The notes beneath the pieces were generated by a model, which had not been told where the DNA came from, ran no database searches, and saw nothing but the letters and a program-made list of their open reading frames with translations. 64,000 nt of DNA from a candidate division LCP-89 bacterium B3_LCP. GTDB lineage: Bacteria > Electryoneota > B3-LCP. The stretch is taken from assembly GCA_005223185.1 (NCBI GenBank), contig NJBN01000001.1, positions 186,001-250,000 of the forward strand, in the 5' to 3' direction. Both the position numbers and the translations under genes were made by a program. Below are positions 1 to 64,000 of the stretch, one piece after another (positions within the stretch are counted from its first letter, which is position 1; the number at the start of each line of letters is the position of its first letter).

Positions 1-2
1 TG

Positions 3-1232
3 CAGCGCCGCAAGTTTGGTGACACAATAATGGTTGCCAAGGGAACGGAGTATGTACCTGGTAAAGACGGCTTTATAAAATATCATTTCCACGTTGGAGA
101 GGAGTGGGAAATAGACCCGGCGAATGTTGACTGTATGAACCTCTTACTCAAAAGTGATGACAATCAAGTACAGAAGGGCGATCTGTTAGCGCTACACGTT
201 CCACCCGAAAAAGGTCATGATGGAATCACGGTTACCGGGAAGAAAATAAAAGCCGTTGCTGGAAAGGCAGTTTACTTGATGGGCGGTACAAACACTTATT
301 TTACTGATAGCAACCGGCGAGAGTTACGTTCATCGGTTAGTGGCGTCGTTTCCATCAAGGCTGGAGCAGTGCATGTTGATGGAACGCGTCTTTTGGAAGG
401 TGATCTTGTGAATGGCTCAGAAGATATTGATTTTCCGGGTCATGTAATAGTATTAGGAAACGTGGAAGACGGGTTGAAAATTCATGCTGGTGGAAGAATT
501 GAAATACACGGGAATGCAGGTGACGTCCAATTGGAATCTGGCGGTGATATTATCATCAAAGGCACATTTATCGGTAGAGGCAAGGGCGAGGCTAAGGCAG
601 CAGGTGACATTCAAGTTAAGCAGGTGGTAAACCAATCGGTTACGGCATTGGGGTCCGTACAGATTGTCAATGAGTGTGAAAATGCCCAAATCAGCGCTGC
701 GGAGAGTATTCAGATGGGTTACTACGGCAGCAAGGTAATCGGTAGTACATTAGAGGCTAAGTGGAATATAGCTGTCAATATTGTTGGTGGCAAAGAACTT
801 CCCAGCAGTGCCTTGCACCTTAATCAGTGTACCAATGTCAATGATTTCTGCGTTTCCATAAATGATGAAATAGATAAGTGTCAGAAAGAATTGGATAACA
901 TTGAAACTGAAACTAAAGAAACACAGATGGAACTCTCTCAAAAACACAGAAGAAACAAAGAATTAATATATAAAATGAGGGATCTTCAGGAAAAACAGCG
1001 GGAATTAACCGATAAGTTAAATGGACACAATCTGGTATTGAAAACACTCCAGGGGAAGTGTAAAAAACTGGGTGATCCGGGGGTAATTAACGTTCTCACC
1101 AAAGTTCGTAAAGGGACGAAAATTTCGATCGATGGGGCTGATAAGACTTTGGAAAAAACGGTTAAAGACACAGTTATAAGGAATATAAACGGTCAAATCA
1201 ATACCATGACGAAAGAATATTCTCTTGTCTGA
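3..1232 (+). CDS. FapA/DUF342 family protein, 5'-truncated by window edge
   Basis: The reading frame is open back to the first codon of the window (position 3), so the true start lies outside it; the first ATG is at 30. The segment VPGKDGFIKYHF near the front is the typical motif of the DUF342 (FapA) family. Residues about 95-260 form a Gly- and Val-rich repeating beta-strand pattern (GGRIEIHGN, GGDIIIKG, AAGDIQVKQV), as expected for its beta-helical domain. A charged coiled coil follows (about 275-345). The family is of poorly defined function; FapA-type proteins often sit beside flagellar or chemotaxis genes, as here, 61 nt upstream of fliP. No membrane segment is seen, so it is probably cytoplasmic. 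The family call is secure and the role is not known. Confidence 0.8.
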   Translation, partial: QRRKFGDTIMVAKGTEYVPGKDGFIKYHFHVGEEWEIDPANVDCMNLLLKSDDNQVQKGDLLALHVPPEKGHDGITVTGKKIKAVAGKAVYLMGGTNTYFTDSNRRELRSSVSGVVSIKAGAVHVDGTRLLEGDLVNGSEDIDFPGHVIVLGNVEDGLKIHAGGRIEIHGNAGDVQLESGGDIIIKGTFIGRGKGEAKAAGDIQVKQVVNQSVTALGSVQIVNECENAQISAAESIQMGYYGSKVIGSTLEAKWNIAVNIVGGKELPSSALHLNQCTNVNDFCVSINDEIDKCQKELDNIETETKETQMELSQKHRRNKELIYKMRDLQEKQRELTDKLNGHNLVLKTLQGKCKKLGDPGVINVLTKVRKGTKISIDGADKTLEKTVKDTVIRNINGQINTMTKEYSLV

Positions 1233-1293
1233 TAATATGGAATAATTATTTCCTACTTAGGTATAGCACAGAGAAAATCTAAATGGATCAAGT

Positions 1294-2061
1294 GTGAAGA
1301 GATTGAAGTTATTAACCTGTTTTGCCGCCATAGTAGCGGTAATTTTTTCACTTCCAGAAACTTCTGGGGCACAAGCTCCTCTGCCTAAAATTATCATAGG
1401 TGTTGATCAGGTATCAAGTCCGGAAGACCTTGCGGTTACCCTGCAGATTCTCCTAATGTTGACGGTTCTCACGCTGGCACCTTCGATATTGGTGATGATG
1501 ACTTCATTTACGAGGATTGTGATAGTCATCCATTTCCTGCGTCAGGCAATGGCTACACAATCCGTACCACCGAACCAGATTGTAGTAGGTTTGGCACTAT
1601 TTTTGACTTTTTATATCATGAGTCCAACATTCAACCGGATATATGAGGAAAGCTGGCAGCCATTGCAGGCACAGGAGATCACTACGCAGGACGCGTTGAC
1701 TAAAGCGGGCGACCAGTTAAAGTTATTTATGTTGGCTCAGACAAGGGAAAAAGATCTGGCGCTATTCGTGAGAATTGCGGATCTGGACAAACCGCAAAGT
1801 GCTCAAGAACTGCCATTGAGTGTGGTTATTCCCGGCTTCATCATAAGTGAACTGCGAATCGGGTTTCAGATCGGGTTTCTTCTTTATTTGCCGTTTTTGA
1901 TAATAGATATGGTTATAGCATCAGTGCTGATGTCCATGGGAATGCTGATGTTACCACCGGTGATGATCAGTCTTCCCTTTAAGCTTCTTCTGTTCGTCCT
2001 GGTGGATGGATGGTATCTAATGATTCAGTCGGTAGTAGAAAGTTTTGTGGGGGTTCCATGA
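1294..2061 (+). CDS. fliP: Flagellar export gate protein FliP
   Basis: FliP is a core subunit of the flagellar type III export gate in the inner membrane, assembling with FliQ and FliR. The protein is 255 aa, the normal length. It begins with a cleavable-type signal sequence (KRLKLLTCFAAIVAVIFSL) and then has the family signatures TSFTRIVIVIHFLRQ and FYIMSP, with four hydrophobic helices. The start is GTG at 1294; it gives the expected FliP signal peptide, although no strong Shine-Dalgarno is visible. Its stop overlaps the fliQ start by 4 nt (ATGA). No separate fliO is recognisable just upstream, where a DUF342 gene sits instead. Confidence 0.95.
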   Translation: MKRLKLLTCFAAIVAVIFSLPETSGAQAPLPKIIIGVDQVSSPEDLAVTLQILLMLTVLTLAPSILVMMTSFTRIVIVIHFLRQAMATQSVPPNQIVVGLALFLTFYIMSPTFNRIYEESWQPLQAQEITTQDALTKAGDQLKLFMLAQTREKDLALFVRIADLDKPQSAQELPLSVVIPGFIISELRIGFQIGFLLYLPFLIIDMVIASVLMSMGMLMLPPVMISLPFKLLLFVLVDGWYLMIQSVVESFVGVP

Positions 2062-2324
2062 CGCAACAAATGGCGATCGCGATCTGTAAAGATGCAGTAT
2101 GGACGGCTCTCTTCGTCGCCGCACCTATGCTCGGTGCAGGACTTATTGTGGGTATTACCATCTCAATTCTCCAGTCTGTCACCCAGATACAGGAGATGAC
2201 CCTGACATTCATTCCCAAAATACTGGCGGTTACGACCGTATTAATCTTCGCTCTTCCCTGGATAATGAACATGCTCATCAGTTTCACTAACGAAGTCTTC
2301 GCGTTGCTATCTGTGATAAAATAG
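2058..2324 (+). CDS. fliQ: Flagellar export gate protein FliQ
   Basis: FliQ is the small two-helix subunit of the FliP-FliQ-FliR export gate. The frame is open from 2010, but the start is placed at the ATG at 2058, which gives 88 aa (family about 89) beginning MTQQMAIAICKDAVW. This start overlaps the fliP stop as ATGA, which favours translational coupling. Two hydrophobic segments are clear (AAPMLGAGLIVGITISIL and the C-terminal VTTVLIFALPWIMNMLI). The conserved SVTQIQEMTL stretch lies between them. Confidence is high from sequence and gene order. Confidence 0.95.
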   Translation: MTQQMAIAICKDAVWTALFVAAPMLGAGLIVGITISILQSVTQIQEMTLTFIPKILAVTTVLIFALPWIMNMLISFTNEVFALLSVIK

Positions 2325-2423
2325 CCGAGATGTAGTCTGGAAGGTTTTGTGTCGGAAGGAAGAAATTTTATGATCTTTGCTTCATCATATTGATTATTCA
2401 GGGCTTAAATAAACTACATAATA

Positions 2424-3209
2424 ATGAATTTAGAACCATTTATTGATCAGGCGCTTTTACTGGCGCTAATTTTTTTGCGGATAGCTTCTGCTTTGGCGGT
2501 AATGCCTTTTTTCGGTTATCGTGGTATACCGGTGATTGCAAAGGCTGGACTGTCGATAACCATAGCTCTAATAATTTTTCCCGGTGTGCAGACGCCTGCA
2601 GGATGGACGGGTGCAGATTTGGGATTATTCGTTTTCATCAGCTTGGCGGTTGCAGAGATTGTAACCGGTATCTTAGTAGGGATGGTGACTCACTTTATCT
2701 TCTACGGTGTGGAATTATCCGGTCAGTATCTGGGCGTTCAAATGGGCTTCGGGATAGTGAATGTGGTCGATCCCAGCACCGAACAGCAGATTTCTATTAT
2801 AGGGCAACTGCAATATCTATTTGCCATTCTCATTTTTCTCACATTCAACGGTCATCATTTTCTCTTAGCAGGTCTACAGGAGACATTTTCTACCGTTCCG
2901 GTAGGAGGATTTGGCCCTGATTCCGGGTTATTAACGATCTTTATCAAGCTTATGGGTGACCTCTTTGTGGCAGGCATTAAAATTGCCGCTCCGGTAATGG
3001 CTGCCATTCTGCTTTCTGAGGTTGCGCTGGGCATAGTTGCGCGAACAGTTCCCCAGATGAACGTCTTCATTGTGGGTTTTCCCCTGAAGATAGGATTGGG
3101 ACTCCTGGCGTTGGCTCTATCCATGCCGATGTTTGTGTACATCCTTAAGTTATTATGGAAGAATTTTCAGAGTGACTGGTGGCAGTTCATCGGTCTTTTG
3201 GGGCCATAA
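2424..3209 (+). CDS. fliR: Flagellar export gate protein FliR
   Basis: FliR is the third subunit of the inner-membrane flagellar export gate. The 261-aa product has the normal length and several long hydrophobic helices. It shows the family patterns FLRIASALAVMPFFG near the N-terminus, GFGIVNVVDPSTEQQ in the middle and a hydrophobic ALSMPMFVYILKLLW end. It starts at ATG 2424, after a 99-nt gap from fliQ that contains no visible gene; this is a larger gap than elsewhere in the cluster. It is followed by flhB, the usual order. In some bacteria FliR and FlhB are fused, but here they are separate. Confidence 0.95.
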   Translation: MNLEPFIDQALLLALIFLRIASALAVMPFFGYRGIPVIAKAGLSITIALIIFPGVQTPAGWTGADLGLFVFISLAVAEIVTGILVGMVTHFIFYGVELSGQYLGVQMGFGIVNVVDPSTEQQISIIGQLQYLFAILIFLTFNGHHFLLAGLQETFSTVPVGGFGPDSGLLTIFIKLMGDLFVAGIKIAAPVMAAILLSEVALGIVARTVPQMNVFIVGFPLKIGLGLLALALSMPMFVYILKLLWKNFQSDWWQFIGLLGP

Positions 3210-3252
3210 CCGGCAAAATCAACCGTTTGCACTAAAACAGACCTGATAATCT

Positions 3253-4338
3253 ATGGCTGAATCGAAGGATTCATTCCAGGAAAAAACAGAAGAACCCACC
3301 TCAAAGCGAATTCGTGATTCACGCAAGAAGGGGCAGGTGGCGAAGTCCATGGAGATCAACTCCGCCTTGATACTGTTAGTTGGTCTGCTGGCGCTTACCA
3401 TATTCGGCGGAATGATGTTCAGCCAGATCATCGCAGCGGAACGTTTCCTCTTCAGTCAGGTGGGACAGATTCAGGTGACTCAGGATACACTTCCCGGTTA
3501 CCTGTTGGCGGCGATGACGATGTTTATAAAGATATTAGCTCCGGTGATGGTGCCTATAATAGTTGTGGGTATCTTAGCTAATGTTTTGCAGTTCGGATTG
3601 CTTTTCACTCTGTACCCCATAAAACCAAAATTTGACAAACTTAATCCCATTTCCGGCATTAAAAAGTTCGCTTCCAAGCGATCTTTAGTGGAATTAGTTA
3701 AGAATATCCTCAAAATTGTAATGATTGGGTGGATAGGCTACCTGGTCATCTCAGGGATGGTAGATGAAATGATTCCGCTGATGGATCAGACTCCATGGGC
3801 GATATTCCTGTTTGTATGTAAAGGTGTTGCCAAGATCGGTTTTTATACGGTATTCGCTATTTTACTTTTAGCGATCCTGGACTTGGTGTATCAACGCTGG
3901 CAGCATCACCAGGAAATGAAGATGACAAAACAGGAGACCAAAGACGAAAGGAAACAAACCCAGGGTGATCCCCAGGTAAAAGCTAAGATAAGGCAGGTTC
4001 AATTTAAGACTGCCTTACAGCGGATGATGAAAAACGTGCCCACTGCTGACGTTGTCGTTACCAATCCAACTGAGTACGCTATAGCTTTATCCTACGATGA
4101 AGAGAATATGACAGCTCCATCAGTCGTCGCCAAGGGCAAGCGCTTAATCGCGCAGCGCATCCGTGAATTGGCAATCGAGAACGACATTCCCATCGTTGAG
4201 AATCCCCCGCTGGCACGAGAACTGTACAAAGCGGCGGAAGTCGGTCAGGAGATTCCGGGCAAATTATACCAGGCTGTAGCGGAAATTCTCGCCTATGTTT
4301 ACAGATTACGTACAGAAAACGAAGTAATATACGACTGA
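3253..4338 (+). CDS. flhB: Flagellar export specificity switch protein FlhB (NPTE variant)
   Basis: FlhB is the export-gate protein whose autocleavage switches secretion from rod/hook to filament substrates. The 361-aa product has the family N-terminus (EKTEEPTSKRIRDSRKKGQV), four membrane helices (about residues 35-215) and the cytoplasmic C-terminal domain. The self-cleavage site, normally NPTH, reads NPTE at residues 271-274 (4063-4074) and continues YAIALSYD. In known FlhB proteins cleavage is between Asn and Pro, and both are kept here, so cleavage is probably retained. It lies between fliR and flhA. The identification is secure; the effect of His to Glu is unknown. Confidence 0.95.
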   Translation: MAESKDSFQEKTEEPTSKRIRDSRKKGQVAKSMEINSALILLVGLLALTIFGGMMFSQIIAAERFLFSQVGQIQVTQDTLPGYLLAAMTMFIKILAPVMVPIIVVGILANVLQFGLLFTLYPIKPKFDKLNPISGIKKFASKRSLVELVKNILKIVMIGWIGYLVISGMVDEMIPLMDQTPWAIFLFVCKGVAKIGFYTVFAILLLAILDLVYQRWQHHQEMKMTKQETKDERKQTQGDPQVKAKIRQVQFKTALQRMMKNVPTADVVVTNPTEYAIALSYDEENMTAPSVVAKGKRLIAQRIRELAIENDIPIVENPPLARELYKAAEVGQEIPGKLYQAVAEILAYVYRLRTENEVIYD

Positions 4339-4397
4339 TTTTCAGGGCACATTCCTTGCATAGGTAAAAACAGATAACCATCCTAAAGCGCTGATAC

Positions 4398-6503
4398 ATG
4401 TTAAAATCCGCCATAAACAATCCCTACGCTCGAAATATAGCCGGGCGCAGCGACGTTTTCTTAGCTGTAGGTGTGATCGGGATTTTGATCGTTATGATCA
4501 TTCCCATTCCCACTTTCCTGCTGGATCTGTTGTTGGCGCTGAATATCACTCTGGCAGTGGTCATTCTGATGGTGGCAATGTACACCGATGAAGTATTGAG
4601 TTTCTCGGTGTTCCCGGGATTGCTTTTAGTGATAACTCTATTTCGACTATCACTGAACGTGGCTTCGACGCGGTTGATCCTGGGTGAGGCTTATGCCGGT
4701 ACCATCATTCAAGCCTTTGGCGGTTATGTAGTCGCCGGTAATTACGTTGTCGGTGTAGTGATTTTCCTGATTCTGGTCTTGATCAACTTTGTGGTCATCA
4801 CCAAGGGGTCCGGGCGCATCGCTGAAGTCGCAGCGCGGTTTACCTTAGATGCCATGCCCGGCAAACAGATGGCTATCGATGCGGATCTGAACAACGGTCT
4901 GATAGATGAGGAAGAAGCCAGGGAAAGGCGCGAAAAAATCACCAGAGAGGCTGATTTTTACGGCGCCATGGACGGTGCTTCCAAATTCGTGCGTGGCGAC
5001 GCCATGGCGGGCTTATTGATAACCGCAGTAAACATCGTCGGTGGGCTGATCATCGGGGTACTGCAGTTGAAACTGAGCGCCAGTGAGGCGCTGTCAACAT
5101 ATACTATTCTGACCGTTGGCGATGGTTTAGTGGCGCAAATCCCCGCTCTGATTATTTCTACGTCAGCAGGTATCATTGTATCACGGGCAGCATCTGAATC
5201 CAACTTAGGCTCTGATCTGACTTCACAACTGTTACAGCAGCCTCGTCCTCTATTCATCGCCAGCGGTGTGTTGGCATTCTTCGCCATTGTTCCCGGTCTG
5301 CCCACCATACCATTTTTAGTACTATCAGGCATAGCCGGTTATTTAGGTTATCAGTTGGGGAACGCCGAGAAAGATATGCAGAAGGAAGGCATGGACGAAG
5401 CCTCCCAAAAAGCTGCCAAGAGAGAACCGGAACGCATCGAAGATTATCTGAACGTTGACCCCTTGGAACTGGAGATAGGATACGGACTCATACCACTGGT
5501 TGACAACGAGCAGAATGGAGATCTACTCTCCAGGATAACATTGATCCGCAAGCAGCAGGCGCTATCGCTTGGGATCGTTATACCTCCCATACGCATTCGA
5601 GACAACATACAGTTGAAACCCCAACAGTACGTTATTAAGATCCGAGGAAACGAAGCCGCCTCAGGTGAACTACACATGGGGCATTTCCTGGCTCTGAATC
5701 CGGGAACCGCTAAAGGAAAGATTGAAGGCGTCCAGACGAAAGAGCCGACTTATGGGTTACCGGCTGTGTGGATAGCATCCAATAAGAAGGATCGCGCTGA
5801 AAACATGGGTTATACTGTCGTAGAACCAGCGGCAGTTCTGTCCACTCACTTAGTGGAAGTGTTAAAGAGCAGTGCTCATAAGATATTGAGCAGGGAAGAT
5901 ACTAAGTCATTAATCGACAATTTCAAGAAGCAAAACGCCACCGTGGTCGATGAGTTGGTCCCCGCACAGCTCACCTATGGCGCCGTACACAAGGTATTGC
6001 AGAAACTGCTCAAAGAGGGCATTCCCGTGCGGGATTTGGGAACCATATTAGAAACCCTTTCGGATTATTCTTCACTGACCAAGGACACTGATATACTGAC
6101 AGAATATGTACGTTATTCCCTCTCACCAGCTATAACGCATAAATATCAGGACCCTGATGGCAAGATATACGCATTGACCTTAGATCCTTCTCTGGAGAAG
6201 ATGATAAGTGAAGAGTTTCAGCAGCAACAAGGGCAGAAAACTTTCGCCCTAACGCTGCCACCGAATGTTCTCAATCAGATTTACATTCAGCTTAACGATT
6301 ATGTACAGGAGATGCAGTCCCAGGGTAGAGTGGCGATCTTAGTCTGTTCACCGACTGTTCGAGCTGCCATGCGCAGGCTTACTGAACCGGTATTGCCTCA
6401 GTTATCAGTCATATCCTACGGTGAGCTGTTAGTCAACGCGGAAGTGGAATCCCTGGGGATGGTTACTTTACAGCCACAGCAGGCTGAAGTCCCGGCAGCA
6501 TGA
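4398..6503 (+). CDS. flhA: Flagellar export gate protein FlhA
   Basis: FlhA is the nonameric export-gate protein that docks chaperone-substrate complexes and couples export to ion flow. At 701 aa it has the expected length. The N-terminal half carries about eight membrane helices and the family's conserved FHIPEP-type loop region (RIAEVAARFTLDAMPGKQMA followed by DADLNNGLIDEEEAR). The soluble C-terminal half starts near residue 345 (NVDPLELEIGYGLIPLVD). It starts with ATG 4398, 59 nt after flhB. It is the largest gene of the export block and shows no truncation. Confidence 0.96.
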   Translation: MLKSAINNPYARNIAGRSDVFLAVGVIGILIVMIIPIPTFLLDLLLALNITLAVVILMVAMYTDEVLSFSVFPGLLLVITLFRLSLNVASTRLILGEAYAGTIIQAFGGYVVAGNYVVGVVIFLILVLINFVVITKGSGRIAEVAARFTLDAMPGKQMAIDADLNNGLIDEEEARERREKITREADFYGAMDGASKFVRGDAMAGLLITAVNIVGGLIIGVLQLKLSASEALSTYTILTVGDGLVAQIPALIISTSAGIIVSRAASESNLGSDLTSQLLQQPRPLFIASGVLAFFAIVPGLPTIPFLVLSGIAGYLGYQLGNAEKDMQKEGMDEASQKAAKREPERIEDYLNVDPLELEIGYGLIPLVDNEQNGDLLSRITLIRKQQALSLGIVIPPIRIRDNIQLKPQQYVIKIRGNEAASGELHMGHFLALNPGTAKGKIEGVQTKEPTYGLPAVWIASNKKDRAENMGYTVVEPAAVLSTHLVEVLKSSAHKILSREDTKSLIDNFKKQNATVVDELVPAQLTYGAVHKVLQKLLKEGIPVRDLGTILETLSDYSSLTKDTDILTEYVRYSLSPAITHKYQDPDGKIYALTLDPSLEKMISEEFQQQQGQKTFALTLPPNVLNQIYIQLNDYVQEMQSQGRVAILVCSPTVRAAMRRLTEPVLPQLSVISYGELLVNAEVESLGMVTLQPQQAEVPAA

Positions 6504-6598
6504 GGTCGGTAGGAGCATACCGGTTGAAATGCTGTCGTTTGACATACAGATAAAATGTTTACTATTCGACTTTATCTTAAGTTCTATCGGAGTGATCC

Positions 6599-7831
6599 GT
6601 GAATTTACAGACGCAAAATTACACCAGAAGCCAGCCTTACAAACTTATGAAAATCAAGAAATTCCTCGGCGCCAGTATGAATGACTGTCTCTTGCAGGTG
6701 AAGAGAGAGCTGGGCGATGACGCTGTTATCCTGGATTCACGCAAAGTATCAAGGGGCGGCCCTTTCAGCTTTCTTATGGATGACAGGGTGGAAGTTACCG
6801 CTTCTACCGCCGATCGCGGTATGGAATCGCGCAGACCCTCGCGGGATTGGAACAAGATGGCAGAAACAGCCAGGCCTGCTGAGGATAACAATGTATCTTC
6901 AGAGGAATTTGAGCTTTTATCCGACGAGATAAAAGGGCTGCAGAAGACCGTCCTGCAGATGGCTGATCACTTGAAGTTCAAGCAACTGCCCAGTCTGCCT
7001 CATGAACTGGAACGGCTTCACCGCGACTTGTTGGATAACGGAGTGGATACCACCGTTGCTAACTCACTGACACAAGAACTGACCCTGAAACTATCAGGAG
7101 AGGAGTTTGAAGATCGGAAGCTTTTGATAAAACGGCTTCGAGAGCGCGTCAGCCGGATTGTGAGATGCACACCTGTGGCATCGATAGGATCGAAACCGCG
7201 CGTAATAGCCCTGGTGGGACCTACCGGAGTTGGTAAAACTACCACATTAGCCAAGATGGCTACCCATCCGGATCTGTTCGGTCGCAAGCGGGCGGCTCTG
7301 ATTTCAGCGGATACCTACCGGATCGCGGCGGTGGAGCAACTTAAGACATTCGCTTCCATAGCGGGTGTTCCCATGGAAGCGGTTTACCGCCCTCCGGACA
7401 TCCGGCGGGCAATAGACCGGTTCAGTGATCGGGATGTTATTCTCATTGACACTGCGGGGCGCAGTCAGAACAACCAAGATGAGCTGCGAGATTTGATGGC
7501 TTTCATCGAATACGCCAAACCGGACGAGGTACAACTGGTTCTCTCCGTCTCCACCAGGCTTGAGGATCAACTTGATATAATAAACAAGTTCCGATCAGCA
7601 GGTCCCAGCAGATTGTTGTTTACCAAGTTAGATGAAACGATAAATTTCGGTATGATCTTAAATGTGTGCTATCACGAGAAGAAACCTGTGTCCTTGTTGA
7701 CATGCGGACAGAACGTGCCTGATGATGTTGTTACACCGAACCAGATGCAGTTGGTGCGGTTGGTGACCGAAAAACCGTTCTTCGGTGATAGTTTACTTCC
7801 AGAAGTGAAGGAAAAATTTGCTTCTGCATAG
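6599..7831 (+). CDS. flhF: Flagellar biosynthesis GTPase FlhF (SRP family)
   Basis: FlhF is an SRP-type GTPase that sets the site, and with FlhG the number, of flagella. The N-terminal B domain begins MKIKKFLGASMNDCLLQVKRELG, as in the family. The central part is a helical linker. The NG domain has the P-loop GPTGVGKTTT at about residues 207-216 and the DTAGR motif (LIDTAGRSQNN). The chosen start is GTG 6599, which has a GGAG-type Shine-Dalgarno 6 nt upstream; an internal ATG at 6647, exactly at MKIKKF, matches the usual family N-terminus but has no visible RBS. The gene lies between flhA and flhG, the standard order. Confidence 0.93.
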   Translation: MNLQTQNYTRSQPYKLMKIKKFLGASMNDCLLQVKRELGDDAVILDSRKVSRGGPFSFLMDDRVEVTASTADRGMESRRPSRDWNKMAETARPAEDNNVSSEEFELLSDEIKGLQKTVLQMADHLKFKQLPSLPHELERLHRDLLDNGVDTTVANSLTQELTLKLSGEEFEDRKLLIKRLRERVSRIVRCTPVASIGSKPRVIALVGPTGVGKTTTLAKMATHPDLFGRKRAALISADTYRIAAVEQLKTFASIAGVPMEAVYRPPDIRRAIDRFSDRDVILIDTAGRSQNNQDELRDLMAFIEYAKPDEVQLVLSVSTRLEDQLDIINKFRSAGPSRLLFTKLDETINFGMILNVCYHEKKPVSLLTCGQNVPDDVVTPNQMQLVRLVTEKPFFGDSLLPEVKEKFASA

Positions 7832-7877
7832 GGGTTATTTAACGGGGGTATAAAGTGCGGGGGGTGTTGAAGCTGCG

Positions 7878-8750
7878 ATGATAAATGATCAGGCTGCCAG
7901 ATTGCGGGATATTTCCAGATTGAAGCGAGCAACGGAGGAACACCTGCGTCCAGTCAGGCGGATTGCCATAACCTCAGGGAAAGGGGGAGTTGGCAAGTCC
8001 AATATTAGTATAAATTTAGGTATCTGTTTTCAGCGGCTGAAACGCCGCGTCCTGCTGGTGGACGCCGATACCAACTTAGCCAACATCGATATTCTCTTAG
8101 GTTTAAGTCCTAAGTACACGCTGGGCGATGCCGTAATCGGCGGGCAGTTCCTGACTGACATCCTGCTGAGCGGTCCCGAAGGGCTCAAAATATTACCCGC
8201 CTCTTCCGGTATCACTGAGCTTGTCGGATTGGATGAGGTCGTGGCAGATCGCCTGGACAATGCTATGGCACAGTTGGAATCCGGACAGGATGCTGTAATC
8301 TTGGATACCGGAGCTGGCATCTCCCCAACCGTAGTGCAATTCGCTTCCGGAGCTGACGAAGTGATCGTGGTGACCACCCCCGAACCTACTGCCATAACCG
8401 ATGCCTACGCGACAATCAAGGTTATATCATCGCGGAATCCAGCCTTGAAGTTCCACCTTCTGGTCAACTTTGCCAAAAACCGCCAGCAGGCGGAAGAGGT
8501 GGCGCGCAAAATACAACTGGTTGTGGAAAACTATCTAACGGTGAAGATTAACACGCTGGGCTTCATACCTTTTGATGCTCATGTGCCGCAGGCGGTCGCC
8601 CGTCAAAAGCCGTTTGTCCTGACGAACCCTCATTGTCCTGCATCCCTGAATATCAATTTGATCGCAAGGAAGCTGCTACGGCTTCCAGTAGAGAAGAAGA
8701 ACGGCGGTTCCGTTTTCCGCCATCTATTTAAAACTAAGGAGTTAGCTTGA
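7878..8750 (+). CDS. flhG: MinD/ParA-like ATPase FlhG (FleN/YlxH)
   Basis: FlhG is a MinD-family ATPase that limits flagellar number and stimulates the FlhF GTPase. The N-terminus contains DQAARLRDI, which fits the FlhF-activating DQAxxLR motif known from FlhG. The deviant Walker A box follows (SGKGGVGKS), then VLLVDADTNLANIDILLGL and DTGAG. The 290-aa length is typical, and no C-terminal amphipathic helix is obvious. The gene starts 46 nt after flhF. Its stop overlaps the next gene's TTG start by 4 nt, so the two are probably co-translated. Confidence 0.93.
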   Translation: MINDQAARLRDISRLKRATEEHLRPVRRIAITSGKGGVGKSNISINLGICFQRLKRRVLLVDADTNLANIDILLGLSPKYTLGDAVIGGQFLTDILLSGPEGLKILPASSGITELVGLDEVVADRLDNAMAQLESGQDAVILDTGAGISPTVVQFASGADEVIVVTTPEPTAITDAYATIKVISSRNPALKFHLLVNFAKNRQQAEEVARKIQLVVENYLTVKINTLGFIPFDAHVPQAVARQKPFVLTNPHCPASLNINLIARKLLRLPVEKKNGGSVFRHLFKTKELA

Positions 8751-9187
8751 CTAAAGAGCAGGCGAAAGGACCATCCTTAAGTGCCCTGGCAGCTCTGGCA
8801 ACCCTGGCAATTACCCTCTGGATGGAGGTTGACTTAGCTTCGGCGTTGTTCCGGTCCGTGTTGGTGTATTTGGGATTTTCCATGCTGATAATGGCATATC
8901 GCATCGTGTTGGGACGTTTTGTGGCGTCCTCTCAGGAGAGAGCCGAGAGAGAGCTACTGGAAAAGGTGCAGAGGGAAGCCGAAGAAGAGGAAGCTAAACA
9001 TCGCCAACAAGCTGAAAAAGCGAAAAAAGGTGTTAGTCCTCGTATGCAAAATGAAACCAACGGTAGAGCGGATACCGCTCTGAATAAGAAAGCTCAAAAC
9101 GGTAAAGAACCGAAAGTTGGTGCGAGCACTGCCGAAAAGGGCGATAAGAAAGAGAGCGAGAAAGCAGCTTCACCATCTGTACACTGA
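8747..9187 (+). CDS. Small membrane protein with charged coiled-coil tail, function unknown
   Basis: This 146-aa protein is not recognised. It has two adjacent hydrophobic segments (LSALAALATLAITLWMEV and LFRSVLVYLGFSMLIMAY), then a highly charged helix (ERAERELLEKVQREAEEEEAK) and a low-complexity Lys/Ala/Glu tail. The start is TTG 8747, overlapping the flhG stop as TTGA. An AAGGAG Shine-Dalgarno sits about 5 nt upstream, which supports this unusual start. Its place between flhG and fliA suggests a flagellar or polar-positioning role, perhaps anchoring FlhG or FlhF at the membrane; this is inference. The predicted topology is a hairpin in the inner membrane with a cytoplasmic tail. Confidence 0.75.
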   Translation: MTKEQAKGPSLSALAALATLAITLWMEVDLASALFRSVLVYLGFSMLIMAYRIVLGRFVASSQERAERELLEKVQREAEEEEAKHRQQAEKAKKGVSPRMQNETNGRADTALNKKAQNGKEPKVGASTAEKGDKKESEKAASPSVH

Positions 9188-9211
9188 AGCCATTTCTGAC
9201 GTTCTACCACC

Positions 9212-9240
9212 GTCATTCTAAAACGTAGTGAAGAATCTCA
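9212..9240. repeat. Degenerate GTCATTCT...AGAATC repeat
   Basis: The 76-nt gap before fliA contains GTCATTCT, then a 12-nt spacer, then AGAATCT; the inner arms ATTCT/AGAAT pair. The sequence resembles the repeat family seen intact at 43056, 51440, 51476 and 51845, but it lacks long outer arms. It may be a decayed copy or chance. Confidence 0.3.
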
Positions 9241-9263
9241 AAATGGAGGGAGTATAATCTTAA

Positions 9264-10016
9264 ATGGATAACCTGGAACTCTGGCAGAATTATCGCGGTT
9301 CGAGCGATAAAGCTGTGCGGGAAAAGCTGCTTTTGATCTATCTTCCGTTGGTTAAGTTGGTAGCCGGAAGGATCAAGCAGACTCTGCCGCAGGCAGTTCA
9401 GCTCGCGGACTTAGAAGGCGCCGGAGTTCGGGGATTGATCCAATCGGTCGAGGGTTTCGATCTTGATCGAGGCGTGCGTTTTGAGAGCTATGCATCAACT
9501 CGCATTCGCGGCGCTATCTTAGATAGCCTGCGTGAATATGACTGGCTGCCACGTTCCATCAGAGCAAAGTCCAAGCAACTGGAGCGCGCCATGGAAGCCT
9601 GCGAAGCGAAATTAGGAAGGATTCCAGATGATGAAGAAGTCGCGGCAGAAATGGATCTACCGCTGGAAGAGTATCAAGAGTTGCTGCAGAAAGTAGGTTC
9701 TTTACAGATAGTCTCTTTGGATGGTGAACCTGGAGGCGCAGAAGGTTTAGGAAGTTTCCACGAAGTGATCCCGGATGAAGATGCCCAGGACCCATTGGAA
9801 AGGATAGAACATGAAGAGGAAAAAAACCTGGTTATATATTGGCTGCAGGAACTTCCGGAGCAAATGCGCAGAGTTATGGTGCTATATTACTATGAGGAAC
9901 TTACCCTAAAGGAGATAGGTGAAGTTCTGAGTCTTTCAGAATCCCGTATATGTCAGATCCATTCAGCTTCGATTCACTCTCTGCGGGCCAGGTTGAACCC
10001 TGAGCAGGTTGCATGA
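9264..10016 (+). CDS. fliA: RNA polymerase sigma factor FliA (sigma-28)
   Basis: This sigma factor transcribes late flagellar genes (flagellin, motor, chemotaxis). The 250-aa product has region 2 (LLLIYLPLVKLVAGRI, GVRFESYASTRIRGAILDSLREYDW in two parts), region 3 (RAMEACEAKLGRIPDDEEVA) and region 4 with its helix-turn-helix (ELTLKEIGEVLSLSESRICQI). The FliA hallmark GAILDSLRE is present. A GGAGGG sequence lies 13 nt before the ATG, an unusually long spacing. The stop overlaps the next small gene by 4 nt. No FliA-type promoter was recognised inside the window. Confidence 0.95.
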   Translation: MDNLELWQNYRGSSDKAVREKLLLIYLPLVKLVAGRIKQTLPQAVQLADLEGAGVRGLIQSVEGFDLDRGVRFESYASTRIRGAILDSLREYDWLPRSIRAKSKQLERAMEACEAKLGRIPDDEEVAAEMDLPLEEYQELLQKVGSLQIVSLDGEPGGAEGLGSFHEVIPDEDAQDPLERIEHEEEKNLVIYWLQELPEQMRRVMVLYYYEELTLKEIGEVLSLSESRICQIHSASIHSLRARLNPEQVA

Positions 10017-10309
10017 AGATAATCGCCTTACAGGATAATTTTTCGAAAGTGCAGGCTATCGAGGAGATGACCCAGCAGATGCTGCGATTTCCTGGCGAAG
10101 TACGGGAAGCGTTAAACGCACAGCTCAGGCAGCAGCGTTTAGATAAACGGCGTAAAATAAATAAATCGAAAAAATCTAAAGATGGAAATTTACGGACGGA
10201 AGAAAAATCAAGAATGACCGAATCCCCCTACTCAAGAGGTAGAAAGGATGATTCAGTCGATAGCTTTGAAGATAAAGAACGGCAATGCTGTATAGATTTT
10301 AAGATTTGA
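10013..10309 (+). CDS. Small basic protein coupled to fliA, function unknown
   Basis: This 98-aa protein is not recognised. Its ATG overlaps the fliA stop (ATGA), and the next gene starts 1 nt after its stop, so it is embedded in the operon. The N-terminal third (DNFSKVQAIEEMTQQMLRF) could form an amphipathic helix. The rest is Lys/Arg/Ser-rich and probably disordered, ending with a Cys pair (RQCC). Small proteins of this layout, a helix plus a charged tail, occur after fliA in other flagellar clusters, but no domain name can be given. The coding call rests on the overlaps. Confidence 0.65.
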   Translation: MKIIALQDNFSKVQAIEEMTQQMLRFPGEVREALNAQLRQQRLDKRRKINKSKKSKDGNLRTEEKSRMTESPYSRGRKDDSVDSFEDKERQCCIDFKI

Positions 10310-10310
10310 T

Positions 10311-11210
10311 ATGGAAGCTACTTTAACTGACGAAACACAGAGAATCCGCCTCCTGGCAAGCAGGGTAGAAGGGCTTCCCGCTCTGCCGATAATGGCAAGC
10401 AAATTACTGGAGGTCGTAGATGATCCTAAAGCTTCAGCGGCGGATATGGCCGCGTTGATTTCCACGGATCCTGCTCTGGCAACCAGGCTGTTGAAATTGG
10501 CTAATTCGGCGTATTACGGCTTTCCACGGCGCATCGGAACAGTTAACTTAGCTGTAGTCGTACTGGGTCTGGAGACGGTACGTGATTTATGCTTGTCAGT
10601 ATTGATTACAGATTGCTTTTTTAAGGGCGAAAGCAACGCTACTTTCGATATGAATGGATTCTGGAAGCATTCCATGTACACTGCGGTCTGTACCAGGTTA
10701 ATATATAAAATGGCTGGTGCCAGGCATCCCGGCGAGGGATTTATCACTGGTTTGGTGCATGATATAGGCAAGCTATTTTTAGGGCGGTATTTCCCGGTGG
10801 AATACAATGAAGTGATAGCTACAGTCGAAGAAGAGGAATTTCCCCTTTTAGAAGCAGAACAACAGCACTTCGGTGTTACCCATCCTACCGCAGGTTCCTG
10901 GCTCTTGGCTGAATGGAATCTCCCAAACTGGCTGGTTGAAGCAGCTCGGGATCATCACGGTTCAAGCAGCGGCGGTGAAAATGTAAAACTTTCCTGCAGC
11001 GTTGCCTTTTCTGATTTATTGGTACGAAGGAAATACCAGGATGAAGGGGGACCCGGACAGGTGAATGAAATAACCCCGGAAATGATCCAGGTATTAAATA
11101 TGAAGAAGGACGTTTCAGGAAAACCCGATTTCGATATATATAATGCTAAGTTGGAAGGTGAAATTGATAAGGCTCAGGGTTTTATGGAAGCTATCACTAA
11201 GCCCGGTTGA
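10311..11210 (+). CDS. HDOD domain protein
   Basis: HDOD is a non-catalytic relative of the HD phosphohydrolase fold that occurs in signalling proteins. The 299-aa product begins with the typical pattern LPALPIMASKLLEVVDDPKA and continues with ISTDPALATRLLKLANSAYYG and INLAVVVLGLETVRDL-like text (here VNLAVVVLGLETVRDLCLSV). The later segment FITGLVHDIGKLFLGRY keeps an HD pair, so weak hydrolase activity cannot be excluded from sequence alone. It starts at ATG 10311, 1 nt after the preceding stop. The location suggests a regulator of motility, possibly linked to the GAF-PAS-HisKA protein that follows. Confidence 0.88.
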   Translation: MEATLTDETQRIRLLASRVEGLPALPIMASKLLEVVDDPKASAADMAALISTDPALATRLLKLANSAYYGFPRRIGTVNLAVVVLGLETVRDLCLSVLITDCFFKGESNATFDMNGFWKHSMYTAVCTRLIYKMAGARHPGEGFITGLVHDIGKLFLGRYFPVEYNEVIATVEEEEFPLLEAEQQHFGVTHPTAGSWLLAEWNLPNWLVEAARDHHGSSSGGENVKLSCSVAFSDLLVRRKYQDEGGPGQVNEITPEMIQVLNMKKDVSGKPDFDIYNAKLEGEIDKAQGFMEAITKPG

Positions 11211-11272
11211 CGTAACATGAATTGATTGGGTACAATATAAGTATTATAAAGAACCGAATTACCAATTGCAGA

Positions 11273-12595
11273 ATGGTTTCTGACGAACCAATAAATCCAT
11301 ATAACGCACCGAATCCACGACAGCGACCAAGGTCTGACTTTGACAGCAAAATCGCCGTCCTGGTGGAATCGTTTGAGAAGCGAATCCGCAAGCTTCGCAG
11401 TCATATCAATGAACTGGAAGTTCGCATCGGTGATCTCCAAACTGCCAAGGAAAACGATAGAGCTTCTTTCGACGAATTCTTAGGGCTGCAGGAGTTAAGC
11501 GAGATGATTCGCGCTACCAGCGACCCCGAAAAAGTCGTGGAGGCGCTTTTTCAGATCGTGCAAAAGTATATAGCTTACGATCAAATAGGGGTTTATCTCT
11601 TCGACGTCCGTAACGGGGAGCTGGAGCCGTTGGGCAGCGCACCGGCAAAGTTGACACAGGCGGCACAAAGCCAGTACGATGAAGGCATTTTGGATTGGGT
11701 GGTTTCCGAGCGCAGACCTGTTGTAATTCCCTGGACGGAGAGCTTCGGGCGGGATGCTGATTACATGCGGAAGCATTTAATCGTTGTACCGCTTATCGTT
11801 GGGGATCACCCCACTGGTGTGGCTCTATTGGCTACCTCAAAGGAACCAGATGATTTTACTCCGCAGGAATTAAAAATCCTCTTCTTTGCCATATCGCATG
11901 CTGCGGTTGCGATTCAGAATTCTTTAACAGCCAAGGAAGTGTTGAAGACCAAAGAATTTCTCTCAAGCTTACTTGAAAACGCCGGTGATATCATCTTTTC
12001 AATAGATATGAACGATCGCTTTTCTTACCTTAATCCGGGTATCGAAGACCTTGGTTTCCAGAAAGATGAATTGATAAATCAACATTTCAGGACGGTTTTT
12101 AAGCGTCCCGATACAGGACGCAGGATACAGAGCACATTGCATCACGGCAGTAAGCAGGTGTTCGACCTGGAATTCTCTTCCGGAGTCGCACGTAATCAGC
12201 GATTTACCATAAGTCTTGTACCGATTAAGGACCGAGATGGTAAAACGACAGGTGCACTGGGAATCATGCGCAATGTCACCGAAATAAACCGCTTGCAGAG
12301 AAAGCTGCTGGAATCGGAACGCCTGGCTGCCTATACGCAGACGGTAATCACGCTAAACCACGAGATCAACAATCCATTGACCACTGTCCTGGGAAATGTA
12401 TATCTTCTGGAGAAGGAATCTGCGGAAATTGACTACCCGAATTTTGCCAAGCGTCTCAAGGTCATTCAGGATAATTGCATGCGTATACAGCAGGTAATAA
12501 AGAAATTAGAAAGGATAGACGAACTAAAAACGGTCTCCTATTTAGGTGATACAAAGATGGTTGATCTGGATGATGACAAAGATGAATCAAAATAA
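11273..12595 (+). CDS. GAF-PAS-HisKA protein lacking the kinase ATPase domain
   Basis: The protein has a short coiled coil (about residues 25-55), a GAF domain (about 70-220), a PAS domain (about 235-345) and a HisKA phospho-acceptor helix with the H-box LNHEINNPLTTVLGN (His363). It ends 77 residues after that His, and no N, G1 or G2 boxes of a HATPase_c domain follow in any frame. It is therefore either a phospho-acceptor/dimerisation protein working with a partner kinase or a scaffold. The start is uncertain: ATG 11273 is chosen, while an in-frame TTG at 11222 would add 17 residues; neither has a clear RBS. The 3' end overlaps the next gene by 14 nt. No membrane segment is present, so sensing is cytoplasmic. 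Confidence 0.85.
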   Translation: MVSDEPINPYNAPNPRQRPRSDFDSKIAVLVESFEKRIRKLRSHINELEVRIGDLQTAKENDRASFDEFLGLQELSEMIRATSDPEKVVEALFQIVQKYIAYDQIGVYLFDVRNGELEPLGSAPAKLTQAAQSQYDEGILDWVVSERRPVVIPWTESFGRDADYMRKHLIVVPLIVGDHPTGVALLATSKEPDDFTPQELKILFFAISHAAVAIQNSLTAKEVLKTKEFLSSLLENAGDIIFSIDMNDRFSYLNPGIEDLGFQKDELINQHFRTVFKRPDTGRRIQSTLHHGSKQVFDLEFSSGVARNQRFTISLVPIKDRDGKTTGALGIMRNVTEINRLQRKLLESERLAAYTQTVITLNHEINNPLTTVLGNVYLLEKESAEIDYPNFAKRLKVIQDNCMRIQQVIKKLERIDELKTVSYLGDTKMVDLDDDKDESK

Positions 12596-14033
12596 ACCCA
12601 AAGTGAAAGGCACTGGTTTGCGATATTTTGTTTTCCCTTTAGTGGTTCTACTCCTGTTACCGCAGGTATCCTTATCAGGGCGGCTGATGTCGTTCGATCT
12701 TTCCAAGAATTCTAACAAGGACTACTCTATACTCTCGCTCCATTTTGACAAAGTAGTATCCTATACGGTAACTGAGCTGGACAGAGGTGAAAGATTAAGG
12801 CTCACTCTACCGGGATGTCAGGTTGAACCACTTGCGGCAGAAGAGATAGTTGATATCAAGGGGAAATTGATAACTGGAGTTAAATTGCACGCCCAGCACG
12901 ATGCACTGGTTTTCGACTTCCACTTTTCCGGCAGGATGAAACCGGTCGTTTTGGAAAGCCGCGATCCCTTCAGCTTAATTCTGGACATTTCTCATGATAA
13001 ATCAGCTCCGGCTGTTAATAAGAAGCCGAAGAATGTTCCCCAGCAGACTGTTCAACGTAAAGAGAAAATACCACAGAATCCTAAATCAAAACCAGTTACA
13101 CCCACACTGAGGAAAGAGCAGAAGCAGTCTGTATCCTCCGAGCAAAAGAGCACGAAATCAAGCGTGGTGAAAAAAAAGCGTCCACCCGCACCGGTATCAA
13201 TTATACCATCTTCACCGCAGGGTAATTTTCTGGAAGGTTCATATCTGCGGCAACAGGGCTATTTATCTGAAGCTCTGGAGCACTTTGAACAGGCGCGTCG
13301 TGACCCGGACATGAGGATTTTAGCCATCGCGGAGATAGCCAGCATTTATCACCAACTTGGAAAGAGGAAGGAAGAAGTCGCCGCGTGGGAAGAGTTATTC
13401 CACATTCTGAAGGTTAAATACTCAGGAGAGGCTTTCACTACACATTCAGGACATACAGGTGTTGCTACTGGAAGCAGACTGTGGACTGACGGTCATCAGC
13501 AGTCGGGAGGACAGGCACAGCAAGAGAATAGGAGTGGAAATACGCTGGCGGTGATTGCCTTCGGTTTAGTGATATTATTATCCGGTGGGATGGTCTGGTT
13601 CTTCCTGAAATTGCGAAGATTAGAGTGGTTAGCATCACTCAGGTCTCTGGATGAAGAAATATCGGAAGAGAAAACCGAAACCGAACCTAAACCTGAGCCC
13701 GAACCAAAATCAGAACCAAAACCACAGGATACTGCTGAGTCGGGTGAATCAGATCGGGGAGAGAAGCCGGAAGAAGAGGAAGTGCCAGAGAATGAACCTG
13801 AGACTCCTGAGGTGGAATCAGTTCAAGCAGAAGAGAAGGCAGAAGAGGAAGTAAAAGAAGAAGAAGAAGAAGAGAATGTAGTTCATCAACCAACTGAAAA
13901 GACGGCTCAGGAAGTTTTCACTCTTAGCGAGCAAGGACTTTCTATTCAAGAAATAGCGGAAAAATTGGGTTTGGGACAGGATGAGGTGCGATTGATCTTG
14001 AATCTCCAGCGTGAAGAGAATGTTACAGCCTAA
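12582..14033 (+). CDS. Membrane protein with AMIN-like domain, TPR-like repeats and C-terminal HTH
   Basis: The 483-aa protein begins with a hydrophobic signal/anchor (YFVFPLVVLLLLPQVSLSG). A beta-rich segment resembling an AMIN domain covers about residues 30-145. A Lys/Pro/Ser linker and two TPR-like helical pairs follow (about 213-275), then a membrane helix (about 320-342), a long Glu/Pro-rich linker and a C-terminal helix-turn-helix (LSEQGLSIQEIAEKLGLGQ). That HTH resembles the tail of small DUF2802/DUF6115-type proteins of flagellar clusters. The predicted layout puts the AMIN/TPR part outside the inner membrane and the HTH inside. The ATG at 12582 is chosen because it leads directly into the signal anchor. 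Function is unknown. Confidence 0.75.
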   Translation: MNQNKPKVKGTGLRYFVFPLVVLLLLPQVSLSGRLMSFDLSKNSNKDYSILSLHFDKVVSYTVTELDRGERLRLTLPGCQVEPLAAEEIVDIKGKLITGVKLHAQHDALVFDFHFSGRMKPVVLESRDPFSLILDISHDKSAPAVNKKPKNVPQQTVQRKEKIPQNPKSKPVTPTLRKEQKQSVSSEQKSTKSSVVKKKRPPAPVSIIPSSPQGNFLEGSYLRQQGYLSEALEHFEQARRDPDMRILAIAEIASIYHQLGKRKEEVAAWEELFHILKVKYSGEAFTTHSGHTGVATGSRLWTDGHQQSGGQAQQENRSGNTLAVIAFGLVILLSGGMVWFFLKLRRLEWLASLRSLDEEISEEKTETEPKPEPEPKSEPKPQDTAESGESDRGEKPEEEEVPENEPETPEVESVQAEEKAEEEVKEEEEEENVVHQPTEKTAQEVFTLSEQGLSIQEIAEKLGLGQDEVRLILNLQREENVTA

Positions 14034-14039
14034 TTTTTA

Positions 14040-15086
14040 ATGAAGACTAAAAGCGTAGAACGCGGCAATTTAGGACCCGTGCGTTTCACTGGATTGGTAC
14101 CTGGCCAAAAGGTGCGTGGCCGGGTTATTTCCAGATTAGGCAGCGGGTTTTTTCGTATTGGAGCGGCGGGATATGTTTTTGACGCGGCTTCAGATTTGCC
14201 TTTGGAACCCGGACAGAGGCTCTTTGCACGGGTGGAATGGGGTGGGTCCAAGGTTATTTTGCGCGTTCAGGAGGAAAATGGAGGTAAACGCCACTATCAG
14301 AAACGGAAGGAAGATCCGCAGGAGATCAAACGCGTCTTAGAGGGATTAGGAGTTCATCCTGATGAGTTGAAGATAACTGAGTTTCAGGAGAGGTTGAGTC
14401 GCTATGAGATGCACGGAAATTTCCCCGAAGTTGAACCTTCGGATATCTGGGTTTTAGGCATACTGTGGACGCGTGGTATTAAAGGTGGGGCAGATGCATT
14501 CTCATTGATCAGTTATTATTTGCGTGAAGCTGCTATCTGTAAATCCGATTCGATGGTCATCTCTTTCGAAGATGTTCTGGTAAATTTATTAGAGCTAGAA
14601 ATAAAAGAACTGGATCAGTACACCGATGAACTATCACATAAAAACGATCTGATTATGCAGGATGAAGAAGAGCAATACAGAACCGAGAGGAAGCAGGAAT
14701 CGTGCGTTATGCTGAACTGTGCAGATGAAATTGATGGAGTCTATTATCACGCGAAAGCATCTGACGATCTCTCTTGTATGATGGTGCGAGATAGCGACGG
14801 TAGGATCCTGCGTTCCTGGATTGATAATCCTGCTAAGCCCGGTATGCTGATTGAGGCGGCGCGTTCCCACGGAACAGTTAAATTAAGGGTGATAACTGTT
14901 AATCAGGAGTCCGCAGGAGATGAAGGATTGGCAAACGAATGGCGTGATCAACTTGAAATCGTAACGAGGCAAAGAGAACTGAATATAGATAGTATTGAGC
15001 ACCAGTTACCTCAGGATACTGAATCAATTCGATTTGCATTTTGGAGGAAACGAGCGAATAATTCAATAAAAAATATGGAGGCGTAA
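14040..15086 (+). CDS. Possible FliK-like protein of the flagellar cluster
   Basis: This 348-aa soluble protein is not firmly recognised. Residues about 18-80 (LVPGQKVRGRVISRLGSGFF, then LEPGQRLFARVEWGGSKVIL) resemble the small beta domain at the front of some FliK-like proteins. The middle is helical and acidic. The C-terminal part (about 225-320) has a beta pattern and a conserved-looking SWIDNPAKPGMLIEAA stretch. It starts 6 nt after the preceding stop and closes the plus-strand flagellar cluster. FliK controls hook length and is poorly conserved, so this assignment is a hypothesis from domain feel and context. Confidence 0.6.
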   Translation: MKTKSVERGNLGPVRFTGLVPGQKVRGRVISRLGSGFFRIGAAGYVFDAASDLPLEPGQRLFARVEWGGSKVILRVQEENGGKRHYQKRKEDPQEIKRVLEGLGVHPDELKITEFQERLSRYEMHGNFPEVEPSDIWVLGILWTRGIKGGADAFSLISYYLREAAICKSDSMVISFEDVLVNLLELEIKELDQYTDELSHKNDLIMQDEEEQYRTERKQESCVMLNCADEIDGVYYHAKASDDLSCMMVRDSDGRILRSWIDNPAKPGMLIEAARSHGTVKLRVITVNQESAGDEGLANEWRDQLEIVTRQRELNIDSIEHQLPQDTESIRFAFWRKRANNSIKNMEA

Positions 15087-15124
15087 TCGCAAGAAGATTT
15101 TTCTTTACTATCCAGCCAATTATC

Positions 15125-15340
15125 CTACCACTTGTCCCAACGGCGCCGCGGAAACAGAATCCTCCCCAGAAGTATAATGCCCAATCCTATGAAGAAAGCT
15201 CCGACTAAGAACGATAGCAATTCAGGGTAAGCCCAGAGTAGCATTCCGAAAATTATCAGGAGTGAACCGATCCAGAATGTGGGACGTTGATAAGCTGGGA
15301 TACTTTCGTTTTTCATGTTTCTTCCGTAGTATTCTTCCAT
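15125..15340 (-). CDS. Small two-helix membrane protein, function unknown
   Basis: The 71-aa product has two strong hydrophobic segments (FWIGSLLIIFGMLLWAY and LSFLVGAFFIGLGIILLG) separated by a short turn, and a basic C-terminus (RRRWDKW). A GGAAG sequence 4-5 nt before the second ATG (15316) suits that start, and AAAGGA lies before the first (15340). It stands alone between the flagellar cluster and the KamA gene, on the opposite strand. No family is recognised. Coding is supported by the clean hydrophobic pattern. Confidence 0.6.
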   Translation of the reverse strand: MEEYYGRNMKNESIPAYQRPTFWIGSLLIIFGMLLWAYPELLSFLVGAFFIGLGIILLGRILFPRRRWDKW

Positions 15341-15524
15341 TTATCCTTTAAAAGCGCAGGTGCAGGAATCGTTCCAATAAAAGAATCAGTGACTGTATAA
15401 TTTTTAGAAAATCCCCCAATTGAAGCTTGTTTTCCGGTGGAAAAGTAGCGATATTTTCATTCTATCTTTAAAATTTATTTAATTGGAAATCTGATGGATA
15501 GCAATATAACAGGAGGGAGGACTC

Positions 15525-17363
15525 ATGCTTGCTGAAAAAGAGAAAGCCCGGCAGGATGAGAAAGGCGATGATCGTCGGCTGCTCCTGGATATGCTCTGGA
15601 CATACAACAGAGCTATATCAGAGATATTAGAAGAATCGAAGAGTGACGGACAGGCCAGAAACGAGTTATATTCCTATTTCTGGCTCTTGGAACGAAGCTA
15701 CGATCTTAAAGAGGATACCATTCATTCTCTGGAATGGGATCTGGGACGCGAATGCTTGCGAGTGGTGAAGAATCTGATCTCCCGCAGGTCCCAACGGCTG
15801 ACGGGATTTAACTTAGTGGGACTACTGCGCAAGCTGGCAAAACCCAGGCAGTGCAATAAAGCGCTAAAGGAAATATCCCCCGGTTTTCTGATTGAGTTAG
15901 AGCGCTTATTCGCGGGGTGCCGGGCTCGTTCTGGGATTTATTATGATCAACAACCATCATATTTTCAGGAGATGGAGGGGCGGGAGGCTTCAGAGGTTCG
16001 CAGCTATGAACTCGACCACATGGCCGAGTGGATGCACGAAGGAATAAGCAGGTATCCCACAGGTTTTGATGCTTCTGTGATTAAGACACGACAGCGGAAT
16101 AAGAGGAGAATTTTAAAAGCTCTTGGTGGCGATGAGAATAACTGGAACGACTGGCACTGGCAGTTGCGCCATGTGGTTCGTGACGTTGATGACTTAACGC
16201 GATTAGTAGGGTTATCCCATCAGGAAGTGCAAGCGGTAAAGGGTGCGGTAAAGAATCGACTCCCATTTGGGATAACTCCGTATTACGTGCATTTGATGGC
16301 TCCAGATCCGGGTGAGGTTTCCGACCGGGCTATTCGATACCAGGTGATTCCTCCAATGGAATATGTGGAGCGGATGTCGGCGGGAAAGAGGAAGCAGGAC
16401 AGTTCTTTCGATTTCATGCAGGAGAGGGATACATCACCGGTGGATCTGATTACGCGCCGCTATCCCATGATCTGCATTTTGAAGCCTTATAACAGTTGCG
16501 CGCAGATTTGTGTGTATTGTCAGCGGAACTGGGAGATAGAGACCTGCTTAGATCCCAACGCTTTAGCCTCAAATGATGAATTGGAAAAGGCTATAAGGTA
16601 TATTGCCGAAACTCAGACGCTGAAGGAAGTTCTTGTAACCGGCGGTGATCCCTTGATTATGGGTGATAAGCGGTTAAAGTGTATCCTTGATCGGCTGGCG
16701 GAGATACCTCATGTGGAACTGATTCGCATAGGATCCAGAACGCCGGTTGTGCTGCCCATGCGCATTACGGACGAGTTAGCGGACATGCTTGCCAGTTACA
16801 GGAAATCTGGCAGGCGCGAAATGTGCATCATGACGCATTTCGAGCATGCTTCAGAAGTATCTCCTGAATCTGCAGAAGCTGTAGAAAGGTTGCGTATGCG
16901 GGGAATGAACGTTTACAACCAGGTGGTGTTTACTTTTGCTAACAGCCGCAGATTCGAAATGTCTGCCCTACGCCGCGCCTTGAGGATGATCGGCGTTGAA
17001 TCATATTACACCTTTACTCCCAAGGGGAAAGAAGAAACTGATTGGTACCGGGTGCCATTGGCGAGGCTATTACAGGAGAGAACAGAGGAAGCCAGGCTAA
17101 CTCCGGGAACCTGGCGCACGGATGATACTATCTTTAACGTTCCCCGTCTGGGTAAGAATTATCTAAACCGGCGTCAGGATCACGAGTTCATTTCCATTCT
17201 ACCTGACGGGAAACGAGTGTACGAATTCCACCCGTGGGAGAAGAAATTAGCGCTGGTTGACTCCTACCTCCATACTGATATGTCAATACATGAGTACCTC
17301 CAGCGGATTGAGGAGATCGGCGAGGATCCTGACAAATATTCCACCATTTGGTATTATTTTTAG
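15525..17363 (+). CDS. KamA-family radical SAM protein with long N-terminal extension
   Basis: This family includes lysine 2,3-aminomutase and EpmB, which use a 4Fe-4S cluster, S-adenosylmethionine and usually PLP to move amino groups. The iron-sulfur motif CAQICVYC is at residues 325-332 and the SAM-region motif EVLVTGGDPLIM follows. Near the C-terminus FNVPRLGKNYL aligns with the family's PGGGGK segment, so Lys544 could be the PLP lysine although the glycines are replaced. The family core is about 350-420 aa; here about 300 residues precede it and are mostly helical. The gene has a strong RBS (GGAGGGAGG) and stands alone. The substrate is not predictable from the sequence. Confidence 0.88.
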   Translation: MLAEKEKARQDEKGDDRRLLLDMLWTYNRAISEILEESKSDGQARNELYSYFWLLERSYDLKEDTIHSLEWDLGRECLRVVKNLISRRSQRLTGFNLVGLLRKLAKPRQCNKALKEISPGFLIELERLFAGCRARSGIYYDQQPSYFQEMEGREASEVRSYELDHMAEWMHEGISRYPTGFDASVIKTRQRNKRRILKALGGDENNWNDWHWQLRHVVRDVDDLTRLVGLSHQEVQAVKGAVKNRLPFGITPYYVHLMAPDPGEVSDRAIRYQVIPPMEYVERMSAGKRKQDSSFDFMQERDTSPVDLITRRYPMICILKPYNSCAQICVYCQRNWEIETCLDPNALASNDELEKAIRYIAETQTLKEVLVTGGDPLIMGDKRLKCILDRLAEIPHVELIRIGSRTPVVLPMRITDELADMLASYRKSGRREMCIMTHFEHASEVSPESAEAVERLRMRGMNVYNQVVFTFANSRRFEMSALRRALRMIGVESYYTFTPKGKEETDWYRVPLARLLQERTEEARLTPGTWRTDDTIFNVPRLGKNYLNRRQDHEFISILPDGKRVYEFHPWEKKLALVDSYLHTDMSIHEYLQRIEEIGEDPDKYSTIWYYF

Positions 17364-17387
17364 TATCTGATCCCTGCAAGTAGCTGA

Positions 17388-19586
17388 TTAGAGCATCCCG
17401 CGCCGTTTTCTGATTACCCATTCCAGAGCTAACAGTACCACCAGTAAAGTCCATAAATCCCACCCAAGGAACATTCGACGCGACCATCCAACTTTTGCCG
17501 ATCTGAAGGGCGCTTCCAGTAGGTCAGGAAACAGGTGCAGTGAATCTGATGGCAGGTATTGACCACCTGTTAGGGAAGCGATGCTTTCCAGAAGATCTCT
17601 ATTTTGATATAACGTCTCCTTTTCCACGTTGTAGGCTTCCACAACAATTTTACCGGATGCGGTTCCGATTGTATCTTCTTCGATAAAAGCCGCGCCATGG
17701 TAAGTGTAAGTTCCAACCGCTTCAGGCTGGAAACTACCCTTGTATCTATATCCTTCCGGCGCAAGTTGAATCTTGGATTCGCCTTCGGAACCGACCAAAA
17801 GAACTTCAATGCGGGCGCTTTCCACATACTGACCATCACCGCTTAATACTGTCGCTTCGAATTCCACATCCTGACCTGATGAATACAGGTTTCTAACGGG
17901 CTTCAGGTCAAGGGGTTGTTGTTGAGGGCTTGTTGACAGCCATCGCAGTGTTTTCAGGATGAAGCTTTCGAAGAGTTCACCACTGCCGGTAAGACCCTGA
18001 TTCATAAAGCTCCAGCGCCAATAGCCCGCGCCCAGCGTTGCTGCCAGGCGAGTTTTATTTCGGGTCCATGAAATCGAAGCCGGGCCTATATTTTCAGCAT
18101 TATTTAAGTTTTTAAATGATAACAGCACATCCGCTTCTTCTTGTAAGTTAATGCTGAACGCAGGGGTTTGCACTGGTGGGAGATCAGCCCAAAGGGGTAA
18201 TTCCACGGCTTCAATATCAGGATCAATAATTACGTAGTAGTGGTCAGGATGGGCGGCAGCTTCGGTCTTGGGACCAATGCGGGATACTTTAAAAGGGAGT
18301 TTACCCCAGATGGATTCAAGATTAGAAAACAGGGGGTTTTCATTCATCCAGAACCAGGCGGGTAGGGGCTTACGTGAAAGCGCTTGCTGAATCGTAGAAC
18401 GGGCTTTTGCCGAACTCTCTTTGTCGGGAAAGCCCATGAAAACGATGACGTCAGATTTCTCTAAGAGGGCATTCAGTTCATTCTGAGAAGTATGGTAAAA
18501 TCCTCCCTTTTGCTTGGCATTAACGGTATGAATTTCAAGGTCCGGCAGTTTGCCTGCAATTCGGCAGAAGAACATCGTCTCGTAATCAGGTTCTCCCGAT
18601 ATCAACAGCACCCGAATGCGGCTTTCCCGTACTTCCAACAGGCAAGATCTGGAATTGTTGTGAACGTTTCTCTCATCTTGCGATTGTGCAAGGCGGGTAG
18701 TTAAAGGGAGTTGTCCCACCTTGACAGGAGTAAATTCTAAATTAACTTCGGTGGTCAACTGATCAGGTGGCAGGTTTATCGTCTTACGGCTGATTACCTG
18801 TTGACCATTTCCCAGCAGTTCGATTTGAACTGTTTGACCTTCCATCCCTTCGGCTGATACGCGTGCCGTAATTTGTGTTGATTTGTCCTTGTAAGCGTAT
18901 TGTGGACTGGTCAGTGTTTCTATACGTGCGTCGCGTATTTTAGCAGTATCACCTATACCGACAGTGAAGATGGGGCAGGGGGTCTCAAATCCCACCTCTT
19001 CCGGATCAGGACCAGCGTTATGGCCACCATCAGTAATGAGAAGGCATGCCGAGCATTCGGTTTCTCCTAATCTATGTAAAGCTTCTGTCCAGGAGGAAGC
19101 CAGGTCAGTACCGATTACATGCAACTGTAGTGAATCCAGGTTAATTTCCTGTAACTGCCTTAACGAATCACCGGAGGCAAACCAGGCTATTTCAAATTCA
19201 TCTTCGATAGATTCCCACGCTGGATTATGCATCAACTTGTCCAGCTCATCCAGTCGGTTTCCAGAGGCGTCTTCTAACTTCATGGAAGCGCTGTCATCGA
19301 ATATAACCGCCAGAAGGGGTTTGAGCTGAACCTGCCTATGAAAAGAGATGGTTGGTTCGAAAATCAGGAAGATGACCACACAGAGGGTTGCGAATCTTAA
19401 CAGACCTAATATCAGGCGAATGACAAGACTGGAAGGTGGAAGAGTTTTTCTATATGCAGAGAAAGCCCACATCAGAGCCAGAATAATCAGGATGATAAAT
19501 AGAACCGTAGATCCTTTGATACTTAAGGAGATGGAGTTTAAGCCGAGAGAAAAGAGAGAAAGTAATCCAATATTAAACGGAGTCAT
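17388..19586 (-). CDS. Membrane-anchored VWA-domain protein (BatA-like architecture)
   Basis: The 732-aa protein has two N-terminal membrane helices (about residues 20-80), then a von Willebrand A domain with a MIDAS-type DDSAS motif and LLITDGGHN. A bacterial Ig-like beta segment follows, then a glutamine-amidotransferase-like fold (RVLLISGEPDYETMFF), more beta structure and a final membrane helix (LWTLLVVLLALEWVI). This layout is common in FCB and related bacteria beside BatA/MoxR systems, although no MoxR ATPase is nearby. It overlaps the tsaD stop by 4 nt. The likely role is a periplasmic or envelope scaffold; no specific function is known. Confidence 0.8.
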   Translation of the reverse strand: MTPFNIGLLSLFSLGLNSISLSIKGSTVLFIILIILALMWAFSAYRKTLPPSSLVIRLILGLLRFATLCVVIFLIFEPTISFHRQVQLKPLLAVIFDDSASMKLEDASGNRLDELDKLMHNPAWESIEDEFEIAWFASGDSLRQLQEINLDSLQLHVIGTDLASSWTEALHRLGETECSACLLITDGGHNAGPDPEEVGFETPCPIFTVGIGDTAKIRDARIETLTSPQYAYKDKSTQITARVSAEGMEGQTVQIELLGNGQQVISRKTINLPPDQLTTEVNLEFTPVKVGQLPLTTRLAQSQDERNVHNNSRSCLLEVRESRIRVLLISGEPDYETMFFCRIAGKLPDLEIHTVNAKQKGGFYHTSQNELNALLEKSDVIVFMGFPDKESSAKARSTIQQALSRKPLPAWFWMNENPLFSNLESIWGKLPFKVSRIGPKTEAAAHPDHYYVIIDPDIEAVELPLWADLPPVQTPAFSINLQEEADVLLSFKNLNNAENIGPASISWTRNKTRLAATLGAGYWRWSFMNQGLTGSGELFESFILKTLRWLSTSPQQQPLDLKPVRNLYSSGQDVEFEATVLSGDGQYVESARIEVLLVGSEGESKIQLAPEGYRYKGSFQPEAVGTYTYHGAAFIEEDTIGTASGKIVVEAYNVEKETLYQNRDLLESIASLTGGQYLPSDSLHLFPDLLEAPFRSAKVGWSRRMFLGWDLWTLLVVLLALEWVIRKRRGML

Positions 19587-20602
19587 CTTCTTCCTTTCTC
19601 AAGGATCTCGGTGAGGGGTAAATCAGGGCGACCGCACAGTGAAAGGTCATCTCTTTCACCGTTCAAGAGTCGCTGCCAGCCAACCCAGGCGATCATGGTG
19701 GCATTGTCAGTGCACATGTTCGGTTCTGGTGAGTGGAAAGTCCCATCGCGTTTTTCAATTTCTCCGGACAACCTCTGCCGGAGTTGATTATTGGCGGCGA
19801 CTCCACCGGAAAGCACCAATCCGTTGTAATCGCCTTCGTCGAATGCTCGGCAGGTGGGGTGTACCAGTGATTCGATGGCGGCATGTTGGAAGCAAACCAG
19901 CAGGTCGTTTCTGTGATTGTCTAATGCATCAGGAGTGCGCCTTATAAAATTAGATACGGCTGTCTTTAATCCCGAGAAAGAGAAATCAAAACCTGCCTGA
20001 CCCCGCATGCTTACGGGGAATTGATGGTATTTCATATTTCCGAAAGCCGCAAGTTTTTCAACTTCAGCGCCGCCGGGATAACCTAATCCGCATAAAACTG
20101 CTACCTTATCGAAAGCCTCACCGGCAGCATCGTCACGGGTCTGACCGATTAATTCATACTGACCGAATGCTTGTACGCCAACGAGCAGTGTGTGTCCTCC
20201 GGATACCAGCAGTGCTAAAAATGGAGGACGCGGCGGATTCCCTTCTAAAGCGGCGCTCCAGAGATGCCCTTCTAAGTGATTTACGCCGATTAACGGGATA
20301 TTTTTAGCATATGCAATCGCTTTAGCAATAGATATACCTACCAGCAGAGCTCCTATTAAACCTGGTCCCTTGGTGACTGCCACAGCATCGATTTTATCAA
20401 AATCAATTTCGGATTCATCCAGGGCTTGAGTGATAATCATCGGCAGCAGATTCAAGTGGGCGCGACTGGCTAATTCCGGCACGACACCCCCATACTTTGA
20501 ATGAAGCCAATGCGTGGAAACGATAGAAGAGAGCACCGCGCCATCTTGCAGGATGGCGGCGGCGGTTTCATCGCAGGACGTTTCGATACCCAGGACTATC
20601 AT
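19583..20602 (-). CDS. tsaD: tRNA N6-adenosine threonylcarbamoyltransferase TsaD
   Basis: TsaD transfers the threonylcarbamoyl group to A37 of ANN-decoding tRNAs. The 339-aa product has the expected length and starts VLGIETSCDETAAAI. It shows the metal-binding motif HLEGH, the KGPGLIGALLVG segment and VLSGGVAANNQLR. All key family motifs seen are intact. It is an essential, single-copy gene in most bacteria. It lies 18 nt downstream of the YbbR-like gene and overlaps the VWA gene by 4 nt. Confidence 0.97.
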   Translation of the reverse strand: MIVLGIETSCDETAAAILQDGAVLSSIVSTHWLHSKYGGVVPELASRAHLNLLPMIITQALDESEIDFDKIDAVAVTKGPGLIGALLVGISIAKAIAYAKNIPLIGVNHLEGHLWSAALEGNPPRPPFLALLVSGGHTLLVGVQAFGQYELIGQTRDDAAGEAFDKVAVLCGLGYPGGAEVEKLAAFGNMKYHQFPVSMRGQAGFDFSFSGLKTAVSNFIRRTPDALDNHRNDLLVCFQHAAIESLVHPTCRAFDEGDYNGLVLSGGVAANNQLRQRLSGEIEKRDGTFHSPEPNMCTDNATMIAWVGWQRLLNGERDDLSLCGRPDLPLTEILEKGRR

Positions 20603-20620
20603 AGGCGATGCATGAGAAGT

Positions 20621-21544
20621 TCAGTATATTATCTTCACGGTATCGGGAATTACTTCCAGGAGTTCCACATGGTCCGGTAGGTGGACAAGTGGGGTGAGCG
20701 TTTCTGTACTGGTTTGATGACCTCCGGCGCTCACTGAAACCATGAGGTTATCGCGCTGTATGTCATCCAGAACAGATCTGGCACCTATTAGTTTAACATC
20801 GACAGTTGGAGGTTCACAAGTACCCGGCTGATCTGGCGGACAGTTTATCACGCTGACCGGCACGTCAGTAAGCTGTTTTTCAACAATCTTATCAATCTGT
20901 ACTATGACTCTGACGTCAACGGGGGAAACGTCAACAGTACCACCTTCAGGTGGGATCAAGCCCAGTTTCATGTTAATAGGCGTTGTCGCTCCATCTATCT
21001 CCTTAACCTGAGTACTAATGAAGCTCAATCCATCTAAAATAGTCTTGGGACCGATCAGCTCAGCCGAATCAGGTTTACACTTGACCGGACTTATAATACC
21101 ATACCCCTCTGCGGGGATTACATTGAGCATCGGCTGAATCTTCTTCTTGCATTGGACTTTATCATCAAGCCGTATGTGAACCGTATCGGGACTTAAGACT
21201 TCATCCACCTGCACATTGATGCCGGGCGCCCATTTAACGTGTTCCAACCTGATAGGATAGTTGTAGAATTGTTTTATTGAGGCGATATCCAAATTGATAT
21301 GGGCATCGCCGAAAAGTGACAGGAGCAGAAGGGAAGTGCCCTTCCCGCGAAAGCGGATTACTGCTTCGGATTCGGGTGTTTGCAGGAAAACCCGGTTTTC
21401 CTGCAAATTGGTAATGGAAATGGGGATATTCAACACCTGGTCGTAATTTCTGCCGGTTATAACGAAGAACCAGAGAAAGACAGCCATCAGCAGAAGGGCT
21501 ATTTTAGCGGGATAATTTTTGAAGAAGAATTTACGCCAGTTCAT
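20621..21544 (-). CDS. YbbR-domain (CdaR-like) membrane-anchored protein
   Basis: The 307-aa protein has one N-terminal membrane helix (AKIALLLMAVFLWFFVIT) followed by three or more YbbR repeats, each a beta unit with the pattern VDVSPVDVRVIVQ or PVSVINCPP. In Firmicutes the relative CdaR binds and regulates the c-di-AMP cyclase CdaA. No cyclase gene is visible here. It lies directly downstream of trkH and trkA, which move potassium, the ion best known to be controlled by c-di-AMP. The family is secure. The regulatory role is an inference from family and context. Confidence 0.82.
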   Translation of the reverse strand: MNWRKFFFKNYPAKIALLLMAVFLWFFVITGRNYDQVLNIPISITNLQENRVFLQTPESEAVIRFRGKGTSLLLLSLFGDAHINLDIASIKQFYNYPIRLEHVKWAPGINVQVDEVLSPDTVHIRLDDKVQCKKKIQPMLNVIPAEGYGIISPVKCKPDSAELIGPKTILDGLSFISTQVKEIDGATTPINMKLGLIPPEGGTVDVSPVDVRVIVQIDKIVEKQLTDVPVSVINCPPDQPGTCEPPTVDVKLIGARSVLDDIQRDNLMVSVSAGGHQTSTETLTPLVHLPDHVELLEVIPDTVKIIY

Positions 21545-21571
21545 TTCTGTGGAATCCCCCTTGTATATTAA

Positions 21572-23011
21572 CTATTTCTTCCAGAAACTGCGGCTAAAAA
21601 GGACCAAAACAGTGAACAGTTCCAAACGTCCCATCAACATCATGAGGATCAATATCCATTTGGCTAACCCTGGCATAGCGGAGTAGTTCCCCATCGGTCC
21701 CACGTCTCCGATGGAAGGCCCAATGTTTGCCAGGCAGGCTATAGATGCGCCAAAAGACGTCTGGAAATCCAGTCCCAAAGCGGACAGTATCAACGCACCT
21801 ATGACGAATATCACGATGTACAGCAGAAAAAAACCTAAGATGTTAGTGGTTACTTCCGGAGGGGTGATCCTCTGCCCGAACCTTATGGGAAAAATGGCAT
21901 TGGGGTGGATGAGCTTTTTGATTTCGTTATGTGCGTGCCGCAGGAGGATCATGCAGCGCATCATCTTCATGCCGCCACCTGTTGATCCCGCCATACCACC
22001 CATAAACATCAGGATTATGAGTACCAGGACAGCCAGCGGGTGCCAGGCTTCGTAATTGGCAGTTACATATCCTGTGGTTGTACACAGCGAAACTACCTGG
22101 AAGATGCTGTCTCGCACACCGGAGCCAGCTGAATCGAATCGAGTCCAGGAAAAAACGATAACGATAATAATTGCCGTTATTATACTGCCTAAGTAAAATT
22201 TGAATTCAGTGTCCTTGAAGTAAAGCAGTGGCTTGCCTAATAGAGCACGGTAATGCAGTGCAAAGTTAGTTCCCGCCATGATCATAAAGATGATTATCAC
22301 CCAATGTACCCAGGGGTTCTCATAAGCCGCTATGGAGGCATTACGAGTGGAAAAGCCGCCTGTTGCCATAGTACCGAACGTATGGCAGAGAGCTTCAAAG
22401 AGGTCCATTCCACAAAACATCAAGAGGACGGTCTCGATCCCTGATAGGAGGACGTAAACTCCCCAGAGCAGCTTGGCTGTTTGATTTATCCTGGGTGTGA
22501 GTTTATCCTTTGTGGGGCCCGGCGCTTCAGCCTTGAAAAGCTGCATGCCTCCTATCCCTAAGACCGGGAGAATCGCCAGACTGAAGACGATAATGCCCAT
22601 ACCACCCAGCCAGTGAGTGAAACTGCGCCAGAATAGGATGCTTTTAGGCAGAGCTTCGATATTGGTCAGGATGCTGGCGCCCGTGGTGGTGAAACCGGAC
22701 ATAGCTTCAAAGACGGCATTGGTAAAGGAAGGAATAGTGCCGGTAATCATGAAAGGCAACGCACCGAAAAGAGCCATAACCAGCCAGCCCAGGCTTACGA
22801 TAGCAAAACCTTCGCGAATGCCGATTCCAGGTCCAGGATCGCTGAACCGCCAGAACAGATAGCCTATCCCGCTGGTAAAGGCGGCGGAAATGGCAAGCTG
22901 GGTCAGTTCAGGTTCACCGTAATAGAGAGCCCATGCTGCTGAGAAGAGCATGAAAGCTCCGATAAAACTCAGCAGGGCGCCTAAGAAATTTATTACAGGA
23001 CCAATTTTCAT
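21572..23011 (-). CDS. trkH: Trk potassium uptake channel TrkH
   Basis: TrkH is the membrane channel subunit of the Trk potassium uptake system. The 479-aa protein has about ten hydrophobic helices and the repeated selectivity-filter-like loops of the family, for example SGFTTTGAS, FGTMATGGFSTRN and VSLCTTTGY. It begins 1 nt after the trkA stop, so TrkA and TrkH are co-transcribed and probably coupled. The length and the four filter loops look complete. Confidence 0.95.
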   Translation of the reverse strand: MKIGPVINFLGALLSFIGAFMLFSAAWALYYGEPELTQLAISAAFTSGIGYLFWRFSDPGPGIGIREGFAIVSLGWLVMALFGALPFMITGTIPSFTNAVFEAMSGFTTTGASILTNIEALPKSILFWRSFTHWLGGMGIIVFSLAILPVLGIGGMQLFKAEAPGPTKDKLTPRINQTAKLLWGVYVLLSGIETVLLMFCGMDLFEALCHTFGTMATGGFSTRNASIAAYENPWVHWVIIIFMIMAGTNFALHYRALLGKPLLYFKDTEFKFYLGSIITAIIIVIVFSWTRFDSAGSGVRDSIFQVVSLCTTTGYVTANYEAWHPLAVLVLIILMFMGGMAGSTGGGMKMMRCMILLRHAHNEIKKLIHPNAIFPIRFGQRITPPEVTTNILGFFLLYIVIFVIGALILSALGLDFQTSFGASIACLANIGPSIGDVGPMGNYSAMPGLAKWILILMMLMGRLELFTVLVLFSRSFWKK

Positions 23012-23012
23012 G

Positions 23013-24359
23013 TTAAGCGAACCAGGAATCTACTTTGTGATGCGCCTCCGGCAGGTAAAAGATGAGGGCTTCGTCACCGGCGTTTACCTGCGTATCACCG
23101 GTAGGGATGAAGACTTCTCCGCGACGCTTTATCGCACCGATCATGGAACCATCGGGGAATTTGAGTTTAGTCAGAGGCTTCTTGGTAATTTTAGCAGTAT
23201 CCTCTACGGAATAAACGATAGTTTCCGCGTCAATTCCGCGTACCTGAGAGAAGAAGAGCACATGACCATGATGTATGTACTTCAGAATTGCGTTGCTGGT
23301 GAGAATATGCTTATTAACCGCAATTTCCAGACCGATGGCTTTGATTATGGGCAGATAAAATTTCTTTTCCACAAGGGTTATTATACTCTTAACGCCCAGA
23401 TGTCGGGAAACCAAGGAGGTGACAATGTTGGTCTCATCGTCGCCGGTGCTAGCGATGAAGGCATCCATATCGGGGAGACCTTCCGCGGCAATGACGTCAA
23501 TATCGCGTCCGTCGGCTTCCACAACCAGAGTATCGACCAAACGTTCAGCGACGCGTTTTGCTCTATTCTCATCAGAATCAACCAGTTTAACTTTGATCTC
23601 ATTGTCATCCTGCAGAATCTTAGCCACGAGCTGTCCGATACGGCTGGCGCCCAAAATCATCACGCTTCTGGTGATATGCATTTCAGCGCTTACTAAAGCA
23701 AACATGCTGTTTGCTGCATCGTGGCGGGTTATGACATAGATTAGGTCTCCTTCTTCGATTTGGTGGTTACCCTTGGGAATAAGTGTCTCGCTGTCCCGTG
23801 AAATGGCGACGACCCGGTAATTCAGATCGGTGAAGTGGCGCCCCAGTTCTATCAAAGTCTTACCGACAACCACAGATTCGGAAGTAACCTTCAAACCCAG
23901 CAGCACAACTTCGCCATTGAAGAATTCCATCACGTCAGTCGCCATTGGATGCCGGATCAGCCGGATGATCTCCTGGGAGGTTTCCAGTTCAGGGTGAATC
24001 ATCAGGTCGATGCCTATGCGTTCAGGGCGCAGCACCGAATCGCGGTAACTTAATTCGTGATCACGGACGCGTGCAATTTTCGTTTTAACTTCGAACTCAC
24101 GGGCGACCATGCAGGCTAAAATATTGCTTTCATCTGAGTTAGTCACAGCGATCAGCATGTCCGCTGAAGCGATGCCAGCCTCTTCTAAAATCTTCTGACC
24201 GGTTCCATCGCCTTCCAATGCCAGTACGTCCAGTGATTTGGTTATCTGCCTGAGGCGTTCGGGATCTTTTTCAACCAGGACGACGTCGTGGTTCTCCTTA
24301 ACCAACTCGCCGGCAAGATGAAATCCGACTTCACCACCGCCTATTATGAGGATTTTCAT
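23013..24359 (-). CDS. trkA: Trk system NAD-binding regulatory subunit TrkA
   Basis: TrkA is the cytoplasmic ring that gates TrkH in response to nucleotides. The 448-aa protein is a tandem of two RCK_N Rossmann domains (ILIIGGGEVGFHLAGEL at the start and VMILGASRIGQLVAKIL near residue 230), each followed by an RCK_C domain. The length matches the two-repeat TrkA of proteobacteria. It is immediately upstream of trkH and about 23 nt upstream of the aldolase gene in coordinate order, all on the minus strand. Confidence 0.95.
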   Translation of the reverse strand: MKILIIGGGEVGFHLAGELVKENHDVVLVEKDPERLRQITKSLDVLALEGDGTGQKILEEAGIASADMLIAVTNSDESNILACMVAREFEVKTKIARVRDHELSYRDSVLRPERIGIDLMIHPELETSQEIIRLIRHPMATDVMEFFNGEVVLLGLKVTSESVVVGKTLIELGRHFTDLNYRVVAISRDSETLIPKGNHQIEEGDLIYVITRHDAANSMFALVSAEMHITRSVMILGASRIGQLVAKILQDDNEIKVKLVDSDENRAKRVAERLVDTLVVEADGRDIDVIAAEGLPDMDAFIASTGDDETNIVTSLVSRHLGVKSIITLVEKKFYLPIIKAIGLEIAVNKHILTSNAILKYIHHGHVLFFSQVRGIDAETIVYSVEDTAKITKKPLTKLKFPDGSMIGAIKRRGEVFIPTGDTQVNAGDEALIFYLPEAHHKVDSWFA

Positions 24360-24381
24360 GGGCTTAATTCCCGCACTTAGG

Positions 24382-25167
24382 TTATCGCGATTGCATTACT
24401 TCCGCTACCGCTTTCTTAGCTGCCTGCTCAAAGCTTTCACTATCCTCGTCAAAATTCACACAAACATCCCCAACGCAACTTTCCGGAACCTGAACATCAC
24501 AGGTCCAGCAGCCGGGATTGCGGTTGGTCATACCGGCTTCTTCCCGCAGACGGTAGAGCTTATCAACTTCTTCGGGCGTCAGAATCCGTTCACCACCCAA
24601 ACGCCCGGCGATGAAGCAGATCTTGGCGTAATGTTCTATACGTTCCATGCGGTAATAAGCTTCCATCAAGTCTGCGCCCACGGTAACCGCGCCGTGGTTG
24701 GATAGGAGAACAGCGTCCGCCTTGCCGATCCACTTCGATACAGCTTCGGGAACCTCTTCGGTGGAAGGGGTTCCGTATTCAGCTAAGGGGATGCTGCCCA
24801 AAGTCATGACGATTTCGGGCAGCACACATTTATCCAATGCCAATCCCGCCGCTGCGAATCCGGTGGCATAGGGCGGGTGAGCGTGAACAACGGCACGGAC
24901 GTCAGAACGGTCGCGGTAGATAGCCAGATGCATGCGCAGTTCAGAAGATGGTTTTTTCCCGTCTTCCAGTGGAGTACCCTGGCGATCTATTTTAACCACG
25001 TGCCGGGCGGTCATAGCGCCCTTGGAGACGTTGGTGACGGACGTGATTAAATTACCGTCATCCAACGCAGCGGATACATTGCCGTCGTTGGCGGCAACCA
25101 TACCAGCTCGGTGCAACCTGTGGCACACGTCCAGCAGTTGGTCAATTAAATCAACATCAGAAGGCAT
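24382..25167 (-). CDS. Class II aldolase/adducin family protein
   Basis: The family contains L-fuculose-phosphate and rhamnulose-phosphate aldolases and sugar-phosphate epimerases. The protein has the phosphate-binding ANDGNVSA loop, SSELRMHLAIYR and the zinc-binding HAHPPY pair, with LSNHGAVTVGAD downstream, so the zinc site looks complete. About 50 extra residues at the C-terminus contain several Cys (NPGCWTCDVQVPESC), unusual for the family. The ATG at 25167 is chosen; an upstream TTG at 25188 would overlap the FKBP gene. The substrate is not predictable; a role in sugar-phosphate metabolism is likely. Confidence 0.88.
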   Translation of the reverse strand: MPSDVDLIDQLLDVCHRLHRAGMVAANDGNVSAALDDGNLITSVTNVSKGAMTARHVVKIDRQGTPLEDGKKPSSELRMHLAIYRDRSDVRAVVHAHPPYATGFAAAGLALDKCVLPEIVMTLGSIPLAEYGTPSTEEVPEAVSKWIGKADAVLLSNHGAVTVGADLMEAYYRMERIEHYAKICFIAGRLGGERILTPEEVDKLYRLREEAGMTNRNPGCWTCDVQVPESCVGDVCVNFDEDSESFEQAAKKAVAEVMQSR

Positions 25168-25174
25168 GGCTAAC

Positions 25175-25645
25175 CTATTTAACTTCAAACAGTTCCACTT
25201 CGAATTTCAAAGTTGAATTAGGGGGAATTTTACCCATATCGCGTGATCCGTAGCCTAATTCAGGCGGGATAATCAGGATGCGTTTGCCGCCTTCTTTCAT
25301 ACCGGCAACGCCTTCATCCCAACCGGCTATTACTCTATGAGCACCTAAAGGGAATTCGAATTTATCACCGCGGTCAACAGAACTATCGAACTTGGTTCCG
25401 TCCAGCAGCCAGCCGGTATAATGCACTAAAACGGTTTGACCAGCTTCGGCAACTTTGCCGGTGCCGACTACTAAATCCTCGTATTGCAGCCCTGATGCTG
25501 TGATAGTCATTTTGCCTTCTCCTGATCCGGTTTGAGATAATGCGGGTGATTCTGTTTTCGTTTCATCTGCCTTTTGTTCGCTCTTTTTTCCACAACCCAA
25601 AAAGATCAGGCATAAGGCTAATACGAAGGGAACTAACTTCTTCAT
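25175..25645 (-). CDS. FKBP-type peptidyl-prolyl isomerase lipoprotein
   Basis: This is a proline isomerase and probable folding factor of the periplasm. The 156-aa protein begins with a lipoprotein signal ([14 protein letters not shown]), so Cys18 is the probable lipidation site. A short linker leads to a single FKBP domain (about residues 50-156) with [36 protein letters not shown] and PPELGYG, all typical ligand-pocket segments. It lies between a C69 peptidase gene and the aldolase gene on the same strand. Confidence 0.93.
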
Positions 25646-25666
25646 TTAAAAACTCCTGTTTGATGG

Positions 25667-27148
25667 TTATTTAAGCTTCTGGATGATTTCATCCATAGCG
25701 CTGATTGTTGATAGGTATATTTCCCGGGAATGTTCCCGTAAAAGTTTCGTTGGATTGGCTCTGTGTTTTTTGTGAACAGTTGGAAACATTACTTCCAGTT
25801 GCTTTTGTTTTGCCAGAGCATCCGCCTCGATGAGGTCGAATTTCGATCTGATAAATTCCAGATTGAAGGCGTGTCGGGCGTCCACCTTATGATAAAAATT
25901 GATAAAGGTCCAGAAAGCCTGATCGCTGTCGGCTGTGAAGGGAGCGGCTGCGTTTTGCCGAAACTCTACAAGTGTTGGGGCATCCCCGTCCAATGCGAAA
26001 CCTTCCGGGAATTTATCAATACCGAAGCAGAAGGGGGTATAGCAGGAGATACACGGTGAGCCCAAGCAAGCCCAATAAACCAAGCCAACTTCGCGGGGAA
26101 GATCAGATCGTAGTTGTGCGATGAAACTGGTCTGCGTAGCCCAACTGCAAATGGTTGATTTTCCCGCCTGGTGAGGACTCCCGCTGGACGGCTCCTGTAG
26201 ATCGAGATCAGTGCCTTCGTGGTGGTTGCGAAGGATCTTCATCATATCCGTCACATCCAACTTACGGTTTGGCTCGAGGGAGGATGGCAGCTTACTGTTT
26301 AGCTTCAATCTCTCATCGGTTACCTGGCATAATCCCGACCATTGACGTCCGAAGTTATTGGTATCTGCCAGTGCCTGCCGGTGTGCGTACGTGGCGGCGA
26401 AATCAAATCCATCCTCCGGATTCAACCAACCTCTCTTTGATGCGTATGAAAGTATATCATCACTGGCAATGACGTTTTTATAATCATTCAGGTCAACTTC
26501 ACGTATCGAATAGACGTTAGCAATCATAGCGACCTGATCATCGGGTACGCGGTGCGCCAGCCAGTGTCTGCCGTGAACTACTGCGAACAGCCAGCCTTCG
26601 TCGGGGTCGCAGATGGTGTAAGTGCGCCCTGAAGAGTCATAGCCGAAGCGTTCTACCAATTCACCGGCTAATTCAATCGCTTCGCGAGCGGTTTTGCTAC
26701 GCTGGATCAGGATATGACGCAGCATCTTACTGATACCGCCATCGCTGAATTCGGGACGGTCTTCACGGGATGGGCAGGCATTGGAAGTGATGCAGACTCC
26801 CCATTCGTTGACGAAAGAATCTGAAAAGTAGAGATCAGGTATTTCCGACCAGATGTATGAATAAGTTTCCGGGACCTGTTCGATATAACCGCCTTCCATT
26901 AACTCCACTGTAGAACCGGCTGGATGGGTTTTTCGTGGTATCTTATAATGGTTGACTATTACCGGAGGACCGGCGTCTTCATTATGAGCGACCAGAACGG
27001 ATCCGTCTGCTGATGCATCCTTGCCGACAATAATCGTGAAACAACCAGCAGAAGCATTTACCGCGACGAATAGCGATAGCAGAAGAAACGCGAATGTAAT
27101 CAATAACAATCGATGTGAATTCTCGATCTTCATGCAGGTCTTAATCAT
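25667..27148 (-). CDS. C69-family dipeptidase, secreted
   Basis: C69 peptidases are Ntn hydrolases; the catalytic Cys becomes the N-terminus after processing. The 493-aa protein has a signal peptide (LLLITFAFLLLSLFVAV) followed by SAGCFTIIVGKDASADGS and VAHNEDAG, the family's active-site region, with the Cys right after the signal cleavage area. The rest carries typical segments such as AREAIELAGELVERFGY. It probably hydrolyses dipeptides in the periplasm. It overlaps the upstream zincin gene by 4 nt (ATGA), so the two peptidases are made together. Confidence 0.9.
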   Translation of the reverse strand: MIKTCMKIENSHRLLLITFAFLLLSLFVAVNASAGCFTIIVGKDASADGSVLVAHNEDAGPPVIVNHYKIPRKTHPAGSTVELMEGGYIEQVPETYSYIWSEIPDLYFSDSFVNEWGVCITSNACPSREDRPEFSDGGISKMLRHILIQRSKTAREAIELAGELVERFGYDSSGRTYTICDPDEGWLFAVVHGRHWLAHRVPDDQVAMIANVYSIREVDLNDYKNVIASDDILSYASKRGWLNPEDGFDFAATYAHRQALADTNNFGRQWSGLCQVTDERLKLNSKLPSSLEPNRKLDVTDMMKILRNHHEGTDLDLQEPSSGSPHQAGKSTICSWATQTSFIAQLRSDLPREVGLVYWACLGSPCISCYTPFCFGIDKFPEGFALDGDAPTLVEFRQNAAAPFTADSDQAFWTFINFYHKVDARHAFNLEFIRSKFDLIEADALAKQKQLEVMFPTVHKKHRANPTKLLREHSREIYLSTISAMDEIIQKLK

Positions 27149-28701
27149 GGCTTTAATTGTATGCTAATTTCTTTATCATCGATCATGATAACACCAGACC
27201 CTGAGTAATTTAAATTAACTTTCTCGCCTGACATTTCCATCTTGTTAAAATTATGTTGAGCGCTCTCAGAGAGTTCTAGATGTTTATCATCAATGATTAA
27301 GGAGGAGATTTCCTGTACGAAGAAGATAACTTTTCTCATGCTATCTTCCCAGTTATTCTGTTCTAATATTCCGGTGTCGTGTATATCCAGAAGAAGCAGT
27401 TTGTTCTTAAGAACGTAAACGTTGAAGTGACTGCGCAATTCCTGTGTGCCCTGATCAACTAACCACTTCTTCGCAGAAGAAGAGCGCGACCTGCTCAAAC
27501 CGTTCCTGCTGACTTCGATTTCTATCCGGTAGCCGGATTGCCGGTTAAAGGTCTGTAGTTCCTCGTTGAAGCCTTCCGTGTACTCATCGATCAGTTCCTC
27601 CGTCTCTTTAAGACTCTGGTCGAAATTGTAGTCAGCCTTTATTTGTTTTAGAAGCTTTTCAGATTCGCTGGCTTCCCATCCGAACTCCTCTTGCATGAGT
27701 TTAACGAAAGCGAATTCGGTTCCGGCTGCTTGAGCTTTACTCTTCCAGTCAATACCGAAGTAATCCGCTAGAAAACCCTGGGCGGCGCCTACGGAATAAA
27801 TTCTGTTGCGAGGTACGTCTTCAGGCGAAATCGAGTTGCCGGTGAGCCTGTTTTCAAATATCTGCAGGAGATAATCCGGCATTGATATCGAGGAGAAATC
27901 ATCTAACAGCGATGTGGCCACATCTTTCAATGAGGATGAATAGTGTAAATCGGTCATCAGGCTGATGCATTTCAGTTCAACGTATTTGGCGGTGCCTTCA
28001 TTGATTTCCTGCCCCTGTTCATATTGGGCGATAAAGGGATCACCGCTTTCCCAGCGGTGTTGGCGTACTGCGGCGAACTGTTGTGCGTATTGGCGGCACT
28101 TTGCAGGATCATCCGCTTCCATACTCCGTAGCGCATCCATCAGCAGGCGCATTTCCAGGTAAGCCCACGCAGTGTTTTCGCTGTCCTGGATGGGATATTT
28201 CTCCTCTCTCGCCCAGGGGATTTCACCGAAAGCCTCAAATTGATATTCGTGGAAGGCTTCATGCACGATGAAGGCAAAGAGGTCGACGATAGATCTATTC
28301 ACATACGGAACCGCTACCACTATCACGGTGTCCACTTTCTGATAAAAGCCTAACTGTCCCACTAAATCTCGATATTGACCAGAGTGGAAGAGAACCTCCG
28401 TTCCCATGCTGGGCCAGTCTGACGGATATGAAGTGAAACCCTCCACTTCCCCGTCATAATTGAGCAGAAGCGCCCATTTTTCAGGCATATAGAATATAAA
28501 AGGTATCTCCGCCAGATTATAACCAGACCAGACTGTATCCTGGAATTGCTGGAAGAGCTTGATAACTCCTTCGCACGCTTTTAGAGCCTTGATGTCATGT
28601 TCTGTAAACGTTTCATCTTCAGCGAACAGTGAGGTTGTGGATAAGCACAACGCCGCTATTATCAAGGCGATTATGGGAATAAAACTTATGTTGCGTCTCA
28701 T
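27145..28701 (-). CDS. Secreted HEAFH metallopeptidase-like protein
   Basis: The 518-aa protein has an N-terminal signal peptide (FIPIIALIIAALCLSTTSLF). Around residue 147 it carries HEAFHEYQ, a HExxH zinc motif, and about 80 residues later INEGTAKYVE, whose Glu fits the third zinc ligand of a gluzincin. This layout supports a secreted zinc metallopeptidase. I do not recognise the exact family, and the last 150 residues, beta-rich, have no known match. It is coupled by a 4-nt overlap to the C69 dipeptidase, suggesting joint peptide breakdown in the periplasm. Other readings, such as a non-peptidase zinc protein, remain possible. Confidence 0.75.
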   Translation of the reverse strand: MRRNISFIPIIALIIAALCLSTTSLFAEDETFTEHDIKALKACEGVIKLFQQFQDTVWSGYNLAEIPFIFYMPEKWALLLNYDGEVEGFTSYPSDWPSMGTEVLFHSGQYRDLVGQLGFYQKVDTVIVVAVPYVNRSIVDLFAFIVHEAFHEYQFEAFGEIPWAREEKYPIQDSENTAWAYLEMRLLMDALRSMEADDPAKCRQYAQQFAAVRQHRWESGDPFIAQYEQGQEINEGTAKYVELKCISLMTDLHYSSSLKDVATSLLDDFSSISMPDYLLQIFENRLTGNSISPEDVPRNRIYSVGAAQGFLADYFGIDWKSKAQAAGTEFAFVKLMQEEFGWEASESEKLLKQIKADYNFDQSLKETEELIDEYTEGFNEELQTFNRQSGYRIEIEVSRNGLSRSRSSSAKKWLVDQGTQELRSHFNVYVLKNKLLLLDIHDTGILEQNNWEDSMRKVIFFVQEISSLIIDDKHLELSESAQHNFNKMEMSGEKVNLNYSGSGVIMIDDKEISIQLKP

Positions 28702-28747
28702 GGTAGAACTCCTATGCCATCAACTATTTGGGGCGTTCATACTGTTT

Positions 28748-29620
28748 TCACCACCCTCGTTCCATGAGGTCGAACAGTTCCAGCAGACGGTCTAAGTCTT
28801 CGTCACTATAGTATTCAATCTGGATGGTGCCTCCTTTGCCTTTCTTATAGTTGAGACGCACATGTGTGCCTAACAGGTTACGCAAGCGCTCCTCTATCTG
28901 GGAAAGATGCGAGGGACGCCGCGACGTTGAAGTTGTGGGCGCATGGTGCGGAGTCAGTTTCTTTGCCGCTAATTCCGCTTTGCGGACTGATAGCCCTTCC
29001 TTGATTATCCGCTTCCAGAGTTGTACCTGTCTCTCCCTGTCATCGAAAGACAGAATAGCGCGGGCATGACCTGCTGTAATAGTACCATTACGCAGGCTGA
29101 CCTGAACATCACGGGGAAGGTTTAAAAGCCGCAAGGTGTTGGCAACGGCAGCGCGGCTCTTACCGACGCGCTCGGCTATCAGTTCCTGCGTCAAACCGTA
29201 TTCATTCGCCAGGCGGTGAAAGCCTTTTGCCTGTTCCAGAGCGTTTAAGTCCTCACGCTGCAGGTTTTCGATCAGCGCCAATTCCAGCGCTTCGGAACCG
29301 TCTTTGACTTCGGTTATGAAAGCCGGTATTCTATCTATATTCACTAACTTGCAGGCGCGTAGCCTCCTCTCACCCGCGATAAGTTCGAATTCGTCACCTG
29401 CCCTTTTGACAATGATGGGCTGCACTACACCTTTTTCTTTTATGGACTGAGCTAGTTCCTGCAGGGAATCCTTATCGAATTCTGAACGAGGCTGCTGAGG
29501 ATTGGCGTGCACTTTGTCCACTTCAATTTCGGCGAAGCGGGGTGATCTGCCACCTAAATCGGCTCCTTCGGGTAATAGCGCGGCTAATCCTCTGCCTAAT
29601 CTGGTCTCTTTATTACTCAT
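28748..29620 (-). CDS. parB: Chromosome partition protein ParB
   Basis: ParB binds parS sites, loads CTP and forms the centromere complex. The 290-aa protein starts LGRGLAALLP, has the CTP-binding ParB/Srx region (NPQQPRSEFDKDSLQELAQS, GERRLRACKL), then the HTH (LTQELIAERVGKSRAAVAN) and a C-terminal dimerisation region. It overlaps parA by 8 nt. The pair is chromosomal type. The usual gidA/gidB neighbours are absent, and no perfect parS palindrome was found by eye in this window. Confidence 0.95.
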   Translation of the reverse strand: MSNKETRLGRGLAALLPEGADLGGRSPRFAEIEVDKVHANPQQPRSEFDKDSLQELAQSIKEKGVVQPIIVKRAGDEFELIAGERRLRACKLVNIDRIPAFITEVKDGSEALELALIENLQREDLNALEQAKGFHRLANEYGLTQELIAERVGKSRAAVANTLRLLNLPRDVQVSLRNGTITAGHARAILSFDDRERQVQLWKRIIKEGLSVRKAELAAKKLTPHHAPTTSTSRRPSHLSQIEERLRNLLGTHVRLNYKKGKGGTIQIEYYSDEDLDRLLELFDLMERGW

Positions 29621-30374
29621 TCTCGATAATCTCCTGAGCGAGTGATAGATAGTTCTGGGCGCCCCGAGAAGTTATGTCGTGGAAGATGATCGGCTGACCG
29701 AAGGAGGGCGCCTCGGACAGCTTGACGTTGCGGTAAATCACCGATTCGAAGACTTTGTCGTTGAAGAACTTCTTCACGTCTTCCGATACCTGTTTGGAGA
29801 GATTCAAGCGCGAATCGAACATGGTCAATAGCACCCCTTCTATCTCCAGTCTGTTGTTCAAATGTTTCTGCACTAAACGAACTGTGTTCAGCAGTTGGCT
29901 TATGCCCTCCAGCGCGTAATATTCACACTGTATGGGAATCAGAACGGAATCGGCGGCGGTCAATCCGTTCAGAGTTAAAAGGCTCAAAGAGGGCGGACAA
30001 TCCATGATTACGTAATCGAAATCGTGCCGTATTTGCTGCAGAGACCGGCGCAATACGTGTTCTCTGCTTTCAACTGGCACCAGCTCTATCTCCGCTCCCA
30101 CCAACTTAATATCTGAAGGGATTAATTTCAGATGTTCCAAGCTGGTATCATGAATAATTTCCTGCGGATTCAGATTCTCAATCAGCACTTCATAAATAGT
30201 CTTATCACGCTTATCCGCAGTGATACCTAATCCCGAACTGGCATTAGCCTGAGGATCGATATCCACCAATAGCGTTTTCCTCTCCGCTGCTGCTAAGAAG
30301 CAGGAGAGATTGATAGCGGTGGTCGTTTTTCCCACGCCGCCTTTCTGGTTGGCGACGGCTATTACTCGGCTCAT
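29613..30374 (-). CDS. parA: Chromosome partition ATPase ParA (Soj)
   Basis: ParA is the Walker-type ATPase that drives origin segregation with ParB. The 253-aa protein has the deviant Walker A NQKGGVGKTTTAINLS, the LLVDIDPQANASSGLG Walker A' segment and IMDCPPSLSLLTLN. The length and motifs are those of chromosomal Soj. It is the first gene of the parAB-peptidase-trk run on the minus strand. A fold-back repeat (30405-30494) lies just upstream and separates it from the methyltransferase gene. Confidence 0.95.
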   Translation of the reverse strand: MSRVIAVANQKGGVGKTTTAINLSCFLAAAERKTLLVDIDPQANASSGLGITADKRDKTIYEVLIENLNPQEIIHDTSLEHLKLIPSDIKLVGAEIELVPVESREHVLRRSLQQIRHDFDYVIMDCPPSLSLLTLNGLTAADSVLIPIQCEYYALEGISQLLNTVRLVQKHLNNRLEIEGVLLTMFDSRLNLSKQVSEDVKKFFNDKVFESVIYRNVKLSEAPSFGQPIIFHDITSRGAQNYLSLAQEIIENE

Positions 30375-30404
30375 ATTAGTTTTTAGATGATATTACTTTT
30401 GTCA

Positions 30405-30494
30405 GAACCGCGGATGGACACAGATTACACAGATGACGCGGATAAATATCCGTGCAATCCGCGACATCCGCGATCATCCGTGGTTCCGACTATT
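30405..30494 (-). repeat. Fold-back repeat, copy A
   Basis: This ~90-bp imperfect palindrome carries GAACCGCGGAT at one end and ATCCGTGGTTCCGAC at the other. It lies just downstream of the minus-strand methyltransferase stop. It shares the TCCGTGGTTCCGACTATTT end with copy C. The interior is diverged from copies B and C, so it is an older copy. Confidence 0.8.
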
Positions 30495-30496
30495 TA

Positions 30497-32104
30497 CTAC
30501 AATAATTTAAGTGTCTTCTCTTTTTCTCTTATCTCTCGATTGGCTCTCTTTAGGGTTTCATGCCATTGTGGGAGATCAGGTTTTTTACCCTCGAATAATT
30601 CTTTTATGGTGACGATCTGCATGACTGGGAACTCTAAATCAACACCAGGGATTTTCCATTTCCCCATAGCGGCAGCTTCTGACAACATCCCCTTCGTCGG
30701 TGGTTTAAGAGCGATGATAATTCCCATAGGCGCTTTATCGCGTTCGAGAACAGCTTTCAGCTCGCGCACGTCTTTGGGTTGATAAGCGCCCCCTTTGACC
30801 GAAATGATGATCTTCTGGTAATTGCTCTTTCCATCTTTGAAGAAGAGCAATCCGTCCACCCCCTTGTCGCCCCCACCTTTGCTCTTGTAGGGTTGTCCAC
30901 TTAACAGAGATACAGCCCAGGCTTCGAACTGGAAAGGGGATTGTTTAAATAGCTGTTCGGCGTCATATACTGATTTGGGTTCACCGATAACCTCGAATTT
31001 GGAATCGGGAAAATGATCTGCCATACGCTTCTTGATTAGGGCAATGGCTAGATGAGTAACGTCGATCCCGATCCAATTTCGGTTTAACTTCTCCGCCGCT
31101 GCAATCGCAGTACCGCAGCCACAGAAGGGATCAAGGACGACATCGCCTTCGTTAGAAGAAGTTTGGATAATCCGCTCAAGTAGCGTAATAGGCTTCTGAG
31201 TAGGGTAACCAAGGCGTTCCTTAGCGAATGATGAAATAGGATTAATATCCATCCAAATATCCTGTAAAGAATTACCAGGCATTTCGTCTAAATAACGTTT
31301 ATAGCGAGGAACATTTCCTGGTTTCTGTTGGACAATCCTTCCCTCCGAAATAAGATGCTGCATTTTCTCTTTTGAAAATCTCCAATATCGCGAAATCCCC
31401 ATTATTTCGTATTTTGGATTGCCTTTGGCAGCTCCTCCTGGCCCTGCTATATTATCAAGCGTATAGCGTTTTCCGGTATCTTTGTCGACATATTTATAAA
31501 TTTTCTCTATGTAGGTTTGGTCATATGGTTGATATAATTGGTTCCATTTGTACTTATCGGTTTTTGTGTAATATAAGAGAATGTCGTGTAATCGCCCAAA
31601 ATGCTTTGCTCCCTGAATGAAATCACTATGTGCCGTTGATCTCTTCCATATGATTTCATTATTAAATAGAGTTATTCCGAATATCTGATCCATCAAAATT
31701 TTCAAATAATGACTGGCTGTAGGATCACAGTGAAGGTAAATGGAGCCGGTCTTTTTCAACACTCGGTGAAGTTCCACCAGCCTTATTGCCATCATAGTCA
31801 GGTAAGCCATGAGGTTATTGATCCCCATGAATTCCCGGAAGGCTTGCATCATGTTCTGCAACTGGGCAGGGTAGGCTCCGCTCATAATCTCATCGAACGC
31901 CTTCTGAGTCTCTTCCGTCCAGGTCCAGGAATCTTCGAAAGCCTGTATCTGAGCAGCGGAGTCCAAACCGGTCTTATCCTGAAAGATGACGTTATACGCC
32001 CGCTTGGAATTGAACGGCGGATCCAAATAGATCAGATCCACAGATTCATCCTTGACATGCTTGCGCAGGATGTCTAAGTTGTCGCCGTAATAGAGAGAGT
32101 TCAT
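30497..32104 (-). CDS. Beta-class DNA methyltransferase with Mrr-like nuclease tail
   Basis: The 535-aa protein methylates adenine N6 or cytosine N4 in DNA by family. Motif IV comes first (DPPF, residues 28-31) and motif I later (DPFCGCG, residues 325-331), the order of beta-class enzymes. After about residue 385 a second domain has the pattern of an Mrr/PD-(D/E)xK nuclease: EAWAVSLL, then GVDGLLFF, then IISVKGG with Lys437. This could make it a self-contained modification-restriction enzyme, or the tail may only aid target binding. It starts 15 nt after a second PD-ExK gene, so the pair looks like a type II restriction-modification system. The target sequence is unknown. Confidence 0.85.
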   Translation of the reverse strand: MNSLYYGDNLDILRKHVKDESVDLIYLDPPFNSKRAYNVIFQDKTGLDSAAQIQAFEDSWTWTEETQKAFDEIMSGAYPAQLQNMMQAFREFMGINNLMAYLTMMAIRLVELHRVLKKTGSIYLHCDPTASHYLKILMDQIFGITLFNNEIIWKRSTAHSDFIQGAKHFGRLHDILLYYTKTDKYKWNQLYQPYDQTYIEKIYKYVDKDTGKRYTLDNIAGPGGAAKGNPKYEIMGISRYWRFSKEKMQHLISEGRIVQQKPGNVPRYKRYLDEMPGNSLQDIWMDINPISSFAKERLGYPTQKPITLLERIIQTSSNEGDVVLDPFCGCGTAIAAAEKLNRNWIGIDVTHLAIALIKKRMADHFPDSKFEVIGEPKSVYDAEQLFKQSPFQFEAWAVSLLSGQPYKSKGGGDKGVDGLLFFKDGKSNYQKIIISVKGGAYQPKDVRELKAVLERDKAPMGIIIALKPPTKGMLSEAAAMGKWKIPGVDLEFPVMQIVTIKELFEGKKPDLPQWHETLKRANREIREKEKTLKLL

Positions 32105-32119
32105 GTGATTTTTTATTGA

Positions 32120-32800
32120 CTAAAGTCCAAAATACGTCTTTACCAGAAAATGCCAACCATTAATTTGGTTAAACCTTTCAAGTACTATAGTGGATATAGG
32201 TATAACTGCTGATTCGATCCTGTAGAAATATACATCACGTCTTTGACTTATGTTGAAGTCAGTACTGAGGAAAAGAACACCATTCAGCTTTTCAATGCCA
32301 GGATATTTCTGTTCTGTAGTGAGCTCTTCAACTTTGTTTATTGCTGTTTGCACAATAGAATCATCAATGCAATGTGGGCTACTGCTTGCGATGACCAATA
32401 TATTTGGCTTACCGTCAATAAATTGATTTACCTTTTCGATTGCGGTATCAACAATCTGATCCCAAGGATCTTTTTTGGTTTCCCCAATATTTGTTAACAT
32501 GCCCTTTATCGCCTCCATTTTTTCCTGATCAATTCGATCCTGGTCTTTAAAGCGAAAATGCTTCACTTCAGCATAGAATTCATTATTATCAAGAAAAAGA
32601 CGCAAGTCCGGACTATCTCTCATTTCTACAGAGAATCCATGGTGAAGAAATAGTAATGCGGCATAATCTTCACATTTTAGGTCGTCAAACTGGAGGTTAT
32701 CGTTTCTATTATCTTCGAGCTTCCTTATGTAACTGTCAACGTTTATCGCTCCCAGCTCACTTAGCTTATTCCGTATGATATCAATGAATTCCTGGTGCAT
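32120..32800 (-). CDS. Candidate restriction endonuclease, PD-ExK fold
   Basis: The 226-aa protein is not a recognised named enzyme. Residues 64-80 read PDL, then a gap, then EVK (Pro64-Asp65, Glu78, Lys80), which is the PD-(D/E)xK nuclease signature, and CEDYAALLFLHHGF before it fits the upstream helix of the fold. The ATG at 32800 is preceded by an AGGGA sequence at good spacing and is preferred over an in-frame TTG at 32836. It is visibly AT-richer than its neighbours, suggesting recent arrival. It lies 15 nt upstream of the methyltransferase on the same strand, so it is the likely restriction partner; this is inference. Confidence 0.65.
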   Translation of the reverse strand: MHQEFIDIIRNKLSELGAINVDSYIRKLEDNRNDNLQFDDLKCEDYAALLFLHHGFSVEMRDSPDLRLFLDNNEFYAEVKHFRFKDQDRIDQEKMEAIKGMLTNIGETKKDPWDQIVDTAIEKVNQFIDGKPNILVIASSSPHCIDDSIVQTAINKVEELTTEQKYPGIEKLNGVLFLSTDFNISQRRDVYFYRIESAVIPISTIVLERFNQINGWHFLVKTYFGL

Positions 32801-32854
32801 TTTCTTTCCCTGATTAACCAATTCTGCGACATACAAACTACCACCCTACCTTTC

Positions 32855-32948
32855 GTCTGAACCGCGGATTTTCGCAGATTTCACGGATCACACGTATTTA
32901 ATCCGCGCTATCCGTGTGATCCGTGTTCATCCGTGGTTCAGACTATTT
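32855..32948 (-). repeat. Fold-back repeat, copy B
   Basis: From 32855 to 32939 this copy is identical, base for base, to copy C (33376-33460), 85 bp. It is a long imperfect palindrome: the ends GTCTGAACCGCGGAT and ATCCGTGGTTC pair with few mismatches, and inner arms such as ACGGATCACACG and CGTGTGATCCGT also pair. It lies just downstream of the GxxExxY gene stop. A second partial end (GTTCCGACTATTT) follows. Confidence 0.9.
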
Positions 32949-32958
32949 GTAGTTCCGA

Positions 32959-33345
32959 CTATTTATGTGTCTTGATAAATCTCTTCCAGTTTAATCGTTT
33001 CTCACCGAAATTAATCAGCAAACCAATTTCCAGTTTGTAAGCTTCCAAGTAATTTATCATCTGAGCTTTATGCAGATCATCCAACTGGGAAATTGCCTTC
33101 AGCTCTACCATGATTAATTCCTCGACCAGGAAATCTACCCGGCGAGTACCGATATCCATACCCTTGTATTTAATGGGAATTTCTTTCTCTCTGTCGGATT
33201 TCAATCCCGCCTTTTCAAATTCAACTGCCAATGCCCGTTGATAAATCAATTCCTGAAAACCGCTCCCAATAGTATTATGCACCTCCATTGCACAACCTAT
33301 TATCTTTTCGGTTAATTCAGGGTACTTGAGTTTAGTGGTACTCAT
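32959..33345 (-). CDS. GxxExxY protein (PD-ExK-fold family)
   Basis: The 128-aa protein contains the family signature G-F-Q-E-L-I-Y at residues 29-35. Asp71 and the Glu81-Leu82-Lys83 triad (VELKA) fit the PD-(D/E)xK nuclease core. Function is unknown; members occur in many copies per genome in uncultured bacteria. The ATG at 33345 is chosen because the ORF extended upstream to 33405 would run into the repeat. The gene sits precisely between fold-back copies B and C. This arrangement suggests a mobile or recombining cassette. Confidence 0.85.
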   Translation of the reverse strand: MSTTKLKYPELTEKIIGCAMEVHNTIGSGFQELIYQRALAVEFEKAGLKSDREKEIPIKYKGMDIGTRRVDFLVEELIMVELKAISQLDDLHKAQMINYLEAYKLEIGLLINFGEKRLNWKRFIKTHK

Positions 33346-33375
33346 GTTAATTAAATTACTTATATGTGGTTTCCT

Positions 33376-33470
33376 GTCTGAACCGCGGATTTTCGCAGAT
33401 TTCACGGATCACACGTATTTAATCCGCGCTATCCGTGTGATCCGTGTTCATCCGTGGTTCCGACTATTTA
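33376..33470 (-). repeat. Fold-back repeat, copy C
   Basis: This copy is identical over 85 bp to copy B, 521 bp away in the same orientation. Its TCCGTGGTTCCGACTATTT end lies beyond the RecG stop codon. Read on the minus strand, the element begins AAATAGTCGGAACC shortly after each upstream gene's stop. Confidence 0.9.
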
Positions 33471-33484
33471 TTCATCCTTCCCTA

Positions 33485-35560
33485 TCAGCCAACATCCATC
33501 AACTCCATTCTGGGTCCATAGGCTTTTTCAAAATGTAATCGCAGCGGCTCAAACTGCCGCAGATCGGGGTCTTTGCTGACGAGGTCGAAAGCGTCCTTGC
33601 GCGCAACTTCCAGCAGCTCCCGGTCGTCAATGGGATCTGCGATCTTGAAATCAGGCGCGCCGTGCTGGCGTGTACCGAAGAATTCCCCGCCGCCACGAAT
33701 GCGCAGGTCCTCTTCAGCGATAATAAAGCCGTCCTCCGTCTGTTCCAGCACCGATAAACGTGCTTTCGCCTCTTTGGTCACCGGTGGATCGACTACCAGA
33801 ACGCAGACGCCGCGATGCTGTCCCCGTCCCACTCGCCCTCTTAATTGGTGAAGCTGGGACAGACCGAACCGCTGAGCCCCCATGACCGCCATGACCGTGG
33901 CGTTGGGCACGTCAATTCCCACTTCGATGACGGTGGTGCTGATTAAAAGATCGACGTCGCCTCGAGCGAACGCCGTCATCACCCGTTCTTTCTCTTCCGT
34001 CGGTAAACGCCCGTGCAGTAGCTCCAGGCGAAAATCCTTCATTATCCCGGATTTCAGCTCTTCGTAGGCGTCCACTGCAGCTTGCAGATCTAACTTCTCC
34101 GACTTTTCCACCAGCGGATAGACGACAAATCCCTGGCGTCCCTTGAGCAGTTCTTCTCTCAACTTGCTGAAGAATTCATCCCGCTTTCTCCCGCTGTAAA
34201 GGCGGGTTACAATCGGCTGTCGGTGCCCCGGGCGCTCCTTCAGTAGGGAAACGTCCAGGTCGCCATAGAGCGTCAGCGCCAACGACCTCGGTATCGGTGT
34301 GGCAGTCAGAACCAGAACGTCAGGCGTTTTACCTTTACGGCGGAGTTCCAGTCTCTGGGCAACTCCAAAGCGGTGTTGTTCATCTATGATAACCAGCCCC
34401 AGCTTGTGAAAATCCACCCCTTCCTGGATCAAAGCGTGAGTTCCTATAACAATCTGCGCCTCACCGTTATTTATCGCGGTCAGTTTTTCTCTTCTTTTGC
34501 CAGCGGGTAATCCTCCGATTAACAGGAGGGTACATATCCCTAACTTTTCAAAGAACGGTTTGAGAGTCCGGTAATGCTGCTCAGCTAAGACCTCCGTGGG
34601 CGCCATGAAGGCTCCCTGATAACCACCTTCCACCGCCATGGTTAAGGCAGTCATGGCAACCGCAGTCTTACCAGCCCCAACGTCTCCTTGCAGCAGGCGA
34701 TTCATAGGGTGTTCAGATTCCATGTCCTGTCTGACGTCCGTCAGGACGGAAAGCTGCCCCTGTGTCATTTCAAAGGGAAACTGCTTCAGTGCATTGCGTG
34801 TCAGGGCTCCCGGATGAGGGAATTGAATTCCTTTCTGGCGGTGTTTCCTCCTTATCTGTCGTAGCGCCAGAGTAATCTGGATAGCGAACAGCTCTTCGTA
34901 TTTCAGCCTCTTTAGAGCAGCATCCTTCTCCGGCATTTTCTTCGGAAAGTGAACTTGATGCAGTGCCCTCTCTCTGATCAGAAGCTTATGTTTAGTCCTC
35001 AAGTTCGGCGGCAGGATTTCTGGGACCATTCCTTTACTTAACTTCACACCTGCTGCAATCACCCGTCTAAACCCTAGGCTGTCAAGCCCAACTCTAGCCA
35101 GCACATCGGTAGAAGGATACAGAGAAATAATGGTGCCAGTCTTAGCACGCAGCCCCAAGTCTTCATCTTCATCCAAAAAATCAACTGCTGGGTGAGCCAT
35201 CTGCAGGTAATCTCTATGAAGCTTTGCCTTCCCTGAGAAGGCAACAGCCTGACCAACCTGAAAAGCTCCGCGCCAATAATTCAGACCCCGAAACCAGACA
35301 GCCCGTAGTGAACCGGTATCATCAACTATCCTAACTTCCAATCGCTGCCGATGGGCACCACCGCCAATAGTCTTAAAAGCCGCCACCTTTCCGACAACGG
35401 TAACTTCACGGTTTGAAAGATCCAGCGAATTTATAGGTACTATCAAAGATCGATCCAGGTAGCGCCGGGGGAGGTAGTACAACAGGTCGCGCAGGGTTTC
35501 AATCCCGATCCGCGCTAACTGCCGGGCACGTCCGGGGCCGACACCAGGTACGAACTGCAC
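33485..35560 (-). CDS. recG: ATP-dependent DNA helicase RecG
   Basis: RecG reverses stalled forks and remodels branched DNA. The 691-aa product has the wedge domain start (GVGPGRARQLARIGIETL), helicase motif I (LQGDVGAGKTAVAM), DEQHRFGV and the C-terminal TQEL-type region (RGGGEFFGTRQHG). The listed start is GTG 35560, the first canonical start. The in-frame upstream codons read SLDTE, extending the conserved RecG N-terminus, and an ATA at 35615-35617 has a GGAG Shine-Dalgarno 7 nt upstream. The real protein may therefore begin at 35617 (about 710 aa). It runs into fold-back copy C downstream. Confidence 0.95.
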   Translation of the reverse strand: MQFVPGVGPGRARQLARIGIETLRDLLYYLPRRYLDRSLIVPINSLDLSNREVTVVGKVAAFKTIGGGAHRQRLEVRIVDDTGSLRAVWFRGLNYWRGAFQVGQAVAFSGKAKLHRDYLQMAHPAVDFLDEDEDLGLRAKTGTIISLYPSTDVLARVGLDSLGFRRVIAAGVKLSKGMVPEILPPNLRTKHKLLIRERALHQVHFPKKMPEKDAALKRLKYEELFAIQITLALRQIRRKHRQKGIQFPHPGALTRNALKQFPFEMTQGQLSVLTDVRQDMESEHPMNRLLQGDVGAGKTAVAMTALTMAVEGGYQGAFMAPTEVLAEQHYRTLKPFFEKLGICTLLLIGGLPAGKRREKLTAINNGEAQIVIGTHALIQEGVDFHKLGLVIIDEQHRFGVAQRLELRRKGKTPDVLVLTATPIPRSLALTLYGDLDVSLLKERPGHRQPIVTRLYSGRKRDEFFSKLREELLKGRQGFVVYPLVEKSEKLDLQAAVDAYEELKSGIMKDFRLELLHGRLPTEEKERVMTAFARGDVDLLISTTVIEVGIDVPNATVMAVMGAQRFGLSQLHQLRGRVGRGQHRGVCVLVVDPPVTKEAKARLSVLEQTEDGFIIAEEDLRIRGGGEFFGTRQHGAPDFKIADPIDDRELLEVARKDAFDLVSKDPDLRQFEPLRLHFEKAYGPRMELMDVG

Positions 35561-35636
35561 CTCTGTATCGAGACTGCCGTACGGATGCTTCCTTTCGGTT
35601 TTCTCTGGTGAATCTATAACAACTCTCCGATGAACA

Positions 35637-36968
35637 TCACTTGCGGCGTACGCGATAGGTGATCACAGTTTCTTTACCGGCTGCGACGGGAACCTGAAAT
35701 TCGATAGTGGTGGCGTTCTTCTTAACATATTGGTGCGATTTTTCCAATATTTCCCAATCACCCCAGATCTTCTCAATCACTGAGATGGTGACATTCTTGT
35801 CTTTATGGTTACGCAAACTGATGCTGTATGCCTCTTCCCTGACCCGGTCGGTGAGTCTCTTCATATCAGTGGTTTTCTTCTCGGCAGTCAGATCGAAAGC
35901 TGAACCTGTCACGATGCGAACTTCTTCATCCTTCGGCGTATGTTCGATGCGGTCTTCACCGATGAATTCTAAGGAATTATCATCATCCTGCTGGTAAACT
36001 CTGACCTTGCCAGCAGGCAGCGGTATTCCCAGCCCGGCTTTTTTCTCATTTTCGAAGACCAGGTTTACCATGACTTTTTTGGGAGATTTTTGCGGTTCAA
36101 AGATGTATTCACGCTTTGCCTGAACGGTTACTGGATCGAAGAGGCTGATCTGTTTAGTCTGCAGATCCTTCAGGGTTGTGGGACGTTGCAGAGTGTACAG
36201 GTGATACTCATAAAATGCCTTTTCTTCGAAAGCGGGAGCTTTTCTCTGAGTTCTGGCGTCCATGGTCGTCATCATTTCGGCGAACTGTTCCCGGTCATGG
36301 ACTAACTTCACATCTCCTGCCATGAGTTTCAGTTTGGCGTTCTTATAGGTGGCGCCGGAACGGTTTTCTATCGATACCCACGAACTCAAGTCAAGATCAT
36401 CTGTTTTATCGCTGATGACCGCTACGTATTCGGCATGCCAGGTCATTCCGTGGGTTAGATAAGATAGTTCGGCGTTCTGTTTACCGGATTTGTGACCTAT
36501 CAGTGACCAGACCAGCGTTGGACGAGTGCGCAATCCTCCGGGCAGTTCACCGAAGCGAATGTCACGGACAGCATCGGGGCTGATGATCTGGACTTGCCCA
36601 TCCTTGGACTGCAGGATTAATTGCGAACCGGAAGCAGAGAGAAGCTTACCCTCAAACAGATCTCCCTTGTCGGTGAAGACTTCTATTTTCTGATCCAGGT
36701 AACGTTCTAACAGCCTGGTGCGGGAGACCAGATCGTATTCGAAGTCCTGATCTAAGATGGAGACGTTATCCAGCTTGAGGTGAACCGAAGTTGGATCTAT
36801 TTGAGCGGCGACGTCGGCTGCTTCAAAGGTAAAGGCTCCTCTTTCGACCGATATAGGGCGGATTTCTTTAATTAGTCCTAAGTTCTGGTTATAGACGGTT
36901 ACGGAGACATCCTGGGCGTAACAGGTAACCGTTATAAGGACTGCTAAAATTGTAGTTATTAACTTCAT
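35637..36968 (-). CDS. DUF4139 domain protein, secreted
   Basis: The protein starts with a signal peptide (KLITTILAVLITVTCYAQ), followed by beta-rich sequence typical of the DUF4139 family (VTVYNQNLGLIKEIRPIS at the front). The middle region SYLTHGMTWHAEYVAVI and the C-terminal GKETVITYRVRRK also fit the family, whose function is unknown. The ATG at 36968, with a GAGG Shine-Dalgarno, is chosen; an upstream in-frame start at 37064 would overlap the STAS gene and lacks a signal peptide. About 443 aa. The preceding STAS gene may be in the same transcript. Confidence 0.8.
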   Translation of the reverse strand: MKLITTILAVLITVTCYAQDVSVTVYNQNLGLIKEIRPISVERGAFTFEAADVAAQIDPTSVHLKLDNVSILDQDFEYDLVSRTRLLERYLDQKIEVFTDKGDLFEGKLLSASGSQLILQSKDGQVQIISPDAVRDIRFGELPGGLRTRPTLVWSLIGHKSGKQNAELSYLTHGMTWHAEYVAVISDKTDDLDLSSWVSIENRSGATYKNAKLKLMAGDVKLVHDREQFAEMMTTMDARTQRKAPAFEEKAFYEYHLYTLQRPTTLKDLQTKQISLFDPVTVQAKREYIFEPQKSPKKVMVNLVFENEKKAGLGIPLPAGKVRVYQQDDDNSLEFIGEDRIEHTPKDEEVRIVTGSAFDLTAEKKTTDMKRLTDRVREEAYSISLRNHKDKNVTISVIEKIWGDWEILEKSHQYVKKNATTIEFQVPVAAGKETVITYRVRRK

Positions 36969-37017
36969 CACAAACCTCGTGGAGTTTTTGTTTTCATTAG
37001 CATCACGGTTGGATAGG

Positions 37018-37365
37018 TTAATCGCTCTCAGCCATTGCATCATCCACGCTTTCAAAAATTTCAAAAATGGTGTCGAGCCGGGTGATCTGGATTATTGAGC
37101 GCACTTTTTCTGACAATTTGGCGAGTTTAAAGGAACAGTTTTTTTCCGTTATTGTTCGATGTGCGGCGATGAGGATTCCCAGACCGGTGGATGACATGGC
37201 AACGACCTGCGATAGATCGATGACAACCCATTTCTTATCGTGATCCAGCATTTCTGAAAGTTTCTGCTGGAAGGTGCTCGAATCGGTCTCGAACATCACG
37301 CGACCACCCATATGGAAGACGGCTCCGTCCTTAAACTCGTTGATTTCAAGAGTCATTCCAGACAT
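37018..37365 (-). CDS. STAS-domain anti-sigma factor antagonist-like protein
   Basis: STAS proteins such as SpoIIAA bind partner kinases in a phosphorylation-dependent way and thereby free sigma factors or other targets. The 115-aa single-domain protein shows the conserved SSTGLGILI segment, whose first Ser is the usual phosphorylation site. The rest has the alternating beta/alpha pattern of the fold. No anti-sigma kinase or phosphatase is seen next to it. Its upstream region is shared with the divergent DUF3467 gene (37366-37594), so both promoters should lie there. Confidence 0.88.
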   Translation of the reverse strand: MSGMTLEINEFKDGAVFHMGGRVMFETDSSTFQQKLSEMLDHDKKWVVIDLSQVVAMSSTGLGILIAAHRTITEKNCSFKLAKLSEKVRSIIQITRLDTIFEIFESVDDAMAESD

Positions 37366-37594
37366 CTTATACCTATTGATATTGTAATTAAGAGATGCAA
37401 GAATCGCCGCTGCGATAATTGCTTTATAAGATTCATTGTGGAATCAGCCTGATCAGAAAGATAGCGAAATTTATATACAAACGCAAGTGGAATCCGTGCT
37501 TTTGCCGAATTTCGCTTGCAATTCTAAAGTAAAATAGTTAAACTGACTCTATACCAGTTAGTTATCTTAAAAAACACCATATCTGGAGGATGAA

Positions 37595-37942
37595 ATGCCT
37601 GATAATAAAATTCAACCACAACAGCCACCTGTGCAGGGCCCACAGCAGCGATTGAATATCGCCATTGATGAAAACGTCGGTGAAGGGACTTATTCGAATT
37701 TAGTGCTGATAGCTCATACGCCGGCAGAATTCGTGATGGATTTTGCCCGCGTTATGCCGGGAGTGCCCAAAACCAAGGTGCAGGCGAGAGTGATAATGAC
37801 GCCACAGCATTTGAAGGGATTCGCCAAAGCTCTGCAACAGAACGTTGAACAGTTCGAAAAGCGCTTCGGTGAAATCAAAATACAGGGCATGCCGGATGGT
37901 AAAGAATTCGGTTTCCGGTCAGGACCGGAGAATGCCGAGTAA
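37595..37942 (+). CDS. DUF3467 domain protein
   Basis: The 115-aa protein begins with a Pro/Gln-rich stretch, then RLNIAIDENVGEGTYSNL and PAEFVMDFARVMPG, the hallmarks of DUF3467, and ends with a helix. The family's function is unknown. A strong GGAGG Shine-Dalgarno lies 5 nt before the ATG. A hairpin follows 71 nt downstream, likely ending transcription. It is divergent from the STAS gene. Confidence 0.9.
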   Translation: MPDNKIQPQQPPVQGPQQRLNIAIDENVGEGTYSNLVLIAHTPAEFVMDFARVMPGVPKTKVQARVIMTPQHLKGFAKALQQNVEQFEKRFGEIKIQGMPDGKEFGFRSGPENAE

Positions 37943-38013
37943 TATTCAATTCCTAAAGACCTGATCTTGCGGGAAGTTGCTTCCCAGGCAGATAAATATA
38001 TCACAATAATTAT

Positions 38014-38037
38014 GAAAGCGACTCCCGGGTCGCTTTC
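38014..38037 (+). terminator. Hairpin terminator after DUF3467
   Basis: A perfect 9-bp stem, GAAAGCGAC (38014-38022) and GTCGCTTTC (38029-38037), encloses a 6-nt loop. The tail TATTTAAT is only partly T-rich, so termination efficiency is uncertain, but the stem is strong and directly follows the gene. Confidence 0.6.
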
Positions 38038-38078
38038 TATTTAATCCCAGATTAAACTCTGGCAAGCGGAGTAATCAC

Positions 38079-40301
38079 ATGAAACTTACAGTCGTGATTA
38101 TCACAGTTTTGATGCTAACCGGTTTATGCAACGCCCAGCACGATCCCGAAACGGAGCAAAACAGTCAAGACGCCTGGCAATTGATGCTATCCCAATTGAA
38201 CCTGAACGAGTCTAATTTAGGATTTAAGCCCAAAGGGTATTGGACGCGCTATCCCGATCCGAAGGATATACCCTTCAAGCTCCTGGCTTTCGATGATCTG
38301 TTTGCCGAACCCCAGCGGATCTATGATTTTGTCAAGATCATGGCGTTGTCGGTGGAGGATTATCTGCATCCGGATTATTTATCGGGAAGCGACCGCGGGC
38401 ATAGCAAGGGATTGCTGAAAGTGGCGTACTATTGCGGAGTGCGCAACGCTACGGCTCAGTTTCGCGATTACAGTGCCTCACTATGGGCGGAATTGGACGA
38501 AGAGGAGCCGCTGCTATTGGCTATTAAGGCAATTTACAACCAGACAGGACGTGTTTATCGTTATAATGCTATGGGGCAGGCGGCTGATTTTCCCTTATTG
38601 GAACGCGATTTTCGGCAGGCTATCGAACCCATAAACCCGCAAGTCAGGGTCGCCATAGCGCGAACACTGTTGCACCTTTTAGAGGCTCACAGGTTCCAAC
38701 AAATCGGTATGCGCAATGTTGACTATGAGAAAGCCCTGAGCTGCTGGCGGATTCGCCATTTGGGTGAAACTGAATTTGACGGATTGGAATACTTCCCGCA
38801 ACTGGAAGACTGCGCCCGAAATGTGGATATTAATTCCATATATTACGCAGGATATAAATTACTGGCATCGGCTGAGATGCTGGCGGACAGCCTGTCAGCT
38901 TTGTTGGATGACAAAGGGATCAACTGGAAAAAACAGAACCTGAACGTGGTAACGCCCATTGGACGGATTGTGCTTTCAGGGTCGAAGAATGATGTGCATC
39001 AGTATTCAGACGCGTTTCTCTTAGTTGATTTCGGTGGGAATGATACCTATAGAGGAGCGATCGGATCGACACCCTCGCTGAACATTCCCATCTCTCTGGC
39101 AGTGGATCTGTCCGGTCATGACAAATATATCAACGAAGATGAATATCTGCCTTCTCAGGGTGCCGCAATCTTCGGTGCGGGTGTGCTGCTGGATGTTTCA
39201 GGTGATGATATATACCGGTCGAAACGGCTGTCTCAGGGAGCTGCAATGCTGGGGATCGGTGTGCTGGCTGATATGGAAGGTGACGATGAATACCACATGT
39301 GGACTTCGGGACAGGGTGGAGCTTACTTTGGAGTGGGCGTTGCCATCGATAACAGTGGAGATGATAAGTACACACTGTGGGGAGACGGCCAGGGATACGG
39401 GGGATTGGGCGGCGTAGGGACGCTGATAAACCGCACTGGCAGCGATCATTACAGGTGCGAACCGCTGTCTGAGAATGCCTTCCGACCTGACTATCATTCC
39501 AAGGATGGAAAATACAACTATTCCTATTCGCAAGGCTGTGGCATAGGTCGCCGGGGGGACATAACTGACGGTCATTCCTGGGCTGGTGGCATGGGCACCA
39601 TCATTGACCTGCGCGGCGACGACCTCTACGAGTCCGCGAATTGGTCGCTGGGATGCGGATACTGGTACGGCATGGGTTTCGCCTATGATGGAGGCGGCGA
39701 TGACGTCTATCGCAGCGCCAACTGGACGCAAGCCAGCGGAGCTCACTTCGGCATAGGCGCTCTGATTGATGAGGGTGGCAATGATGAGCATATCGTTCAC
39801 GGTCATCAGTCAGCGGGATTGGGCTTCGGGCATGATTTCACCATATCTCTGCTGCTTAATCGCGGTGGAAATGATAAGTATCGGATACGAAAAGACGGGC
39901 TGGGTTATGCTATCAACATGTCGCAGGTATTTTTCTTCGATACTGAGGGGGAAGATCGATATGTTACAGGTGGTGGAAGAAATTACGGCAGGAATAACTT
40001 CAGGCAGTACAATCCGCCCATCATTGGAGCATTCCAGATGCTATTCGCCGATCAAATCTGTCTGTTCGCCGACGTACAGGGGAAGGATAGCTACCTGCGT
40101 TTGGATTCCGATACCGAGAAGACGAACCCGGATCCTGATATGGCTGATGGCGTAGAGTTTTACTTTCCAACAGATGCCCAACGGGATTCGCTGAGTAATA
40201 AACGTTACTACGGACTGGGTAAAGACATCGAGGAGTTCAACGGTCCGGAAATTGAGGCTTTCCGGGATAAGATGAAGAAGAGGTTTGAGGAGTTCAAATA
40301 G
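38079..40301 (+). CDS. Secreted protein with tandem G-D-D repeats, function unknown
   Basis: The 740-aa protein has a signal peptide (VVIITVLMLTGLCNAQ), a helical N-terminal half (to about residue 290) and then about 11 or 12 repeats of roughly 23-26 residues. Each repeat carries GDD or GND followed by x-Y, with a G-[VI]-x-x-L-x-D unit and often a SQG or GQG turn (for example LSQGAAMLGIGVLADMEG). The spaced Asp residues could bind calcium, as in hemolysin-type beta-rolls, but the repeat is not that nonapeptide. No named family is recognised. The pattern suggests a beta-solenoid on the cell surface or in the periplasm. It is flanked by a terminator and a PEBP gene. Confidence 0.75.
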   Translation: MKLTVVIITVLMLTGLCNAQHDPETEQNSQDAWQLMLSQLNLNESNLGFKPKGYWTRYPDPKDIPFKLLAFDDLFAEPQRIYDFVKIMALSVEDYLHPDYLSGSDRGHSKGLLKVAYYCGVRNATAQFRDYSASLWAELDEEEPLLLAIKAIYNQTGRVYRYNAMGQAADFPLLERDFRQAIEPINPQVRVAIARTLLHLLEAHRFQQIGMRNVDYEKALSCWRIRHLGETEFDGLEYFPQLEDCARNVDINSIYYAGYKLLASAEMLADSLSALLDDKGINWKKQNLNVVTPIGRIVLSGSKNDVHQYSDAFLLVDFGGNDTYRGAIGSTPSLNIPISLAVDLSGHDKYINEDEYLPSQGAAIFGAGVLLDVSGDDIYRSKRLSQGAAMLGIGVLADMEGDDEYHMWTSGQGGAYFGVGVAIDNSGDDKYTLWGDGQGYGGLGGVGTLINRTGSDHYRCEPLSENAFRPDYHSKDGKYNYSYSQGCGIGRRGDITDGHSWAGGMGTIIDLRGDDLYESANWSLGCGYWYGMGFAYDGGGDDVYRSANWTQASGAHFGIGALIDEGGNDEHIVHGHQSAGLGFGHDFTISLLLNRGGNDKYRIRKDGLGYAINMSQVFFFDTEGEDRYVTGGGRNYGRNNFRQYNPPIIGAFQMLFADQICLFADVQGKDSYLRLDSDTEKTNPDPDMADGVEFYFPTDAQRDSLSNKRYYGLGKDIEEFNGPEIEAFRDKMKKRFEEFK

Positions 40302-40333
40302 AGAGATATCTCATCTTTAATTGGGGAATGATT

Positions 40334-40894
40334 ATGGCACCAAAAAGTATCATCACAATGGTAATAATGCTGGTGTTGTTCGGCTGTGGAAGCAGTGAGC
40401 AACCTGAAACAAAAGTGGAAGTGGAGGTAAAAATGAACCTGACATTAACCAGCCCCGCTTTCGAAGAAGGGGCGATGATTCCTGAAAAATATACTAATGA
40501 TGGAGCCAACGTTTCACCGCCACTGGCATGGGTGGAGGTACCGGAAGGTACGGAGAGTTTCGCACTGATCTGCGATGACCCGGACGCTCCCATGGGTACC
40601 TGGGTGCACTGGGTGGTCTATAACCTGCCTGGTGATACGAGAGAACTGCCGGAGAACTTCCCGCCAGGTGAAGAGCCGGTAACAGGCGGTAAACAAGGGC
40701 TTACCGATTTTGGCAGCTACGGGTACGGAGGCCCGGCGCCTCCCAGCGGAACGCACCGTTATTTCTTCAAGCTCTTCGCGCTGGATTGCCAACTTGATTT
40801 AACCAGCAGCGTGCGCAAGAGCGATCTGCTGAAAGCTATGGAAGGACATGTTCTGGCACAGGGGCAATTAATGGGGCGGTATCGGAGGAGATAA
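40334..40894 (+). CDS. PEBP (YbhB/YbcL) family lipoprotein
   Basis: This family of phosphatidylethanolamine-binding-protein relatives is of uncertain role in bacteria. The protein has a lipoprotein signal with box LVLFGC, then the conserved DDPDAPMGTWVHWVVYN and GYGGPAPPSGTHRYFF segments that form the anion-binding pocket. The start chosen is ATG 40334, placed 6 nt after GGGGA; ATG 40328 is directly against that sequence and less likely. About 186 aa. It is convergent with the Kef gene, with a strong hairpin between. Confidence 0.9.
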   Translation: MAPKSIITMVIMLVLFGCGSSEQPETKVEVEVKMNLTLTSPAFEEGAMIPEKYTNDGANVSPPLAWVEVPEGTESFALICDDPDAPMGTWVHWVVYNLPGDTRELPENFPPGEEPVTGGKQGLTDFGSYGYGGPAPPSGTHRYFFKLFALDCQLDLTSSVRKSDLLKAMEGHVLAQGQLMGRYRRR

Positions 40895-40902
40895 GATGTA
40901 AA

Positions 40903-40935
40903 GTTGGGTTATCCGCTTTCGGTGGATAGCCCAAC
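40903..40935. terminator. Bidirectional hairpin between convergent genes
   Basis: The arms GTTGGGTTATCC (40903-40914) and GGATAGCCCAAC (40924-40935) pair over 12 bp with one G-T pair and a 9-nt loop. It lies between the stop codons of two convergent genes and likely blocks read-through in both directions. No T-tract follows. Confidence 0.55.
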
Positions 40936-40942
40936 CTACATA

Positions 40943-42595
40943 TCAATAATCTACAATCCTTTTTTGCACTTCTGCAGCAATTAGCAAACCGACCTCTTCC
41001 TCTTCATCGACAACCGCATGTGCTCCAGCTCGAAGGAAATCTGAAGAATACATATGATACCTCGCACGGGCTACAATAATCGTATCAGGCGACAACGCAT
41101 GAACCTGCCCGATAATCTGTCGAACAGTGGACGGATCGGGCACGGTGATCACAACAGCCATAGCCTTTTCAAGCTGCAAATGTTCCAGTACCTCAGTGCG
41201 GGTTGCATCGCCAATATAGGTTTGGAAACCATATTTGTGTGTGTCAGCCGCTGTTTTGGGGTTCAATTCAACAACGATGATGGATTTCTGCCCTTTCATC
41301 AACTCCTCAGCTGCGTGTTTGCCCGCAGGACCAAAGCCTACGATTAAGATATGGTCGCGTAATTTGTCACCTGATAAGACCGATGTCTCAGCCCTTCGAG
41401 GCAATTTGCTGCTTCGTTGCGGTAAAAGCCTACCGACGGCTGTTGCTGCGTGAGGTGCAACCGCGATCAAATACGGTGTGAGGAATAGGGTTACAATCGT
41501 TGCGGCGATGATCAGTTCAAACAGATCACCGCTAATCAGTTGTCCCTCCTTAGCTACCTCCGTGAGCACAAACGAGAATTCACCGATCTGCGCCAGGCAA
41601 ATTCCCGTGGCAACGGCGTGGTTCAATGAAGTGCTGAAAAGAAGTGTCACTGCGGTTACAACGATCGCTTTTCCAATCATGATGGCTGCAACTACTGCCA
41701 CAATTAGCACCCAATGCTCCAATATCCAAGCAGGATTACTCATCGCGCCGATGGAACTAAAGAACAAGGTTACGAAGAGAATTCGTAAGGGAGTAACGTC
41801 AGCACGAATTTGAGTGGCAAAAGGGGATTCAGCGAGCAGCATACCGGCGACAAATGCTCCTAACACCGGTGAAAGACCTAACTCATGGGATACCCATCCC
41901 GTCCCAACAGCCGTGACCATCGCCAGCAGAACCGGCAATTCACGACTGCGCGCTGCTTCCTTCGTCCTCAACAGTAATGGCACAATGTAATTTAAAAGTA
42001 TGTAGAGTGTCCCTACCAGTAATGCAGCCACTACTACCGCTCGCCCCATATCCCAGACTATTTGACCGATGGAACCACCACCGCCAAGCGCGGTCACGAG
42101 AAGCACAAGTGGAACTACCGCGATGTCCTGAAAGAGTAATATCCCCAGCGCATTGCGACCATGGATACTGTCTATTTCCACCCGGTTTATTAACAGACGC
42201 AATACCACTGCGGTACTGCTAAGTGCAACTATTGCCCCGACTGTTAGCGCCAAACGAAGATCAAACCCGAGAAGCCTACAAACACCTGCAGACAGAACAG
42301 CAGTCACTAAAACCTGTAAGGTTCCTCCACCCAGGGCAATTACCCCAATACTTCTAAGCCTACGCCAGGAGAACTCCAAGCCGATAACGAATAGCAGCAA
42401 GGCAACCCCTAACTCCGCGATCGCAGTAATCGCTTCATAATTCGGCAACAGGTCTAAAGCATTAGGACCCAGAAACATGCCAGCAAGCAAATAGCCGATT
42501 ATCGGATTCTGGCGCAAGCGCACACATATGCCGCCTAACACCATTGCTGCAAAAAGGAGGATTAATATATCAAGTACTATCGTCCAGAAGCTCAT
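40943..42595 (-). CDS. CPA2 cation:proton antiporter with TrkA-N domain (Kef type)
   Basis: Kef-type proteins exchange potassium or sodium for protons. The 550-aa protein has about 12 hydrophobic helices (residues 1-385), the family pattern GYLLAGMFLGPNAL at the front and, after about residue 410, an RCK_N Rossmann domain (HILIVGFGPAGKHAAEEL). The NAD-binding Gly pattern is intact; no RCK_C is seen. The gene stands alone with its own upstream region. It adds a second ion-transport system to the trkA-trkH pair elsewhere in the window. Confidence 0.9.
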   Translation of the reverse strand: MSFWTIVLDILILLFAAMVLGGICVRLRQNPIIGYLLAGMFLGPNALDLLPNYEAITAIAELGVALLLFVIGLEFSWRRLRSIGVIALGGGTLQVLVTAVLSAGVCRLLGFDLRLALTVGAIVALSSTAVVLRLLINRVEIDSIHGRNALGILLFQDIAVVPLVLLVTALGGGGSIGQIVWDMGRAVVVAALLVGTLYILLNYIVPLLLRTKEAARSRELPVLLAMVTAVGTGWVSHELGLSPVLGAFVAGMLLAESPFATQIRADVTPLRILFVTLFFSSIGAMSNPAWILEHWVLIVAVVAAIMIGKAIVVTAVTLLFSTSLNHAVATGICLAQIGEFSFVLTEVAKEGQLISGDLFELIIAATIVTLFLTPYLIAVAPHAATAVGRLLPQRSSKLPRRAETSVLSGDKLRDHILIVGFGPAGKHAAEELMKGQKSIIVVELNPKTAADTHKYGFQTYIGDATRTEVLEHLQLEKAMAVVITVPDPSTVRQIIGQVHALSPDTIIVARARYHMYSSDFLRAGAHAVVDEEEEVGLLIAAEVQKRIVDY

Positions 42596-43012
42596 GAATT
42601 TCTCATTGTAAAGCCCAGCTTAATCGAACTTATATTTATACCCGCTTCAAATGTGCTCACGTTCTTTGACTACCTGAATACTTCCCTAATCTACCAAACT
42701 CAGTCCAAATAATCAACCCAAAACAAAGCATACTTCGTGTGAGACCTGCTATCGCACCACAATTCACTGGATTCCGCATCAAGTGCGGAATGACAATTTC
42801 ATAACCGGGGTCGCCTGCGCCTATGGTGCCCCTGACCCCGACATTTCGCGTAGGGGTCGGTCTTGCGCCGACCCGACCTATTGCCGATGCCGTCGGGTCT
42901 CTGCACCCGACGGTATTGCAATATACAAAATCTAAAACCTTTTGTCAGGTCATTTATTTTTTTGAGGGGTTTTTAGGAAAGGCGGGGGACATAGGCGTAA
43001 GCCCCCTTACGG

Positions 43013-43046
43013 GCTTCTGGATCGCCGTAGGCGAAACAAAGCATGT
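43013..43046. repeat. Nested hairpin, family 3, copy 1
   Basis: Inner arms TCGCC (43022) and GGCGA with loop GTA are flanked by GCTTC and AAGCATGT. The copy at 56000-56035 has TCACC/GGTGA at the same place, an A-T to G-C paired change. Confidence 0.6.
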
Positions 43047-43055
43047 AACTGAGAA

Positions 43056-43115
43056 AAAAGCGTCATTCTGGCGTAGCCCAGCGCATAGCGCCCCTACGGA
43101 GAATCTGACGCTTTT
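43056..43115. repeat. Nested hairpin, GTCATTCTGG family, long copy
   Basis: Outer arms AAAAGCGTC (43056-43064) and GACGCTTTT (43107-43115) are perfectly complementary. Inside, ATTCT pairs with AGAAT, then CGTAG with CTACG. It is the same layout as the three copies near the GIY-YIG gene but with a longer core and different outer arms. Confidence 0.75.
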
Positions 43116-43140
43116 CTTTTCTGAATCACTGACTCACACT

Positions 43141-43207
43141 GATTAACCGATGACACAGATTTTATCCGCGAAATCCGTGCTATCTGCGAAAATCCGCGGT
43201 TCCGACA
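43141..43207 (-). repeat. Fold-back repeat, copy D (diverged)
   Basis: It contains AACCGATGACACAGAT at one end and AAAATCCGCGGTTCCGAC at the other, matching the ends of copies A-C in a shorter, diverged form. It lies directly downstream of the beta-helix gene's stop on the minus strand, as the other copies lie downstream of minus-strand genes. Confidence 0.7.
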
Positions 43208-43208
43208 A

Positions 43209-46200
43209 TCACTTCATCAACACCATCTTCACTGACGCACTAAATTCCCCGGCGGTCAAGCGGTAGATGTAGATGCCCGAAGATAGTCTCAATCCACTTG
43301 CCCCTAAAGTGTTGAAGGTAACTTCATGCACCCCCGCATCCCGCCAACCATTGATCAAATTCGCTACAGAACGACCGGAAACATTATAAACCGTCAAGTT
43401 GACTTTGGCTGCTTGTGGTAACGCATAACAGATCGTTGTCGCTGGATTGAAGGGGTTGGGGAAGGCGGGATAGAGGGCGAAATGATCCGGTATTTGCGGC
43501 TGCGTAGTTAAAGTCAGCCACTGATCGAAGCTTTCTCCGGAATTGAACCAGTCATTGACAGGACCGCCGTCTCCGGATTCCCATTTAACAAATGTGAAAC
43601 TATCAGCATGCCAGATATCATCGGGATGGATGCCGACGCGCCCACTGTATTCATAGTTACCGAAAGGAGCTGCCGCGGGGACGGTTTGTATCCGGTCTCT
43701 ATTTACAGTCTGACTTGCAGATAGGGTAATATTAACCGGTCCAAGAAGGGGACCAAACCAGGTTCCGTTTGGTAATTGTGCTACAATCCATACATCGAAC
43801 GAAAGAGACGTTGCTTCGTTATTCGTTATCGCGATATTAAAGTCGAATTCACCACCAGTAGCGGGTATTGTAAGATAACTTTCGTCTGGGATTAAACATA
43901 CAGAGGCAGATGGCATGTCCTGTTCAAAATAGAAAGCCCCTATATCGGGGATGGTGCCGTCCGGATCATCAGGGCAGACTGGATCACCTGCATCAATACA
44001 AAGAGAGTTTTGCTGCAAGTTGAAATTGCCATTGAAAGGATCCACGAACAACGGATCAACGAAGATATTATTGCAAAAGTCGCAACTGTCGCCATTGAGA
44101 TTAACGTTGGTTAGCTCCCCAAGGCCTGCCGGAATGTTTAATCCTACAAGGTTACCACCATCATTATTAAATATGTCACAATATTTTATTAAGCTCTCCC
44201 CTTCTTCCCCATAATACCCCCCCCCGCCTGTATTGTCTTCGATGATGTTACTGGTAATAAATTTGCCTTCATAGCCCCAGTAGTTGTTATCAGAGAGGTA
44301 CATTCCTCCGCCATCTGGCGCTGTATTATTCACAATCGTGTTATTACGAACACCGGGGGAGCCCGAATTCTGAATACACATTCCACCGCCGCGCTCACTT
44401 GCAGTATTTCCACTGATCAGGTTATGATGGATGTCGTATCCACCACCGCTGGATATGTAAATACCTCCACCCCGGTTTGCTGCACTATTATCAGAGATCT
44501 CACAATAGCCAACTTCAAGATCGGTGCCTGGATGGCTGATAAGCAAACCACCCCCCCATTGAGCTGAATTTCTCGATATAATACAGTCAGTAATGACGGG
44601 CTCTGAATATTGGTGCGAATGGATTCCCCCACCAAAACCATTCGCGACATTGTCAGTAATCGTACAATTGCTGATTAAGGGCTCATTCCAGGTTATCCCA
44701 ATTCCGGCACCGTTGTTTTCACATGTGTTATTATTTACAATACAATCTCTAACGATACAATTTGACCCATAAATATTTATTCCGGCACCTTTATTATTAG
44801 CGAAGTTCTCACTTATGGTGCAGTTTGATACCTCCGCACTATCCGAAAGATAAAGATAAATTCCACCACCATACTGCCAGGCAGAATTACAGGAAACGGT
44901 GCAGCTGTCGATAATGACCGGTGAATTATTGCACCAGACTCCACCGCCGTGAAAACCATAATTATCTCGAATCGTACAGTGTTTAATAACCAGACTGACA
45001 TTATCGCAATATATGGCAGATGAATCACTTTCAGCGATAACAGAATATTCTAAACTGCACGAATCTGCAGCAGAGTCCCAGAAGCGAAGACCCTTCCAGC
45101 CTTCTATCCCCTCGTTAGTAATAAATTTTATGCTGTCGCTCTCAGTGCCAACTGCGTGGAGATAACCGTATATGTCAAAACTATATAAACCATTAAAAAG
45201 CAACACCACGCCCGGTTCTATTTCCAGGTAGTTATCGGTATCCACGTAAATGTCCCCATCAACTTCATAAACTGCCTGTGGTAAAACGCCGCTGATAGGA
45301 CCTGACAGAGGCCCTGATTGAGTAATCGAGAGGGCTACGGGAATCTCCTTTGGGCTGCCCATCGCACCTTCAGCGATAATCGTGATTTCTCCTTCATGGA
45401 TTCCTACTCCGAGTCCAGTTGTATCTACAGAAACAACCAGAGTGTCCGAAGGAGGTACTGGCCCCCCCGACATCGGAGTAACAGTCAACCAATCTATACT
45501 CTCTGAAACATTGTAATTAAATGTTCCTAGACCATCATTGTATATGACCAGTATCTGATCTTCAGGATTGGTATAACCGTATTCCACGTAAAAGTTTAGG
45601 CCACCAGGGAAAACGGATAAAAGGGAAGCAGACAATGTGGAGTTGTAGTGGTAACCCAGATCAAGAATACCATCATCAGGTTCGCCATCCGTGCGCGTTG
45701 TACCAGAAATCAGAGGAGTTGCTGGATTACCAGTATCAACACAGGGAGATTGCTCAAGTTGTCCCGCTGCTGTCTGCGATAGGAAATAGTCTCCCTGCGA
45801 CGCAGAGACAAATATTGGATCTTGATCTATATTCCCAGTGCCGGTGTATCCCCCTTCTATGCAGGTGTAAGTCATGGACTGAATCAGCGTAACTGTGGGA
45901 TCAACATTGTTCCAAATGATAGAATGAACGACAGCTATATTGTAACCAAAAACAACACCTTCACCATCGATACCAATACCATGGGCAGCATAGCTTCCCT
46001 GATTACCGTTTTGACCTCCAGCCCCTCCAATACCCTGGCTAATTTGTTCGTGTGCTGTTATTGTGCAATTGATAAAGGATATATTGCTATTACCCGCACC
46101 ACAAATGGAATACCCATCTCCTCCCTGGCCAACTCCTCCGGGTGCTCCAATACCAGGACTCGATGTACCACCAAAACCTAAAGCATCTCCTCCATTGCCG

Positions 46201-47189
46201 CCAGCTCCACCATATCCATCTCCCGTTTTATTCTGATAGAGCAGATTGTTAACCAAAGCAGTCGTTGAGGCTACACTATAGACTGCTCCACCGAACCCTG
46301 ATAACCCAGGTGCACCTTCTTCACCATCACCACCGTAAGCTCCAGAAGACCATGATTCTGCACCACCACCATTGCCTCCATTACCGCCAAAAGCATCACC
46401 GCAATGATTGTTATGTATAACATTACCGTAAACAACAGCATGCGAACCTTCAAGGAAAATCCCTCCACCTAATCCGCTTAAAGCCGTTCCACCTTCACCC
46501 CCATCACCACCCGAGGCTGAATCCAGTGTTTCGAAACCGTAGGTTCCATTGCCTCCTTCTCCACCATAGGCATCTCCGGTTCTATTATAACAAATCTCGT
46601 TGTTTATAATAGCAGGGCTTGAATTAGTGCAATATATAGCCCCTCCGTGGCCCGACTCAACACTTTCTCCAGGTGTACCGGGACTCCCTATCGTACCATT
46701 TACTCCGAAAACGTTTCTCGTTCTACAATATGCAATCAGGGAATGGCTTAGTAGAACTCGTGATGAATTTTTTAGATAAAGTCCTCCACCATGCATGTAC
46801 ATGTCAGGGTATGGTGATCCAACACCATGTTTGATGATGCAATAGGCCAACTTCGAACTGTCCATAGGACTCGAGTCGGTATTCAAGAAATCCAATCCTT
46901 CACAGCCCTGGGTGGTGTCGGTTGCGGTGAAAAGGATCGAATCGGTCTCGGTGCCGACCGCCAGCAGTTGTCCTTCGCAGCGGATGCGGACTAAAGGCTC
47001 CATCAACACCTGTACGCCCGGTTCAATTTCAAGCGTGCTCGTGGATGTGATAACGCAGTTGCCCTCAATGTAAAAAGGCGAACCAGCTAGTTCCCAGACA
47101 CCTGAAATGTTCCCACCTGAGATGTGGGTCTCAGCGTTTCCGAGGGAGACTACAAGTAAGATAGATAGAATGAATGATGCGGATTTCAC
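43209..47189 (-). CDS. Giant secreted right-handed beta-helix protein with FlgD/T9SS-type C-terminus
   Basis: The protein is about 1326 aa. The start is GTG at 47189, with GGAGG 5 nt upstream; the frame is open to 47288, but only this start gives the signal peptide (ASFILSILLVVSLGNA). Two long blocks of parallel beta-helix repeats follow: one rich in Gly (GGNGGNGG-type inserts, about 100-480), and a second (about 690-1080) with repeating I-x-N-C and SGGG patterns (GGGIYISSGGG). An Ig-like segment lies between. The last 85 residues (PNPFNPATTICY, SGIYIYRLTAGE) match the FlgD/T9SS type A sorting-domain family used for export and surface attachment. The likely role is surface binding or adhesion. 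The ligand is unknown. Confidence 0.88.
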   Translation of the reverse strand: MKSASFILSILLVVSLGNAETHISGGNISGVWELAGSPFYIEGNCVITSTSTLEIEPGVQVLMEPLVRIRCEGQLLAVGTETDSILFTATDTTQGCEGLDFLNTDSSPMDSSKLAYCIIKHGVGSPYPDMYMHGGGLYLKNSSRVLLSHSLIAYCRTRNVFGVNGTIGSPGTPGESVESGHGGAIYCTNSSPAIINNEICYNRTGDAYGGEGGNGTYGFETLDSASGGDGGEGGTALSGLGGGIFLEGSHAVVYGNVIHNNHCGDAFGGNGGNGGGAESWSSGAYGGDGEEGAPGLSGFGGAVYSVASTTALVNNLLYQNKTGDGYGGAGGNGGDALGFGGTSSPGIGAPGGVGQGGDGYSICGAGNSNISFINCTITAHEQISQGIGGAGGQNGNQGSYAAHGIGIDGEGVVFGYNIAVVHSIIWNNVDPTVTLIQSMTYTCIEGGYTGTGNIDQDPIFVSASQGDYFLSQTAAGQLEQSPCVDTGNPATPLISGTTRTDGEPDDGILDLGYHYNSTLSASLLSVFPGGLNFYVEYGYTNPEDQILVIYNDGLGTFNYNVSESIDWLTVTPMSGGPVPPSDTLVVSVDTTGLGVGIHEGEITIIAEGAMGSPKEIPVALSITQSGPLSGPISGVLPQAVYEVDGDIYVDTDNYLEIEPGVVLLFNGLYSFDIYGYLHAVGTESDSIKFITNEGIEGWKGLRFWDSAADSCSLEYSVIAESDSSAIYCDNVSLVIKHCTIRDNYGFHGGGVWCNNSPVIIDSCTVSCNSAWQYGGGIYLYLSDSAEVSNCTISENFANNKGAGINIYGSNCIVRDCIVNNNTCENNGAGIGITWNEPLISNCTITDNVANGFGGGIHSHQYSEPVITDCIISRNSAQWGGGLLISHPGTDLEVGYCEISDNSAANRGGGIYISSGGGYDIHHNLISGNTASERGGGMCIQNSGSPGVRNNTIVNNTAPDGGGMYLSDNNYWGYEGKFITSNIIEDNTGGGGYYGEEGESLIKYCDIFNNDGGNLVGLNIPAGLGELTNVNLNGDSCDFCNNIFVDPLFVDPFNGNFNLQQNSLCIDAGDPVCPDDPDGTIPDIGAFYFEQDMPSASVCLIPDESYLTIPATGGEFDFNIAITNNEATSLSFDVWIVAQLPNGTWFGPLLGPVNITLSASQTVNRDRIQTVPAAAPFGNYEYSGRVGIHPDDIWHADSFTFVKWESGDGGPVNDWFNSGESFDQWLTLTTQPQIPDHFALYPAFPNPFNPATTICYALPQAAKVNLTVYNVSGRSVANLINGWRDAGVHEVTFNTLGASGLRLSSGIYIYRLTAGEFSASVKMVLMK

Positions 47190-47216
47190 ATTAACCTCCA
47201 AAAGATACACAACTTT

Positions 47217-47245
47217 AATATACCAAAAGTTTATAACAAAGTCAA
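47217..47245 (-). promoter_or_regulatory. Sigma-70-type promoter of the beta-helix gene
   Basis: On the minus strand TTGACT (47245-47240) and TATATT (47222-47217) are separated by exactly 17 nt. The pair lies 28 nt before the GTG start. This is close to the housekeeping consensus. Confidence 0.6.
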
Positions 47246-47339
47246 GCTTTTTTAAAAATCCCTGAAAATAAATTACAATTGATAACATTTACCATCGATG
47301 AACCACCAATTCATTCATACAAATTCACCTCTTTGTTCG

Positions 47340-47368
47340 TTGCTTTTTGGAACGGATTTGGGTATCTT
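47340..47368 (+). promoter_or_regulatory. Possible promoter of pgi
   Basis: TTGCTT (47340-47345) and TATCTT (47363-47368) are spaced by 17 nt, 34 nt before the pgi start. The match is moderate. Confidence 0.3.
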
Positions 47369-47402
47369 ATTTACTTGTGCATTTTAATCTAAAGGGTCTG
47401 TA

Positions 47403-48725
47403 ATGGGAACCAAAGTAAGCTGGAATTTCGATAATCTTCTTATGGGTAACGTCGGGAAACCGCTGGGATTGACAGAAGAAGCTTTCAGCGGTGCTCTACC
47501 TCAAGCGCAACGTGCTCACGAAGATCTGATGCAGCGCCGTGAAAGGGGCGATCTGCCCTTCTACGATCTTCCCAAACGAGGTGAAATTGTCGCAGAAATT
47601 CTGGAATATTCAGCAGAAGTCCGCCGGCGCTTCACCGATGTGGTGATTTTAGGGATAGGGGGGAGTTCACTGGGGCCGGCAGCTCTGCAGACTGCGTTAG
47701 GAAGAAATCCCGATAATGCTGAATCAGGACCCGCTCTACACTTCCCAGATAACGTTGACCCCTTCGAATTCGATGCTCTGTTGGGGATATTGGATCTGGA
47801 GAATACGCTTTTCAACGTGGTGACTAAATCCGGGGGAACACCGGAGACGGTGGCGCAATATCTGATCGTCAGGGAGAGGCTGGAACACAAGTTAGGGGAT
47901 CGCTATAGAGAACATTTGGTTTTCACAACTGACCCGCAAAAGGGACAACTTCGGCAGTTGGCTTCAGAAGAAGACATCAGGACGTTCAGCATAGATTCCG
48001 GTGTGGGCGGACGTTTTTCGATATTGACGCCGGTGGGATTACTCCCGGCAGCGCTGGGGGGATTGGATGTAAAGGGACTGTGCGAGGGTGCTGCATTTGC
48101 GGCAGAAGAGGGAACGAACGGAAACATTTCGGATAATCCCGCTTACCGGTTCGCCCTTTCACTGTGCCTGTTGCGGGATAACAGGGGCGTGGGAACTGTG
48201 GTGATGATGCCCTACTGTAACCGCCTTTTGGGTATGGCTGATTGGTTCCGGCAGTTGTGGGCGGAAAGCCTTGGGAAAAAGATAGACCTGGCGGGAGAGG
48301 AGATCTTCTGGGGACAGACTCCGGAGAAGGCACTGGGCGCCACGGATCAACATTCCATGGTGCAGCTTTACATGGAAGGACCGTTTGACAAGGTGATCTG
48401 CTTCTTAGAGGTGGAGGATCACGGAGTTGATGTCGTCATTCCCCGCATATATCCCCAAAAACCGGACCTTAATTTCTGGGGTGGACATACGTTATCGGAA
48501 TTGATTACCGCGGAGAAACATGCCACTGAAGAGGCGTTACTGCAAGCCGGACGTCCTTCCATGACGGCGCTTTTCCCCAGGGTGGATGCGTACTCTGTGG
48601 GGCATTTCCTGATGACACTGGAAATAGCCACCGTCTTTGCCGGATCATTCTTAGGAATCAACCCGCTGGATCAGCCCGGAGTGGAATTGGGCAAAGTGTT
48701 GACCAAAAAGAGATTGTCAGGTTGA
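47403..48725 (+). CDS. pgi: Glucose-6-phosphate isomerase
   Basis: The enzyme interconverts glucose-6-phosphate and fructose-6-phosphate in glycolysis and gluconeogenesis. The 440-aa product is of the short bacterial type. It shows the SIS-domain phosphate-binding loops ILGIGGSSLGPAAL and TKSGGTPET and the family segment GGRFSILTPVGLLPAAL. Glu and His residues of the active-site region (GATDQHSMVQLYMEG) are present. It may share a transcript with the PHP gene downstream, although a 109-nt gap separates them. Confidence 0.95.
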   Translation: MGTKVSWNFDNLLMGNVGKPLGLTEEAFSGALPQAQRAHEDLMQRRERGDLPFYDLPKRGEIVAEILEYSAEVRRRFTDVVILGIGGSSLGPAALQTALGRNPDNAESGPALHFPDNVDPFEFDALLGILDLENTLFNVVTKSGGTPETVAQYLIVRERLEHKLGDRYREHLVFTTDPQKGQLRQLASEEDIRTFSIDSGVGGRFSILTPVGLLPAALGGLDVKGLCEGAAFAAEEGTNGNISDNPAYRFALSLCLLRDNRGVGTVVMMPYCNRLLGMADWFRQLWAESLGKKIDLAGEEIFWGQTPEKALGATDQHSMVQLYMEGPFDKVICFLEVEDHGVDVVIPRIYPQKPDLNFWGGHTLSELITAEKHATEEALLQAGRPSMTALFPRVDAYSVGHFLMTLEIATVFAGSFLGINPLDQPGVELGKVLTKKRLSG

Positions 48726-48834
48726 TAAATAGCGTTTCCACTGAAATATCTGCCCTGAAGAAAAATAAAAATGACCTTGCTTTATTGCCTGAATAATATT
48801 TAATTTAAACGTTTAAATAACTTGGAACTTACAC

Positions 48835-49674
48835 TTGATAGACCTGCATACTCACACAACCGCTTCTGACGGCACTTTCTCTCCTGCTAAGCTGGTTCAT
48901 CTGGCTAAGGATGAGGGATTGCAAGCTGTAGCCATTACCGATCACGATACTATCGCCGGAAACGCCGAAGCTCTGACTATCGGCAGAGAAATTGGTATAG
49001 AGGTCGTTCCCGGCGTTGAGATAAGCGCTGATTCGCCCTTCGGATCCATTCACATCGTGGGATTGCTCATTGATACAGAAGATGAGAAGATGGAGTCCAT
49101 ACTGACAGAACTGCGCGAATACAGGTACAAGCGCAACGTCAAAATGATAGACCTGCTGGTGGGGATGGGAATTCCTATCACAATGGAAGAATTGGTGGTT
49201 ATATCGGGCGGTGATCTGGTGGGGAGACCTCATTTTGCCGCTCTTCTGGTGAGTAAAGGCGTGGTTTCATCCTACCAGGAGGCATTTAACAAGTATCTTA
49301 AAGCTGGCGGGAAGGCTTACTTAGATAAGAAACGGCTGCCGGTGAATGAAGCCATCCTGATGATCAAAAATTCAGGGGGGATACCCATTCTGGCGCATCC
49401 TTATGTTTTGCGAATAAAGGATGAAGAGAACATTGAAGCTAATATCGAGTATTTAGTCGAGCTTGGAATTGAAGGAATTGAAGTGTTCTATTCCGAACAC
49501 AGCCGCGGAGATGAAGCTCTATTTGCCGATCTGGCGCGCAGACATAGCCTGCTGGTATCTGGCGGCACTGATTTCCACGGAGACGTCAAGCCGGGTGTGA
49601 GTTTAGGCAGAGGACACGGCAACCTGAATATTCCCTACTATCTACTGGAGAGCATCAAGGAGATGGTAGCGTGA
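48835..49674 (+). CDS. PHP-domain phosphoesterase
   Basis: The 279-aa protein begins with DLHTHTTASDGTFSP and has ITDHDTI, HPYV and GTDFHG, the four metal-binding motifs of the PHP fold. Small stand-alone PHP proteins of this type often act on nucleotides such as 3',5'-bisphosphates or on 5' ends of RNA. The start is TTG at 48835, since the PHP motif begins at the second residue; a GGAA sequence lies 9 nt upstream. It overlaps the DegT gene by 4 nt (GTGA). Confidence 0.9.
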   Translation: MIDLHTHTTASDGTFSPAKLVHLAKDEGLQAVAITDHDTIAGNAEALTIGREIGIEVVPGVEISADSPFGSIHIVGLLIDTEDEKMESILTELREYRYKRNVKMIDLLVGMGIPITMEELVVISGGDLVGRPHFAALLVSKGVVSSYQEAFNKYLKAGGKAYLDKKRLPVNEAILMIKNSGGIPILAHPYVLRIKDEENIEANIEYLVELGIEGIEVFYSEHSRGDEALFADLARRHSLLVSGGTDFHGDVKPGVSLGRGHGNLNIPYYLLESIKEMVA

Positions 49675-50783
49675 AAGTTCCACCTTTAGATCTAAAAGCC
49701 CAATTCGAAGGCATCCGCGAAGACGTCCAACAACGGGTTGAAGAGGTCTTTCAATCGCAGGGATTTATTTTGGGACCGCTGGCGCAGGAACTTGAGACCC
49801 AGATTGCCGCATTGTGCGAAGTAAAGCACGGCATCGGGGTGGCTTCCGGTTCCGATGCGTTACTGCTGTCTCTGATGGCTCTGGGAATTGGCGAAGGTGA
49901 CGCCGTTATAACCACCCCATTCAGCTTCTTTTCGACCGTTTCGGCGATCACCCGCTTGGGAGCAGAAGCCATCTTTGTGGATATCGATCCGGTAACCTGT
50001 AACCTCAACCCTGATCTTTTAAATAACATAACTCAGCCGAATGTAAGAGCTATCCTGCCGGTACACCTCTACGGGCAATTGGCTAATATGGAGGATATCA
50101 ACAGATGGGCCTGGGAACGGGATATTGATGTTGTCGAAGATGCCGCGCAGGCTATCGGCGCTTCGCGTAACGGCAGACCAGCGGGCAATTGGGGAACGCT
50201 TTCGGCTTTCTCATTTTACCCCACCAAAAACCTGGGTGGCGCTGGTGATGGCGGCATGATCGTCACAGACGATGACGATTTGGCTGAAAAACTGCGCAGT
50301 TTGCGGGATCACGGTGCGCGGCAGCGATATTATCACGATGAGGTGGGAATAAATTCGCGGCTGGATGCTCTGCAGGCAGCGGTGCTGCTGAGTAAACTAC
50401 CACATCTGGAGAGTTGGAACCAGAAGCGAAGGGAGATTGCTGATCAATACCGTGAGGCTTTGCAGGATCTACCGATTGAACTGCCCGTTGAGGAGGAGGG
50501 CAACCATCATATTTACCATCAGTTCGTAATACGTACCGACAGGCGGGACGAACTGAAAGCTTTCCTGGATGAAAAAGGCATCTTCAGTGCTATTTTCTAC
50601 CCGGTGCCTCTGCATCTGCAGAACTGTTTTGAGTTTTTAGGTTACCACGAAGGTGATCTGCTCGAAGCTGAGAAGGCAGTAAAAGAAGTACTGGCTCTGC
50701 CCATTTTCCCTGAATTAGGGGAAGAGCGGTTCGGTATGGTTGTGGATGCGGTGCGGGAGTTTTTTTTGGAAAGTAGAAGTTAG
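49671..50783 (+). CDS. DegT/DnrJ/EryC1/StrS-family aminotransferase
   Basis: The family makes amino sugars by PLP-dependent transamination, usually for surface glycans. The 370-aa protein shows the substrate loop GSDALLLSLMALGIGEGD, EDAAQAIGA and the PLP-lysine segment SFYPTKNLGGAGDGG. GTG 49671 is the start, overlapping the PHP stop. No dedicated sugar-modifying partner is directly adjacent; the glycan cluster begins about 3 kb downstream. Confidence 0.93.
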   Translation: MKVPPLDLKAQFEGIREDVQQRVEEVFQSQGFILGPLAQELETQIAALCEVKHGIGVASGSDALLLSLMALGIGEGDAVITTPFSFFSTVSAITRLGAEAIFVDIDPVTCNLNPDLLNNITQPNVRAILPVHLYGQLANMEDINRWAWERDIDVVEDAAQAIGASRNGRPAGNWGTLSAFSFYPTKNLGGAGDGGMIVTDDDDLAEKLRSLRDHGARQRYYHDEVGINSRLDALQAAVLLSKLPHLESWNQKRREIADQYREALQDLPIELPVEEEGNHHIYHQFVIRTDRRDELKAFLDEKGIFSAIFYPVPLHLQNCFEFLGYHEGDLLEAEKAVKEVLALPIFPELGEERFGMVVDAVREFFLESRS

Positions 50784-50849
50784 AAGATAGAAGGAAAGAA
50801 GGTTAACCTAATAGCGAGCTAAACTAGTTTAAATTAGATCTCACTGAAG

Positions 50850-51398
50850 ATGGATCGTTTCTTTGAATTCGTAAGCAAAGTTATAGATGATTGTGATAGT
50901 CTACTGAATGATAAAGACTATGAGAATAGAAAGGATATAGTAAGAGCTGTTCTGTTTTCAATCATTAGTCTTTTATCAGCCTCATATTGTTCTGGTCGCA
51001 CCAGAAAAAATAATTGCTTCAACAATAAGAAGGAATTTGTTGCTTTTCTTAATAAATTTTGGATTTCTACTGAGAAATCACAGACGAGAAACCTAGATGT
51101 TGATGGTGAATCCCTGAATTTTAGAAGTCCAGAATTATTATGGGAAATAAGGAATTTAAGTGCACATCAATTTCGCGATGCAGGAATGGCTTTTCCTACC
51201 GAGAACGATGAACAGGTAATCGTCTCATGTCCTGTAGAACACAACGGTGTAACACGGAATGAAGTGGAAGTAAATCCTTATGTTCTCTCAAAAGCGTTGC
51301 GATGTATGAGCGTTCTCTATAAAGCTTTTTGCAAAGCGAATAATATAGATCCTAAGGCAAATTTACCTTATAAATCGATCTATGTTAAAGAAATTTAA
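50850..51398 (+). CDS. HEPN-like protein, function unknown
   Basis: The 182-aa protein is not recognised by family name. It is helical and contains RNLSAH at residues 101-106, matching the Rx4-6H motif of HEPN ribonucleases. The N-terminal DIVRAVLFSIISLLSA helix fits that fold too. The gene is clearly AT-richer than its neighbours, which suggests recent arrival. No antitoxin or nucleotidyltransferase partner is seen beside it. The region just downstream carries repeat hairpins and a GIY-YIG gene. Toxic RNase activity is possible but unproven. Confidence 0.55.
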   Translation: MDRFFEFVSKVIDDCDSLLNDKDYENRKDIVRAVLFSIISLLSASYCSGRTRKNNCFNNKKEFVAFLNKFWISTEKSQTRNLDVDGESLNFRSPELLWEIRNLSAHQFRDAGMAFPTENDEQVIVSCPVEHNGVTRNEVEVNPYVLSKALRCMSVLYKAFCKANNIDPKANLPYKSIYVKEI

Positions 51399-51439
51399 CT
51401 GGATTTATTGTCATTGTTTTCTTAACTAAAACATCCCCA

Positions 51440-51473
51440 GCCGTCATTCTGGCTTTGTCCAAAATCAGACGGC
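51440..51473. repeat. Nested hairpin, GTCATTCTGG family, left outer copy
   Basis: Outer arms GCCGTC and GACGGC are perfectly complementary. The core ATTCTGG...CCAAAAT pairs with one mismatch. The core matches the other copies while the outer arms do not. Confidence 0.75.
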
Positions 51474-51475
51474 GA

Positions 51476-51518
51476 AAAAGCTTGTCATTCTGGCTTGTCC
51501 AGAATCCGACAAGCTTTT
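51476..51518. repeat. Nested hairpin, GTCATTCTGG family, left flank of GIY-YIG gene
   Basis: Outer arms AAAAGCTTGTC and GACAAGCTTTT pair over 11 bp. The core ATTCTGG (51487) pairs with CCAGAAT (51499) around a 5-nt loop. It is an inverted counterpart of the copy at 51845-51885. Confidence 0.85.
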
Positions 51519-51541
51519 AGGAATCGATAGAACAATCTAAT

Positions 51542-51841
51542 ATGCCAGATAAAACGTTTGCTGTGTACATTTTGGCGAATGAGCGACCTACTCTTTATAT
51601 TGGTATGACAAATGATTTGATTAGAAGGGTACAGGAGCATAGGGAAAATGTGAATCCAAGGAGTTTTACCGCAAGGTATTCAGTGCACAAACTTGTTTAT
51701 TATGAATTCCTTGATGATGCGTACAATGCGATAGTGCGAGAGAAGCAATTGAAACACTTACATAGAATAGAGAAGATAGAATTAATAAGACAATTTAATC
51801 CGAAGTTTGTGGATCTGTTTGATAGGATTGTTACAGTTTGA
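51542..51841 (+). CDS. Small GIY-YIG nuclease-domain protein
   Basis: The 99-aa protein is a stand-alone GIY-YIG domain: the front reads [19 protein letters not shown], followed by RRVQEHR. Single-domain proteins like this (UvrC N-terminal type, YhbQ relatives) cut DNA or RNA; roles vary. It lies between inverted hairpin repeats (51476-51518 and 51845-51885), the right one starting 4 nt after its stop, and an extra hairpin further left. The sequence is AT-rich. This layout suggests a mobile cassette or a nuclease acting on its flanking repeats. Confidence 0.85.
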
Positions 51842-51844
51842 AGA

Positions 51845-51885
51845 CCAACTTGTCTGATTCTGGACAAGCCAGAATGACAAGTTGG
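51845..51885. repeat. Nested hairpin, GTCATTCTGG family, right flank of GIY-YIG gene
   Basis: Outer arms CCAACTTGTC and GACAAGTTGG pair over 10 bp. The core ATTCTGG (51857) and CCAGAAT (51869) pairs around a 5-nt loop. Reverse-complemented, it matches the left copy in the core and differs in the distal arm bases, with pairing kept. It may also act as a terminator. Confidence 0.85.
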
Positions 51886-51950
51886 GGTAATGACCAGCAA
51901 TAACGACACAGAATGACAAATTGGAGTAGAATCTAGCCGTACGGCTTACC

Positions 51951-53423
51951 ATGAAAAAACCCTCAATCATATTACTATCAACCCTACTTCTCTTCGCCTG
52001 CCAGAGCCCACGGGAGAAGGAACCGGAATTAAAGCCGGTTGCGGTTGATCTGCTGGAGATACGGGAACGCGGTAACTTAGTCGCGGTAACCGGTTACGGC
52101 GCTAACAGCTATTTTCTCTACAAAGGTCAGCCTATGGGTTACGAGTACGAACTCCTGAACATCCTGGCTGACCATCTGGACCTGAACGTGGAACTGAAGA
52201 TCGTCAAGGATATGGACCTGGTCTTCGATGCTCTTAACCAGGGAGAAGTGGATATTATAGCTCTGGGTCTCACGGTTACCAAAGATAGAGCGGAAAAGGT
52301 AGCTTTCACAGAACACCACAACGAAACCCGCCAGGTGCTGGTGCAGCGCAAACCTGATAACTGGCGCTTGATGAAACTGCACGAAATAGAACGGCTCCTG
52401 ATTCGCAATCCAATTGACCTGTTGGGCGCCGAAGTACACGTTCGCAAGGGGTCATCATATTACGCTCGCCTGGTCAATCTATCTGAAGAGATCGGCGGGG
52501 ATATTAAGATTAAAACCGTTCCCGGTCACGTTTCCACTGATGAACTGATCGGTCAGGTATCTCGTGGGGAAATCGATTACACCATCGCAGATGAGCATAT
52601 TGCTAAAATTAATTCAGCCTTTTACGCGGACATTGACTACGAAACACCCATAAGCTTTCCACAGCGTATTGCCTGGGCGGTGCGCAAATCATCACCGGAA
52701 CTCTTAGAAACTGTGAATCAGTGGACGCGCGAGATGAAGCAGAGTGCCGTATATTATACAATTTATAATAAATATTACAAGGATCGCGGCGGTTACAGGA
52801 AGAGAGTTAGAAGCGAATTTTATGCCTTCAAAGGCGGGCGGATCTCCAAATATGACGATCTGATCAAGCAACACGCAACAGAACTTGACTGGGACTGGCG
52901 GCTTTTAGCATCGTTGATCTACAGGGAATCACACTTTGATCCCTGGACCCGTTCCTGGGCTGGAGCTGTGGGATTGATGCAGTTGATTCCGGAGACCGCC
53001 CGGCAGTACGGCGCTTTAGATATATACGATCCGGCTCAAAACCTGAAAGCCGGAACTAAATACTTGAAATGGCTGGAAGGTATATGGCAGGGCATTACCG
53101 ATCCGATAGAACGAACCAAGTTCATCTTAGCATCATATAACGCAGGGCAAGGACACGTTTTCGATGCTCGCCGATTAGCCAGAAAATACGACCGCGATCC
53201 GGATATATGGGATGATAACGTCGGTTACTTTATCTTGAAAAAATCCAGCGCGGAATATTTTAATGACGAAGTTGTGGAACACGGGTATTGCCGCGGTGGC
53301 GAAACGTACGCTTATGTACGTGACGTTTTCGAGTTATATGAGCATTACAAGAAGCACGTGCAGTTGGAAGAGGCTATAGAGCCACCCGTAAATAAGGACA
53401 ATATCGCCTCAGAGGGAATCTGA
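51951..53423 (+). CDS. mltF: Membrane-bound lytic transglycosylase (MltF-like) lipoprotein
   Basis: MltF-type enzymes cleave peptidoglycan between MurNAc and GlcNAc. The 490-aa protein has a lipoprotein signal (ILLSTLLLFAC), a periplasmic substrate-binding-like domain (about residues 38-270; GYEYELLNILADHLDLNVEL) and a C-terminal SLT domain (about 300-445) with the catalytic-Glu segment SLIYRESHFDPW and GAVGLMQLIPETARQYG. The fold order is that of MltF. It is followed 1 nt later by a small 2TM protein, likely co-transcribed. Confidence 0.92.
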   Translation: MKKPSIILLSTLLLFACQSPREKEPELKPVAVDLLEIRERGNLVAVTGYGANSYFLYKGQPMGYEYELLNILADHLDLNVELKIVKDMDLVFDALNQGEVDIIALGLTVTKDRAEKVAFTEHHNETRQVLVQRKPDNWRLMKLHEIERLLIRNPIDLLGAEVHVRKGSSYYARLVNLSEEIGGDIKIKTVPGHVSTDELIGQVSRGEIDYTIADEHIAKINSAFYADIDYETPISFPQRIAWAVRKSSPELLETVNQWTREMKQSAVYYTIYNKYYKDRGGYRKRVRSEFYAFKGGRISKYDDLIKQHATELDWDWRLLASLIYRESHFDPWTRSWAGAVGLMQLIPETARQYGALDIYDPAQNLKAGTKYLKWLEGIWQGITDPIERTKFILASYNAGQGHVFDARRLARKYDRDPDIWDDNVGYFILKKSSAEYFNDEVVEHGYCRGGETYAYVRDVFELYEHYKKHVQLEEAIEPPVNKDNIASEGI

Positions 53424-53424
53424 T

Positions 53425-53703
53425 ATGGACGAAAATCAGCGTTATGAACGCGCCCGCAAACGGGTCGAAGAGATCAAGGGATTCTACACCCACCTGTTGG
53501 TATATGTATTGGTCAATATTTTTCTCGTCCTGTTCAACTGGTTCTCCAGTCCCGGGCATTGGTGGTTTCAATGGCCCCTGATCGGCTGGGGAATAGGTCT
53601 AGCTGTACACTGGCTTTCCATCTTCGGATTGGGCAGTTTCCTGGGCAAGGAATGGGAAGAGCGGAAAATTAAAGAGATTGTGGAGAAGGATAAGGGGGAG
53701 TAA
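53425..53703 (+). CDS. Small 2TM-domain membrane protein
   Basis: The 92-aa protein has the family layout of the 2TM domain (PF13239): an Arg-rich start (RYERARKRVEEIKGFYTHLL), two membrane segments (LLVYVLVNIFLVLFNWF and GWGIGLAVHWLSIFGLGSFL) and a charged tail. In other proteins this domain often precedes a histidine kinase; here it stands alone. Its start lies directly after the mltF stop. Function is unknown. Confidence 0.85.
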   Translation: MDENQRYERARKRVEEIKGFYTHLLVYVLVNIFLVLFNWFSSPGHWWFQWPLIGWGIGLAVHWLSIFGLGSFLGKEWEERKIKEIVEKDKGE

Positions 53704-53706
53704 TTA

Positions 53707-53756
53707 TGTAGGGTGGACTAAGTCCGTCCCTTGAGGGACGAGCGCAGTCCACCAAA
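53707..53756. repeat. Nested hairpin, GGTGGACT family, copy 1
   Basis: Outer arms GGTGGACT (53712-53719) and AGTCCACC (53746-53753) pair over 8 bp. The inner arms CGTCCC and GGGACG pair around a TTGA loop. Confidence 0.75.
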
Positions 53757-53780
53757 TAAGAAGGAATATAGGAAAAGTAG

Positions 53781-53826
53781 CGTAGGGGGGACTAAGCCTC
53801 GCCCAAGCGGGGTGTAGTCCACCAAT
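53781..53826. repeat. Nested hairpin, GGTGGACT family, copy 2
   Basis: Outer arms GGGGGACT (53786-53793) and AGTCCACC (53816-53823) pair with one mismatch. The inner arms are CCTCGC and GCGGGG with loop CCAA. Compared with copy 1 the inner stem has changed in sequence but still pairs. Confidence 0.75.
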
Positions 53827-53875
53827 AAGTGATAATATCCATAAGCACAGAGAAATTATACCAAACGGAAAATAA

Positions 53876-55261
53876 ATGAACCATAAACGAGTGCTGGTCA
53901 TAGGCTTGGATTGTTTCACGCCGCAGTTTGTGTTTGACCAGTGGAAAGATGATCTACCCAACTTGAAGAAGTTAATGGATAGCGGAACCTATGGGCTTCT
54001 GGAAAGCACCATTCCCGCTATCACCGTCCCTGCGTGGCAGTCCATGATGACTTCCAAGAACCCGGGGAAGTTGGGTTTCTACGGATTTCGCAACAGGGCA
54101 AACCATTCTTACGATGAGATGTTTTACGCCAATTCGTTGGCGGTCAAAGAACCAACGGTATGGGATTTGCTGAGTAAGGCGGGCAAGCAATCAGTTGTTA
54201 TGAGCGTGCCTCAGACCTATCCACCCAAGCCTATTGAGGGTTGTCTGATCGGATGTTTTCTAACTCCCGATACCGACAGCGAATTCACCTATCCTGCGGA
54301 GTTGAAAAAAGAGCTGTGGGATAACGTGGGTGAATATATAATTGACGTGAAGGACTTCCGCACAGATGATAAGGTTAATCTAATCCGGCAGATTTGGCAG
54401 ATGACAGCGCGGCGTTTCGCCACCGTGCGCTACCTGATGGATGAAAAGCCCTGGGATTTCTTCATGTTCGTGGAGATGGGGCCCGACCGCATACATCACG
54501 GCATGTGGAAATATGTGGATCCCGAACACCCCAAATATGAAAAGGGAAACCGCTTCGAAGGGTCCATCCTTAACTATTATAAATACCTTGATGAAGAGAT
54601 CGGAACTCTGCTGGGTAAAGTCGGTGATGAAACTTTAATTCTGGTCGTTTCCGATCACGGCGCCAAGAAGATGGACGGCGGGATCAACTTCAATGACTGG
54701 TTAATTCGGGAAGGTTACCTGACGGTCAAAGAGATGCCTTCAGAACCGAAAAGTCTGAAGAACGACAACATAGACTGGTCGAAGACCAGTGTATGGGGAT
54801 CAGGAGGTTATTACGGCAGGCTCTTTTTAAACGTCAAGGGACGCGAACCGGAAGGTCAAATCGATCCTGCCGATTACGATCTCTTCCGGGATGAATTAAT
54901 TCAGAAGATAGAAGCGTTAACCGATCCCGACGGCAATAACATCGGCACCAAGGTATTCAAACCCGAAGAGACCTACCCGGTGGTAAACGGCATCGCTCCG
55001 GATTTGATCGTCTATTTTGGTGACCTCAATTGGCGTTCTTTGGGCTCAATCGGCAACCCAACTATCTGGTCATTCGAAAACGATACCGGTCCGGATGACG
55101 CCAATCATGCTCAGCACGGGCTTTTTATCAAGCACGATCCTTCAGATCCAGGCGGAGGACGACGGTATGATGACGCTCACCTGATGGATATAGCGCCAAC
55201 GGTGTTGGATCATTTAGGCGTCCAGGTGCCGGAGGACTTTGAGGGGAAGATAATTAAATAG
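53876..55261 (+). CDS. Alkaline-phosphatase-superfamily phosphodiesterase (type I), copy 1
   Basis: These enzymes cleave phosphodiester or pyrophosphate bonds with two metal ions. The 461-aa protein shows the metal-binding Asp in LVIGLDCFTPQF, the nucleophile region ITVPAWQSMMTSKNPGK (Thr), MGPDRIHHGMWK and SDHGAKKMDGG, and a late His (NHAQHGLFIKH). No signal peptide is present, so it is probably cytoplasmic. The start ATG 53876 follows the hairpin repeats. A paralogue lies 0.8 kb downstream with an APS kinase between them. The substrate is unknown; a nucleotide-sugar or sulfo-nucleotide intermediate is one possibility. Confidence 0.88.
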   Translation: MNHKRVLVIGLDCFTPQFVFDQWKDDLPNLKKLMDSGTYGLLESTIPAITVPAWQSMMTSKNPGKLGFYGFRNRANHSYDEMFYANSLAVKEPTVWDLLSKAGKQSVVMSVPQTYPPKPIEGCLIGCFLTPDTDSEFTYPAELKKELWDNVGEYIIDVKDFRTDDKVNLIRQIWQMTARRFATVRYLMDEKPWDFFMFVEMGPDRIHHGMWKYVDPEHPKYEKGNRFEGSILNYYKYLDEEIGTLLGKVGDETLILVVSDHGAKKMDGGINFNDWLIREGYLTVKEMPSEPKSLKNDNIDWSKTSVWGSGGYYGRLFLNVKGREPEGQIDPADYDLFRDELIQKIEALTDPDGNNIGTKVFKPEETYPVVNGIAPDLIVYFGDLNWRSLGSIGNPTIWSFENDTGPDDANHAQHGLFIKHDPSDPGGGRRYDDAHLMDIAPTVLDHLGVQVPEDFEGKIIK

Positions 55262-55308
55262 GAAATAGATAACAGAGAACAGAAAACAGAACACTGGGGG
55301 GAGAAACG

Positions 55309-55926
55309 ATGGAAAAGATGAGTGAGAAAGGTTTCACCATTTGGTTTACGGGGCTTTCCGGAGCAGGAAAGACCACGATTTCAAAGATGGTAAGTGAAAA
55401 ACTGCGAGAAAGAGGCAGAAAAGTTGAACTCTTAGATGGCGATATAGTCCGCCGGAACCTGTCCAAAGGCCTGGGATTTTCTAAGGAAGACCGGGATATT
55501 AACATCCGCCGCATCGGTTTTGTATGCCATCTGCTATCTAAGAATGGGGTGGTAGCTATAGCTGCTGCCATCAGTCCTTATGAATCCGTGAGACAGGAAA
55601 ACCGCAAGCTGATCAGTGATTACGTCGAAGTTCACGCGCGTTGCCCCATTGACGTGTTAAAAGAGCGCGACGCCAAGGGGTTGTACAAAAAAGCGCTGGC
55701 GGGTGAAATTCAAAATTTCACCGGTGTCAGTGATCCTTACGAGTCTCCGGAAAATCCTGACGTTGTTTGTGATTCTGACAAGGAATCACCCGAAGAATCT
55801 GCAGCTAAGGTAATCATCAAGCTTGAAGAACTGGGTTATATCGAATCAGAAAAAACAGCATCGGGATACACCAAAGAAGAAGAGGAGAAAGTAAACGAAC
55901 GCTTAAAGGCGTTAGGATACTTATAA
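55309..55926 (+). CDS. cysC: Adenylylsulfate (APS) kinase, CysC-like
   Basis: CysC phosphorylates APS to PAPS, the donor for sulfation. The 205-aa protein has the P-loop GLSGAGKTT (about residues 15-23), LLDGDIVRRNLSKGLGFSKEDR, which positions the substrate, and KKALAGEIQNFTGVSDPYE. The core is complete. The last 19 residues (YTKEEEEKVNERLKALGYL) extend past the normal kinase and, from memory, resemble the tail of some alkaline-phosphatase-family proteins. No ATP sulfurylase or sulfotransferase is visible in the window. It lies between two phosphodiesterase genes. Confidence 0.92.
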   Translation: MEKMSEKGFTIWFTGLSGAGKTTISKMVSEKLRERGRKVELLDGDIVRRNLSKGLGFSKEDRDINIRRIGFVCHLLSKNGVVAIAAAISPYESVRQENRKLISDYVEVHARCPIDVLKERDAKGLYKKALAGEIQNFTGVSDPYESPENPDVVCDSDKESPEESAAKVIIKLEELGYIESEKTASGYTKEEEEKVNERLKALGYL

Positions 55927-55999
55927 CATGTGAAACGGGGTTATCCTTAAAGATGTCACTCTGAAAGTAGCGCGGGGGCTTGCCCCCGTATATGGGTGG

Positions 56000-56035
56000 C
56001 ATGCTTCCAGCTCACCATAGGTGAGACGAAGCATG
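56000..56035. repeat. Nested hairpin, family 3, copy 2
   Basis: Outer arms CATGCTTC (56000-56007) and GAAGCATG (56028-56035) pair over 8 bp. The inner CTCACC/GGTGAG pairs around ATA. A short GC hairpin (CGGGGG...CCCCCG, 55973-55988) lies next to it. Confidence 0.75.
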
Positions 56036-56062
56036 TCCTACTGGAACTGACGGAAATACATA

Positions 56063-57415
56063 ATGAAATTTTTCTTCAATAAAGGAAATGCCAGGACGAC
56101 CCGGCGTGTGGTCGTCATCGGTATAGACGGAACGCCACAGACTTTCCTGAAGAAACACATCGCGGCAGGAGACCTGCCGCACCTGAAGCGAATCACAGAT
56201 GGCGGGCAACTGCATCAGATGAATTCTGTGCAGCCGTGCATCTCTTCAGTCGCCTGGTCAACTTTCATGACCGGCGTAAATCCAGGAAAACACCGCATCT
56301 TCGGTTTCGTGGACAGAAAGCCCAATCCCTTCGGGATATTTTTGCCCAACGCCATACACATGGGCGCTAAGACACTGTGGGATATATTCTCAGAAGCTGG
56401 CAAGAGGGTGGCGGTCATCAACGTTCCGGTTACGTCGCCTCCGAAGGAAGTAAACGGCATCTTGATAGGCGGGTTCCTGTCAGTGGACGTGCTCAAATGC
56501 GCTTATCCCAGGGAATTTGGTGCTGAGCTGAAACAGTGGGATTACCGCATCGATGCAGACGCCAATTTGGGTAGAAATGACAAAGAAGCCTTCTTCGAAG
56601 ATCTGTTCGTAACGCTGGATAGACGTTTAGAAGCAGCGAGGAGGATTTTCGAAAGAGAGCCATGGGACTTCTTCCAGCTTCACGTAATGGAAACTGATCG
56701 GATCAACCATTTTCTGTGGGAACACTATGAAAAGGAAGATCCCAAATATCATGCGCGTTTCCTTGAATTCTACGGAAAAGTCGATGAACTTTTGGGTGAG
56801 TTCTACGACCGTACGAAAGATGACACGGAATTCATAGTGCTGTCTGATCACGGTTTCTGCACGGTGAAGAAGGAAGTTTACTTAAATCAGTGGCTGGAAG
56901 ACAGGGGATACCTGAAGTTAACTGGCGATCAGCCGCGTTCCGTTGCAGATATGGATAGCAGCAGCAGAGCGTACAGCCTGATTCCGGGAAGGGTATTCTT
57001 AAACCTTGAGGGTCGCGAACAGAACGGGGCTGTTCCTAAAGGAGCTGAGGCGGAGGCTCTGACCAACGAATTAGCCGAAGCGCTATTAACTATGACCGAT
57101 CCCGATGATGGCAGCCGTATCATTGAGCAGGTGGTTCGGAGAGACGATCTGTACACAGGTTTATATTCACAAGAAGCGGCAGATTTAATCGCCATACCCT
57201 ATGATGGTTACGATCTGAAGGCAAACGTCAGACAGCCCAGCATCACCTTCAAGGGTGATTTGGTGGGCATGCACACCTTCTGGGATGCAGCTCTATACGT
57301 CAAAGACCGCCAGATTCAGATTGATGATTTCGGGATAATTGATTTAGCGCCCAGCATTATGAAAATGATGGACATGGAACCACTTCCGGAAATGGATGGG
57401 AGATCGCTGATTTGA
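56063..57415 (+). CDS. Alkaline-phosphatase-superfamily phosphodiesterase (type I), copy 2
   Basis: The 450-aa paralogue of the gene at 53876 has VVIGIDGTPQTF, the nucleophile region PCISSVAWSTFMTGVNPGKH (Ser), METDRINHFLW, LSDHGFCTVKKE and a late His (GMHTFWD). Metal ligands therefore look complete, but the nucleophile is Ser rather than the Thr of copy 1. It lacks a signal peptide. Its stop overlaps the TTG of the next frame. Together with the neighbouring APS kinase and glycosyltransferases it points to a glycan or sulfo-nucleotide pathway, which is an inference. Confidence 0.88.
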   Translation: MKFFFNKGNARTTRRVVVIGIDGTPQTFLKKHIAAGDLPHLKRITDGGQLHQMNSVQPCISSVAWSTFMTGVNPGKHRIFGFVDRKPNPFGIFLPNAIHMGAKTLWDIFSEAGKRVAVINVPVTSPPKEVNGILIGGFLSVDVLKCAYPREFGAELKQWDYRIDADANLGRNDKEAFFEDLFVTLDRRLEAARRIFEREPWDFFQLHVMETDRINHFLWEHYEKEDPKYHARFLEFYGKVDELLGEFYDRTKDDTEFIVLSDHGFCTVKKEVYLNQWLEDRGYLKLTGDQPRSVADMDSSSRAYSLIPGRVFLNLEGREQNGAVPKGAEAEALTNELAEALLTMTDPDDGSRIIEQVVRRDDLYTGLYSQEAADLIAIPYDGYDLKANVRQPSITFKGDLVGMHTFWDAALYVKDRQIQIDDFGIIDLAPSIMKMMDMEPLPEMDGRSLI

Positions 57416-57450
57416 TTGTAGAGGATAAATTGGGGTTTTCAACAGAAGTG

Positions 57451-58533
57451 ATGGTTCACACTGATTGCCGCCACTTTTTAGGGGATCGTCCCTGCAAGCC
57501 GCATAAAAGCAAGGGAGTTCACTGCGAAGGCTGCGAGGAATATGATCCCATCAGCAAACGAATTCTGATAATCAAGCTGGGGGCGGTCGGGGACGTTATA
57601 CGCACGACGCCCCTGCTTCACGTTCTAAAGAAACCTGGTGTGCACATAACCTGGCTGACAGAAACGCCGGAAGTTATACCTCAAAGACAAGTTGACAGGA
57701 TATTCAAACTGGATGCTTCCAGTCTTGCATACCTGCAAGCTACTTCTTTCGATGTCCTGTACAATCTCGACAAGGACTCCCAGGCTATTGCCTTGTGCAA
57801 ACTGGTAAAAGCCAAAGAGAAGTTCGGTTTCACCATGAAAGATGGTGTTTGCGAACCGATTGATGACCAGGCACACGCTAAGTGGCTAACCGGTCTCTTT
57901 GATGATCTCAACCAGAAGAACAGATTGAGCTATCTTGATGAGACATTTGCGATGTGCGGTCTACAGTTCAAGGGCGAACGATATATAATTGAACTTGATG
58001 GTACTTCACCATTCGATATAGATCTCCCCAGACCGCTAATCGGCTTGAATACCGGCTGCGGAGCGCGTTGGCCCTCACGCTTGTGGGCATTCGAGAACTG
58101 GGCGGCATTAATTAGAAAGCTGCAGGAAGCGGATTTGGGAGTGCTTCTCTTGGGCGGTCCTGATGAGGACGAAAAGAACAAGAAACTGGCTGAAACGACA
58201 GGCGCGGCTTACGCAGGTTACTTCCCTCTGCAGCAGTTTTTTCACTTAGTGAATGAAGTGGACGTGCTGGTGACTGGCGTAACCATGGCGCTACATATCG
58301 GAATAGGGCTGGACAAGCGGATAGTGCTGTTTAACAATATATTTAACCGCAATGAGTTTGAACTCTACGACCTGGGACAAATCATAGAGCCTGACGTTGA
58401 TTGTTTGGGGTGCTTTAAGCCCGTTTGCGAAGATGACTGCATGAATCTGCTAAAGCCAGATCAGGTATTCGAGGTGGTTTCCTTAGAGGCGGTTAAGGTT
58501 GGTGCGGGAGGGAGAGCAGCTGTTAAACCATGA
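57451..58533 (+). CDS. GT9-family glycosyltransferase with N- and C-terminal Cys clusters
   Basis: GT9 enzymes (heptosyltransferase type) add sugars to lipopolysaccharide or similar glycans. The protein shows ILIIKLGAVGDVIRTTPLLH, the family opening, and GCGARWPSRLWAFENWAALI and LLGGPDEDE further on. Before the fold lies a Cys motif (CRHFLGDRPCKPHK, VHCEGC: Cys6, 15, 25, 28), and after it CLGCFKPVCEDDC, together eight Cys that could bind a metal or iron-sulfur cluster. The start is uncertain: ATG 57451, TTG 57430 (with GAGG upstream) and TTG 57412 are all possible. Confidence 0.85.
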   Translation: MVHTDCRHFLGDRPCKPHKSKGVHCEGCEEYDPISKRILIIKLGAVGDVIRTTPLLHVLKKPGVHITWLTETPEVIPQRQVDRIFKLDASSLAYLQATSFDVLYNLDKDSQAIALCKLVKAKEKFGFTMKDGVCEPIDDQAHAKWLTGLFDDLNQKNRLSYLDETFAMCGLQFKGERYIIELDGTSPFDIDLPRPLIGLNTGCGARWPSRLWAFENWAALIRKLQEADLGVLLLGGPDEDEKNKKLAETTGAAYAGYFPLQQFFHLVNEVDVLVTGVTMALHIGIGLDKRIVLFNNIFNRNEFELYDLGQIIEPDVDCLGCFKPVCEDDCMNLLKPDQVFEVVSLEAVKVGAGGRAAVKP

Positions 58534-58719
58534 GAAAGCTTACCCTTAGTTATTAAGTTAATTATTACTTAAGCATGCTATGAGTTTCAAAAGAGCTTGA
58601 CTTTAAGGTTTATCTTTATTAATTTTAGCCTTACATACTAAAAACAGGAATGAGGGACACTGGCCAGGATAAAAGATTTTCAAAGTAGAGCGGCGACCCA
58701 ATACCGCGACCGACCCATT

Positions 58720-59751
58720 TTGATAACAGGTGCTGATGGTTTCATTGGATCTCATCTGATCGAAAAGTTGGTTTCTGAGGGCGCTCGAATTCAAGCCTTG
58801 GTGCGGAAACCGGCTGAGGAACTCAAAAATATATCTCACCTGACCGAGCGTATAGAGCTGCAGTTCGCCGACATCACCGATGAAGACCAGGTGCTTGGGG
58901 CGTTGAAGTGCTTGCAGGGTGAGAGAGACGTCATAATTTTTCACCTGGCGGCGGAAGCGCATGTAGGTGAATCCTGGGTTCAGCCGGAACAGACGCTGCA
59001 GACCAATGTTTTGGGTACACTGAACTTGCTCAGAGCGGTCTGCGAGTTGAATCTGCACTTGCACTGCTTCGATTACGCCGGTTCTTCGGAAGAATACGGT
59101 AGCTGCGATCCTGCTAAATCTGAAAAATATCACCATGTGGAAGGCGGCGGAGTTCTACTGGATGAATTATCACCATTAAACCCGAAGAGCGTGTATGCTG
59201 CCAGCAAAGTCGCCGCAGACTTCCTCTGCCGGACATTCTTCGACGCCTATGACATTCCGGTGGTCGTTTCCCGCATGTTCAATAATTTCGGCCCCCGGCA
59301 GAACCCGCGTTTCATTACGGGAACGGTGATAACTCAGGCGTTATCAACTGATATTGTTGAAATAGGATCACCCCACGCCAAACGTGACTTCACTTTTGTC
59401 ACTGATGGCGTTTGGGGACATTTATTGACGGCATTGTACGGTGAACCGGGGCAGGTCTATGTCTTTGGACAGGGAAAGAACGTTTCCATTGGTGAATGGG
59501 CCTCTTTAATCTTGGATTCAGGTTACAAAGCGGGATTTTGGGGACCCAAAGAACTGGTCAGCAGAGATAAACGCTTCCGGCCGGGACGAACTGACGAGGC
59601 GGATTTATTAGCTGATTCTTCGAGGTTGAATGAATTATGCGGCTGGCAGCCAGAAGTAACCTGGGAAGATGGAATTTTACAGACAATCAATTGGTATGCT
59701 GAAAATCGTCCCTTATGGGAAGGATTGGTGGATTGGAATCAGATAAAGTAA
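58720..59751 (+). CDS. NAD-dependent epimerase/dehydratase
   Basis: The 343-aa protein belongs to the extended short-chain dehydrogenase family acting on nucleotide sugars, most like GDP-mannose 4,6-dehydratase or related enzymes. It shows GADGFIGSHL, the Rossmann Gly pattern, FHLAAEAHVGES and the active-site SVYAASKVAADFL (Tyr-x3-Lys). TTG 58720 is the first canonical start but cuts the first beta strand. The frame is open upstream to 58654 and reads ARIKDF, then YRDRPILITG, a plausible N-terminus, so translation may start at a non-standard codon (CTG 58660 or ATA 58669). Its 3' end overlaps the GT2 gene. Confidence 0.88.
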   Translation: MITGADGFIGSHLIEKLVSEGARIQALVRKPAEELKNISHLTERIELQFADITDEDQVLGALKCLQGERDVIIFHLAAEAHVGESWVQPEQTLQTNVLGTLNLLRAVCELNLHLHCFDYAGSSEEYGSCDPAKSEKYHHVEGGGVLLDELSPLNPKSVYAASKVAADFLCRTFFDAYDIPVVVSRMFNNFGPRQNPRFITGTVITQALSTDIVEIGSPHAKRDFTFVTDGVWGHLLTALYGEPGQVYVFGQGKNVSIGEWASLILDSGYKAGFWGPKELVSRDKRFRPGRTDEADLLADSSRLNELCGWQPEVTWEDGILQTINWYAENRPLWEGLVDWNQIK

Positions 59752-60872
59752 ACCGGAAAAGCAAAACTAAGGAAAAGTTTGAAGTTTCCGTGGTTATGCC
59801 CTGCCTGAATGAAGAAGTAACGGTGGGAATCTGCATTGGTAAGGCGATGGATACCATGGAGAAAGCGGGCATTAAAGGTGAAGTGGTCATTTCTGATAAC
59901 GGCTCTACAGATAAATCCGTGGAGATCGCTGAAGGTTTGGGCGCGCGAGTTGTCCACCAGTCTGAAAAAGGGTACGGGAACGCCTATATAAAGGGACTTT
60001 CTGAGGCGAAGGGTAAGTACATCGTCATGGCGGACAGCGATGATAGTTACGACCTGACCGATCTGATCAGGTTCATCGAACCGCTGCGCCAGGGATATGA
60101 TATGGTCATGGGATCACGGCTAAAAGGTGAGATCAAACCGGGCGCTATGTCCTGGACACACCGCCTTGGCAATCCTGTCCTATCGGGTTTCTTGAACCTG
60201 CTATATCGAACCGGCATGAGTGACGCTCACTGTGGCATGCGCGCCTTTACCAGGGACGCCCTGCAGAGGATGCACCTGCAAACCGCCGGGATGGAATTCG
60301 CTTCCGAAATGGTGATTAAAGCCTCGAAAGCGAAATTGAAAGTAACAGAAATTCCCATCACGCTTCATCCGGACGGCAGGACGAGACCACCGCACCTGAG
60401 AACTTTCAGCGATGGCTGGCGGCACCTGCGGTTCATGCTCATGTACAGCCCCAGGCATCTGTTTGGTATATCAGGGACGATATTATCCTTGATTGGTTTA
60501 GTGCTGTTAGTCCTCTATTTTCTGGACTACATTGATTTGTTGGAGGGGATTTTAGGGGGTGTGGCGACTCTAAGCGGCTGGGCGATCACGCGCTTCGGGT
60601 TTTACGCACGAGCGCATCAGTTCACGTTGGAATTTCCCGATTGGGACCTGCCCTTGCAGCGGTTTTTCAAGAAGTTCAGTTTGGAGAGAAGCCTGATAAT
60701 GGGCGTCGTCCGCACAATATTTGGCATAATCCTGTTGATAAGCGCTTATAAATTTCCCGCGGTATACTTCGACCGGCTGTTTCTATTGGGAACGCTTATA
60801 TCCTGCTTCGGTTTTATGACCGTTTTCGACGCGTTTTTAACGCGGATATTGCAGTTTGAAGGGTTGAAATAA
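59715..60872 (+). CDS. Membrane GT2-family glycosyltransferase
   Basis: The N-terminal GT2 domain (about residues 20-250; VSVVMPCLNEEVTVGI, DNGSTD, ADSDDSYD) resembles dolichyl- or polyprenyl-phosphate sugar transferases. The C-terminal 130 residues contain about four membrane helices. The enzyme probably transfers a sugar to a lipid carrier. Start ATG 59715 overlaps the previous gene by 37 nt; an internal TTG at 59733 is a possible alternative. It is in the middle of the glycan cluster. Confidence 0.9.
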   Translation: MGRIGGLESDKVNRKSKTKEKFEVSVVMPCLNEEVTVGICIGKAMDTMEKAGIKGEVVISDNGSTDKSVEIAEGLGARVVHQSEKGYGNAYIKGLSEAKGKYIVMADSDDSYDLTDLIRFIEPLRQGYDMVMGSRLKGEIKPGAMSWTHRLGNPVLSGFLNLLYRTGMSDAHCGMRAFTRDALQRMHLQTAGMEFASEMVIKASKAKLKVTEIPITLHPDGRTRPPHLRTFSDGWRHLRFMLMYSPRHLFGISGTILSLIGLVLLVLYFLDYIDLLEGILGGVATLSGWAITRFGFYARAHQFTLEFPDWDLPLQRFFKKFSLERSLIMGVVRTIFGIILLISAYKFPAVYFDRLFLLGTLISCFGFMTVFDAFLTRILQFEGLK

Positions 60873-60875
60873 GAG

Positions 60876-62402
60876 GTGTTTGCTTTGGGGGGTAGGACAA
60901 GACTTTTCATACTGGTTTTTTATGCCGGACTCTGTTCTTTGACGTGTGATTCGGTTAACGCTGCTCCCTGGGAGACATTGCCACCGGATCACTGGGCTTA
61001 CACGGAGATAGAGTGGTTACAGACCGCCGGGTATTTAGGTAGTTTAAATCCTGCCAATCTGCCCTACACGAGGGGACAGGTTGCTACGGCTATCCAAGCT
61101 GATCCTGAGCCGGAGGTAGGAATGGCTGTGGAACGATTTCAGCTTCTGCTAAGAGAGTTCACCGCTGAATTGACCTCAGCAGACGGTTGGAGTACTGAAG
61201 TGGGTGGACGGTTTTTCGGTGGTTTGGATGTGGTACACGGTTCGAGCAGTAGAGAAACTGGATATGCTGTATTAAGCGCGGGTGTGGGGAATCGTCGTAT
61301 GGGTGCTTTCACTGCACTGCGCGCTGATCATGACTTAACTTTTAATGAAGCTTATCAGGGCAAGGTCTGGCAAGATTTTGCTGGTTTCACAGAAGCGGCG
61401 TACTTTACGGTTACTGGCGAGAAACAGCGCTGGCTATTGAAACTGGGGCGGGATCATGTATATTGGGGTCCCGGAGAAGATCATCTGCTGCTGAACCATT
61501 CAGCACGTGGGTTGGATCAAATCAGTTTCCGCGTGCGCTGGGAATGGGGTGAATTCAGCGCTTTGATCGGGCAGGTTAGCGATTTTACCGATTCCACCGA
61601 CCAGCGCACTAACAGGTTTATCTCAGGGCACAGGCTGGACATAATCCCCTTCGATTGGCTCCGGTTGGGGATAAGTGAGACACTGTTGTTCACCGGTGGC
61701 ATTCGCTTTGGATCGTTGAATCCTCTGCTGCCCTATTACGGGGAACTGGTCAATGAAAATTCCGAAGGCAACGGATTGATAGGATTCGATTTCGTCGCTG
61801 ATCCCAAACCGGGATGGCGGTTGTATGGTCAGCTTCTTATAGATGACATACAATTCGAAAAGAAGAGTTCCCGAGATCTGGAACCGGCTGAATGGGGTTG
61901 GCTTGTAGGTGGACGCTGGGCAGATCTCAAAGGCTTTTTAGGTGTTAACTTAAGTTATAGCGGGATAACCAACCGCTCTTACAACGCGCTTGATCCCCGC
62001 TACCGTTATCTGAATTACGGTCTACCACTGGGATCAGAGTTGGGCAATGATGGCGACCGCTTGAGACTTGACGTTGCCTTCTGGCCCTGGGCGGCACTTC
62101 GTTTGGAAGGTTTTTGGGAATTCCGCCGCCAGGGCGAAGGTGATCTGATGGCGCCTTTCGATACCACCTATATGAATTACACGGTAGATGAGGGTTATTC
62201 CGAACCCTTCCCCACCGGCATAGTGGAAAGAACTCACACGTTGGGCTTGGGATTCTCCTGGCTGCAGGGGGGATTTCTGCAGATGGAAGGCTGGATCGGG
62301 CACGATTGGATGAGTAACATTGGACATATTGCTGGCGAAGAGGACGGAGGCTTCAGAGGGCGCTTGAGTTTGAATGTGCGTTTGGATAGGAGTGTCCTAT
62401 AA
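60876..62402 (+). CDS. Wzi-like outer-membrane beta-barrel protein
   Basis: The 508-aa protein has an N-terminal signal peptide (RLFILVFYAGLCSLT) and then a barrel-like alternation of strands. The segment LKLGRDHVYWGPGEDHLLLNHSARGLD resembles the Wzi capsule-assembly family core when read in two parts. Wzi binds capsule polysaccharide at the outer membrane. The start is GTG 60876 by position, but TTG 60885 has an AGAGG sequence 8 nt upstream and may be the true one. Among the glycan genes this suggests a surface polysaccharide. Confidence 0.75.
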   Translation: MFALGGRTRLFILVFYAGLCSLTCDSVNAAPWETLPPDHWAYTEIEWLQTAGYLGSLNPANLPYTRGQVATAIQADPEPEVGMAVERFQLLLREFTAELTSADGWSTEVGGRFFGGLDVVHGSSSRETGYAVLSAGVGNRRMGAFTALRADHDLTFNEAYQGKVWQDFAGFTEAAYFTVTGEKQRWLLKLGRDHVYWGPGEDHLLLNHSARGLDQISFRVRWEWGEFSALIGQVSDFTDSTDQRTNRFISGHRLDIIPFDWLRLGISETLLFTGGIRFGSLNPLLPYYGELVNENSEGNGLIGFDFVADPKPGWRLYGQLLIDDIQFEKKSSRDLEPAEWGWLVGGRWADLKGFLGVNLSYSGITNRSYNALDPRYRYLNYGLPLGSELGNDGDRLRLDVAFWPWAALRLEGFWEFRRQGEGDLMAPFDTTYMNYTVDEGYSEPFPTGIVERTHTLGLGFSWLQGGFLQMEGWIGHDWMSNIGHIAGEEDGGFRGRLSLNVRLDRSVL

Positions 62403-62441
62403 TATGAAGATAGCTGTAGGCGGAAAGGCATTGAGGAACAA

Positions 62442-63197
62442 ATGAAAGGTATCGTCTTAGCCGGAGGTTCTGGGACCAGATTGTTCCCACTGACAAAGGT
62501 GACCAACAAGCACCTTCTGCCTGTGGGGCAGGTACCCATGATTTACCACCCCATATTGAAGCTTCTGGAAGCGGGAATTACGGAGATACTGATCGTGACC
62601 GGTGTCGAACATATGGGGCATGTCGTAGGTCTGTTGGGTTCAGGCGGTAAATTTGGCTGCGAGTTTACCTACAAAGTACAGGATCAAGCAGGTGGGATCG
62701 CTCAGGCACTGGGGCTGGCTAAGCATTTCGCTTTTGGGGATCGGATGGTGGTCATTCTTGGTGATAATATCTTTGTTGATCCCATTACCGAATATGTCAA
62801 GAACTTCGCAGTGCAGAAAGCGGGTGCCAGAATAATTATCAAACAGGTCGAAGACCCGGAACGCTTCGGTGTGGCTGAGTTGGATGGAGATAAGGTGAAG
62901 AGCATTTCAGAGAAGCCGTCTGACCCGAAAAGCAATTACGCGGTAACCGGCGTTTATATGTACGATTCTCAGGTATTTGAAATAATTACAAATCTGCAGC
63001 CTTCAGATAGAGGTGAACTGGAAATTACCGACGTCAATAACGCCTATATCAAACTTGATCAATTGAACTACGACGTATTCGAAAACTGGTGGACGGACGC
63101 AGGTACTTTCGAATCGCTCCATGTTGCCAACGAACTTCTCCGAAACAATAACCTGAGTCACTTAAAATATGCACCCAAAGCGGATACTAATAATTAA
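62442..63197 (+). CDS. Sugar-1-phosphate nucleotidyltransferase (RmlA-like)
   Basis: The enzyme couples a sugar-1-phosphate to a nucleotide. The 251-aa protein has LAGGSGTRLFPLTKVTNKHLLPV, the family signature when read in segments, VILGDNIFVD and ITGVYMYD-like text (here VTGVYMYDSQVF). It is the short version without the C-terminal extension of the 290-aa RmlA. The sugar and nucleotide cannot be told from the sequence. A GAGGAA sequence precedes the ATG. It is directly upstream of the dehydrogenase gene. Confidence 0.9.
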   Translation: MKGIVLAGGSGTRLFPLTKVTNKHLLPVGQVPMIYHPILKLLEAGITEILIVTGVEHMGHVVGLLGSGGKFGCEFTYKVQDQAGGIAQALGLAKHFAFGDRMVVILGDNIFVDPITEYVKNFAVQKAGARIIIKQVEDPERFGVAELDGDKVKSISEKPSDPKSNYAVTGVYMYDSQVFEIITNLQPSDRGELEITDVNNAYIKLDQLNYDVFENWWTDAGTFESLHVANELLRNNNLSHLKYAPKADTNN

Positions 63198-63236
63198 AAC
63201 CAATAGATGAGATAATAACAACGGAACTGGATAACT

Positions 63237-64000
63237 ATGAAAATCTGCGTAATCGGAACAGGTTATGTGGGGCTGGTAGCGGGCACATGCTTCGCTGAAA
63301 CCGGCAACGACGTCATCTGCGTTGATGTTGACAAGCGCAAGATTAAGATGCTTAAGAAGGGGATCATCCCTATTTATGAGCCTGGCTTGAAGGAATTGGT
63401 GGATCGCAACACTAAGAAAGGTCGTCTCTCATTCACCACTGATTTGGACGCTTCGGTAAAGGAATCTTTAATTAATTTTATCGCTGTGGGTACGCCTCCA
63501 GATGAAGATGGATCGAGCGATTTAACTTATGTGTTAGCAGTAGCTAAATCCATCGGTCAATCTATGAATGGATACAAGGCTATAGTGGATAAGAGTACTG
63601 TGCCAGTGGGAACGGCGGATCAGGTTCGAGAGACCATCCGCGCCGAGACCGATCATCCATTCGACGTTGTTTCGAACCCGGAATTCCTCAAAGAAGGCGC
63701 TGCTATTGATGATTTCATGCGTCCTGACAGGGTGGTGATCGGCGTTGATGATTCTCGCGTGGAAGCCTTGATGAAAGATCTTTACAGTCCTTTCGTCAGA
63801 ACCGGGCATCCGATTATCATTATGGACGTCAAATCGGCAGAAATGACAAAGTACGCTTCCAATGCCATCCTGGCAACGAAGATCAGCTTCATGAATGAAA
63901 TGTCTAATCTCTGCGAAAAAATTGGCGCGAATGTGACGCTGGTGCGCCAGGGTATTGGCGCTGATCAGCGCATCGGGCACCAATTCCTGTTCCCGGGAGT
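63237..64000 (+). CDS. UDP-glucose/GDP-mannose dehydrogenase, 3'-truncated by window edge
   Basis: The frame starts at ATG 63237 and is open to the window end, giving about 254 residues of an enzyme that is usually 430-450 aa. The N-terminal Rossmann fold is clear ([21 protein letters not shown]), and later [16 protein letters not shown] and RPDRVVIGV match the UDP-glucose 6-dehydrogenase/GDP-mannose dehydrogenase family. The product would be a uronic acid nucleotide for polysaccharide synthesis. The catalytic Cys lies beyond the window. UDP-glucose is the most common substrate, but this cannot be decided here. Confidence 0.92.

Follow-up and report, generated by a model that had tools for sequence, protein, structure and literature searches.

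The window analysed here, a 64,000-nucleotide stretch from a candidate division LCP-89 bacterium (B3_LCP), contains a small GIY-YIG nuclease gene that is enclosed by two mirror-image hairpins, treated below as REPs, in the spacer between a DegT aminotransferase gene and an SLT gene. The features of this locus are as follows.

50784-51950, no strand: lineage-specific spacer from the DegT aminotransferase gene to the SLT gene, holding the unit and a 182-aa ORF (relatives compared, G003 and G001)
51440-51473, + strand: extra, weaker REP outside the left end, oriented as the left REP (-7.1 kcal/mol, z -2.6)
51476-51518, + strand: left REP hairpin with an exact core (DNA fold -15.7 kcal/mol, z -8.9), comprising a TGTC tag (51483-51486), inner stem ATTCTGG/CCAGAAT, loop CTTGT and outer arms AAAAGCTTGTC/GACAAGCTTTT
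51483-51879, + strand: whole unit, bounded by the TGTC tag in the left REP and its inverted counterpart GACA in the right REP (51876-51879), with inverted 33-nt arms
51542-51841, + strand: GIY-YIG nuclease gene, an intact ORF of 99 aa that encodes the catalytic module only (PF01541, E 1.7e-11)
51845-51885, - strand: right REP hairpin, the left one inverted, with an exact core (DNA fold -15.4 kcal/mol, z -7.5)
51908-51928, - strand: degenerate half REP outside the right end, a 90% direct repeat of 51870-51889

An earlier note on this DNA had described the ORF as enclosed by inverted hairpins of identical core, with the right hairpin starting 4 nt after the stop codon and a further copy lying outside the left end, and all three observations agree with our analysis. 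The left and right hairpins are 33-nt inverted copies that are 97% complementary and separated by 335 nt, and in DNA folding none of the shuffled sequences folded as well as either of them. The right hairpin begins 4 nt past the stop codon, and the outer copy, found at 51440-51473 with its weaker fold, has GTCATTCTGGCTT in common with the left REP. The half REP on the other side, which the earlier note had not mentioned, reads GTCATTCTGT on the - strand and gave no fold in DNA folding. The 23-nt hairpin core occurs exactly twice in the window, where no occurrence within 3 mismatches is expected, and has 21 copies within 3 mismatches in the 3.79-Mb genome (0 for the reversed control). The same genome contains an additional, decayed GIY-YIG copy.

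Judged by their sequences, the window hairpins match the CGTC/TGTC-tagged REP superfamily, as a lineage variant. This superfamily was defined by Di Nocera et al. 2013 (PMC3733652), allows TGTC as the tag and includes the dRS3 repeats of Neisseria and RPE-4/6 of Rickettsia; in the published form an 8-9 bp stem starting with AT encloses a loop of 4-5 nt and both tag and tail are unpaired, with the tail mostly fitting CCA (PMC3733652). The window REPs share the tag (TGTC at 51483-51486, inverted at 51876-51879), the stem starting with AT, a loop of 5 nt, the occurrence of doublets and a dispersal of intergenic copies, as seen in the genomic count given above. They differ in having an inner stem of 7 bp and an outer stem in which the tag side pairs with the tail, and because of these two differences we regard them as a lineage variant; longer inner stems are found, and free CCA tails are common, in other phyla. 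The authors of the superfamily reported that CGTC REPs never flank transposase genes, concluded that the superfamily 'apparently lacks a dedicated transposase' and ended their survey by asking what moves these REPs (PMC3733652). Their paper names neither a dedicated enzyme nor a link with GIY-YIG, which is not mentioned in it, the sole match to 'yig' being in the reference list.

PF01541, scoring above its curated cut-off, is the single Pfam domain of the 99-aa protein, and the residues Y9, Y19, R29, H33, E67 and N86 are invariant in 25 relatives; the domain and these conserved catalytic residues place the protein in the GIY-YIG superfamily. The AlphaFold2 model is confident (pLDDT 92), and its nearest solved structures, at marginal Foldseek E-values of 0.001-0.04, are the UPF0213 protein BH0048 (1zg2) and the branched-DNA nuclease Slx1. 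UPF0213 is also returned by sequence search, so that it appears as a sequence neighbour while both proteins are predicted fold neighbours. Slx1 differs in being a larger eukaryotic repair nuclease with a partner, Slx4, and repeat-bounded genes were found described for neither protein. A long-site DNA-binding region beside the nuclease module, as in homing endonucleases, was not found in the 99 aa by Pfam. In Bradyrhizobium the gene is under purifying selection, with a median dN/dS of 0.067 for eight intact copies at one site.

GIY-YIG genes with the same flanking hairpins, for which the earlier note had recommended a search, were found across many phyla. Our sample was made up of the protein's 80 best-matching relatives among GTDB species genomes, from Nitrospirae, Ignavibacteria, Omnitrophota, Alphaproteobacteria, Verrucomicrobia, Bacteroidetes, Chloroflexi, Acidobacteria, Patescibacteria, Clostridia and others. 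Over these 80 loci, GTC-AT stem-loops numbered 3.71/kb within 150 bp of the gene versus 0.11/kb beyond 1.2 kb, an enrichment of ~34x, and nine permuted tag triplets reached only 0-0.13/kb near the gene. Strict REPs were present on both sides of 27/77 relatives (35%) as against 4/410 other ORFs of these loci (1%; Fisher p 5e-20), 0/137 small ORFs (Fisher p 3e-14) and 2/61 ORFs with long spacers (Fisher p 2e-6); beyond this strict two-sided third or so, relatives had REPs on one side, variant forms or none. Seemingly ordinary genes lying between REP doublets, such as one for a trigger-factor-like protein, are among the two-sided control ORFs. A test that made no use of the tag placed the left-right inverted-repeat score at or above the 99th percentile of shifted positions in 36 of 78 genes. 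Left copies were in + orientation in 31/37 cases and right copies in - orientation in 26/37, and a start 3-5 nt past the stop codon is usual for the right copy in those flavobacteria that were examined. Inspection of 30 loci from the window's phylum and beyond found such hairpins at most of them, often in forms that the strict scan misses. The functional link thus survives the refuting condition set in the earlier note: 19 of the 21 genomic core matches are distant from GIY-YIG genes, yet the enrichment beside the genes is very large.

The association extends to differences between paralogues and between genomes. Among paralogues in 14 genomes, strict two-sided REPs occur at 15/18 of those scoring above 140 bits versus 0/29 of those below 80 bits, a contrast that is valid for the strict REP form only because a tolerant scan detects other GTC-tagged palindromes at part of the 55-80-bit group. 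Low-scoring paralogues were accordingly set aside as a clean negative control, and the principle may reach beyond this clade. REP type co-varies with protein similarity (Mantel 0.45, or 0.43 after control for GC; p 0.001), a correlation to which shared host ancestry may partly contribute. REPs of the CGTC-1 type were present in 21/35 genomes with the gene versus 3/26 without it (p 1e-4), and within the window's phylum alone the relation of gene presence to the number of CGTC-1-type REPs was not significant (p 0.07). One genome (G006) has 34 CGTC-1-type REPs and no detected gene, and the REP type of the window was weakly informative about gene presence over 61 genomes (p 0.03). Another member of the phylum (G025) contains 376 CGTC-1-type REPs, many of them in +/- pairs 46 nt apart with the tags outward.

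The extent of the unit was examined by comparing non-syntenic units from different genomes by BLAST. In pairs such as L180/L189, L184/L189, L216/L236, L216/L228, L216/L232 and L228/L232 the alignment enters the REPs on both sides, and in others (such as L181/L185 and L185/L190) the same tag-bounded homology is seen on the side that was scored. Homology in these pairs ends between -4 and 0 nt from the left tag and between 0 and +7 nt from the right tag. Exceptions were L228/L236, with homology extending ~22 nt beyond the left tag, and L212/L216, with ends shifted by 16-18 nt; more diverged non-syntenic pairs align over the gene only. Across 26 aligned units the base preceding GTC is always T or C and the base following GAC is always A or G (YGTC...GACR). 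Target-site duplications, which the earlier note had suggested looking for, were not detected in these 26 units, in which junction direct repeats did not exceed chance in length (2.35 versus 2.37). The units therefore lack the duplication that marks classical DDE transposons and MITEs, and the unit is not a classical cut-and-paste transposon. One genome has 16 matches to the family profile, 3 of which are in tandem.

Sites with and without the unit were compared in relatives. The window's own spacer, from the DegT aminotransferase gene to the SLT gene, measures 1167 nt and holds the unit together with the 182-aa ORF (50850-51398), which has no Pfam, NCBIfam or PADLOC match. In a genome of the same family (G003) 70 nt separate these two genes, with a related unit on the far side of the SLT gene, and in G001 the corresponding spacer is occupied by a RAYT gene (L337:2610-3128; NF047646, E 1e-53) with different palindromes of its own. 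At a site beside groEL in Bradyrhizobium, the unit is present in G061, only a fused symmetrical palindrome is present in six species and nothing is found in G111. The dnaN-recF spacer of Bradyrhizobium is variously filled, internally deleted, reduced to a doublet or otherwise occupied, and an internally deleted copy (L295) retains both REPs. In Azospirillum lipoferum the unit lies between sufB and sufC, and three related Azospirillum plasmids are without it. Sites without the unit, for which the earlier note had suggested looking, were thus seen at the window site (in G003) and at the Bradyrhizobium groEL site, with junctions that are not base-exact, as divergence between filled and unfilled sites is too high to place any junction to the base. 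As exact empty sites, the sufB-sufC (Azospirillum) and dnaN-recF (Bradyrhizobium) spacers were rejected as too diverged or containing other inserts, and a Rhizobium and a Spirosoma plasmid site had no usable junction. Fused symmetrical palindromes, tagged at both ends, were observed at L313, L314 and the loci beside groEL (L342, L344, L346-L348 and L365); they look like deletion scars in which the left half of a REP has been joined to the right half of its inverted partner.

The closest parallel among known mobile systems is with RAYT genes, which are always flanked by two inverted REPs (PMC2817692). Both systems place a small nuclease gene between a pair of inverted REPs of a kind that also has dispersed genomic copies, neither shows a larger target-site duplication and the same spacer can be occupied by either. 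The enzyme here is of the GIY-YIG type rather than an HUH tyrosine (Y1) transposase, the Y1 domain PF01797 not being found in the window gene, in which PF01541 is the sole domain; the tag is YGTC rather than GT(A/G)G, with TGTC as the head of the window REP. Given its lack of both the HUH domain and the GTAG-type head, the unit is not a RAYT-REP unit, though it appears to work like one. A second likeness is with GIY-YIG homing endonuclease genes (I-TevI and free-standing phage genes; PMC3943268), in which the nuclease is likewise encoded by a mobile segment; the window unit differs in having no intron or DNA-binding extension, in being bounded by REPs and in occurring at many unrelated loci.

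We propose, with a probability of roughly 0.6, that this is a REP-bounded mobile unit in which the nuclease does for CGTC-REPs what RAYTs do for GTAG-REPs. The earlier note had envisaged a small transposon-like unit without a transposase, and this part of its proposal is favoured by the recurrent architecture, the homology ending at the tags and the unit-free sites in relatives; from these sequence comparisons, we consider it very probable that the segment is a mobile unit bounded by REPs. The other part, that the GIY-YIG nuclease is the mobility enzyme of the unit, we hold to be probable: the association and the unit structure are visible in the sequences, whereas we infer that the nuclease acts on the REP. 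Since mirror-image hairpins enclose the gene and the whole package recurs across phyla, the enzyme is a good candidate for the missing machinery that spreads these hairpins. The minimal element would consist of one gene, for a small structure-type GIY-YIG nuclease, and two inverted CGTC/TGTC REPs with their tags outward. The nuclease would recognise the REP hairpin in an extruded or single-stranded form and cut it at the YGTC tag or close by, after which the REP-bounded segment would be copied to a new site by host repair or replication. Single and paired REPs that lack the gene would be non-autonomous copies on which the enzyme acts in trans. Because GIY-YIG enzymes hydrolyse DNA with activated water (PMC3943268), the ends would presumably not be rejoined by the enzyme itself, unlike those cut by HUH enzymes, and host functions must be assumed; hydrolytic cutting and host repair would thus take the place of HUH tyrosine chemistry.

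The strongest rival explanation makes the gene a homing passenger, a selfish GIY-YIG gene that targets existing REP doublets and is copied between them by recombination while the REPs are moved by something else. Both this explanation and the proposed mobile unit predict a protein that acts on REP DNA. Homing would fit the gene-free REP doublets with outward tags, which have the same geometry, the presence of only a fused palindrome in relatives at one Bradyrhizobium site, the great excess of REPs over genes and the fact that GIY-YIG is a known homing-endonuclease fold (PMC3943268). However, the protein is without the extra DNA-binding region typical of homing enzymes, G111 has no REP at the site that is filled in G061, which indicates that a REP was not always present there, and the fused palindromes of the dnaN-recF spacer resemble deletion scars in retaining left-type and right-type halves. 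We regard homing as unlikely, though it deserves more weight than the remaining alternatives.

An unrelated transposase, such as a RAYT or an IS enzyme, might move the REP-bounded segment in trans as MITE-like cargo with the nuclease as a passenger, and RAYTs are indeed present among genomes of this family, where one occupies the corresponding spacer. This is improbable given that the RAYT of G001 has different palindromes of its own, that CGTC REPs are reported never to lie beside transposase genes (PMC3733652), that target-site duplication was not detected in 26 units and that a single nuclease recurs in many phyla where cargo would be varied. It is more doubtful still that an ordinary gene is simply framed by hairpins serving as terminators or in regulation: the outer arms of the hairpins, with runs of A and T, do resemble bidirectional terminators in the window's genome, but the enrichment is specific to the tag and is not seen with permuted tags, an inverted copy lies upstream of the start as well as downstream, other small ORFs are two-sided in 0/137 cases and the hairpins move together with the gene. 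Hardest to credit is a house-keeping role, in which the enzyme would trim or resolve REP cruciforms and be placed close to REPs for regulation rather than moving them, for while the Slx1-like fold and the purifying selection on the gene would suit such a role, an enzyme of this kind has no need to lie between REPs or to move with them, and G006, with 34 REPs, has no detected gene.

A search of an open-access library of papers found no earlier link of GIY-YIG to REP or CGTC repeats. For CGTC/TGTC-REPs, which occur in many phyla, one small nuclease gene that recurs in a repeat-bounded arrangement would be a concrete candidate for the mover. We give about even odds to the broader reading in which moving the CGTC-REP superfamily is the dedicated task of GIY-YIG nucleases. 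Bacteria would then have a second, unrelated REP-spreading system, with a hydrolytic nuclease that recognises hairpins, together with host repair, in place of a transposase. If true, this would account for many of the genes for a 'GIY-YIG nuclease family protein' that are scattered between operons, and suggests that simple nucleases, besides transposases, can found miniature mobile elements.

Other nuclease genes were also observed between repeats. In L306 and other dnaN-recF spacers of several Bradyrhizobium species, a DUF559 gene between CCCTCTCCC-type palindromes occupies the place that the GIY-YIG unit has elsewhere. Within the window, two 94-nt repeats of 99% identity (32855-33470) enclose a GxxExxY gene (PDDEXK_3 nuclease family; 32959-33405, - strand), and more copies of the same repeat family bound a DNA methyltransferase gene (30497-32104) and a 238-aa ORF (32120-32836) at 30396-32949. 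The DUF559 and GxxExxY genes could be further cases of the same principle. Lower-scoring GIY-YIG genes often adjoin tRNA genes, as at L001 (G000:C18:106814) and 9/14 other loci scanned (e.g. L226, L247, L215, L227 and L193), and at several of these tRNA-adjacent loci a duplicated piece of the tRNA lies on the opposite side, as if insertion had occurred at tRNA genes.
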